Assembly (NCBI GenBank): GCA_013152275.1
Contig: JAADGS010000014.1
Location: forward strand, 1-38,335
From: Actinomycetota bacterium
GTDB lineage: Bacteria; Actinomycetota; Acidimicrobiia; Spongiisociales; UBA4744
Direction: 5' to 3'
DNA: 38,335 nt
This document shows positions 1 through 38,335 of the stretch, piece by piece. The first letter of the stretch is position 1. Each line of letters opens with the position of its first letter. The notes beneath the pieces are model-generated. The model saw nothing but the letters and a program-made list of their open reading frames with translations. It made no database searches and was not told the DNA's origin. The translations under genes were made by a program, and so were the position numbers.

Positions 1-138
1 GTCTTCCCCAGGGAGCGAAGCGACCGTTGGGGGGAACCTACCGCAGCGGCTTTGCGCCGGGGTAGGGGGGTCTTCCCCAGGGAGCGAAGCGACCGTTGGG
101 GGGAACCTACCGCAGCGGCTTTGCGCCGGCGTAGGAGG
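1..138. repeat. Two tandem 69-bp palindromic (REP-like) units
   Basis: Positions 1-69 and 70-138 are direct copies that differ at only two positions near their ends. Each unit carries two imperfect inverted repeats: TTCCCC...GGGGAA around a GAGCGAAGCGA core, and CCTACC...GGTAGG. The array lies just past the rodA stop codon and may continue left of the window. It resembles REP-type intergenic repeats; a role in transcript ending is possible but not shown. Confidence 0.8.
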
Positions 139-149
139 AAGCCGGGACG

Positions 150-1307
150 CTAGGCGTTCACCGGCTCACCGGGCACCGGCGTGCGGCGCAACCAGACGGA
201 GTTTGCGATACCCAGCGCGAGTGTTGTGACAAGGAGCGCGGATCCCCCTGCACTCATGAGCGGAAGTGGCAGACCGGTCACCGGCATGATGCCGATCGTC
301 ATACCCACGTTCACAAAGATCTGGAAAGCGAGCATTGCAGCGATCCCAACGCTCAGCAGCCTCCCAAACCGGTCCCGGGCGTTGCGGGCGATGATGAGCA
401 GTCTCCACAACAGCACCGCATAGAGCAAGAGAACGATCACGCCACCGATGAGACCCAACTGCTCACCGACTGCGGTGAAGATGAAGTCCGTGGACTGAGC
501 GGGAACGAAGCTCAGATTGGTGAGAGATCCGCCGAACAGGCCTTTGCCGAAGATCCCGCCACTTCCGATCGCGATCTTGCTTCGGATCAGGTTGTACCCG
601 ATGCCGAGCGGATCGGCGGTCGGATCGATGAAGCTCTGCAGCCTCGCCAGCTGATAGTCACGAAGCAGCTGGAGCTTCCAAACGGCAACGACGCCGCCCA
701 CCGCCCCGACGGTCAGGATCGCGAACTGCCGGAAGGTCGTGCCGGACACGAACAGCATCACGAGGGCGAAGAATCCGAACACCAGCATCGTTCCGAGGTC
801 CGGCTGTCGAAAGATGAGATACGAGGGGATCGCCAACATCCCGAGGGCAAGTCCCAGCCTGCTCCAACGCATCCCCTCTTCACGTGCCGGTGCAAGCACG
901 GCGGCAAGCACGATGATGACGCCCAGTTTGGCAAACTCGGACGGCTGGAACTGAAACGGACCGATCAAGATCCATCGGTTGGCGCCGGCATGTGGTGCCG
1001 TGGTCAGCACGAACCCGAGCACGGCCAGCGTGAGCAGGTAGATGACACCGGACCAGCCGGCCAGGTCGCGATAGTCGATGAGCGAACCGATCAAGAACAG
1101 CACGAGACCGATGACCGCGAAGACGGCCTGTTTGACCATGAGCGAGGAAGGATCGAATCCCCGAGCCTCCAGGCTCGCACGCGAAGCCGTGTAGACCATG
1201 AGAATGCCGAGGCCTGCGAGGACGATCATGGTGACGAACAGGATCACGTCCGGACCCGGACGCGGGCGGTCGCCGACGACGGCATGATCGCGTGCATCGA
1301 GGATCAT
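150..1307 (-). CDS. rodA: Rod shape-determining protein RodA (SEDS peptidoglycan glycosyltransferase)
   Basis: SEDS-family polytopic membrane protein of 385 residues. It should polymerise lipid II into glycan strands during cell elongation together with its partner PBP2. Family motifs are visible: QPSEFAK at 121-127, QPDLGT at 168-173, KIAIGSGG at 244-251 and the TDFIF segment containing Asp274, which matches the catalytic aspartate region. Many hydrophobic segments run from residue 20 to the C terminus. The ATG overlaps the upstream mrdA stop by one base (TGATG), so translation is probably coupled. RodA is preferred over FtsW because of the mrdA/mreBCD neighbours. It is the last gene of the cluster before the REP-like array. 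Confidence 0.95.
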   Translation of the reverse strand: MILDARDHAVVGDRPRPGPDVILFVTMIVLAGLGILMVYTASRASLEARGFDPSSLMVKQAVFAVIGLVLFLIGSLIDYRDLAGWSGVIYLLTLAVLGFVLTTAPHAGANRWILIGPFQFQPSEFAKLGVIIVLAAVLAPAREEGMRWSRLGLALGMLAIPSYLIFRQPDLGTMLVFGFFALVMLFVSGTTFRQFAILTVGAVGGVVAVWKLQLLRDYQLARLQSFIDPTADPLGIGYNLIRSKIAIGSGGIFGKGLFGGSLTNLSFVPAQSTDFIFTAVGEQLGLIGGVIVLLLYAVLLWRLLIIARNARDRFGRLLSVGIAAMLAFQIFVNVGMTIGIMPVTGLPLPLMSAGGSALLVTTLALGIANSVWLRRTPVPGEPVNA

Positions 1308-3298
1308 CAGTACTCGGTCCTCTCGCCGGCGATGATTGGCGTGGGTTCCAACCCCAGGAGGTGTTGGAAGATGAATCGCGCCGCTGGTGCCGCAACCTGG
1401 CTGCCGCCGCCGCCTTCCTCAACCATCACGACGACGACGTACTTCGGATCGTCGATGGGAGCCACTCCCACGAACCAAGAGGTCACGTCCGCGTCACGAA
1501 GGCGAATGCACTTGCCATCTACGTCCTTCTCGGCGCACACCTTCGGCATCTGAGCAGTCCCTGTCTTGCCGCCGACGAGCACCGACTTACTCCCCATGGA
1601 TGCAAACGCCGATCTGGCGGTGCCTTGGTTGGTGACTCTGCGCATGTCCTCACGGAGCATCTGGACGATCGAAGGAGCGATGTCGAGTGATCGCACGACT
1701 TCAGGCGGGTTCGACATGACCTCACGTCCATCCACGTCGGTGATGCGGTCGACGACCCTCGGCTTCCAGACGGTCCCGCCGTTGACCAGTGCCGCGTAGG
1801 CGACCGCCATTTGCAGTGGGGTCGTGAGCAGAGCACCCTGTCCGGTCGCCATCGCCAGGAGGTCTCCTCCGAACCATGGGCTTGCGGTGGTCAGTCGGCT
1901 CTCATCCAGGAGCCGCAGGCCAGGGTTCTTGAGCTGTGTCTCCTTGCGCTTTTCGAACAGCGCCCGATCCGGAATCAGCCCATCCTGCTCACCCGGAAGA
2001 TCGATCCCGGTCCGGGCTCCGAATCCGAGCCGACGGGCCCAGTCCTGGAGGAGGTTCTCCTTGTCGGTGCCTTTGTACCGATCCCAGATCCGTAACGCGA
2101 TCTCCCAGAAGTACACGTTGCACGAACGCGCGAATGCCTCGTGGAGGTTCTGGAACCCGTCGTCACGAGGGTACGTCCAGTTCTTCCAGACCTGGGTGGA
2201 ACCGTCGGTGAATGGCGCCTTCAACTGGGCGCTGCATTCGGTCCGGTCGTTCGGACCGGTGACGCCTTCAGGGTACATACCCTCTTCGACAGCAGTGAGA
2301 TAGGTCACCGCCTTGAACGTCGAAGCAGGCGGATACTGACCGGATATCGCCAGGTTGTTGTAAGAGAATTCGCCGTTGCGGACCAGACTCTCGAGCTGTT
2401 TGGAGGAGACCTGTCGAAGGAGGGCAGGATCGAACTCGGGAACGGAGTCCATCGCTATGACCCCGCCGTTCGTGACGTCCATCACGACGGCGACAGCCTT
2501 CCGGGCAAGACCGTTGTAGGAGCCTTTCTCGTGTTTGAGCTGATTCGCGAGGTTGATTGCGTCGTGAAGAGCCTGCTCGACAACCCGTTCGACGTCGAGG
2601 TCGAGGTTCAGGTGCAACGTGTCGCCCGGCTGTGCCGGTTGGCGGAGCAGCTCCTTCAGAATCGAGCCGCGAGCGTTCGTCTGGTAGGCCTCCGAACCCT
2701 CCTCTCCCTGCAGCCATTTGTCATATGACGCCTCGAGGCCGCCCTTGCCGATGATGGCATTCGGGTCCAGGTTCTCATCCGCCTGAAGTTGACTGGCCGA
2801 AGGCTTCCCGGTGTAGCCGACAATGTGCCCTGCGAGCGCTCCTTGGGGGTAGCGACGCTCTGGGATCTCTTCGATCGTCACGCCCGGCAACTGGGACTGG
2901 TGTTCCCACACGTAATAGGCGATATCGGTGTCCACGGTCCCGAGATGCACGACACCGGCAGAGCCTGCATCGTCGAAGGCGGACCAGATCGATACCGCCG
3001 GGATTCCCATGAGCCCGGATAGCTGCTGCACGATCGAGTCTTCGATGTCGGCCGGGATCATGATGCGATCGACGACGATGCCAGGGGCGAACTTGCTTGC
3101 CACGATGGTCGTTCCCGAGCGGTCGATGATCGATCCACGAGGTGCAGGCAATGTTCGGAAGGCGACGAGAAGGTTCTCTGCCTGTCGTTCATAGTCGGGG
3201 GCGGCCGCGACCTGGACGAACCACAGACGAGCACCGAGAACAGTGAACATCGCCACGAACACGAGGCCGATCGTGCCGAGCCGCAACCCTTCTCTCAC
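1307..3298 (-). CDS. mrdA: Penicillin-binding protein 2 (elongasome transpeptidase)
   Basis: Class B PBP of 663 residues from a GTG start at 3298. This GTG overlaps the mreD stop (GTGA), as at the mreC/mreD junction, and sits just before the single N-terminal membrane segment (about residues 9-30). A longer open frame upstream is just mreD read in another frame. The PBP dimerisation region follows (APRGSIIDRSG near 52-62). The transpeptidase motifs are S326-TFK (SxxK), S392-C-N (SxN) and K578-T-G (KTG). It cross-links peptidoglycan made by RodA on the outer face of the membrane. The order mreB-mreC-mreD-mrdA-rodA is the classical elongation cluster. Confidence 0.95.
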   Translation of the reverse strand: MREGLRLGTIGLVFVAMFTVLGARLWFVQVAAAPDYERQAENLLVAFRTLPAPRGSIIDRSGTTIVASKFAPGIVVDRIMIPADIEDSIVQQLSGLMGIPAVSIWSAFDDAGSAGVVHLGTVDTDIAYYVWEHQSQLPGVTIEEIPERRYPQGALAGHIVGYTGKPSASQLQADENLDPNAIIGKGGLEASYDKWLQGEEGSEAYQTNARGSILKELLRQPAQPGDTLHLNLDLDVERVVEQALHDAINLANQLKHEKGSYNGLARKAVAVVMDVTNGGVIAMDSVPEFDPALLRQVSSKQLESLVRNGEFSYNNLAISGQYPPASTFKAVTYLTAVEEGMYPEGVTGPNDRTECSAQLKAPFTDGSTQVWKNWTYPRDDGFQNLHEAFARSCNVYFWEIALRIWDRYKGTDKENLLQDWARRLGFGARTGIDLPGEQDGLIPDRALFEKRKETQLKNPGLRLLDESRLTTASPWFGGDLLAMATGQGALLTTPLQMAVAYAALVNGGTVWKPRVVDRITDVDGREVMSNPPEVVRSLDIAPSIVQMLREDMRRVTNQGTARSAFASMGSKSVLVGGKTGTAQMPKVCAEKDVDGKCIRLRDADVTSWFVGVAPIDDPKYVVVVMVEEGGGGSQVAAPAARFIFQHLLGLEPTPIIAGERTEY

Positions 3299-3798
3299 AG
3301 CATCATCTCCCTGTGCCGTTCTCCGCCAAGAATCCGTGTCATGAGCGGGAGCACCGCCGCAGCCAGAATGACGTCGTAGACCGGGCCCAACAGAATCTGG
3401 CGAAGTACCAACGGATCGCTGAGGATCCTCTCCCCAAAGAGCGTACCGACGATGGCCAGCAATACGGTGCCCGAGAGAGCGATCCCCCACACGGCAACGC
3501 CGATGGTTGGTATCGAGACCTCAAAACGATCGCGTGTCCGGACGGTTATGTACGCGACGATCGTGAGCACCATTGCCCGCAGCCCGAGTGGTGCGCTGCC
3601 GAGCAGATCGATGATCAGGCCCGCGGTGAACCCGAGGACCACGGCCGGTTCCGAGTCGAGCCGGCGAGCACTGGCGATGACCGTCAGCAGCACCAGGTCG
3701 GGCACGACCCCGAACACGGGAAGCCGGGCCAGCAGCGTCGTCTGGATGATCACGGCAACGCCGACGGCGAGCAGCGAGATGCCGATGCGACGGCTCAC
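3295..3798 (-). CDS. mreD: Rod shape-determining membrane protein MreD
   Basis: Small hydrophobic protein of 167 residues with several membrane segments, of normal MreD size. I place the start at the GTG at 3798, which overlaps the mreC stop codon (GTGA). The open frame extends to 3897, but that extension overlaps the low-complexity 3' end of mreC and has no homology-like content. The segment GLIIDLLGSAPLGLRA is typical of MreD. It links MreC and MreB to the elongation synthases in the membrane. The 3' end overlaps mrdA in the same way, which indicates one transcript. Confidence 0.88.
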   Translation of the reverse strand: MSRRIGISLLAVGVAVIIQTTLLARLPVFGVVPDLVLLTVIASARRLDSEPAVVLGFTAGLIIDLLGSAPLGLRAMVLTIVAYITVRTRDRFEVSIPTIGVAVWGIALSGTVLLAIVGTLFGERILSDPLVLRQILLGPVYDVILAAAVLPLMTRILGGERHREMML

Positions 3799-4706
3799 CC
3801 TGATCCCCCATCTGAGGTTCCTGTTGTCGTCGTTGTCGTCGAGCTGGTCGTTGTCGTCGAGCTGGTCGATGTATCGACCTCCGTCGAGAACGTCCACTGC
3901 AGAACGACGACGAAATCGAGCTTGGAGAAGTCCGCCAAGGGAGTTGCCGTCGTGACGATTCGTTGCGCCTCCGGTCTCGCATCTGCAGCGACTTTCGCCA
4001 CGTTGATCCCGACCGGATACCGCACACTTCCCGCGGTGACGAGGAGATAGCCTGTGAACACCGGCTCGGTGGCTTCAAGCACCTCGAGATCGAGCTCCCC
4101 ACTCCCCCGGCCCAAGATGATGCCGGCCTCGCCCGTCTGCGATTTGACCCGCACCCCGTCCGACGACGGAGCCACAATCGGCACGACGGTCGCCGAATCG
4201 CCGGTCACCTCCGTGATCAGGCCGACGAGCGCTCCGTTCTCGTCGACAACGGGGTTGCCGACCAGCACTCCGTCGTTGCTCCCGGCGTCGATCTGGAAGC
4301 CTGCGTCGAAGCTGTCTCCACGGGCGATCACCCTGGCGGGGACCTGCGGGATCGACTCGTCTGCCGGGGTCAGAGCGAGGATACGGCGCAGCGAGGCAAC
4401 TTCGTCTTCGAGCGTCGCAACCGTATCGAGCCTGGATTCCAGGCTTGCGATGCGCTGCTGAAGTTCCTTGTTGGCATCGCGAAGGCCCGCGACGTTTGCG
4501 ATGCCGTCCACCATGTCGATCGCCGGATCGACAATCGATGTGGCGAGCTTCTGGATCGGGGTGAACACCGTCTGTACACCGCGACGGAGCGTACCCGTGA
4601 CTCCCCCACCCGAGCTCCTGATATCGAGCGTCATCAGCGAAAACGCGATGATGACGAGCACCACGAGAAACGAGGTGGCGCGATCGGGAGTTCTGCGGTC
4701 TCTCAT
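3795..4706 (-). CDS. mreC: Rod shape-determining protein MreC
   Basis: Bitopic protein of 303 residues: one N-terminal membrane helix (about residues 12-28), a coiled coil (about 73-105, rich in Leu/Glu/Arg heptads) and the beta-rich MreC core (about 120-265). It acts outside the membrane as a scaffold between MreB/MreD and PBP2. The last about 25 residues are an unusual Ser/Thr run ending in GTSDGGSG, probably a disordered tail. The gene lies 50 bases after the mreB stop and overlaps mreD. The start has only a weak Shine-Dalgarno sequence. Confidence 0.92.
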   Translation of the reverse strand: MRDRRTPDRATSFLVVLVIIAFSLMTLDIRSSGGGVTGTLRRGVQTVFTPIQKLATSIVDPAIDMVDGIANVAGLRDANKELQQRIASLESRLDTVATLEDEVASLRRILALTPADESIPQVPARVIARGDSFDAGFQIDAGSNDGVLVGNPVVDENGALVGLITEVTGDSATVVPIVAPSSDGVRVKSQTGEAGIILGRGSGELDLEVLEATEPVFTGYLLVTAGSVRYPVGINVAKVAADARPEAQRIVTTATPLADFSKLDFVVVLQWTFSTEVDTSTSSTTTTSSTTTTTTGTSDGGSG

Positions 4707-4756
4707 GCGAGCCTGCTCTGGTCGGGGCGCCGTTCGTGCCCGTTCATGGGCTCACC

Positions 4757-5788
4757 TCACAGGCGGCTCGAGGAGATGAGAACCCCCTGCAGCGCTTCAA
4801 AGTCCTCCAGGCATCTCCCCGAACCGAGCACAACGGACTGAAGCGGACGATCGGCAGACACGATCGGCATGCCTGTCTCATGTGCGAGGCGTTCGTCGAT
4901 CCCGCGCAGGAGACCGCCTCCTCCCGTAACGACGATACCGCGCTCGATGATGTCCGCCGACAGCTCCGGTGGTGTCTTGTCGAGTGTGTACTTCACCGCA
5001 TCGACGATCTGCTGGACGGGTTCTTCGACGGCCTCACGAATCTCCGGGCTGGTCAACACGATCGTTTTGGGAAGGCCGGTGACCAGGTCTCTTCCGCGAA
5101 CCTCGGCGGCGGGTTCGTCCGGATAGGGAAATGCAGATCCGATTGCCATCTTGATCTGCTCCGCGGTGCGCTCGCCGAGCAACAGGTTGTACTCCTTCTT
5201 GACCCAATCGATGATCGCCTCATCGAGTTCGTCCCCACCGATGCGAATGCTGCGCGATTCGACGATGCCGCCGAGAGAGATGACCGCCACCTCGGTCGTC
5301 CCACCGCCGATATCGACCACCATCGACCCTGACGGCTCACCGACAGGAAGTCCGGTCCCGATCGCGGCCGCCATCGGTTCTTCGATGGTGTAGGCGCGAC
5401 GCGCCCCCGCGTGATAGGCGGCCTCTTCGACGGCGCGCCGCTCGACCGGTGTGATTCCCGACGGCACGCAGATCACGATCCTGGGCTTGGCCCACTTGCG
5501 CCGATGTACCTTGTGGATGAAATAGCGAAGCATCTTCTCGGTAATGTCGAAATCGGCAATCACACCGTCGCGCAGCGGTCTGATTGCTCGGATATAGGAG
5601 GGTGTCCGTCCGATCATTCTCTTGGCTTCCATGCCGACGGCAAGGGCGCGATTAGACCGCACATTGATCGCTACGACAGACGGCTCGTTGAGCACAATGC
5701 CGACGTTACGAACGTACACGAGTGTGTTCGCGGTGCCCAGGTCAATCGCCATGTCTTGACCTGCAAATGAAAACAACGACTCAGCCAA
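4757..5788 (-). CDS. mreB: Actin-like cell shape protein MreB
   Basis: Actin-fold ATPase of 343 residues that forms membrane-bound filaments guiding lateral wall synthesis. The phosphate-1 loop DLGTANT is at 16-22, the phosphate-2 motif VDIGGGTTE is near the middle, and the adenosine motif VTGGGGLLRG is near the C terminus. The start is taken as TTG at 5788, because the following SLFSFAGQD segment matches the usual MreB N terminus. A later ATG at 5752 would begin directly at the phosphate-1 motif. GAGG lies about 9 bases before the TTG. Confidence 0.95.
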   Translation of the reverse strand: MAESLFSFAGQDMAIDLGTANTLVYVRNVGIVLNEPSVVAINVRSNRALAVGMEAKRMIGRTPSYIRAIRPLRDGVIADFDITEKMLRYFIHKVHRRKWAKPRIVICVPSGITPVERRAVEEAAYHAGARRAYTIEEPMAAAIGTGLPVGEPSGSMVVDIGGGTTEVAVISLGGIVESRSIRIGGDELDEAIIDWVKKEYNLLLGERTAEQIKMAIGSAFPYPDEPAAEVRGRDLVTGLPKTIVLTSPEIREAVEEPVQQIVDAVKYTLDKTPPELSADIIERGIVVTGGGGLLRGIDERLAHETGMPIVSADRPLQSVVLGSGRCLEDFEALQGVLISSSRL

Positions 5789-5831
5789 TGAAAACGGCCT
5801 CGGATCGGGACTGCCGTAGCTTAGTTGATCC

Positions 5832-5880
5832 GTTCTCGTGACACTTCACGGGAATAGTCCGGACCAACCGTCACGAGAAC
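5832..5880. repeat. 49-bp inverted-repeat element, copy A
   Basis: Perfect 11-bp arms GTTCTCGTGAC and GTCACGAGAAC enclose 27 bases. The copy lies in the gap between ndk and mreB. Two further copies with the same arm and spacer lengths occur at 17516 and 20496. The centre contains a second weaker palindrome (CGGGAATAGTCCGG). There is no T-run, so a simple intrinsic terminator is unlikely. Confidence 0.85.
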
Positions 5881-5900
5881 GGTGGGTTGCAGACGAACCG

Positions 5901-6299
5901 TTATCCGAAAAAGATCTTTAGCTCGCGCGCCGCGCTTTCGGGTGCATCGGATCCATGAACGATGTTCTGGGTCAGGATGAGGCCGAAATCACCACGGATC
6001 GTTCCAGGCTCGGCATTCTTCGGATCGGTTGCTCCCATGAGAGTACGAGCAACCGCGATGGCTCCATCTCCGGACCATTCCATCGCCACCACCGGTCCCG
6101 ACGTGATGAACTCGAGCAGTTCGTTGAAGAAGGGCTTCTCGACGTGTTCTGCGTAGTGGCGGCGTGCCATGGCTTCATCGATGACGAGGCGTCGGATCTT
6201 CTCCAGACGAAGCCCCTTGCGCTCAAAGCGGCTGATCACCTCACCGACGAGGCCTCGCGCTACGCCGTCCGGCTTGACCATGACAAATGTATGTTCCAT
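5901..6299 (-). CDS. ndk: Nucleoside diphosphate kinase
   Basis: NDP kinase of 132 residues that transfers the gamma-phosphate between NTPs and NDPs through a phosphohistidine. The active-site segment NIVHGSD places the catalytic His at residue 115. The N terminus [11 protein letters not shown] and the E-P-G-T-IRGD region are characteristic. I choose the second ATG (6299) rather than the one at 6314, because AAAGGAA lies at a good distance upstream of it and the protein then starts like other Ndk proteins. It follows folC closely and is probably cotranscribed. Confidence 0.95.
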
Positions 6300-6317
6300 C
6301 GCGTTCCTTTCCATCGG

Positions 6318-7592
6318 TCATAGTTTGGCAGCGCCGGAGGGCTGTCCTGCCATCGAACGCATCACGGGCCTGGCTTCACCGGCGACATACAGGGATCCGG
6401 TGGCGATGACTGCCCCATCTTCTCCTGCCGTGAGGATGCCCTCCCGGACGGCAGCATCGACTCCGGCAACCTGCCGCACTTCGACGCCGGGCCCCAGAGC
6501 GGCGCGTGCCACACGAGCCACCTTGTCGGCGGGGATCGCCCGATCGCTCACCGGAGCGGTGGCAAACATCCTGCCGACCTTGCCGCCCAGGTGGCCGATC
6601 ATGCCTTCCAGGTCTTTGTCGCCCAGCGCCCCGAGAATGACCGTCCACTCCAGTGACGGGAACTCTTCGTCGAGCGATTCGGCGAGAACACCGAATCCCT
6701 CTGCATTGTGTGAACCGTCCACAATCGTCAGAGGTTGCCGCCCGATGACTTCGAGGCGACCCGGCGACGTCGCGGCGGCAACACCCTCACGCAGTGCCTC
6801 GGGGCTGAGAGCGCGCCCGAACAACGACTCGACGGCTGCCACGGCGACAGCCAGGTTCCGGGTCTGATACCGCCCGTGCAGAGGCAGGAAGACGTCCTCA
6901 TAGGTCTCGTAGATGCCGTCGATGGTGACCATCCATCCACCGATGGCAAGCGCGGCATCCTGCAGTCGGTAATCCTCGCCGTATTTCCGGCGACGGATTC
7001 CGAGTTCGGCGACCCGACGTTGCGCCTCTCTCTCCGCTTCTGCCGGCAGCGGACCGGTAACGAGGATGCAGCCCGGCTTGGCAATCGCAAGCTTCTCGAT
7101 GGCGATCTCGCGCAGTGTCGATCCGAGCACCCGAACGTGTTCTTTCGAAACACCGGTGAGGACCGCCACCTCGCCATCGGCGACATTGGTGGAATCGAGG
7201 CGGCCACCGAGTCCGACCTCGACGACACCGACATCCACTGCGCGTTCGGCAAACCAGGCAAACGCCATCGCAGCAGTCAGCTCGAAATAGGTCGGACGCT
7301 CCCCGGTCCGTTGCTCCAGGAGATCGGCGAAGGGCGCGACGTCGGCTACGGCCTCGGCGAACTCATGGGCGGTTGCGTGATGCCCGTTGACACCGAGACG
7401 CTCCTCGACCCGTTCGAGATGGGGCGACGTGAACGAACCGACGGCGAGACCGTGCGCGGAGATGGCCGCAGCGGCGATCCTCGAAGTCGATGTCTTCCCG
7501 TTGCTGCCGGTGATGTGAATGATCGGGTAGGTGTCCTGGGGGTTCGCCATCAGGTCGAGAAGGACGCGCGTCCGCTCGAGTCCCGGTTGCAT
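6318..7592 (-). CDS. folC: Folylpolyglutamate synthase / dihydrofolate synthase
   Basis: Mur-ligase-type enzyme that adds glutamate to folates with ATP. The P-loop HITGSNGKTSTSR is near the N terminus, and a VEVGLGGRLDSTN segment is present, as is usual for FolC. From the ATG at 7592 the protein has 424 residues, but this start removes a conserved N-terminal helix. The bases just upstream encode, in frame, a segment that looks like the missing N terminus (YEEAVAFLDRHIGLG). That segment lacks a standard start codon and runs back into the valS stop. An ATG at 7672, overlapping the end of valS, would restore it if one more G were present in the run at 7649-7652. Confidence 0.92.
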   Translation of the reverse strand: MQPGLERTRVLLDLMANPQDTYPIIHITGSNGKTSTSRIAAAAISAHGLAVGSFTSPHLERVEERLGVNGHHATAHEFAEAVADVAPFADLLEQRTGERPTYFELTAAMAFAWFAERAVDVGVVEVGLGGRLDSTNVADGEVAVLTGVSKEHVRVLGSTLREIAIEKLAIAKPGCILVTGPLPAEAEREAQRRVAELGIRRRKYGEDYRLQDAALAIGGWMVTIDGIYETYEDVFLPLHGRYQTRNLAVAVAAVESLFGRALSPEALREGVAAATSPGRLEVIGRQPLTIVDGSHNAEGFGVLAESLDEEFPSLEWTVILGALGDKDLEGMIGHLGGKVGRMFATAPVSDRAIPADKVARVARAALGPGVEVRQVAGVDAAVREGILTAGEDGAVIATGSLYVAGEARPVMRSMAGQPSGAAKL

Positions 7593-7655
7593 TCCGAGCC
7601 CGATGTGCCGATCGAGAAAGGCGACAGCCTCTTCGTACTTCGTCGCAGCCCCGTT

Positions 7656-10250
7656 TCAGCCGCCCAGCTCATCGAGCTGAGATTGGAGCTTGTCCACCTT
7701 CTGGCGAAGCTCGTCTGCCTTGGCAAGCTCTTTCGCGACGATCTCGGCGGGTGCTTTGGAGCGGTAGTCCCCGTTGGCGAGCTTGGCCTCCGAACGTTCG
7801 AGATCCGCTCGAGCGGCAACAATCGACTTCTCGAGTCGAGCCCGCTCCGCTTCCACGTCGACAAGTCCGGCGAGGCGGATGAAACCCTGGATGGACCCGG
7901 CGACAATGCGGGTGAAACCGGCGGCGTCCGCTGGAGGATCGCCGAACTCAGGCTCGACGAACGCCAGTGCGCGCAGTTGCTCTTCCCACCATGTGCCCTC
8001 CAATCCATCCGAATCCACGACGGTCATGGCCATCGGCCTGCGAGGACCGAGCCCGTGCTCGGCACGGAAGCGTCGCACGCCGGTGACGAGTTCCTGGAGT
8101 GTCGCGATGCCGGCCGGGGCCTGATAGCGCGGGATGCGGGGCCATCTCGATCCCGCGAGGAGCTCATCTCTGCTCACGAGTTCGTTCCACAGCTCCTCGG
8201 TCACGAAGGGAATCACCGGGTGGAAGAGCTTGAGGAGATCACGCAGGACCACGCCGAGCGTCTGACGAGCCCCGGCGGCCCTGGCAGGGTCCCACAAGGG
8301 AGACTTGGCCATCTCCAGATACCAGTCGAACACCTCCGACCAGGCGAAGCTATACAGCAACGCGTACGCGTCGGAGAGCCGGTATTGGTCACACAGGGTG
8401 TCGAATCGTTCGGTCACTTCACCGAGTCGCGACAGTATCCAGCGATCGACTGGCGAAGGATCGTCGGGATAGCCGCCGTCCACGGGAACGTCACCGGTGT
8501 GCTGGAGACCGAACCGTATCGCATTCCACAGCTTGTTACCGAACTTGCGCGTGCCCTCGACCCATTCGATGTCGAATGGAACGTCATGTCCGGGCGCCGC
8601 CGCCTGGATCAGCGCGAGACGTAGAGAGTCGGCGCCGTGCTCCTCGACGATGTCGAGCGGATCGACGGCATTGCCGATCGATTTCGACATCTTGCAGCCG
8701 GAGGCGTCACGCACGAGTCCGTGGATGACGGTGTCGACGAACGGAACGTCACCCATGAAATGCAAACCCATCTGCATCATGCGGGCCACCCAGAAGTAGA
8801 TGATGTCGAACCCGGTGATCATCACCGCGTTCGGGTAGAAGCGCTCGAGGTCCTCGGTCTCATCCGGCCAGCCGAGTGTGGAGAACGGCCACAGCGCCGA
8901 GGAGAACCACGTGTCGAGCACGTCTTCGTCCTGGCGGAGGTCCCCCGATCCACACGGGCACACCGTCGGATCCTCGATGGCGACGATCGTCTCGCCACAG
9001 TCGTCGCAGTACCAGGCAGGGATCCGGTGGCCCCACCAGATCTGGCGGCTGATGCACCAGTCCCTCAGATTCTCCATCCAGTGGAAGTAGCTTTTCTCCC
9101 AGCGCTTCGGAAAGAAACGAGTCCTCCCCTCTCGCACGACATCGATGGCAGGGATCGTGAGCGGTCGCACCTTGACGAACCACTGGTCGGACAGATACGG
9201 CTCGATGACGGTGCCGCAGCGGTAGCAGTGGCCCACCGAGTGGGTGTGGTTTTCGATCCTCTCGACGGCGCCTGCCTTGTGGAGTTCGTGCTTGACCGCT
9301 TCACGAGCTTCGAATCGGTCCATCCCGTCGAACCGCAGGCCGGTGAACGCGACCATGGCACCCTCGTCGAGGATCTTTGGTGATTCGAGACCGTGCCGCC
9401 GGCCGATCTCGTAGTCGTTGGGGTCGTGAGCGGGCGTCACCTTGACGGCACCGGTCCCGAACTCGGGATCGACCGCCTCGTCGGCAATGATCGGGATCTC
9501 GCGACCCACGAGGGGCAGACGGACGGTGCGCCCCACATACGGCTGGTACCGGGCGTCGTCCGGATGCACGGCGACGGCCGTGTCCCCGAGCATCGTTTCC
9601 ACCCTGGTCGTCGCGACGGTGATACCGCCCGGTCCATCGGTGAACGGGTAGGTGACGTAGACGAGTTCACCCGGTTCGTCCTCATACTCGACTTCGATCT
9701 CCGCCAGAGCGGTACCACAGCGGGGGCACCAGTTGATGATCCGGTTCCCGCGGTAGATGAGGTCCTCTTCATAGAGACGTACGAACACTTCTCGCACGGC
9801 GCGCGAGAGGCCCTCGTCCATGGTGAACCGTTCCCGAGTCCAATCGACAGAGTCGCCGAGGCGGCGCATCTGGAGGCTGATCCGGTCGCCGTATTGGCGC
9901 TTCCAGGACCAGACCTGTTCGATGAACGCCTCCCTGCCGATGTCGTGGCGGGACAGGCCTTCGGCCGCGAGGTCCCGCTCGACGACGTTCTGGGTGGCGA
10001 TGCCCGCGTGGTCGGCACCGGGGAGCCAGAGAGTGGCATAGCCCTGCATGCGTTTGCGGCGCACGATCACGTCGTGAATCGAATGGTTGAGAGCATGCCC
10101 CATGTGCAGCTGGCCGGTCACATTGGGGGGTGGAATGACGACACAAAACGGTTCGCCGTCGGGATTGTGCTCAGGTCGAAAGACGCCGGACCGATCCCAA
10201 CGGTCGTACCAGCGCGACTCGACGGCCTTCGGATCGTACGTCGGTTGCAT
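7656..10250 (-). CDS. valS: Valyl-tRNA synthetase
   Basis: Class Ia aminoacyl-tRNA synthetase of 864 residues that charges tRNA-Val. The HIGH-type motif is HMGH at 49-52 and KMSKS is at 520-524. Two Cys pairs (CPRC near 175, CYRC near 342) and a Cys-rich CDDCGE...CPCGSGD segment (about 415-436) suggest zinc-binding knuckles. The editing domain (TTRVETMLGDTAV near 214) clears misloaded Thr. The C terminus (about 795-860) is the coiled-coil tRNA-binding arm typical of ValRS. The start is the ATG at 10250; the open frame reaches 10355, but that extension has no ValS features. Confidence 0.97.
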   Translation of the reverse strand: MQPTYDPKAVESRWYDRWDRSGVFRPEHNPDGEPFCVVIPPPNVTGQLHMGHALNHSIHDVIVRRKRMQGYATLWLPGADHAGIATQNVVERDLAAEGLSRHDIGREAFIEQVWSWKRQYGDRISLQMRRLGDSVDWTRERFTMDEGLSRAVREVFVRLYEEDLIYRGNRIINWCPRCGTALAEIEVEYEDEPGELVYVTYPFTDGPGGITVATTRVETMLGDTAVAVHPDDARYQPYVGRTVRLPLVGREIPIIADEAVDPEFGTGAVKVTPAHDPNDYEIGRRHGLESPKILDEGAMVAFTGLRFDGMDRFEAREAVKHELHKAGAVERIENHTHSVGHCYRCGTVIEPYLSDQWFVKVRPLTIPAIDVVREGRTRFFPKRWEKSYFHWMENLRDWCISRQIWWGHRIPAWYCDDCGETIVAIEDPTVCPCGSGDLRQDEDVLDTWFSSALWPFSTLGWPDETEDLERFYPNAVMITGFDIIYFWVARMMQMGLHFMGDVPFVDTVIHGLVRDASGCKMSKSIGNAVDPLDIVEEHGADSLRLALIQAAAPGHDVPFDIEWVEGTRKFGNKLWNAIRFGLQHTGDVPVDGGYPDDPSPVDRWILSRLGEVTERFDTLCDQYRLSDAYALLYSFAWSEVFDWYLEMAKSPLWDPARAAGARQTLGVVLRDLLKLFHPVIPFVTEELWNELVSRDELLAGSRWPRIPRYQAPAGIATLQELVTGVRRFRAEHGLGPRRPMAMTVVDSDGLEGTWWEEQLRALAFVEPEFGDPPADAAGFTRIVAGSIQGFIRLAGLVDVEAERARLEKSIVAARADLERSEAKLANGDYRSKAPAEIVAKELAKADELRQKVDKLQSQLDELGG

Positions 10251-10420
10251 CGCGCTCTTCTTGCATGGTGGACGACATGCTAGCGCCTCGGCAGGCAGCC
10301 TCTGCGACGTTCCGTCGGCCAGGAACTCACCTCGCGACGCTCCCCGTCTCGACACACCGTGGCGGGTGCTCCTTCATCTGGCGGTCTTGCAGCCGACGTC
10401 GGGCTGCCCCATGCCACAAA

Positions 10421-10447
10421 GAGGCCCCGGCCGGCGGCCGGGGCCTC
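10421..10447 (-). terminator. Perfect GC-rich hairpin after LPFTG protein gene 1
   Basis: A 12-bp perfect stem GAGGCCCCGGCC / GGCCGGGGCCTC with a 3-base loop lies about 30 bases beyond the stop codon at 10478 and is followed on the minus strand by TTTG. This fits a short-tailed actinobacterial terminator. The rest of the 10251-10477 gap holds only this hairpin and the valS upstream region; I see no further gene there. Confidence 0.75.
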
Positions 10448-10477
10448 AACCTCCCACATTGTCGTCTGGACGGGGTG

Positions 10478-11758
10478 TCAATCGAGTCGACGTGCCGCGC
10501 CGGCCTCCACCACAGGTTCTTCCTTCTTCCGGAATGCCAGTGTCACAAGGCCACCGAGCAGCAGCAACGCAGCGCCGATACCACCTGCGGTGGTCCCCGA
10601 CGCTCCGGTGAACGGCAAGGTCTCTGTCGTCGGCGAGGTCGTGACCGTCGTCGCCGGACGCGTGACCGTCGTCGGTGAGACCGACGCCCTCACGACGCCG
10701 GCGTCCCACGTCAAGTCGTTCTGGCCCGCTGCCAGTGTGATCACGCCCGTCCGTCCGGTCGTGCGATCTGCATCACTGCCTGTCGAAACCGTCCCCTTGC
10801 CAACGATCGTGAACCCGCCGAAGCCAGGTACGCCGCCAAGGCCGTCGGGAATGACGAACTCGACCACATAGGTACCTGCCGCGAGGTCCGTGAACAGGTA
10901 GTTGCCGCCGGCGTCGGTCACCGTGGTGTCCAACTTCGTCGTGCCGGTGCCGTCATACAGATTCACGATCACCCCGGCTATTCCCGACTCTCCCGAACCC
11001 TGAATCCCATCCTCGTCCGGTTCGACCCCGTCGTACCAGACGAAGTCACCGATAGAGCCAAGAAGCGGTGGGCACTCACCAACGGTGAACCTGCCCGACG
11101 TCCGCCCAACCAGCGAGAAACCAGGCGCAGCCGACGCCACCCACGTATACGAACCAGGATCGAGCGTGAACGCATCACCGGAACCGGTAGCCACATACGA
11201 GCCACCAGGCCCCGTAATCGTCACCATCGCACCAGACGTCGGAGCAATCACCACCTTCACAGGGGCCTCCGACGACTCACCATTCCACGAACACGACCCG
11301 GCCGAAACCGTCACCGACGCATCCGTCGGCGGCCGTTGGCATCCGGTGTCGTCGAGTTGGCTCAGGTCGATCGACAGCGATCTGGAAACATGTTGCGGGC
11401 CCCCGTCAGACCAATCTGCTTTCACGGTCAAGGTCTTGACGCCCGAATCGGAGAGCGAATACGAAACCGTGTCGGATTCGGTCGCATTCGGTCCGAGCAC
11501 GAGTCCATGTTTGATGTCTGTCAGCAGACTGTCCGAGTAGGTGACCTGGTCGACGGTCATGACGCGCCCGGACCAGTTCCCGTTCGCCACCGTCCAGGTG
11601 ATCTCCCACTCTCCCGACTCCGCGGAGCAGCCGGCATCGACAGACAGAATCGGATGGTGCGCCGATGCCGCCGGTGCGAAGTACCCGATGAGGGGCACCA
11701 CCAAGACAACAACGAGGATTGCTCGCAGTGCCTGTCCAGCCCAAGTGTGATCTCTCAT
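10478..11758 (-). CDS. Secreted LPFTG-anchored protein with SdrD-B-like domain (1)
   Basis: Protein of 426 residues. It has a signal peptide (basic start, hydrophobic core, cleavage near PAASAHH), Ig-like beta-rich regions and one SdrD B-like (Cna-B fold) repeat (GSIGDFVWYDGVEPDEDGIQ onward). A Thr-rich linker leads to a sortase sorting signal: LPFTG, hydrophobic helix, then RKKEE. It should be covalently attached to the cell wall. The ATG at 11758 is chosen over one 18 bases upstream because AGGAGG lies 7 bases before it. It is a relative of the gene at 12088-13536 and has a similar leader, but the N-terminal halves differ. The exact function is unknown; adhesion or stalk formation is possible. 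Confidence 0.85.
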   Translation of the reverse strand: MRDHTWAGQALRAILVVVLVVPLIGYFAPAASAHHPILSVDAGCSAESGEWEITWTVANGNWSGRVMTVDQVTYSDSLLTDIKHGLVLGPNATESDTVSYSLSDSGVKTLTVKADWSDGGPQHVSRSLSIDLSQLDDTGCQRPPTDASVTVSAGSCSWNGESSEAPVKVVIAPTSGAMVTITGPGGSYVATGSGDAFTLDPGSYTWVASAAPGFSLVGRTSGRFTVGECPPLLGSIGDFVWYDGVEPDEDGIQGSGESGIAGVIVNLYDGTGTTKLDTTVTDAGGNYLFTDLAAGTYVVEFVIPDGLGGVPGFGGFTIVGKGTVSTGSDADRTTGRTGVITLAAGQNDLTWDAGVVRASVSPTTVTRPATTVTTSPTTETLPFTGASGTTAGGIGAALLLLGGLVTLAFRKKEEPVVEAGAARRLD

Positions 11759-11777
11759 TTTCCGCCTCCTCGTCAAG

Positions 11778-11851
11778 GGGGCGGGCCGGTCTCACCACTG
11801 GCTCACTTCGATCCTTGGTGACCGCGTACAGATCGAAGTTCAACGCCTCCC
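11778..11851 (-). promoter_or_regulatory. Structured leader RNA element 1
   Basis: In the mRNA the order is GGGAGGCG, then a 9-bp stem ACTTCGATC/GATCGAAGT (11831-11839 with 11805-11813). Its 17-base loop contains CGGTCACC (11817-11824). This loop can pair with GGTGAGACCG downstream (11787-11796), with one bulge, to form a pseudoknot. The following CCGCCCCC can pair either with GGGAGGCG or with the Shine-Dalgarno region GGAGGCGG. The leader of the second LPFTG gene repeats this plan with compensatory changes in the stem. Confidence 0.7.
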
Positions 11852-11864
11852 GTTATTGGCCCCT

Positions 11865-11881
11865 GACCACAATGTGTGGTT
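11865..11881. promoter_or_regulatory. CCAC-N5-GTGG palindrome at LPFTG gene 1
   Basis: Inverted repeat GACCAC-AATGT-GTGGTT on the plus strand, placed 8 bases beyond the candidate -10 box, so it begins at about the transcription start. It may be an operator or a 5'-terminal mRNA hairpin. Five similar sites occur in the window, all upstream of envelope genes. Confidence 0.65.
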
Positions 11882-11889
11882 ATGAAGTC

Positions 11890-11918
11890 ATGATATACCA
11901 CTGCACGCGGTCTTTCAA
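11890..11918 (-). promoter_or_regulatory. Predicted sigma-70-type promoter of LPFTG gene 1
   Basis: TTGAAA (11913-11918) and TATCAT (11890-11895) are separated by exactly 17 bases on the minus strand. The predicted start is near 11883, giving a leader of about 125 bases. The promoter of the second LPFTG gene has the same -35 hexamer and the same spacing. Confidence 0.65.
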
Positions 11919-12037
11919 CCACTATTTGTGCTGTCTCGTCCACGCTGCGTGTTGCACACGCCTGCCTGACAAGACGGACCTCCCCAACGGTCGTCGCCGA
12001 CGTCTCCGTCTCGATACCGCCCCACCGCGCAACCAGC

Positions 12038-12065
12038 GAGGGCCTCGGCAAAAGCCGAGGCCCTC
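12038..12065 (-). terminator. Hairpin after LPFTG protein gene 2
   Basis: A 12-bp perfect stem GAGGGCCTCGGC / GCCGAGGCCCTC with a 4-base loop lies 22 bases past the stop codon at 12088. There is no clear T-run, as is common in high-GC actinobacteria. It separates this gene from the promoter of LPFTG gene 1. Confidence 0.75.
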
Positions 12066-12087
12066 TGATGACGATACGCCGGTACGG

Positions 12088-13536
12088 CTACTCGGCGTCG
12101 TTACGGATTACCACCAGATCGTCCTCCTTGCCACGAACCGCCAGCAGAACGAGCCCCCCGAGCAGGACCAGGCCTACCGCCGCTCCCCCAAGGCCGCTGG
12201 AGGATGCACCGGTGAATGGCAGTGTCTCGGTGGTCGGGCGCACTGCGGTCGTCGGTTCTACTTCGGTCGTGCGGTGTATGCCTGCATCGACCGTCAGATC
12301 GCTCACCCCCGCGCCAAGCGAAATGATGCCGCTGCGTCCATTCGCTCCCGCATCGCTGTCGATCGTGTCGTCCGATCCTTGATCCGCAGCCGAGAACTCC
12401 CACGTTTCTGCCGGAAGCACGAACTCGACGATGTAGTCGCCGGCCAGAAGCCCGCTAAAGCCGTAGTGCCCGTCGGAATCTGTTGTCGTCGACTCCAGCT
12501 GTGCACCACTGCCATCCAGCAGGTTCACCGTGGCTCCTGCGATTCCGATTTCACCGGCATCCTGCAGACCGTTGGTGTTCGCGTCGTTCCACACGAAGTC
12601 GCCAATGGTTCCGGCTTGAGGCGCCGTCGTCGTCGTGGTGGGCGGCGCCGTGGTCGTCGTGGTCGTCGGCGCCGTGGTCGTCGTGGTCGTCGGCGCCGTC
12701 GTCGTCGTGGTTGTCGACGCCGTGAACGTGTTCGTGAACACGCAGGTCACCGACTCCCCTTCGGCCAAGTCGATCTGTGCCGGATCAGACCCGTCCGAAC
12801 ACGCCGTGGAGGTGAGCTCCCATCCCGGGGGCAGCACGGTTTCCTTCACGTCATAGATCCCGGCAGGTAGGCCGTCGAACGTGGTCGAGGCCACCCCCGA
12901 CGCCGTGGTCATACTGAAGTCCGTGTCGTCCAGAGTCTCCGAAGAGAACGAGAACGTTCCGTTACCGTTGATCGCGTTCTTCAGGATCTTGATCGAGCCG
13001 GTCGCCGCCTCCGGCACGGGAACGAACGCTGCGCAGACCGGGTGAATCGAGTTCGCATAGGTCTGGGCATCACCGGGAGTGGGCCAGAACGCGTGACGCG
13101 CCCAAAGCTCGGTGAGGTCCGGAACGAGCGTGTCTGCGTTCACCTGCTGCGAAAGGAAGTCCACATCGTTCGGCAGGTCGGCGATGATGCCTGAAAGGAA
13201 CGAGGGGGTGGCTCCAGAGACCATCGAACGATCGGCGAGCTGCCACTGCTCATGTGCCTGCACCTGAGGCGACGTGCCATCGTGGGGATCATACGAGTAC
13301 AGGTAGATGTCGTACCGTCCCGCCGGAATCGATACGGCGACCGGCCCGGTCTCGGCATCCGCCTTGGTGAGGTCGGAACGAATCATGTGCGCGCCCAGAT
13401 CGACGATGGTTCCTTGTGTGAACGGGCACGTCAAATCCGGCTCGGCCGTCTGCCCCCATGCAGGAATTGCCAGAAGCCCGACCAAGAGCGCCATCGTGGC
13501 GACCGCGGCACCCCACCTCAATAGACCCTTTTTCAT
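12088..13536 (-). CDS. Secreted LPFTG-anchored protein with SdrD-B-like domain (2)
   Basis: Protein of 482 residues. The signal peptide is MKKGLLRW plus a hydrophobic stretch ending near PAWGQ. An N-terminal region (about 30-175) of unknown type is followed by a Cna-B/prealbumin-like region (about 180-270, with GLPAGIYDVKE). A long linker of Thr runs broken by AP (about 275-310) precedes one SdrD B-like repeat (GTIGDFVWNDANTNGLQDAG). The end is a sorting signal: LPFTG, hydrophobic helix, then RGKEDD. The ATG at 13536 has AGGAGG 6 bases upstream. It should be anchored to the wall by sortase. Its C-terminal half matches the gene at 10478-11758, which suggests an old tandem duplication with a changed N terminus. 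Confidence 0.86.
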   Translation of the reverse strand: MKKGLLRWGAAVATMALLVGLLAIPAWGQTAEPDLTCPFTQGTIVDLGAHMIRSDLTKADAETGPVAVSIPAGRYDIYLYSYDPHDGTSPQVQAHEQWQLADRSMVSGATPSFLSGIIADLPNDVDFLSQQVNADTLVPDLTELWARHAFWPTPGDAQTYANSIHPVCAAFVPVPEAATGSIKILKNAINGNGTFSFSSETLDDTDFSMTTASGVASTTFDGLPAGIYDVKETVLPPGWELTSTACSDGSDPAQIDLAEGESVTCVFTNTFTASTTTTTTAPTTTTTTAPTTTTTTAPPTTTTTAPQAGTIGDFVWNDANTNGLQDAGEIGIAGATVNLLDGSGAQLESTTTDSDGHYGFSGLLAGDYIVEFVLPAETWEFSAADQGSDDTIDSDAGANGRSGIISLGAGVSDLTVDAGIHRTTEVEPTTAVRPTTETLPFTGASSSGLGGAAVGLVLLGGLVLLAVRGKEDDLVVIRNDAE

Positions 13537-13558
13537 TTCCGCCTCCTTGCCATGAGGG

Positions 13559-13630
13559 GCGGGCCGGTCTCACCACTAGCTCACTTCGGTTCTTGGTGAC
13601 CGTATTACGAACCGAAGGTCATCGCCTCCC
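13559..13630 (-). promoter_or_regulatory. Structured leader RNA element 2
   Basis: Same plan as the element at 11778-11851: GGGAGGCG, stem CTTCGGTTC/GAACCGAAG (13611-13619 with 13586-13594), loop CGGTCACC (13597-13604), partner GGTGAGACCG (13567-13576), CCGCCCC, then the AGGAGGCGG ribosome site. Against element 1, two stem pairs change on both sides (A-T to G-C and C-G to T-A) while single-stranded motifs stay identical. This is the pattern expected of a conserved RNA structure. Confidence 0.7.
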
Positions 13631-13644
13631 ATTTACTAACCCCC

Positions 13645-13661
13645 GACCACTAATTGTGGCC
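13645..13661. promoter_or_regulatory. CCAC-N5-GTGG palindrome at LPFTG gene 2
   Basis: GACCAC-TAATT-GTGGCC on the plus strand, 8 bases beyond the candidate -10 box. This is the same placement as at LPFTG gene 1 and at the CWB2 gene. Confidence 0.65.
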
Positions 13662-13669
13662 GTACGACC

Positions 13670-13698
13670 ATTCTATGTCACCCATCGCGCGATTTCAA
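13670..13698 (-). promoter_or_regulatory. Predicted sigma-70-type promoter of LPFTG gene 2
   Basis: TTGAAA (13693-13698) and TAGAAT (13670-13675) are spaced by 17 bases on the minus strand. The predicted start is near 13663, about 125 bases before the ATG. The remaining bases up to the clpX stop at 13773 hold nothing I can assign. Confidence 0.65.
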
Positions 13699-13772
13699 CC
13701 ACCAAATCGCGCCACGGGGCACATCAAGATTACGGACTTGCCACAGGGCGTGGAATAGGTCCCGCGACCCGT

Positions 13773-15041
13773 TCAAGCGGAACGTTCGGTCGTGTCCGAG
13801 TCGAGTTCGGTCAGCGGCACCAGCGTCGGGTTGACACGTTCTGCGACAACATCCCCGTTGATCAGCACGCGGCCGACATCCTTGCGCGATGGCAGGTCGT
13901 ACATCGTGTTGAGGAGCACTTCTTCCATGATGGCCCGCAGACCTCGTGCTCCCGTGTTGCGTTTGAGTGCCTGGTCGGCGATCGCCACGAGTGCATCGTC
14001 GGTGAACTCCAACTCGACGTCGTCCAGCTCGAAGAACCGGGTGTACTGGCGCACCAGCGCGTTCTTCGGTGCTTTGAGGATCTCGATCAGCGAGCTCTTG
14101 TCCAGGTCGTCCACCGTCGCGACCACGGGAAGTCGTCCGACGAACTCGGGGATCAAACCGAACTTGATGAGGTCTTCGGGCAAGACCTTCCCGAGAAGTT
14201 CGGAGGCCCGATGCTCATCACGAGTACGGATGTCGGCGCCGAAACCGACCGCCCTGTTCCCGACCCGACTTCCGATCAGATCTTCGAGGCCCGCAAAGGC
14301 ACCGGCAACGATGAACAACACATTCGTCGTGTCGATCTGGATGAACTCCTGGTGCGGATGCTTGCGGCCACCTTGGGGCGGAACCGACGCCACGGTTCCT
14401 TCGAGGATCTTCAACAGCGCCTGTTGGACTCCCTCACCGGACACGTCGCGAGTGATCGAGGGATTCTCCGACTTGCGGGCGATCTTGTCGATCTCGTCGA
14501 TGTAGATGATCCCCTGCTCCGCCTTCTTGACGTCGAAGTCTGCCGCCTGAATCAGCTTGAGGAGGATGTTCTCGACATCCTCGCCCACGTACCCGGCCTC
14601 GGTGAGCGCGGTGGCGTCGGCGAGTGCGAACGGGACGTTGAGGAGTCTGGCGAGCGTCTGGGCGAGCAGCGTCTTGCCGCAACCGGTCGGTCCGATCAGC
14701 AGAATGTTCGACTTCTGCAGTTCGACATCCTCTTTGTTCTCATTGCCGGCCTGTACCCGCTTGTAGTGGTTGTAGACGGCGACCGACAAGACTTTCTTGG
14801 CGCGATCCTGCCCGACGACGTAATCGTCGAGGAACTCGTAGATCTCGTGTGGTGTCGGCAGTTCGGTGATCCCGACGGTTTCCTGCTCGGTGAATTCCTC
14901 GGCGATGATCTCGTTGCACAACTCGATGCATTCATCGCAGATGTACACGCCAGGCCCCGCGATCAACTTGCGGACCTGCTTCTGTGATTTGCCGCAGAAG
15001 CTGCACTTCAAGAGTTCGCCGCCTTCACCGAACTTCGCCAT
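13773..15041 (-). CDS. clpX: ATP-dependent Clp protease ATPase subunit ClpX
   Basis: AAA+ unfoldase of 422 residues that feeds proteins to ClpP. The N-terminal zinc-binding domain uses Cys13, Cys16, Cys35 and Cys38. Walker A GPTGCGKT is at 117-124, the pore loop GYVGED at 150-155, Walker B IIYIDEID at 178-185 and the RKH loop at 226-228. The VGFG segment fits the ClpP-docking loop, and NTGARGLRA holds the sensor-2 arginine. The ATG overlaps the clpP stop by one base (TAATG), so tig-clpP-clpX form one coupled operon. Confidence 0.97.
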
Positions 15042-15658
15042 TACGCCCCCGTCACCGCGGCGAGCTCTCGCCGCGAGAGAATGTCGTCGATGATCCCGTA
15101 TGCCTTCGCTTCCTCGGCGAGCATCCAGAAATCCCGCTCCGTATCCTCGGACACCTTCTCCATGGTCTGGCCGGTGTGTTCGGCGAGAATCTCATTGAGC
15201 TGCTCACGCATCTGCATGATGAGTCGAGCCTGGATCTCGATGTCGGACGCCTGACCCTGGGCGCCGCCAGACGGCTGGTGCAGCATCACGCGGGCGTGTG
15301 GCAGCGCGAACCGCTTGCCCTTTTCTCCACCGGCGAGGATCACCGCCGAGGCCGAGGCCGCCATGCCCATACACACGGTCGTGACGGCCGGCTTGATGTA
15401 TTGCATCGTGTCGTAGATCGCGAACAGTGATGTGATCGAGCCGCCGGGAGAGTTGATATAGAGATAGACGTCTTTGTCGGGATCTTCGCTCTCCAGGTGC
15501 AACAACTGCGCCATGATGAGGTTGGCGACCGTGTCATCGATGGGAGTACCGAGGAAGACGATCCGATCTTTCAGCAACCGGCTGTAGATGTCGAACGCGC
15601 GCTCACCACGACTTGTCGATTCGACGACCGTTGGGACGATGTAGTTCTCGGCATTCAT
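15041..15658 (-). CDS. clpP: ATP-dependent Clp protease proteolytic subunit ClpP
   Basis: Serine protease subunit of 205 residues that forms the tetradecameric chamber. The catalytic triad is Ser102 (GMAASAS), His127 ([10 protein letters not shown]) and Asp176 (TERDFWM). The oxyanion region YINSPGGS is at about 67-74. Only one clpP is seen here, whereas many actinobacteria have tandem clpP1/clpP2; a second copy could lie elsewhere. The ATG overlaps the tig stop (ATGA). Confidence 0.96.
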
Positions 15659-17004
15659 TCCGTCTCCTCTGCCGGTTGATCGTCGCCCTTCGTTCCTTCG
15701 GCGATCAGGACGATCCGGCTTCCATTCTCGTCGATCGGGACCGCTGCATCCGCGAGTGCCTCGAGCGTCTTGCGGCGCAGGATATCACTGCGCACGCGAT
15801 TCTCTTGTTCACCAAACTCTGCGCGGAACTCTTCCGGCTCCCGACCTGCCTGTTGGGCGAGAGAATCCATCACCTCGGCGAGTTCCTCCTCGGTCACCTC
15901 GATACCTTCTGCCTCGGCGATCGCGTTGAGCAGGATGTCGGTGCGCACGTTGCGATCGGCCCGGCTGCGAAGGTCGTCGACGAACACCTCCTGGTCCTGG
16001 CCGGTGACCCGAAGGTAGTCGGCCAGTGAGATTCCTTGTTCTTCGAGCTCATGAGCGAAACGGTGCAGGATGGCGTCCATCTCGGCTCCGATGATCCCTT
16101 CGGGAATCTCGAGTTCCATCTCTTCGAGAAGCTGCCCCAGGATGCCGTTGCGAAGCTGCGCGACCGAAGCGGCGCGTTTGGCCTCTGTCATCCGTCGCTC
16201 CAAATCGCTGCGCATCTCCTCCACCGTCTCGAACTCGGTGACATCGGAGACCCACTCGTCCGTCAGGTCGGGCAGTCGCTTCTCCTTGACCTCCTTGACG
16301 AGGACCCGAAAGGTGACCTGCTCACCGACCCTGTCTCCGAAACCGGCGGGAAGTGGACCGTCGAACGCGACGATGTCACCGGCCTTCTTGCCGATGAGAT
16401 GCTCGTCGATGCCCTCGATGAACGACCCGGACCCCGCTTCGAGGAGCAGGTCGGTGGCCGTTGCGTCCTCGACCGGCTCGCCGTCGAGGAGGGCACTCAG
16501 ATCGATCGCAACGAAGTCGCCCTCGACGACTGGACGGTCGACCGTCTCCAGTTCGGAGAACTGATCGCGCATCCGATCGATCTGAGACCGCAGCTCTTCC
16601 TCTTCGACGTCGGGCACGTTCACCTCGACCTCACGGTCACGAAACTCCGGGACCGTGTCGAGCTCTGGCCAGAGCGTCACCCTGACGTGCACCTCGACGC
16701 CGTCGTCGATGTCGACGATCTCGTCGACACTCGGATTCAGCGCAGGGACGAGTCCGCTCTCGTTGAGCGCTTCGGCGATCAACGCGGGAAGGAGGTCGTC
16801 GATCGCGTCACTTCGGAGTCGATCCCCACCGACCACGGTTTCGACGACTCTTCGAGGCGCGCGGCCGGGTCGGAACCCCTTGATCTTGACTTCGTGCGAC
16901 AGCTTGCGCGCCGCCCGGTTCTCCGCTGCAAGCAGCGCCTCGCCGGTGACCTCGACGGTCAGCAGCTTCTCGAATGGACCTGCGTCCGTGATCTTGGTAT
17001 TCAA
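15655..17004 (-). CDS. tig: Trigger factor (ribosome-associated chaperone)
   Basis: Chaperone of 449 residues that docks at the ribosome tunnel exit and helps new proteins fold. The ribosome-binding signature GFRPGRAP is at 43-50. An FKBP-type prolyl isomerase domain covers about 150-240, followed by the helical C-terminal arms and an acidic tail. The start is TTG at 17004 with GAGGT upstream. The tRNA-His gene ends about 50 bases upstream on the same strand, so readthrough from the tRNA cluster is possible. Confidence 0.95.
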
Positions 17005-17056
17005 CCTCGTTACCTCGCTTTACAGGGAAGACGGCGCGCCGACGCCGCCTCTTCAG

Positions 17057-17130
17057 GGTGGCCGACGGGTTTCGAACCCGCGACCTCCGGGACCACAACC
17101 CGGCGCTCTATCCAACTGAGCTACGGCCAC
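17057..17130 (-). tRNA. tRNA-His (GTG)
   Basis: The cloverleaf is complete: acceptor GTGGCCG/CGGCCAC, anticodon stem CCGGG/CCCGG with loop TTGTGGT, and T arm GCGGG/CCCGT. The base at -1 is G and position 73 is C, the G-1:C73 pair typical of tRNA-His. CCA is not encoded. Confidence 0.95.
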
Positions 17131-17150
17131 CATGTGCGAACCGAACCCGG

Positions 17151-17223
17151 CGCCCCCGGGAGGATTCGAACCCCCGACCAAGAGCTTAGAAGGCTCCTGC
17201 TCTGTCCTCTGAGCTACGGGGGC
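17151..17223 (-). tRNA. tRNA-Arg (TCT)
   Basis: Acceptor GCCCCCG pairs with CGGGGGC. The anticodon loop CTTCTAA gives TCT, which reads AGA/AGG. The T loop is TTCGAAT. CCA is not encoded. Confidence 0.95.
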
Positions 17224-17247
17224 AGATTCCATTCGGTCGGTCCGCAG

Positions 17248-17318
17248 AGCGGGTGAAGGGAATCGAACCCTCATGACCAGCTTGGAAGGCTGGGGCTCTA
17301 CCATTGAGCTACACCCGC
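17248..17318 (-). tRNA. tRNA-Gly (TCC)
   Basis: Acceptor GCGGGTG pairs with CACCCGC. Anticodon stem CCAGC/GCTGG encloses CTTCCAA, giving TCC. Length is 71 bases, normal for tRNA-Gly. CCA is not encoded. Confidence 0.95.
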
Positions 17319-17351
17319 GTCGGCCGCAGGATAGTGCGGCCTCCGCGTACG

Positions 17352-17425
17352 TCGGGCTGGCCGGATTTGAACCGGCGACCCCCTGCTCCCAAAGCAGGTG
17401 CGCTGCCAAACTGCGCCACAGCCCG
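17352..17425 (-). tRNA. tRNA-Pro (TGG)
   Basis: Acceptor CGGGCTG pairs with CAGCCCG. Anticodon stem CCTGC/GCAGG encloses TTTGGGA, giving TGG. It is the first of four minus-strand tRNAs that lead into tig. Confidence 0.95.
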
Positions 17426-17515
17426 TACTCGTCGGCAACCAGCCAAGGGAAACCGGCGGTGCCGCCATTGTTGCATGCCCGCCAGGCGGTACAAGCCAAG
17501 ACACCCGAGGATCCC

Positions 17516-17564
17516 GTTCTCGTGACGGCTCGACGGGATTATTCCCGTGAACCGTCACGAAAAC
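17516..17564. repeat. 49-bp inverted-repeat element, copy B
   Basis: Arms GTTCTCGTGAC and GTCACGAAAAC (one mismatch) enclose 27 bases whose centre CGGGATTATTCCCG is itself palindromic. It lies about 90 bases upstream of the tRNA-Pro gene. Same arm and spacer lengths as copies A and C. Confidence 0.85.
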
Positions 17565-17825
17565 AGGATGGAGGTCCCGAAGGGGGCGCTGGCCGGATGG
17601 TGCACAGACTTTCGACCGAGTGAAACAGCCATCGAGGCCATCCGAGAAAGGACAGGATCCTGGAAAGGCGCGCCTCGGGACACACGGCGCAAGCGACGGG
17701 CCGAAGTCGAGCGACCGAAAGTCGAATCCCGGGCCGACGTCCTCGAGCGATTGCCGGATCCGAGATGGCCGGCGGGCACCGTCATGTATCGGACCGAGGG
17801 CGCAAAGACGCAACGTAGGCTTCAA

Positions 17826-18158
17826 ATGACGAACTCGGATCCGCGAGTGTTGCGGCTCTTCATGGCCCGGGCCGCAACATACCTGACTCCGAACCCGGAG
17901 TTCGCCCTGCAACTACAGCACCACGAGGGCAACGACGACCCACCGGCTCGCACCTACCGGACCAACGAACTCGGGCTCGCACACCCTGACTTCTACAAGA
18001 CCTTCGTCAAGCCGCGAGGAACTGGCCACCGCAAGAACCACCTCGAGCAAGGCGTGTGCGGCGTTCGACTACGAAGGAGCGCAAACACGTGGATCGTGGC
18101 CATGGCATGGATCGACGGCCTTTTGGCAGTATTCGGGGAACCTCGACAGCTCGGTTAG
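17826..18158 (+). CDS. Uncertain small protein between tRNA genes
   Basis: An open frame runs from 17547 to 18158. The 110 residues from the ATG at 17826 look the most protein-like (MTNSDPRVLRLFMARAATYL onward, with a TNELGLAHPDFYKTF segment). I do not recognise a family. No good Shine-Dalgarno sequence precedes this ATG, and the upstream part overlaps inverted repeat B and is rich in Arg/Glu like a shadow frame. It may be a small orphan gene, a remnant of an element inserted near tRNA genes, or no gene at all. The rest of 17565-17825 holds nothing I can assign. Confidence 0.3.
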   Translation: MTNSDPRVLRLFMARAATYLTPNPEFALQLQHHEGNDDPPARTYRTNELGLAHPDFYKTFVKPRGTGHRKNHLEQGVCGVRLRRSANTWIVAMAWIDGLLAVFGEPRQLG

Positions 18159-18172
18159 ACTGCCGCTCCGCC

Positions 18173-18246
18173 GGGTCGCTAGCTCAATCTGGCAGAGCAG
18201 GGGCCTCTTAAGCCCAAGGTTGTGGGTTCAAGTCCCACGCGACCCA
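18173..18246 (+). tRNA. tRNA-Lys (CTT)
   Basis: Acceptor GGGTCGC pairs with GCGACCC. Anticodon loop CTCTTAA gives CTT. The T arm is GTGGG-TTCAAGT-CCCAC. It ends one base before the stop codon of the convergent gene at 18248. CCA is not encoded. Confidence 0.93.
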
Positions 18247-18247
18247 C

Positions 18248-19459
18248 TCAGATCAAACTGGCCAGTCTCCCGATCTTCTCGAATGCCTCCAACGCTCTGT
18301 CGATCTGATCGTTCGTGTGCGTCGCCATGCAGCTCGTACGCAGCAACTGTCGCCCGTTCGGTGTCGCAGGAGAAACAACGGGATTCGTGTAGACACCCTC
18401 GTCGAGCAGCATGCGCCACATGCCGAAGGTGACCATGTCGTCACCGACGATGACCGGAACGATCGGAGAAACGGAGTTGCCGGTGTCGAAGCCCAGACGC
18501 TGAAGCCCGGTCCGCCACCGCTCGCCATTGAGCTGCAGCCGCTCGACCCGCTCCGGCTCGGACCGCATGATCTCCAACGCTGCCAGCGCGGCGGCGGCGT
18601 TGGGCGGAGGGATCGATGCCGAGAAGATCAGCGCACGGGCATGATGCTGGATGAAGTCCACCACTTGGGTGTCACCGGCGATGAACCCCCCGAGCGACGC
18701 GAACGACTTGGAGAACGTGGACATGATCAGATCGGTCTCGTCCACGACGCCGAAGTGTGCTGCAGTACCTCGCCCCGCCCCCATCACTCCCATGCCGTGG
18801 GCATCGTCCACCATCACTCGTGCCCCATATCGGTGGCTCAGATCGAGCATCTCGGGAAGTGGGGCCAAGTCCCCTTCCATACTGTAGAGGCCGTCGACAA
18901 CGACGAGGCGGCCCTGGTCGTCGGCAGTGGACAGCAATTGGCGTTCGAGGTCCCCGAGATCGTTGTGGCGGAAACGCTTGATTCTCCCCCAGCCGAGCCG
19001 AGCCGCATCGATGATGCTGGCGTGGTCGTCCTTGTCGAGGAACACGGTATCGCTCCGGCCGACCAGCGCGGAGATCGTGCCCAGGTTGGTCTGCATGCCC
19101 GTGGAGAACACGAGGGCAGCATCCTTGCCGACGAACTCGGCGAGCTGCCGTTCGAGTTCCAGGTGCATCTCCAGCGTCCCGTTGAGGAATCGCGACCCCG
19201 TACAACTGGTACCCATTTCCGCGATGGCCTTCATGGCCGCCTCGCGCACCTTCGGATGGGTCGTCAGGCCGAGGTAGTTGTTCGAACCGAACATCAGGAT
19301 ACGCCGGCCCTGGTAGATCGCCTCGGATCCCTCGTTGCTCTCGAGCGGGAGGAAGTACGGGTAGAACCCCGCCTCCCGAGCCTGTCGGGCACGGTCGAAC
19401 GCGAGTGCCTTCTCGAACACGTCGGCGCGTGAGGTCGCCGCATCGGGACGGTCGGTCAT
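18248..19459 (-). CDS. spt: Serine palmitoyltransferase-like alpha-oxoamine synthase
   Basis: PLP enzyme of 403 residues in the alpha-oxoamine synthase family. SPT condenses L-serine with an acyl-CoA to 3-ketodihydrosphingosine, the first step of sphingolipid synthesis. Key residues are visible: His146 (DDHAS, stacks on PLP), Asp218 and His221 (VDDAH), and the PLP lysine K251 in STFSKSFASLGGF. The N-terminal FYPYFLPLES, GSRFLNGTLEMH and C-terminal VYTNPVVSPATP and MATHT segments match my memory of Bacteroidetes-type SPT more closely than BioF or Kbl, which carry a G-T-L-G-K-type PLP loop. The ATG overlaps the stop of the upstream KDSR-like reductase (ATGA), which supports this role. BioF remains the main alternative, but no other biotin gene is present. 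Confidence 0.82.
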   Translation of the reverse strand: MTDRPDAATSRADVFEKALAFDRARQAREAGFYPYFLPLESNEGSEAIYQGRRILMFGSNNYLGLTTHPKVREAAMKAIAEMGTSCTGSRFLNGTLEMHLELERQLAEFVGKDAALVFSTGMQTNLGTISALVGRSDTVFLDKDDHASIIDAARLGWGRIKRFRHNDLGDLERQLLSTADDQGRLVVVDGLYSMEGDLAPLPEMLDLSHRYGARVMVDDAHGMGVMGAGRGTAAHFGVVDETDLIMSTFSKSFASLGGFIAGDTQVVDFIQHHARALIFSASIPPPNAAAALAALEIMRSEPERVERLQLNGERWRTGLQRLGFDTGNSVSPIVPVIVGDDMVTFGMWRMLLDEGVYTNPVVSPATPNGRQLLRTSCMATHTNDQIDRALEAFEKIGRLASLI

Positions 19460-20292
19460 CGTTGCTCGGCCTTTCTCGTTGCCTTCTTCAGGTCACGATC
19501 CATGATGATGCGAACCAGACCCGGAGCGTACCGGTTCACTCGCCAGATCCAGCCGGATCCCTTGGGATGGATGCTGAACCGTCCAGCGAGGATCCCGTCG
19601 ACGAACGTGCGGGCGACCTCGTCGGGAGACAGGAGCCCGGCGCTCTCCGACATGATGGCCGTCTCCGCAGGTTTCGTCTTGTTCTCGTTCGCCAGACCGG
19701 GGGTTTCCGTGTCGGGTGGGAACAGGACGGAGAACCCGATCCCGCGCGGCTTGAGTTCGTGCCGCAGCGACTCGGCGAGACCGACGACGGCGAACTTCGA
19801 AGGTGCATAGGCGCTGTAGCCGATCATGCCGAAGTACCCCATCATCGACGAGATGAACGACACGTGACCTTTGTGAGCCTCGACGAAGTGGGGAAGAAGC
19901 GCCAGTGTCGGAATGAGCTGCCCCAGGTAGTTCAGCTGCATCTGGCGCCGGAAATCATCGAGCGTGAGTTCGTGCACGTACCCCGGGCGGGCTCCGCCGA
20001 CGCAGTTGATGAGATGATCGGGGACTCCCCTGCGTTCGATGAGGTCTGCCAGAGCGGGGGTCACCTGATCGTTGTCGGTGGTATCGAGGGCGGTCGTCTC
20101 CACGAACTGGTCGCTGCTCGTTGCGAGTTGGGAGAGTTCTGCCGCCGTATCCGCAAGCGCCTGACGGCCGCGGGCGATGAGGACGACGCTACCGCCCCGA
20201 GACACCACCTGTCGCGCCGTGGCCCGCCCGATCCCCATCGACGCACCAGTGATGATGGAGACCGTACCGGCGAACCCTTTGCCCTTCACCAT
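19456..20292 (-). CDS. 3-ketodihydrosphingosine reductase-like SDR
   Basis: Short-chain dehydrogenase of 278 residues. The NADPH-binding motif TGASMGIG is at 15-22, the catalytic Ser lies in FISSM (about 148) and the Tyr162-x-x-x-Lys166 pair is in YAPSK. The segment PPDTETPGLANENKTKP (192-208) is close to the corresponding stretch of eukaryotic KDSR (Tsc10), and this is the main reason for the call. KDSR reduces 3-ketodihydrosphingosine to sphinganine. Unlike eukaryotic KDSR I see no clear C-terminal membrane helix. The gene is translationally coupled to the SPT gene downstream, and the two would form a minimal sphingoid base pathway. The start has a poor Shine-Dalgarno sequence. A generic SDR role is the alternative. 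Confidence 0.78.
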   Translation of the reverse strand: MVKGKGFAGTVSIITGASMGIGRATARQVVSRGGSVVLIARGRQALADTAAELSQLATSSDQFVETTALDTTDNDQVTPALADLIERRGVPDHLINCVGGARPGYVHELTLDDFRRQMQLNYLGQLIPTLALLPHFVEAHKGHVSFISSMMGYFGMIGYSAYAPSKFAVVGLAESLRHELKPRGIGFSVLFPPDTETPGLANENKTKPAETAIMSESAGLLSPDEVARTFVDGILAGRFSIHPKGSGWIWRVNRYAPGLVRIIMDRDLKKATRKAEQR

Positions 20293-20402
20293 CCGCGAGA
20301 GCTATGGGAGGGGGATACTCGATCGAACACACGGGGAGATTACACGGTGCGGTTGACGGGTGCGGACCGAGTTGCCGGCTTCGCCTGGCAGAATGGGGAG
20401 AC

Positions 20403-20487
20403 GCGGGCGTAGCCGAATTGGCATAGGCGCCAGACTTAGGATCTGGTGGGCGTAGGCCCGATGTGGGTTCGAGTCCCACCGCCCGCA
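20403..20487 (+). tRNA. tRNA-Leu (TAG)
   Basis: Class II tRNA of 85 bases with a long variable arm. Acceptor GCGGGCG pairs with CGCCCGC. Anticodon stem CCAGA/TCTGG encloses CTTAGGA, giving TAG. The T arm is GTGGG-TTCGAGT-CCCAC. CCA is not encoded. Confidence 0.95.
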
Positions 20488-20495
20488 CATTCCCC

Positions 20496-20544
20496 GTTCT
20501 CGTGACGTCTGGGCGAAACTATCCGGACGAAGCGTCACGAGAAC
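20496..20544. repeat. 49-bp inverted-repeat element, copy C
   Basis: Perfect arms GTTCTCGTGAC and GTCACGAGAAC with a 27-base centre, placed 8 bases after tRNA-Leu. The arms are identical to copy A, while the centre differs. This indicates that the arms are under constraint or the copies share a common origin. Confidence 0.85.
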
Positions 20545-20657
20545 GAGAGGAAAGGGTCCCTCACCACTGTGCGTGGCCCCATGGCGACCAGACACGCCGA
20601 GTCTCGGCTCCTACGCACTAGTCCTCCCGCGCCGTGAAAAATGGGCTGGAAGACTCA

Positions 20658-20686
20658 TTGCCGCCCCAGCCATCCTCGCGTAGTGT
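20658..20686 (+). promoter_or_regulatory. Predicted promoter of the polysaccharide locus
   Basis: TTGCCG (20658-20663) and TAGTGT (20681-20686) are 17 bases apart. The predicted start near 20694 gives a leader of about 120 bases before the sugar transferase. The 20545-20657 stretch upstream holds no gene I can support. Confidence 0.5.
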
Positions 20687-20695
20687 GTGCTTAAC

Positions 20696-20712
20696 GACCA
20701 CCAAGCGTGGCA
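20696..20712. promoter_or_regulatory. CCAC-N5-GTGG palindrome at the polysaccharide promoter
   Basis: GACCAC-CAAGC-GTGGCA begins 9 bases beyond the predicted -10 box, essentially the placement seen at the LPFTG and CWB2 genes. It may be an operator or a 5' mRNA hairpin. Confidence 0.6.
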
Positions 20713-20713
20713 A

Positions 20714-20813
20714 ATGGGGCTGAACTTCATGCGCAAGCATGAGACTGACCGGAAGAGCCGGGTAGCAGTGTAAGGACAAACAGGGAGGCGGCCCTGCCGG
20801 GCCGAATGGGCAC
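20714..20813 (+). promoter_or_regulatory. Hairpin-rich leader of the sugar transferase gene
   Basis: The leader contains a hairpin CATGC-GCAA-GCATG with a GNRA tetraloop, a CCGG-AAGAG-CCGG hairpin and a GCCCTGCCGGGC palindrome just before the start codon. AGGGAGG lies too far (about 25 bases) from the ATG to be its ribosome site unless the last hairpin folds and shortens the distance. No known riboswitch signature was recognised. Confidence 0.4.
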
Positions 20814-21647
20814 ATGGTTGATCAAGCTCGAAAGCAGATTGTCGCCGATCGTCGCGGCTACTCCGTCCATCTTCAAACCGAGGAACGCTCGGCCGTCGAA
20901 ACGGCACACGGGTCTTCCGATGGTGTGGTGATCGACCTCAGGGACAGGAGCGTCGTCGATCTCAGGGGCGAAGACGTCGTCGTTGAGATCACGAGGGCCA
21001 ACCGTGTGTTTCTCAGAGGCGACGAGGGCATCCTCGCCGCACCTGTCTGGCAACTCGGGATGAAGCGTGTCGTGGACATCGTCCTGTCGATCTTCTTCCT
21101 CGTCATCCTTTCTCCGGTCCTGATCGCCGCAGCCATCGCGGTGAAGTTGACCTCGCCGGGGCCGCTGCTCTACGTGCAGGACCGCGTCGGGAAGAACGGG
21201 AAGACCTTTCGATTCGCCAAGTTCCGCTCCATGCGAGACGGAGCCCACACCGAACTCGACGATCTCAGACACCTCAACGAAGTGGACGGACCTGTGTTCA
21301 AGATCCGGGACGATCCCCGCATCACACCGGTCGGTCGATTCATGCGCAAGTACAGCATCGACGAGCTACCTCAACTCTTCCACGTCCTCACCGGCGGGAT
21401 GAGCCTTGTCGGGCCGCGTCCGCCGATCCCGGCCGAAGTGGCCACATACGACGAGTGGCATCGTCAGCGTCTGCTGACGAAGCCGGGCATCACGTGCATA
21501 TGGCAGGTGAGCGGCCGTTCCGACCTCGACTTCGAGACCTGGGTCGAATTGGATGTGGAGTACATTCGGACATGGAAACCGAGCCTCGACTTCTTGATCC
21601 TGCTGAAGACCTTGCCTGCAGTCATCTCCGCGAGAGGTGCCTACTAG
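20814..21647 (+). CDS. Initiating undecaprenyl-phosphate sugar-phosphate transferase
   Basis: Polyprenyl glycosylphosphotransferase of 277 residues, from the bacterial sugar transferase family of WbaP and ExoY. It moves a sugar phosphate from an NDP-sugar to undecaprenyl phosphate to start repeat-unit synthesis. An N-terminal soluble part of about 80 residues precedes one hydrophobic segment (about 87-110). The catalytic domain shows KRVVDIVLS, SPGPLLYVQDRVGKNGK, FAKFRSM, the DELPQLFHVLTGGMSLVGPRP block and KPGITCIWQVSGR. It is shorter than WbaP, which has several extra membrane helices. It is the first gene of the plus-strand polysaccharide locus. The sugar cannot be predicted from sequence. 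Confidence 0.9.
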   Translation: MVDQARKQIVADRRGYSVHLQTEERSAVETAHGSSDGVVIDLRDRSVVDLRGEDVVVEITRANRVFLRGDEGILAAPVWQLGMKRVVDIVLSIFFLVILSPVLIAAAIAVKLTSPGPLLYVQDRVGKNGKTFRFAKFRSMRDGAHTELDDLRHLNEVDGPVFKIRDDPRITPVGRFMRKYSIDELPQLFHVLTGGMSLVGPRPPIPAEVATYDEWHRQRLLTKPGITCIWQVSGRSDLDFETWVELDVEYIRTWKPSLDFLILLKTLPAVISARGAY

Positions 21648-21650
21648 GAG

Positions 21651-21759
21651 GGCCACCCGGAACGCTTCTCAAGACTCGCGTACGCGTTGCCGATTGACGA
21701 GTGAGAGCGGGACGGCGATGTCGTCCATCGTCTAGTGTGAAACACCACTCCGGGTGGCC
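21651..21759. repeat. 109-bp segment bounded by a perfect 11-bp inverted repeat
   Basis: GGCCACCCGGA (21651-21661) and TCCGGGTGGCC (21749-21759) are perfect inverted copies in the gap between the sugar transferase and the epimerase. The right arm overlaps a CCAC-N5-GTGG palindrome. The segment could be a small non-coding element, a transcript structure or an operator pair. Confidence 0.5.
21743..21759. promoter_or_regulatory. CCAC-N5-GTGG palindrome upstream of the epimerase
   Basis: CACCAC-TCCGG-GTGGCC has the same core and 5-base spacer as the other sites. A TAGTGT box lies 4 bases upstream, closer than at the other genes, and no good -35 box was found. This site is therefore weaker. Confidence 0.45.
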
Positions 21760-21786
21760 GTCCGTCAGCCGGGCGGAGGAGGCCTG

Positions 21787-21837
21787 ATGAACCAGGGAAT
21801 CGTAGGAAACCGGTCGGCGGGTCGGGGATGTCCATGA
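21787..21837 (+). CDS. Candidate 16-residue leader peptide before the epimerase
   Basis: A small frame encodes MNQGIVGNRSAGRGCP. It has a strong Shine-Dalgarno sequence (GGAGGAGG, 4 bases before the ATG), and its TGA overlaps the epimerase ATG at 21834 (ATGA). The epimerase itself has no comparably good site. Translation of the small frame may couple ribosomes to the epimerase. The peptide resembles nothing I know. Confidence 0.4.
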   Translation: MNQGIVGNRSAGRGCP

Positions 21838-22895
21838 AGATCCTCGTCACCGGACACAACGGCTACATCGGTGCAGTGCTCGTGCAGCTTCTCCAGGGTG
21901 CCGGCCATGAAGTGGTCGGGCTGGACACCTACTGGTTCTCGGACTGCCATCACGGCCCGGCACCGGCAGACCCGCCGGCGTTGCGCATGGACCTGCGAGA
22001 TGTGACCGCGCAGGACCTCGAAGGTTTCGACGCCGTGATGCATCTGGCGGCCCTCTCGAACGACCCGTTGGGCGATCTCAGCCCGGAGTACACGTTCGAC
22101 ATCAACCTGCACGCCTCCGTGCAGCTCGCCGAGGCGGCAAAGGCCGCCGGAGTCCCCCGATTCATCTTCTCCTCCTCCTGTTCCCTCTATGGGGCTCCCG
22201 GCACCGACGAACTGGTGGACGAGACCGCGGCGTTCGGGCCGATCACGCCCTACGGCGTCTCCAAGATCAAGGTCGAGCAGCAAGTCGCAGCTCTGGCCGA
22301 CGACGACTTCAGCCCCACCTACCTTCGCAACACGACCGCCTACGGCTGGTCACCACAGTTGCGGGGCGACATCGTGGTCAACAACCTCGTTGCCTATGCC
22401 TTCACGACAGGCGAGGTGCTCATCAAGAGCGACGGGTCTCCCTGGAGGCCACTCGTTCATGTCGAGGACATCGCCAGGGCGTTCCTCGCCGTCGCCGAAG
22501 CTCCGAGAGCAGTGATCCACAACCAGGCTTTCAATGTCGGAAGGACCGACGAGAACTACCAGATCTCCGCGGTGGCCGACCTCGTGGCGCAGGTCGTTCC
22601 GAACAGCCGCGTCGTGTACGCACCCGGCGGTGAACCCGACACCCGCAGCTACCGGGTCGATTTCTCCAAGATCGCCGACGCTCTACCCGACGCACGACCA
22701 CGATGGACGGTCCTTCAAGGCATCGAGGAGCTCTACGAGGCGTACCAGAAGTATGGGCTCACCCTGGACGAGTTCGAGAACAGATACCTGCGGATCCGTC
22801 ACCTCCGCCGCCTCCTCGCCGACGGACGCCTCACCCCCTCCCTACGATGGCGGTCCGCCGAACACACCGCACAGGTGGGAAGCCAAGATGCGTGA
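21828..22895 (+). CDS. NAD-dependent nucleotide-sugar epimerase/dehydratase
   Basis: Extended SDR protein of 355 residues. The NAD motif GHNGYIG (about 9-15), the catalytic SSCS (about 116-119) and the YGVSK pair (about 141-145) are present. The RPLVHVEDIA segment is typical of sugar epimerases and dehydratases. It probably remodels an NDP-sugar, perhaps the CDP-sugar made by the cytidylyltransferase downstream; the exact reaction cannot be read from sequence. Two in-frame ATGs are possible (21828 and 21834), and the second overlaps a small upstream frame. The end overlaps the next gene by 8 bases. Confidence 0.85.
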   Translation: MSMKILVTGHNGYIGAVLVQLLQGAGHEVVGLDTYWFSDCHHGPAPADPPALRMDLRDVTAQDLEGFDAVMHLAALSNDPLGDLSPEYTFDINLHASVQLAEAAKAAGVPRFIFSSSCSLYGAPGTDELVDETAAFGPITPYGVSKIKVEQQVAALADDDFSPTYLRNTTAYGWSPQLRGDIVVNNLVAYAFTTGEVLIKSDGSPWRPLVHVEDIARAFLAVAEAPRAVIHNQAFNVGRTDENYQISAVADLVAQVVPNSRVVYAPGGEPDTRSYRVDFSKIADALPDARPRWTVLQGIEELYEAYQKYGLTLDEFENRYLRIRHLRRLLADGRLTPSLRWRSAEHTAQVGSQDA

Positions 22896-24135
22896 GCACA
22901 CCGCGTCCACACCCCTCTGCCGCTTCTGCAACGCGCCGCTCGGTTTCACGTTCGTCGATCTGGGCATGTCGCCTTTCTGCGAGAGCTTCCTCGGCGAGGA
23001 CCAGCTCAACCAGATGGAGCCGTTCTACCCGCTCCACGTCTACGTCTGCGATCGGTGCTTCCTGGTGCAGCTCGAGGAGTACGTCGCCCCCGAGGACATC
23101 TTCACCGAGTACGCCTACTTCTCTGCCTACTCGGACAGCTGGCTCGCCCACGCGAAGGCATACGTCGACATGATCACCGAACGACTCGCCTTGGATCACA
23201 CATCGAGCGTCGTCGAGTTGGCGAGCAACGACGGGTACCTGCTTCAGTATTTCGTCCAAAAGGGTATCCCCGCCCTCGGGATCGAACCTGCCGCCAACGT
23301 TGTGAAGGCGGCGGAGGAGCGAGGAGTCGATACGCTGGTCGAGTTCTTTGGCGCGGCGTTGGCCCGGCGTCTGGTGACGGAGGGCAGAATGGCCGACCTG
23401 ATCATCGGCAACAATGTGCTCGCCCAGGTCCCGGACCTCAATTCGTTCGTGGAGGGCATCAAGACGCTCCTGGCCCCCGGCGGAGTCGTCACCATCGAGT
23501 TCCCCCACCTGCTCCGTCTCATGGACGAGAATCAGTTCGACACGATCTATCACGAGCACTTCTCCTACTTCTCGCTCTCGACCGCCGAACGGATCTTCGC
23601 AGCGCACCGGCTGACACTCTTCGATGTCGAGGAGTTGCCCACGCACGGCGGATCCCTGCGGATCTACGCCAGGCACGTCGAGGACCTCTCCAAACCGGTC
23701 ACTCCCGGTGTCGTCGCACTTCGTCAACGTGAAGCCGCCGCGGGACTCAACGGCCTGGATGCATACCGCCTCTTCCGTGAACGGGTGGAGGCAACCAAGC
23801 GAGACCTCCTCGAATTCCTCATCGAGCGACGAAGAGCAGGCGAGTCGGTGGTCGGATACGGTGCGCCCGGCAAGGGCAATACGCTGTTGAACTACTGCGG
23901 CATACGAACGGATTTCCTCGACTACACGGTCGACCGGAACCCCTACAAGCACGGGATGTACCTTCCGGGAACCCACATCCCGATCTACCCTCCCGACAGG
24001 ATCGAGGAGACAAGACCGGACTACATCCTCATCCTGCCATGGAATCTGAAGAACGAGATCGCCAAACAACTCGCCTACACGGCGGATTGGGGTGCGAAAC
24101 TGGTCGTGCCCATCCCCCGGGTGCAGACGCTATGA
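22888..24135 (+). CDS. Sugar C-methyltransferase (zinc-binding, SAM-dependent)
   Basis: Protein of 415 residues with the three-part layout of NDP-hexose C-methyltransferases such as TylC3 and NovU. The N-terminal zinc site is CRFC (11-14) with CDRC, the SAM-binding fold contains VVELASNDGYLLQYF, and the C-terminal domain contains YGAPGKGNTLLNYCGI. The active-site region FDTIYHEHFSYFSL and the THGGSLRIY motif are intact. It would add a methyl branch to a keto-deoxysugar nucleotide. The start is the ATG at 22888, overlapping the epimerase end; the open frame extends 354 bases further upstream only as a shadow of the epimerase. Confidence 0.9.
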   Translation: MREHTASTPLCRFCNAPLGFTFVDLGMSPFCESFLGEDQLNQMEPFYPLHVYVCDRCFLVQLEEYVAPEDIFTEYAYFSAYSDSWLAHAKAYVDMITERLALDHTSSVVELASNDGYLLQYFVQKGIPALGIEPAANVVKAAEERGVDTLVEFFGAALARRLVTEGRMADLIIGNNVLAQVPDLNSFVEGIKTLLAPGGVVTIEFPHLLRLMDENQFDTIYHEHFSYFSLSTAERIFAAHRLTLFDVEELPTHGGSLRIYARHVEDLSKPVTPGVVALRQREAAAGLNGLDAYRLFRERVEATKRDLLEFLIERRRAGESVVGYGAPGKGNTLLNYCGIRTDFLDYTVDRNPYKHGMYLPGTHIPIYPPDRIEETRPDYILILPWNLKNEIAKQLAYTADWGAKLVVPIPRVQTL

Positions 24136-24172
24136 GGACGCAACGTGTGACGGCAGGACACGGAGGAACCCC

Positions 24173-24961
24173 ATGAAAGTCGTACTGTTCTGCGGCGGAC
24201 AAGGAACCCGCCTTCGCGACTACTCGGAGACGATCCCAAAGCCGATGGTCCCCGTCGGCTACCGACCGATTCTGTGGCACGTCATGAAGTACTACGCCCA
24301 CTTCGGGCACCGGGACTTCATCCTGGCGTTGGGCTATCGGGCCGACGCCATCAAGGACTTCTTCCTGCACTACGAAGAAGCGGTCTCGAACGACTTCGTC
24401 CTTTCCGACGGGGGCAAGCGAATCGAGCTGGCGAACAGCGACATCGCCGACTGGACGATCACCTTCGTCGATACCGGCGCTGCCTCGAGCATCGGAGAAC
24501 GGCTGCGCAGGGTCCGCCGGCACCTCGAAGGTGAGGAGGTGTTCATGGCCAACTACGCCGACGGGGTCACGGACCTGCACCTTCCCAGCTACATCGACGA
24601 ATTCATGCGTCGCGATGTCGTCGCGAGCGTTGTCGCCATCCGCCCACCCGGCAGCTACCACGCGATGCAGATCGACGAGGATGGGTGGGTACGTGGGAGC
24701 ATGCCCATCGCCGCTACCGACACCTGGATCAACGGCGGGTATTTCATCTTCAAGAAGGCGATCTTCGACTACATGCAGAAAGGTGAAGAACTGGCCGTTG
24801 AACCGTTCGCACGCCTCATCAAGGATCACCAACTCGTAGCTCATCGACACACCGGCTTCTGGGCACCGATGGACACGTTCAAGGACAAGCAGCTGCTCGA
24901 CGATCTCTACCGTAGCGGCAACGCCCCCTGGCAAGTGTGGAACGGCGCCAACGGGGCCTGA
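24173..24961 (+). CDS. rfbF: Glucose-1-phosphate cytidylyltransferase-like protein
   Basis: Nucleotidyltransferase of 262 residues from the ATG at 24173, which has GGAGG 7 bases upstream. The start MKVVLFCGGQGTRLRDYSET carries the GG-x-GTR-L nucleotide loop; KPMVPVG and the PILWHVMKYYA segment follow. The NDFVLSDGGKRIE, DWTITFVDTG and GFWAPMDTFKDK segments fit RfbF, which makes CDP-glucose from CTP and glucose-1-phosphate, better than RmlA. CDP-glucose feeds deoxy- and branched-sugar routes, which fits the methyltransferases nearby. No CDP-glucose 4,6-dehydratase is seen in the window. Confidence 0.85.
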   Translation: MKVVLFCGGQGTRLRDYSETIPKPMVPVGYRPILWHVMKYYAHFGHRDFILALGYRADAIKDFFLHYEEAVSNDFVLSDGGKRIELANSDIADWTITFVDTGAASSIGERLRRVRRHLEGEEVFMANYADGVTDLHLPSYIDEFMRRDVVASVVAIRPPGSYHAMQIDEDGWVRGSMPIAATDTWINGGYFIFKKAIFDYMQKGEELAVEPFARLIKDHQLVAHRHTGFWAPMDTFKDKQLLDDLYRSGNAPWQVWNGANGA

Positions 24962-24980
24962 CGAAGGAAACGGACCGCCG

Positions 24981-25640
24981 ATGCAGACACTCTCGCTCGA
25001 CACGGAAACTCCGACCATTCTGTGTCTGGGGGCACACAGCGACGACATCGAGATCGGATGTGGAGCCACCGTTCTCCGCCTGCTCGACGCGCTGCCCGGA
25101 GCCTCGGTGCAGTGGGTCGTGTTCAGCGCGCATGGCGAGCGGGCGGCAGAGGCCCGACGCGGCGCCGACCTGTTCGCCGGAGATCGCCTCGCCGAATTCG
25201 GTGCACACGACTTCCGTGACGGTTTCTTTCCCGGGGCCTTCGGCGAGCTCAAGGAGCGCTTCCGGGAACTGGCCCGGACCGTCGAGCCGGATCTCGTCCT
25301 CACCCACTGGCGCAGGGATGCTCACCAGGATCATCGGCTGGTGGCGGAGCTGACCTGGCAGACGTTTCGCGACCATTTCGTTCTCGAATACGAGATCCCC
25401 AAGTACGACGGCGATCTCGGATCACCGAACGTGTACCTGCCGGTCGCCCGGGAGCAGGCCGACCGCAAGATCGCGTATCTGATGGAGGCGTTTCGCTCCC
25501 AGCACGGCAAGTACTGGTTCAACGACGAGGCGCTCCGCTCCCTGATGACGATCCGAGGTGTCGAGTGCAAGTCCTCCAGCGGCTTCGCGGAGGCCTTCTA
25601 TGGCTACAAGGTCGTGCTGAACGCAGGCGAGCGTGACTGA
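24981..25640 (+). CDS. PIG-L family (LmbE-like) deacetylase
   Basis: Zinc-dependent de-N-acetylase of 219 residues. The metal site AHSDD (18-22 in GAHSDDIEIG) corresponds to the AHPDD motif, and HQDH near residue 115 supplies further ligands. Family members remove acetyl groups from N-acetyl sugars or similar amides. In this locus the likely substrate is an N-acetylated glycan precursor or nucleotide sugar. It follows rfbF by 19 bases and overlaps the next gene by 8 bases. Confidence 0.88.
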   Translation: MQTLSLDTETPTILCLGAHSDDIEIGCGATVLRLLDALPGASVQWVVFSAHGERAAEARRGADLFAGDRLAEFGAHDFRDGFFPGAFGELKERFRELARTVEPDLVLTHWRRDAHQDHRLVAELTWQTFRDHFVLEYEIPKYDGDLGSPNVYLPVAREQADRKIAYLMEAFRSQHGKYWFNDEALRSLMTIRGVECKSSSGFAEAFYGYKVVLNAGERD

Positions 25641-26814
25641 ACCTCGCGCCTCGACATGCTGGAGCTGTGGAGCTGCGGACCTCGTTCCCTTCTTCGAATC
25701 CCGATCGGTTCCGACGAGTTCCTGCGTGCTGCTGCCGAGCAGACAGGAAGCCGAGGCATGGCCCGTCGGGAACCTTCGACTCGCCTTCTGCCCGGCCTGC
25801 GGTTTCATCCAGAACGAGCTGTTCGATCCGGATTTGATCGACTACACCCAGCCCTACGAGGAGAGCCAGGCATTCTCGGCGACGTTCGCCCGATTTGCGA
25901 CGGCGTTGGCGAACCGGCTGATCGACTCCTACGACATACGTCACAAGGACGTCTTCGAAATCGGATGCGGCAAGGGCGACTTCCTGAAGCTGGTCTGCGA
26001 ACTCGGCGCCAACCGCGGCCTGGGCATCGATCCCGCGTTCACCGAGGGGCGGCTGGAGACCACCGCGGACGTGAGGGTGTTGAATGAGTTCTTCTCTGAG
26101 CGCACCACCCACCTCACGGGCGATCTCATCACTTGTGTCCACACCCTCGAGCACATCCAGGCGGTGGGCGACTTCATGAAGCTGATCAGGCAATCGGCCG
26201 ATCACCGCGCCGGATCGGTCGTGTTCGTCGAGGTGCCCGACACCATGCGTATCCTGTCGGAAGGCGCGTTTTGGGACATCTACTACGAGCACTGCTCCTA
26301 TTTCACGCTCGGTTCGCTCGGCCGCCTGCTGCGTGCGTCCGGTTTCCATCTCCTCTCCCTGGAGACCGCATACGACGACCAGTACCTGCTCGTCGAGGCA
26401 ACGGCTTCGAGCAACGGACCGGATGCCCACTTCCCGGGGGAAGACGATCTCGATCAGGTCGCGAAGCGAGTTGGCACCTTTTCCGACGCCGCCTATGCGG
26501 CGATTCGAAGTTGGGAACGCCGTCTGGAGGATGCAGAGGCGGCAGGGAAACGTGTGGTGGTATGGGCTGCCAGCTCGAAGGGCGTCAGTTTCCTCACCAC
26601 GTTGGAGGGCGGACGAACGGTGAGCCACGTCGTGGACATCAACCCCTACAAGCAGGGCAAATTCATGCCGGGCACGGGGCAGGAGATCGTTGCGCCCGAG
26701 TTCCTCAGGACCTCTCCGCCGGATCTGGTGATCGTGATGAACCCCATCTATCTCGAGGAGATCCGCGCAGACCTCACCCGGCTCGGGCTGGCTCCGGAGG
26801 TCGTGGCGGTCTGA
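25633..26814 (+). CDS. C-methyltransferase-family protein (2)
   Basis: Protein of 393 residues with the same layout as the one at 22888: zinc site CWSC (9-12) with CPAC, SAM motif VFEIGCGKGDFLKLV, WDIYYEHCSYFTL in place of IYHEHFSYF, and a C-terminal domain with VWAASSKGVSFLTTL and VVDINPYKQGKFMPGTG. The start is a GTG at 25633 overlapping the PIG-L end. It is closer to the convergent gene at 26819-28003 than to the first methyltransferase. The His of the HEHFSYF motif is partly kept (YEHCSYF). It may methylate a different sugar position or a different donor. Confidence 0.85.
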   Translation: MTEPRASTCWSCGAADLVPFFESRSVPTSSCVLLPSRQEAEAWPVGNLRLAFCPACGFIQNELFDPDLIDYTQPYEESQAFSATFARFATALANRLIDSYDIRHKDVFEIGCGKGDFLKLVCELGANRGLGIDPAFTEGRLETTADVRVLNEFFSERTTHLTGDLITCVHTLEHIQAVGDFMKLIRQSADHRAGSVVFVEVPDTMRILSEGAFWDIYYEHCSYFTLGSLGRLLRASGFHLLSLETAYDDQYLLVEATASSNGPDAHFPGEDDLDQVAKRVGTFSDAAYAAIRSWERRLEDAEAAGKRVVVWAASSKGVSFLTTLEGGRTVSHVVDINPYKQGKFMPGTGQEIVAPEFLRTSPPDLVIVMNPIYLEEIRADLTRLGLAPEVVAV

Positions 26815-26818
26815 GGAG

Positions 26819-28003
26819 TCAGGCGATGAGGATCTCGGCGTCGATGCCCATCTTCTCCAGACTGCCGGCGATCTCGCCCTTGTAGATCTCATTGGCGATC
26901 ACGACCACGTCGGGAGGCTGTGCGACCAGAACATCGGGAGAGTGGATCGGCTGGCCCGTTCCCGCCATGTGCCTGCCCCATTTACGCGGGTTGATGTCGA
27001 CGACAAGGGGGATCTCTTCCCCGATCTGCAACACGTTCAAGAATGTGTCCCCTCGTGCACCCGCCCCCCACAACACGGCCCGACGACGCTTCGCCGTGAT
27101 ATCGAGAAGCATCGTGCGCCAGCGATCGATCCTTTCCTCGTAGGCCGTTGCGAACCGGCGAACGTCGGACTCGAGCAGATGGCCGACAGGAGGCCGCTCA
27201 CCCGTGTCTCCGACGGATGGAGAAGCCTCGATGACCAGATACAGGTCCTCGTAGACCGGACGGATGTCGCGCACGGTGAAGCCGGCCGTCCCGAGGAGTC
27301 GCTCCAGGGCCTGGGGCGTGTAGTAGACGGGATGTTCGTAGATGACGTCCCACACGTCGGCGCGCTGCAGCATGTCGAGCGCGTTGGGTACCTCGAACAC
27401 AACGACGGAATCGCTCCGGTCACCGAGAATGTCTCGAATATGAGCCAGAAACGACCGGGGATCGTCCACGTGCTCGAGGAGCTGACGTGCGATCACCAGA
27501 TCGGGACTCACCTGCAGGTCGGCCTCGAGGTAGTAGCCCTTGACGAACGTGAGCCGATCATCGATCGGTCTCGCGGGATCTTCCTCATAGCTCGGATCCA
27601 CACCGATGCCCCGGTTGTTCCCGAGTTCCACCATCATCCGGAGGAAGTCGCCCTTTCCGCAACCGATCTCGAGTATGACCTTGTTGTGAAGGTCGTAACG
27701 CTCGATCAGCTCCGTTCCCAGCTCCCTGGCATAGCTTTGGAACAGGGACGAGAAGTGGAGCGAATTCTCGTAGTTCTCGTCGTAGTCGAGGAGCGACGGA
27801 TCGAACGCAACGTTTACGAGCAGACCGCACGTGCCACACAATGCCAGCGACATCGTCCCCCGTGGGCAGTCGAGCGCCGCGTCGCGCTCTGGCCACAACG
27901 TGCAACTCTGCGTCGGCAGTCTCGTCGGCTCGGTGAACACGTCGAGATCGGGCGAGCCACACGCGGGACACGCCCGGATAACGACCTCTCGGGTCTCACC
28001 CAC
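26819..28003 (-). CDS. C-methyltransferase-family protein (3), convergent paralogue
   Basis: Protein of 394 residues, clearly related to its convergent neighbour at 25633. It shows CPAC (12-15) with CGTC, ILEIGCGKGDFLRMM, WDVIYEHPVYYTP, VLWGAGARGDTFLNV and VVDINPRKWGRHMAGTG. The two stop codons are only 4 bases apart, with no room for a terminator. The start is GTG at 28003 without its own Shine-Dalgarno sequence; a small frame with a strong site overlaps it. The tail of the split surface-protein gene lies upstream on the same strand. In the HEHFSYF motif, Pro-Val replaces Phe-Ser, so the chemistry may differ. Confidence 0.83.
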   Translation of the reverse strand: MGETREVVIRACPACGSPDLDVFTEPTRLPTQSCTLWPERDAALDCPRGTMSLALCGTCGLLVNVAFDPSLLDYDENYENSLHFSSLFQSYARELGTELIERYDLHNKVILEIGCGKGDFLRMMVELGNNRGIGVDPSYEEDPARPIDDRLTFVKGYYLEADLQVSPDLVIARQLLEHVDDPRSFLAHIRDILGDRSDSVVVFEVPNALDMLQRADVWDVIYEHPVYYTPQALERLLGTAGFTVRDIRPVYEDLYLVIEASPSVGDTGERPPVGHLLESDVRRFATAYEERIDRWRTMLLDITAKRRRAVLWGAGARGDTFLNVLQIGEEIPLVVDINPRKWGRHMAGTGQPIHSPDVLVAQPPDVVVIANEIYKGEIAGSLEKMGIDAEILIA

Positions 28004-28055
28004 GACACATCCCGCGTGTCGTGTGACACGCCTGGATCAGGATCTCGACGACCAT
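27996..28055 (-). CDS. Candidate 19-residue leader peptide before methyltransferase 3
   Basis: The frame MVVEILIQACHTTRGMCRG has GGGAGG just before its ATG, and its TGA overlaps the GTG start of the methyltransferase by 8 bases. The 28001-28023 stretch within it forms an inverted repeat CACGACAC/GTGTCGTG. Coupled translation is plausible. It could also be a chance frame. Confidence 0.35.
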   Translation of the reverse strand: MVVEILIQACHTTRGMCRG

Positions 28056-28078
28056 GATCCTCCCTGAACGGATCCCGC

Positions 28079-30201
28079 TCATGGCAACGGAGTCACAGTG
28101 ACGTTTCCGATCGCAACGTCGACATGGTGCACGAGCAGAAGGAATGAACCGGAGACCGGATCACCCGCCTCTCCCTGCTGGTCGGTGAGTTGCCAACTGG
28201 TCGGCTCTGTGGTCCCGTCTTCCCAGATCTTCAGACTGTACAGGGGGCCGTCCACGGTCGTCTCGACACGCATCTTGAACCAGTAGGTCGAGCCGATGTT
28301 GATCGACTGGGCCAGCTCGGAGCGGACGTCCGGATTGAAGCCGACGAGCCGGAGCCCCTCGAACGTGTCCGTCCACCGCAGCTCACCGAGTGATCCGGAA
28401 GGCCACCAGCCCCAGACAGGTTGCGCAGAGGGGTCACAGGCCGGCTCGGTGAACGCCGAACAGTCCTCGTGCCCGTCCCAACCCATCAGGATGCCGAGCG
28501 CCGGGCCGTAGCTGGGAGCGTCGTACCCGTTCACCGTATCGAGGCCCCGAATCTTCATGGGTACCAACACTTCATACTGATCCCATGTGACATCGCCGAT
28601 GTCGATGAGACGGTCGTACCCGACATCCACGGTCAGCAGATTATTGGAGTCGACCTCCCACTGTCCGTCGACCACCTGGGCGACGTCCTGAATGTCGGTG
28701 ACGGTGCTCCAGTCGATCGAGTAGGGCGACGGCCAGACGTTGCCGGTACTCCAGTTGACCGTCACCGTCTTGGTGGTCGGGTTGCCCAGACCGTCGACCG
28801 CGACGATGACGACGGTGTTGGCACCGCTGACGAGATCCGGATCCGCGGTCGATATCTGCACGTCGAAGTCGCCGGGCATGAGCAGACGGCGACTGTCCGG
28901 GCCCATCGAGAGGCTGTGACTCGCTCCACCGTTCAGCGAATAGCTCAGCGATGCGATTCCGTCCGGGTCGTCGACGTTGCCGAGAACATCGATCCATTTC
29001 TGTGCGTTGCCGATGTTTCCGAATTTCTGGACATCGCCGTACCAGATATCGAAGATCGTCCCACCGCCGTCCTCGGGCGTGATCGGCGATGCGCCGTTGA
29101 AGAAGTAGTCCACGATCACCCGAGTGGCAGGCGCGGGACGATCGGTCGGGCTCGGGTTCGCGGCGTACACGCCCACTTGGGTCACCGTCATCAACTGATC
29201 GAAGGTCAACTGCTCCGTCCATGTGGAGCCGTCGCTCGATGTCGAGTACGTCCACGTGTTGCCCGACCGCGTGACTTTCAACCAGATCGGCTGGTGTCCG
29301 AGCGGGGCCACACTGCTGTACGGGAAGTTGTCGGGTCCACCGTCGATGAAGGCCGCGAAGGCGGTCGCATCTCTGCCGTAGGCGAAAACGTCGAACCGCA
29401 GGAACGTGTCCGCATCCTGCTGGACGATGATCCCTTGATCTTGCTCGGGTTCGGTCATCTGCGACTGGAATTTCGCGATGATCTCGAAATTCGTGTCGGC
29501 GGCAGGTTGCATGAGTCTCGGTGCGTTGAACGTGATGGGCGGCACGGCGGTCGAATCGATCCATGCGTCGTGCGCAGCGGCCGCGGGAACCTCGATCACG
29601 AGCTGGTTCCCCGATCGGGAGATACCGAACGTCGAGTCTGCATCCGGGTCGACCTGCGTCCACACCGTGCCGTTGATCGACGCCCCGAAGAAGTCGTCCG
29701 ACACGAACGCGGAGGGTGACAGCATCCCGATCGTCACGGTCGCCGTGTCACACGCCGCCTCGGTGTCACACACCTGATAGGTGAACGAGTCCTCACCGAC
29801 GTATCCGGCGTCGGGCGTGTAATCGAAGGTCCCGTCAACGTTGTTCACCAACGCTCCGTACACCGGTGCCGTCTGCGCGGTCGTCGATGTCGGATCCAGA
29901 TTCCCATCGATGTCGTTGGCAACCACGTCGATCGTGACCAACGTCCCCTCGGGCGTCGTCACCGAATCATCCACCGCCACCGGCGCCACGTTCGTGACCG
30001 TCACGGTCACCGTCGCCGTATCGCACATGGCGGTGGCGTCACACACCTGATAGGTAAAGGAGTCCCCACCTACGTACCCTGCATCGGGCGTGTAATCGAA
30101 GGTCCCATCAACGTTGTTCACCAACACACCGTGCAGCGGTGCCGTCTGCACGGTCGTCGATGTCGGATCCAGATTCCCATCGATGTCGTTGGCAACCAAA
30201 C
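28079..30201 (-). pseudogene. C-terminal part of split surface protein (cadherin-like and concanavalin-like domains)
   Basis: This frame continues the CWB2 gene upstream after a frameshift near 30197-30202 and has no convincing start of its own. In order it encodes 91-residue repeats (NDIDGNLDPTSTT, VNNVDGTFDYTPDAGY, SFTYQVCD) of the cadherin-like/tandem-95 type, and a DUF1349-like concanavalin domain (FFGASINGTVWTQVDPDADS onward). An Ig-like segment and a second lectin-like domain complete it, ending at VTVTPLP. No C-terminal anchor is present, so wall attachment would rely on the CWB2 half. If the frameshift is real, this part is not translated or needs recoding; if it is a sequencing error, the protein is one chain of about 1070 residues. 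Confidence 0.75.
29725..30196 (-). repeat. 273-bp coding repeats (91 residues)
   Basis: The stretch beginning at 29821 recurs at 30094 with few changes, a period of 273 bases. Each copy encodes a cadherin-like unit. A third unit survives only as its AVDDAATTSEGTF end next to the frameshift. High identity between copies suggests recent duplication and makes this region prone to slippage or misassembly. Confidence 0.8.
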
Positions 30202-31295
30202 GTCCCCTCGGACGTCGTCGCCGCATCATCCACCGCCACCGGCGCCAGATACGTTGCGAGTTCGATCCGGACGGCGTCGGAGACCGCACCGGTGCCGCCG
30301 AGGACAACGATTCTGCTGGTCGCGAGTCGGAGAAGTTCTTGGCCGGTCGCGTACGGGACAGCGTCTTGTTCGACCAGGAGCACAGGTCCGCCTTGCCGGG
30401 CGGCCGCAGGCCCTCCTGCGATGGCATCCGGGTAGTTCAGCCCGGTGGCGACATAGACCACGGGGACTCCCGGCGCGAAATAGTCCGAGGAGATCGCTGC
30501 GGCGGTCGCATACCGATTCGAGCCGGAAAGTCGTCTGACCGACCCGCTGGTATATGCGTTGAGGGCCGTTTCGATGTCTTGGGAGACCGCGAGGGTCCCA
30601 CCGAGCACCACGATCTCACCGGGTGCGAGCCGTACGAGCTCGTTGGCCGTGGCGGCAGGGATCGAGCTGCCCACCAGAAGAATCGGCCCACCTCTGAGTG
30701 CTCCCACGGGACCACCGGCGAGCGCATCGGGAAAGTTCACACCGGTGGCGATGTAGGCCACGGGGACTCCGGGAGCGAACGTCGCCGCAGACACGGCTGC
30801 AGCGGATGCGTACCGGTCCGCGCCCGACAGGCGTGTCACCGTGCCGGTGGTGTACGCGGCAAGGGCCGCTTCGACAGATGGCGAGATCACCGCCGTCCCA
30901 CCGAGTACGACGATCCGACCGGGCTGCAATCGCACGAGCTCATCCGCGGTCGATTGTGGAATGGTGTCGGTGCTCACAAGCAGGATCGGACTCTGGCCGC
31001 CCGTCGCAGCGGCTCCGGCAATGGCGTCCGGGAAGTTGAGCCCGGTGGCCACATAGGCGACCGGAACGCCCGGATCGAACACGGCTGCAGATATCGCCGC
31101 CGCGGTGTCGAATCGGCTCGTGCCCCATATTCGCTCAACCACCCCAAGGGACTGTGGTGTCGCGTTCTCGGCGGCAGCGGCCTGTGGCAGTGGAACGACG
31201 GCCGCTCCGACGGTGATCCACAATGTCACTGCAATGATCATCGACCTTGCCTGTAGCAAGCGCCGAAGAACACCGATCCGACTCCTGGACGTCAT
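30108..31295 (-). CDS. Cell wall-binding repeat 2 (CWB2) surface protein, N-terminal half
   Basis: Secreted protein with a signal peptide (basic start, hydrophobic core, cleavage near PQAAAAEN) and three CWB2 repeats of about 90 residues. Each repeat carries a R-(Y/F)-x-TA-A-A start, ATG-x-N-(F/Y)-PDA and R-I/E-I-VVLGG motifs. CWB2 modules bind anionic wall polymers non-covalently. The ATG at 31295 is chosen over the GTG at 31316 because AAGGGGAGG precedes it. The frame leaves homology at AVDDAATTSEGTF and then runs out of frame to a stop at 30108. The intended protein continues in the 28079-30201 frame. Confidence 0.85.
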   Translation of the reverse strand: MTSRSRIGVLRRLLQARSMIIAVTLWITVGAAVVPLPQAAAAENATPQSLGVVERIWGTSRFDTAAAISAAVFDPGVPVAYVATGLNFPDAIAGAAATGGQSPILLVSTDTIPQSTADELVRLQPGRIVVLGGTAVISPSVEAALAAYTTGTVTRLSGADRYASAAAVSAATFAPGVPVAYIATGVNFPDALAGGPVGALRGGPILLVGSSIPAATANELVRLAPGEIVVLGGTLAVSQDIETALNAYTSGSVRRLSGSNRYATAAAISSDYFAPGVPVVYVATGLNYPDAIAGGPAAARQGGPVLLVEQDAVPYATGQELLRLATSRIVVLGGTGAVSDAVRIELATYLAPVAVDDAATTSEGTFGCQRHRWESGSDIDDRADGTAARCVGEQR

Positions 31296-31332
31296 GGCAT
31301 GCCTCCCCTTGTGCACCGTCTGTTGGTCCGGC

Positions 31333-31349
31333 GACCACTGTACGTGGTC
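31333..31349. promoter_or_regulatory. CCAC-N5-GTGG palindrome at the CWB2 gene
   Basis: GACCAC-TGTAC-GTGGTC, a perfect 6-bp inverted repeat. On the minus strand a GATATT box (31358-31363) lies exactly 8 bases before it, matching the LPFTG promoters; the -35 region is poor. It lies 38 bases before the ATG. Confidence 0.6.
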
Positions 31350-31363
31350 ATGCCGCCAATATC

Positions 31364-31937
31364 AAGAAGCCACGGCCACGAGATTCGGTGCTCCGCCACC
31401 CGGTTGCCGCTCTCGACACCCGCGTACTCCTCGATCGCGTGCGCCGGGACATCAGCCACCTTAACCGTGTGTTGGGCGTGGCGGGGCAAGAATCGTCGAC
31501 GGACAGGGCAAGGCCGTATGCGCCGACGTCGCTCTGAGAGAGGCTCCTCGTGAGCACACCAACCGCCGGCACCATCGACGCCTGCGTGAACGAGACCCAT
31601 GTCGTCCATGTGCCGGCATCCTTTGACGTCCGATGCACTCACGCGTCCCCGCTGCGAGCCTCCCGCAACGAGGCCGGCGCCGTCAACGAGACCTTCCCGT
31701 TCACCTGCGCCACCACAAACCCCTCGTCGACGAGGCCGGGCACGCGTGCACCGACTACCCGACGGCCGGCACCACGGACGATGCGATCGCCGGGACGTAG
31801 GTGCATCCCGCGGGACCAACGTGTGCACGGGGAAACACGTTCTTTTCCAGTCGGACGAACTCCGCCTCCGCATGCCGCCCGGGATTCACGCCGGTTCGAC
31901 CCCGACGTCGGTACATCGAGATCGACGAGGCTCCTCC
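31364..31937. other. Gap of about 570 bases without a supported gene
   Basis: Between the CWB2 promoter and the end of the first AsnB-like gene, frames are open on both strands but none shows a recognisable domain or a good ribosome site. On the minus strand, two short frames (31639-31803, beginning MHLRPGDRIVRGAGRRVV, and 31348-31638) could be remnants of a decayed gene. I do not assign a product. Confidence 0.5.
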
Positions 31938-33458
31938 TCAGCGCTTCAACACGCGCTTGGCGAGCCTTCGGGCACTTCGGTACCAACCGTACAGACCCGA
32001 CGTCGCATCGTTGAAGGGAATCGCGAGCAGCTCGGGCCATTGGGACGTGATGACATCGTTGATGACTCCATAGTCACGGCGGTAGGAGACAGGAAGGCTC
32101 ATCAGTGCTTCGATGAGTCGCCGATCGGCGAACGGGTAGAAGAAGAACTTCGCCGCATCGGGGTACCCGTACGTGAGAAAACCGCCCCAACCTCCCGCGC
32201 GCAGCTCGAGAGCACGGACATCGAAGGTGGTGTACGGATTCTCGACCGGGAGGTCGTCGAACCACCGTTCGCCACGCTCGACAGTCTCGGGCCACGCCGG
32301 GTAATCACGCATCTCGAGCACCTTCGAGAGGGTGAGAGGCTCAGATTCGTCATCGAGATCCAAGAACACCGGCATGCGCGTGATCTCTGCTCCGGTCCCC
32401 GCGATGTACGGCGCGGTCGCGTCCATCTCGGACATCGTGTTCACGGCCGGTTGACAACGCGAATCGGCGGCGGCCATACCTCCGGTACGATAGAGAAGCC
32501 TTTCCACATCCCGGTCGGTGGCCGGCCGCCTGTGAATCACCCGATGACGAAGTTTCATCGTCCTGGCGAGGTGGCGGGCAACGGCCACATCGATACGCCC
32601 GTCGTGATCGGCAATCTCATGGGTCACGAATTCGATCTCGGATATGAGTCCGCGGGCACAGGCGAGCATGAGGCGCGTGTCCATCCCCGCGGTGAGCGAC
32701 ATGTGAGTTCGTCCGGTCTCCACAACGGCTCTGATGTTTCGATGAATCCTGTCGACGACGAACTCGATGACTCCTCCGACGTCGCTCGTGAACGTGATCG
32801 GTCCCCGTGGCCAGTGGCGAACCGCGTGCCAGGTCGAGAGGTCCAGGAAGTGATTGGGCAGCAGCCAGTCCACGTCGGTGCGTACCGTCAGACCGAAGTG
32901 GAGATGTGGATCGTAGGCGAACTTGCCCCTGCCCCTCACGAACGCGAGCCGGTCGTCGCCGGCTTCGGTCTGAGGAATCAGGAACACCGACGATGCCGCA
33001 ATACCCTGATCTGCGCTGAACACGACACCCATGGAGCCGGCGCCGTCGAGATACAGTCGAGGCGCATCGAGTCCAACGACGATTGCCACGAACCGACCCG
33101 CAAACTCGTCCAGCAGGCCCTCGACCAGATCCGAACCGACCGTCCGAGACCGTGAGCCCACGTCGAGATCGGCGGTGAGGAACGTGCCCGTTTCCGCGAT
33201 CGGCTGACCGAGGATCCATCCGACGGGCTCCCCGCCGTTGGTGATGTGCAGCGCGGGCAACGCGCGATCGTGGACCAGATGCCATGCTCCGATCGTTTCG
33301 TGGCGCCATCCGGCGGGCGTGTCGCCGACCACTTTCGAGAGGCGAAACTGACCGACGAGCTCGGATTCATCGAATCGTTCGATGAGTTCGTGGGGCCACA
33401 TCGCCTCGCCATCGGCGATGTCCGGTCGCCGTCGAAAAGACCAGATATGCTCTGCCAT
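31938..33458 (-). CDS. Asparagine synthetase-like ATP-pyrophosphatase (1)
   Basis: Protein of 506 residues. The N-terminal half (about 30-200) keeps the outline of the class II glutamine amidotransferase fold (GWILGQP, FAGRFVAIV, LYLDGAGSMGVVF, AASSVFLIP) but has no N-terminal Cys, so it cannot release ammonia from glutamine in the usual way. The C-terminal half carries the PP-loop S254-LTAGMD-T, a variant of SGGxDS, and a later GTGAEITR segment. It probably adenylates a carboxylate and joins it to an amine. It is the last of three tandem paralogues, and its PP-loop differs from the other two (MDT instead of RDS). Confidence 0.82.
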   Translation of the reverse strand: MAEHIWSFRRRPDIADGEAMWPHELIERFDESELVGQFRLSKVVGDTPAGWRHETIGAWHLVHDRALPALHITNGGEPVGWILGQPIAETGTFLTADLDVGSRSRTVGSDLVEGLLDEFAGRFVAIVVGLDAPRLYLDGAGSMGVVFSADQGIAASSVFLIPQTEAGDDRLAFVRGRGKFAYDPHLHFGLTVRTDVDWLLPNHFLDLSTWHAVRHWPRGPITFTSDVGGVIEFVVDRIHRNIRAVVETGRTHMSLTAGMDTRLMLACARGLISEIEFVTHEIADHDGRIDVAVARHLARTMKLRHRVIHRRPATDRDVERLLYRTGGMAAADSRCQPAVNTMSEMDATAPYIAGTGAEITRMPVFLDLDDESEPLTLSKVLEMRDYPAWPETVERGERWFDDLPVENPYTTFDVRALELRAGGWGGFLTYGYPDAAKFFFYPFADRRLIEALMSLPVSYRRDYGVINDVITSQWPELLAIPFNDATSGLYGWYRSARRLAKRVLKR

Positions 33459-33537
33459 GCTCCCGACCCATCCGACTTCGGCGCAAGCTTACACCGGCAA
33501 CCTCTACGTGTGGCCATGGTGCCTCTCTCGGCGGTGT

Positions 33538-35070
33538 CTATTCTTGGGAAGGAGCCCCCGATGACCCTCTCAATGCAGTAACGAGATCCTTGGCGCGGCG
33601 TCGGAGGCGCCGGTACATACCATGCACTCCATAGATCGCCTGGTTGTACGGGAATTCGGCAAGTTCCGGCCATGCACCGGCAACGACATCGTCGGTGAGC
33701 CTCTGCTCACGCTTGTACTCGCCCGGCAGGCGTAGAAACGCGTCGATGATCCGGCGATCGTTGAACGGATGGAAGTGAAAGAGCCCGGCATCGGGAAAGC
33801 CGAAGGCAAACCACGAGTCGTACCCGCCGGTCTCTTGTTCGACCTGCAGGAGATCCAGGATGGTGAGCGTATTCTCGACGGGAAGCCGATCGAACCATTG
33901 CCGCCCCTTGTCCACGATCTCCGGAAGCGAAGGTATCCCACGACGAACGAGGTATTCCTCGAGGCCGAAGGCGGTGGTCTCCCGATCGTCGGCCTGCCAG
34001 CGGTATGCCCTGCCGACCTCGCCGCAAAGTCCCATGACATAGGGACGCCCGGGATCCAACTGCGACATGGTGCGTACGGCGCGTTGCGCCCTGGGATCCC
34101 AAACCATGCACCCCGTTCGATACGCGTATCGCTTCATGGCATGCGCGGAAGCCTTGCGTGCCGGGATGATGCGATGGTCGAGTTTCAGCTTGCGCGCCAT
34201 ACGCGGTGCCACGTTGCGATCGATCTTGCCGACCCCATCGGGGAGATCCAACGTCACGAAGGAGATGTCCGACACGTACCGTCGGGCACACGCGAGCAGC
34301 ATTCGAGAGTCCCGGCCGGCGGTCAGTGACATCTGAATCGCACCGTTGTCGACAACCGCACCGATGTTCTTCTCCAGCGCACGAATGATCTCTGCGACCA
34401 GTGGCCCCGGATCGTGCGAAGGCTCGAACTCGCCTCTTGGCCAGTGCCGCTCCGTGTGCCACTCGGAGAGATCGAGGTGGTGATTCGGCATCAGCCAGTC
34501 GATGCCGTGACGGGGCGTCAAACCGAATGGCAGGCTCAGGTGGCTTCCTGGGAAGGACAGCGCCTCGATCAGACCAAACCGGTCGCCGGTCTCAGAAGTG
34601 TAAGGAATGAGGAATGGCGAAGAGGCCGCTATCCCTTGCGAAGGACAGAACAGGATTCCCAGTGACCCCATCGGATCCAGATACGCTCGCGGTGCCGCCG
34701 AACCCAGGAAGAACGCAACGTAGCGGCCAGCGAAGGAGTAGAGGATGTCCTCGAGTACGTCATAGCCGTCCGAGATCCCGTGTGCCGGAAGTTGGATGTC
34801 CCGTCGAACGAGCGTGCCTTCGGAGTCCACGGGGTAACCCAACAGCCATCCGATCGGCCTGTCCCCCACGGTGATCCGCAGCGACGGAAGTGTCTGCTCG
34901 TGGACGAGCTGCCATTCTCCGATTCGGTGGTCGAGCCAACCCCGAGGAACCGCCATCCGTGAACCGGAGAGGCGGTAATGGCCGATCAGGTCCGTCGCCT
35001 CGAACTGTTCGACCAGTTCGGACGGCAGCGTACCGATGACACTGTTGGCTCGTCTCGCCGATTTACGCAT
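33538..35070 (-). CDS. Asparagine synthetase-like ATP-pyrophosphatase (2)
   Basis: Protein of 510 residues, closest to paralogue 3. The N-terminal pseudo-amidotransferase region shows GWLLGYPVDSEG, FAGRYVAFFLG, YLDPMGSLGILFC and AASSPFLIP and lacks the catalytic Cys. The PP-loop is S248-LTAGRD-S. YRTGC and GLCGEVGR follow, then the shared tail AEFPYNQAIYGVHGMYRRLRR. The ATG at 35070 has GGAAGAGG upstream. Asparagine synthetase relatives in polysaccharide loci can amidate uronic acids, and those without the Cys, such as beta-lactam or lasso-peptide synthetases, make intramolecular amides. Which applies here is unknown. Confidence 0.82.
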   Translation of the reverse strand: MRKSARRANSVIGTLPSELVEQFEATDLIGHYRLSGSRMAVPRGWLDHRIGEWQLVHEQTLPSLRITVGDRPIGWLLGYPVDSEGTLVRRDIQLPAHGISDGYDVLEDILYSFAGRYVAFFLGSAAPRAYLDPMGSLGILFCPSQGIAASSPFLIPYTSETGDRFGLIEALSFPGSHLSLPFGLTPRHGIDWLMPNHHLDLSEWHTERHWPRGEFEPSHDPGPLVAEIIRALEKNIGAVVDNGAIQMSLTAGRDSRMLLACARRYVSDISFVTLDLPDGVGKIDRNVAPRMARKLKLDHRIIPARKASAHAMKRYAYRTGCMVWDPRAQRAVRTMSQLDPGRPYVMGLCGEVGRAYRWQADDRETTAFGLEEYLVRRGIPSLPEIVDKGRQWFDRLPVENTLTILDLLQVEQETGGYDSWFAFGFPDAGLFHFHPFNDRRIIDAFLRLPGEYKREQRLTDDVVAGAWPELAEFPYNQAIYGVHGMYRRLRRRAKDLVTALRGSSGAPSQE

Positions 35071-35193
35071 CGCCTCTTCCCTGGCGGTGATTTGCTCGGG
35101 CCCGACTCGTCATAGACATCTCGTGTCGAGACAGAGCTGGTGTCACGACACCGAAACCGGCCGCAGACCGAGTTGTCCGCAGGTGAGGACAAT

Positions 35194-36702
35194 CTAGCCG
35201 TTCTGGCGTTTTAGTGTCCGTCGTGCGGCCCGGCGCAGACCCCGATACGCACCGTACAAGCCGAACGTGGCCTCGTTGTAGGGAAACCGTGCAAGCTCCG
35301 GCCATGTCGAGGCGATGACGTCATTGGCGAGGCGTCGCTCGCGACGATACTCCGGTGGCAGCCGCAACATCGCTTCGAAGATCCGCCGATCGCTATAAGG
35401 AAAGAAGTGATACTTGGCCGAGTCGGGGAACCCGTACATCAAGAAGCCGTTCCACCCGCCCATGCCTCGCTCGATCTGGAAGAGATCCAGCTTCGCCAGT
35501 GTGCTACTCACCGGAACGGTCTTCATCCACCGGCGGGCACGATCCAAGATCTCGGGACATCGCGGCGTGTTCTTTCGACGAAGAAGATCCTCGGCACCAA
35601 GTGGAGTCGCCTCGTCGTCGCCCGGCAGCCAGTACGTCCCACGTCCCAGCTCGCCGCCGGTGCCCAGGACGTATGGGAGATCCGGATCGAGCTGGGCCAT
35701 CGCCCGAATCAGCCTCTGCCCCCTGGGCTCATCGACGATGCAACCCGTCCGATACACCCATCTCGTCAGATCGGGCTCCGACGGCCTGCTGCCCCGAATG
35801 AGACGGTGCTGCAAGCCCAGTTTGCGGGCGATCCGAGGAGCCACGTTCCGATCGGGCCTGCCGGCATCGTCGTTGATGGTGAACGTCACCAGCGTGATGG
35901 CGTCGACGAAGTCTCGTGAGCAGGCCAGTATCATTCGTGAATCCCTGCCGGCAGTGAGTGACATCTGCACCGCACCGTCTCGTACCAGCGCACCCACGTT
36001 CTTTCGGAGCGCGGCGGCGATCACCTGCACCATCTCCGCCGGGTCCTTCGCATAGGTGATGTCCTCGGTCGGCCAGTGCCGAACGACCTGCCACCGCTCC
36101 AGGTCGAGGTAGTGATTGGGCATCACGTAGTCGACGGACTCACGCGGGGTCAGCCCGAACGGGTACACCCTCTGAGAACCGGGAATCCCGAGCGCCTCGA
36201 CGAGTCCGACCCGGTCCCCGCACCCCGGGATGGAGGGAATCAGGAATGGTGACGAGGCGACGATGCGATGGGCCGCACAGAACAGCGATCCCAGCGATCC
36301 CATCGCATCTGGATACAGTCGCGCATCCCCCTGGAAGAGGAACATCGCCAGGTACCTGCCGCTATACGCACACAGGAGCTGCTCGATCTCGCCATAGTCG
36401 ACCGGGTCGGTCTTCACCGTCCACTCGACATCTGTCTGCACCAGCTCGCCCTCGGGCGAGACCGCATACCCCACGAGCCATCCGGCCTCTGCCCCCCGAC
36501 ACCTGATGGACACCACCGGCAGCTCAGGATCATGGACCAGATGCCATCCGCCGGAAGAACGTTCAGACCACCCGTCTGGGGTGTCGAGCCGGGATGCGGA
36601 CAGCCGGAACTGCCCCGCCAGATCCGATTCGTCGAAGAGGCCTTCGTATCGTGATGGCAGGTACGCCGACTCTTTGGTTGGAAGAACGTCGCTGCGGTCC
36701 AC
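35194..36702 (-). CDS. Asparagine synthetase-like ATP-pyrophosphatase (3)
   Basis: Protein of 502 residues from a GTG at 36702, with no strong ribosome site. It has the same layout as paralogue 2: GWLVGYAVSPEGELV, YSGRYLAMFLF, YPDAMGSLGSLFC, then S248-LTAGRD-S, YRTGC and GTGGELGRG. The 120-base gap to paralogue 2 contains the palindrome GGTGTC-AC-GACACC (35139-35152), so each gene may be separately controlled. It is the first gene of the minus-strand trio and is divergent from the flippase. Confidence 0.82.
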   Translation of the reverse strand: MDRSDVLPTKESAYLPSRYEGLFDESDLAGQFRLSASRLDTPDGWSERSSGGWHLVHDPELPVVSIRCRGAEAGWLVGYAVSPEGELVQTDVEWTVKTDPVDYGEIEQLLCAYSGRYLAMFLFQGDARLYPDAMGSLGSLFCAAHRIVASSPFLIPSIPGCGDRVGLVEALGIPGSQRVYPFGLTPRESVDYVMPNHYLDLERWQVVRHWPTEDITYAKDPAEMVQVIAAALRKNVGALVRDGAVQMSLTAGRDSRMILACSRDFVDAITLVTFTINDDAGRPDRNVAPRIARKLGLQHRLIRGSRPSEPDLTRWVYRTGCIVDEPRGQRLIRAMAQLDPDLPYVLGTGGELGRGTYWLPGDDEATPLGAEDLLRRKNTPRCPEILDRARRWMKTVPVSSTLAKLDLFQIERGMGGWNGFLMYGFPDSAKYHFFPYSDRRIFEAMLRLPPEYRRERRLANDVIASTWPELARFPYNEATFGLYGAYRGLRRAARRTLKRQNG

Positions 36703-36941
36703 ACGGGAACGCTAGCGCGCCGTCGGCGCGCGCCTGTCATTCCAGCGGTCCGGGGAAGTGTCTCTGTGCCACACACAGGAGTCGGGCCGACCGTCCCGAA
36801 CACGAGCCGGTGTGTGACGACTCGCTATGATTCCCACGCAGAGTGGGTGAGTGGGTGACTTGCTTCTCGATCATGTTCTGCACCCACCCGATGACCGGTC
36901 TGCCAACCCGACGAGGTAACCATGCCTGATCGATACCACCG
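36703..36941. promoter_or_regulatory. Divergent regulatory gap with CCAC-N5-GTGG site
   Basis: This gap separates AsnB-like gene 3 from the flippase. A GCGCGCC-GTC-GGCGCGC palindrome (36715-36731) lies just before the GTG of the minus-strand gene. TCCCAC-GCAGA-GTGGGT (36832-36848) has the shared CCAC-N5-GTGG core and follows a TATGAT box, though with a shorter distance than elsewhere. GTGGGTG repeats here can pair with CACCCAC at 36881-36887. Confidence 0.45.
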
Positions 36942-36945
36942 ATGA
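36922..36945 (+). CDS. Candidate 7-residue leader peptide before the flippase
   Basis: The frame MPDRYHR has GAGGT 4 bases upstream and a TGA overlapping the flippase ATG at 36942 (ATGA). It is the third such small frame before an envelope gene in this window. Chance is possible for so short a frame. Confidence 0.3.
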   Translation: MPDRYHR

Positions 36946-38335
36946 TGCAACGGATCAGAGCCGCGTGGTACTGGCTGATGCACCCGGAGGGGACCCTGAC
37001 CAATCGGGCGGTCAACGCCGGAGTGTGGGCCTTCGCATTGACCATGACCACACGCGGGCTGCGAACCGTGCGCGTCATCGTGCTCGCCAGGCTGCTGTCA
37101 CCGGACGATTTCGGTCTGATGGGAATCGCGCTGCTGACGCTCGCATTCCTCAACGCTTTCACGACCACAGGGTTCAACCAGGCCCTCATCCAGCGTGAAG
37201 GGGACATCAGAGGCCACCTCGATGCCGCCTGGACCGTTTCCATTCTGCGCGGGCTCCTGATCGGTGGCCTCATCATCGCCGGCGCTCCGATCGTGGCAGG
37301 CTTCTTCCACACCGCGTCGGCGGTCGGCATCCTGCGTGTCATGGGGGCCAGCATGATGATCTCGGGTTTGAAGAACGTCGGTGTCGTGTTCTTCGACAAG
37401 GACCTCCAATTCCGGCAGCGGTTCACCTTCCGGTCCATCCCACAAGTCATCGACCTCATCGTCGCCGTCACCGCCGCAATCATCCTCCGCAACGTGTGGG
37501 CACTGGTCTTCGGTGTCCTCGCACGCGAGATCTCGACGACGGTCGCCTCCTATATCGCGCATCCGTACCGACCTCACCTCAACTTCGACCGCCAAAAGAT
37601 GCGCGAACTGCTGAGCTTCGGTATCTGGATCTTCGGCTCTGCGATCCTTTCGTACTTCAGCGCCAACCTCGACGACATCGCCGTCGGACGAGTGCTCGAT
37701 GCGACCATGCTCGGCTTCTACACCACCGCGTACACCCTGTCTTCGATCACGAGCCAACAGATGACGGGAGTCATCACCGAGGTCGCATTCCCGGCGTTCT
37801 CGAAACTTCAAAGTGACAAGGACCGGCTTCGTAGCGCGTACCTTCGGACCTTGCGCGCCGTCGCGCTGGTCGCGTTTCCGGTTGCCGCAGGCCTGTGGTT
37901 CGTGGGCCCACAGTTGGTCGGCACGTTCATGGGCACCAAATGGCTGCCGTTGATCCCCGCCTTCAACGTCTTGCTGCTGTGGGGCCTGCTTCGATCGATC
38001 GGGTCGACAACCAGCCCGCTTCTCTTCGCCGCGGGAAGGCCGGACATCAACACCAAGCTCCACCTCGTGACTGTGGTCTTGTTGGCGGTGGTGATCTATC
38101 CGTTCACGACCGCCGGAGGTATCGTCGGAGCGGCCTGGGCAACGATCGTTGCCGGTCTCTTCCCCGTCGGGTACCTGCTGCTCCTCACCGGACGGTTCCT
38201 CAAAGCTCCCCGGTGGACCATCTTTCGAACCATCACGATACCGGCGGCAGCTTCACTCGTCATGACCGGTGTGCTGGTCCTCGCCCGAGATCCTCTCGGA
38301 TTCACCTCCGGTCCGTGGCTGCTCGGATGGGGACC
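36942..38335 (+). CDS. Polysaccharide flippase (Wzx/WzxC-like), 3' end beyond the window
   Basis: At least 464 residues, cut by the window edge. The protein is strongly hydrophobic with about 12 predicted membrane segments and belongs to the MOP exporter superfamily, lipopolysaccharide biosynthesis branch. The segments LARLLSPDDFGLMGIA, FDKDLQFRQRF, LDDIAVGRVLDATMLGFYTTAY and FPAFSKLQSDKDRL match the WzxC/AmsL type well. It should move lipid-linked repeat units from the inner to the outer face of the membrane. Start: the ATG at 36942 or the next codon. It is divergent from the AsnB-like trio, while the initiating transferase lies 16 kb upstream. Confidence 0.9.
   Translation, partial: MMQRIRAAWYWLMHPEGTLTNRAVNAGVWAFALTMTTRGLRTVRVIVLARLLSPDDFGLMGIALLTLAFLNAFTTTGFNQALIQREGDIRGHLDAAWTVSILRGLLIGGLIIAGAPIVAGFFHTASAVGILRVMGASMMISGLKNVGVVFFDKDLQFRQRFTFRSIPQVIDLIVAVTAAIILRNVWALVFGVLAREISTTVASYIAHPYRPHLNFDRQKMRELLSFGIWIFGSAILSYFSANLDDIAVGRVLDATMLGFYTTAYTLSSITSQQMTGVITEVAFPAFSKLQSDKDRLRSAYLRTLRAVALVAFPVAAGLWFVGPQLVGTFMGTKWLPLIPAFNVLLLWGLLRSIGSTTSPLLFAAGRPDINTKLHLVTVVLLAVVIYPFTTAGGIVGAAWATIVAGLFPVGYLLLLTGRFLKAPRWTIFRTITIPAAASLVMTGVLVLARDPLGFTSGPWLLGWG

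Follow-up and report, generated by a model that had tools for sequence, protein, structure and literature searches.

Two adjacent surface-protein genes of a Spongiisociales actinobacterium carry c-di-GMP-II-GAG riboswitches with predicted control of translation

Two LPFTG genes and their leaders

The window analysed here, a stretch of 38,335 nt from an Actinomycetota bacterium of the order Spongiisociales (class Acidimicrobiia), carries two adjacent minus-strand genes for secreted LPFTG surface proteins, each with its own leader of the same design. The first encodes a protein of 482 aa with SpaA-like and SdrD B-like domains (12088..13536, minus strand), and the second a protein of 426 aa with an SdrD B-like domain and a Gram-positive anchor (10478..11758, minus strand). 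Two sortases were found in the genome. The LPFTG DNA pattern, the only sorting motif that was searched for, gave eight matches genome-wide, but a true C-terminal sorting signal was present only in these two genes, and the six further matches were rejected as additional substrates. Between the two genes lies a perfect strong hairpin, AGGGCCTCGGC-AAAA-GCCGAGGCCCT (window 12039-12064), which is not followed by a T run on the strand of the genes and gave a subthreshold match to BjrC68; it is possibly a terminator or an RNA-processing hairpin. Promoter-like sequences, both identified as consensus matches only, lie at matching distances upstream of the two leader RNAs on the minus strand (TTGAAA-17-TAGAAT at 13670..13698 for copy 1 and TTGAAA-17-TATCAT at 11890..11918 for copy 2), so that each gene is probably a transcription unit of its own.

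The initial annotation had described the leaders as a candidate new structured RNA class. A covariance-model search with Rfam led to full-length matches (model 1-86/86) of both leaders to the c-di-GMP-II-GAG riboswitch aptamer RF03169, with 71.5 bits for copy 1 (13553..13638, minus strand) and 67.7 bits for copy 2 (11775..11859, minus strand), about 30 bits above the curated gathering score of 40 bits. Their identity is thereby settled: both leaders are further members of this known family, and a genome search detected no RF03169 copies other than these two. The structured leader RNA with a pseudoknot, common to the two LPFTG genes, was thus recognised correctly but is known rather than new, and the spans given for it (11778-11851 and 13559-13630) covered the aptamer core of what are larger aptamers (11775-11859 and 13553-13638). 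Both aptamers occupy a cis-regulatory position in the 5' leader of their gene, with the conserved GAGACC ending 29 nt before each start codon. The window copies share the P1 core, P2, P3, the pseudoknot and the GAGACCG signature of RF03169, and nothing separates them from that family except that most of the outer P1 in the Rfam model stays unpaired in both. The parent family Cyclic di-GMP-II (RF01786) belongs to the same clan and has the same architecture, but carries GCAACCG in place of GAGACCG in the 3' pseudoknot strand (GAGCCCG in the GCG variant), and RF03169 scores higher for both window copies; in the search of the own genome, copy 2 passed the RF01786 cut-off of 53.5 bits (55.1) and the other copy reached 52.4 bits. 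A full-text search of the literature on the GAG variant returned nothing beyond passing mention.

Aptamer architecture and occurrence in the order

The four conserved blocks GGGAGGCG, CGGTCACC, GGTGAGACCG and CCGCCCC, as noted initially, are present in both minus-strand leaders, and the window contains exactly two instances of the arrangement CGGTCACC-N(10-40)-GGTGAGACCG (11787-11824 and 13565-13602), whereas shuffles contain none. The loop pseudoknot suggested from these blocks is real and is the family's own, consisting of CGGUC/GACCG and ACC/GGU around a GA bulge. It is formed on the minus strand by the loop CGGTCACC at 13595-13602 with GGTGAGACCG at 13565-13574 in copy 1 (13565..13602), and by the loop at 11817-11824 with GGTGAGACCG at 11787-11796 in copy 2 (11787..11824); an A-U pair within it is replaced by G-C in two homologues. 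The compensated stem changes between the copies were likewise borne out as two P3 pairs, one changing from G-C to A-U and the other from U-A to C-G. In an alignment of 49 homologous sequences, standard pairs filled 94.8% of the pair cells and 13 of 23 pairs changed on both sides, values reached by none of 500 shuffles. All eight pairs of P3 change on both sides somewhere, with 94.9% of the cells paired, while the pseudoknot is 99.7% paired, a near-invariance due in part to selection, since the homologues were picked by the pseudoknot motif. The P1/P2/P3 architecture with a pseudoknot from the loop to the 3' strand is therefore supported by covariation. P1 uses only the GGG of GGGAGGCG, the GGC belonging to P2, and amounts to only about four pairs in both window copies. 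It has only a few bases in common with the anti-Shine-Dalgarno (anti-SD) strand described below, which speaks against the mechanism proposed further on.

Matches to RF03169 over the cut-off were found 47 times in the order, in 32 of 138 genomes, and in 81 of 296 sampled genomes of the class; 14 control genomes gave none. In genomes G012, G014, G133, G135, G136 and G137, two or three copies are clustered over a few kilobases, as they are in this window. The association with LPxTG genes extends across the order, where an LPxTG sortase signal ends 16 of 17 complete downstream proteins. As the domains of these proteins vary widely (SdrD_B, SpaA, DUF11, a subtilase and a GH114), what unites them is the wall anchor rather than membership in a single protein family. 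Two examined loci combine different variants of the clan: at L030, a GCG variant (2735-2819) and a GAG variant (1501-1586) lie within about 1.2 kb, and at L100, a GAG-type aptamer (301-383) is followed 237 nt downstream by a canonical-type c-di-GMP-II aptamer (620-703), itself just upstream of a gene for a small secreted protein (ATG at 740). The latter is a possible two-aptamer arrangement.

Predicted pairing of the aptamer with the Shine-Dalgarno sequence

For CCGCCCC, alternative pairing with either GGGAGGCG or the ribosome site GGAGGCGG had been proposed as a switch. The second half of this proposal, sequestering of the Shine-Dalgarno sequence (SD), is likely, but pairing with the whole of GGGAGGCG does not hold: with its GGC located in P2, such a pairing would break the aptamer and not represent its closed state. 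Sequestering hairpins on the minus strand were predicted in both leaders, in copy 1 at 13539..13562 (anti-SD/P1 3' strand 13555-13562, SD side 13539-13547; MFE -13.0 kcal/mol, z -1.1) and in copy 2 at 11762..11784 (anti-SD/P1 3' strand 11775-11784, SD side 11762-11771; MFE -14.4 kcal/mol, z -2.6). Taken by itself, the copy 1 hairpin does not stand out from its shuffles, so the support is comparative. Nearly all homologues of the order have, bordering the aptamer on its 3' side, a C-rich strand able to pair with the SD that lies immediately ahead of the start codon. When anti-SD and SD strands were swapped among 34 non-redundant members of the order, the mean duplex energy was -11.2 kcal/mol compared to -13.4 kcal/mol for the native pairs, and a value as low as the native mean arose in none of 20,000 permutations, a strong result though not a fully independent count, since related sequences share both strands. 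Similarly, of 39 homologues, 34 had at least two bases of the P1 3' strand paired to the SD zone in their minimum-energy fold, compared to 49% of the shuffles. An aptamer strand can thus pair alternatively with the SD, and this computed pairing is conserved across the order. Since the native pairs exceed the swapped ones, and since one and the same strand is needed by both P1 and the SD hairpin, ligand-ON control of translation is the most likely device, and we infer ON polarity for the predicted switch. A leader peptide in the second leader was rejected, the frame of the gene (the one frame translated) being closed.

Ligand, alternatives and the proposed surface-protein regulon

From the promoter-like sites, the family assignment and the SD pairing, we propose that both LPFTG genes are transcribed from promoters of their own and that their leaders act as c-di-GMP-II-GAG riboswitches. 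In the ligand-free RNA, the SD GGAGGCGG would be paired with the P1 3' strand together with the bases that follow it (CCGCCCC), and translation would be blocked; on ligand binding, this strand would be kept inside the aptamer by P1 and the pseudoknot, leaving the SD free and allowing the surface protein to be made. The ligand being most likely c-di-GMP, the cell would produce both sortase-anchored proteins when c-di-GMP is high, in the attached state, and their role may be adhesive. We give this reading as a whole a probability of roughly 0.75.

Its ligand is quite probably c-di-GMP. The likeliest alternative is a GAG variant of altered specificity that responds to a different cyclic dinucleotide or to a related nucleotide, with the same SD-sequestering output. 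The GAGACCG strand differs from the canonical GCAACCG near the ligand site, in the 3' pseudoknot strand that we take to touch the ligand in the solved c-di-GMP-II structure, and the specificity could therefore differ as well. Moreover, of nine relatives examined closely, eight have as their only GGDEF match a divergent protein with a GGDDF motif, and it is in view of both points that we infer the identity of the ligand. This protein is conserved and has well-conserved flanks (L162-L165, L167-L170 and, in the own genome, L172 at contig C23:2806-3060). Against a change of ligand, the own genome encodes three GGDEF domains, two of them strong, and two EAL domains, and the GGDDF protein retains the N of 'ND' and the D of 'GD', presumably the guanine contacts of PleD. 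The proximity of GAG aptamers to a GCG variant (L030) and, upstream, to a canonical-type c-di-GMP-II match (L100) also suggests a shared signal. A GGDEF match was present in all 32 riboswitch genomes of the order (p ~0.002, relatedness not controlled). Changed specificity thus appears unlikely, and its specific form, in which the GGDDF protein makes some nucleotide different from c-di-GMP and the GAG variant of this order responds to it, as a one-enzyme, one-riboswitch circuit driving sortase-anchored surface proteins, is more doubtful still.

Control of a terminator, or a ligand-OFF switch, is very improbable. Class II switches of C. difficile act by transcription termination, as described for Cdi-2-4/pilA1 (PMC6366702), but neither copy showed a terminator-like site in the stretch from aptamer to start codon, and an intrinsic terminator was accordingly rejected as the expression platform. 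Instead, it is the SD that is covered by the downstream hairpin, and the start codon follows the conserved GAGACC at a median distance of 40 nt in the order. Because one strand serves both the aptamer and the anti-SD, the polarity would be ON and not OFF. The new riboswitch class proposed in the initial annotation is practically ruled out by the full-length RF03169 matches and by copy 2 additionally passing the RF01786 cut-off.

The predicted c-di-GMP-II-GAG ON switch acting by SD release has a tested counterpart in C. difficile, where the class II c-di-GMP switches, four in number, are all of the ON type; two of them, Cdi-2-1 and Cdi-2-3, positively control the sortase-dependent surface proteins CD630_32460 and CD630_28310 (PMC6200980, PMC6366702). 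The predicted switches here resemble these class II switches that turn on sortase-anchored proteins (PMC6200980), whereas transcription termination there contrasts with predicted SD sequestration here, and the proteins and the phylum differ. The pair described here is probably a coherent surface-protein regulon with an SD-sequestration mechanism. It would give the little-studied GAG variant a concrete regulon of sortase-anchored surface proteins, apparently switched at translation, and would be a parallel, in a distant lineage, to the circuit of C. difficile.
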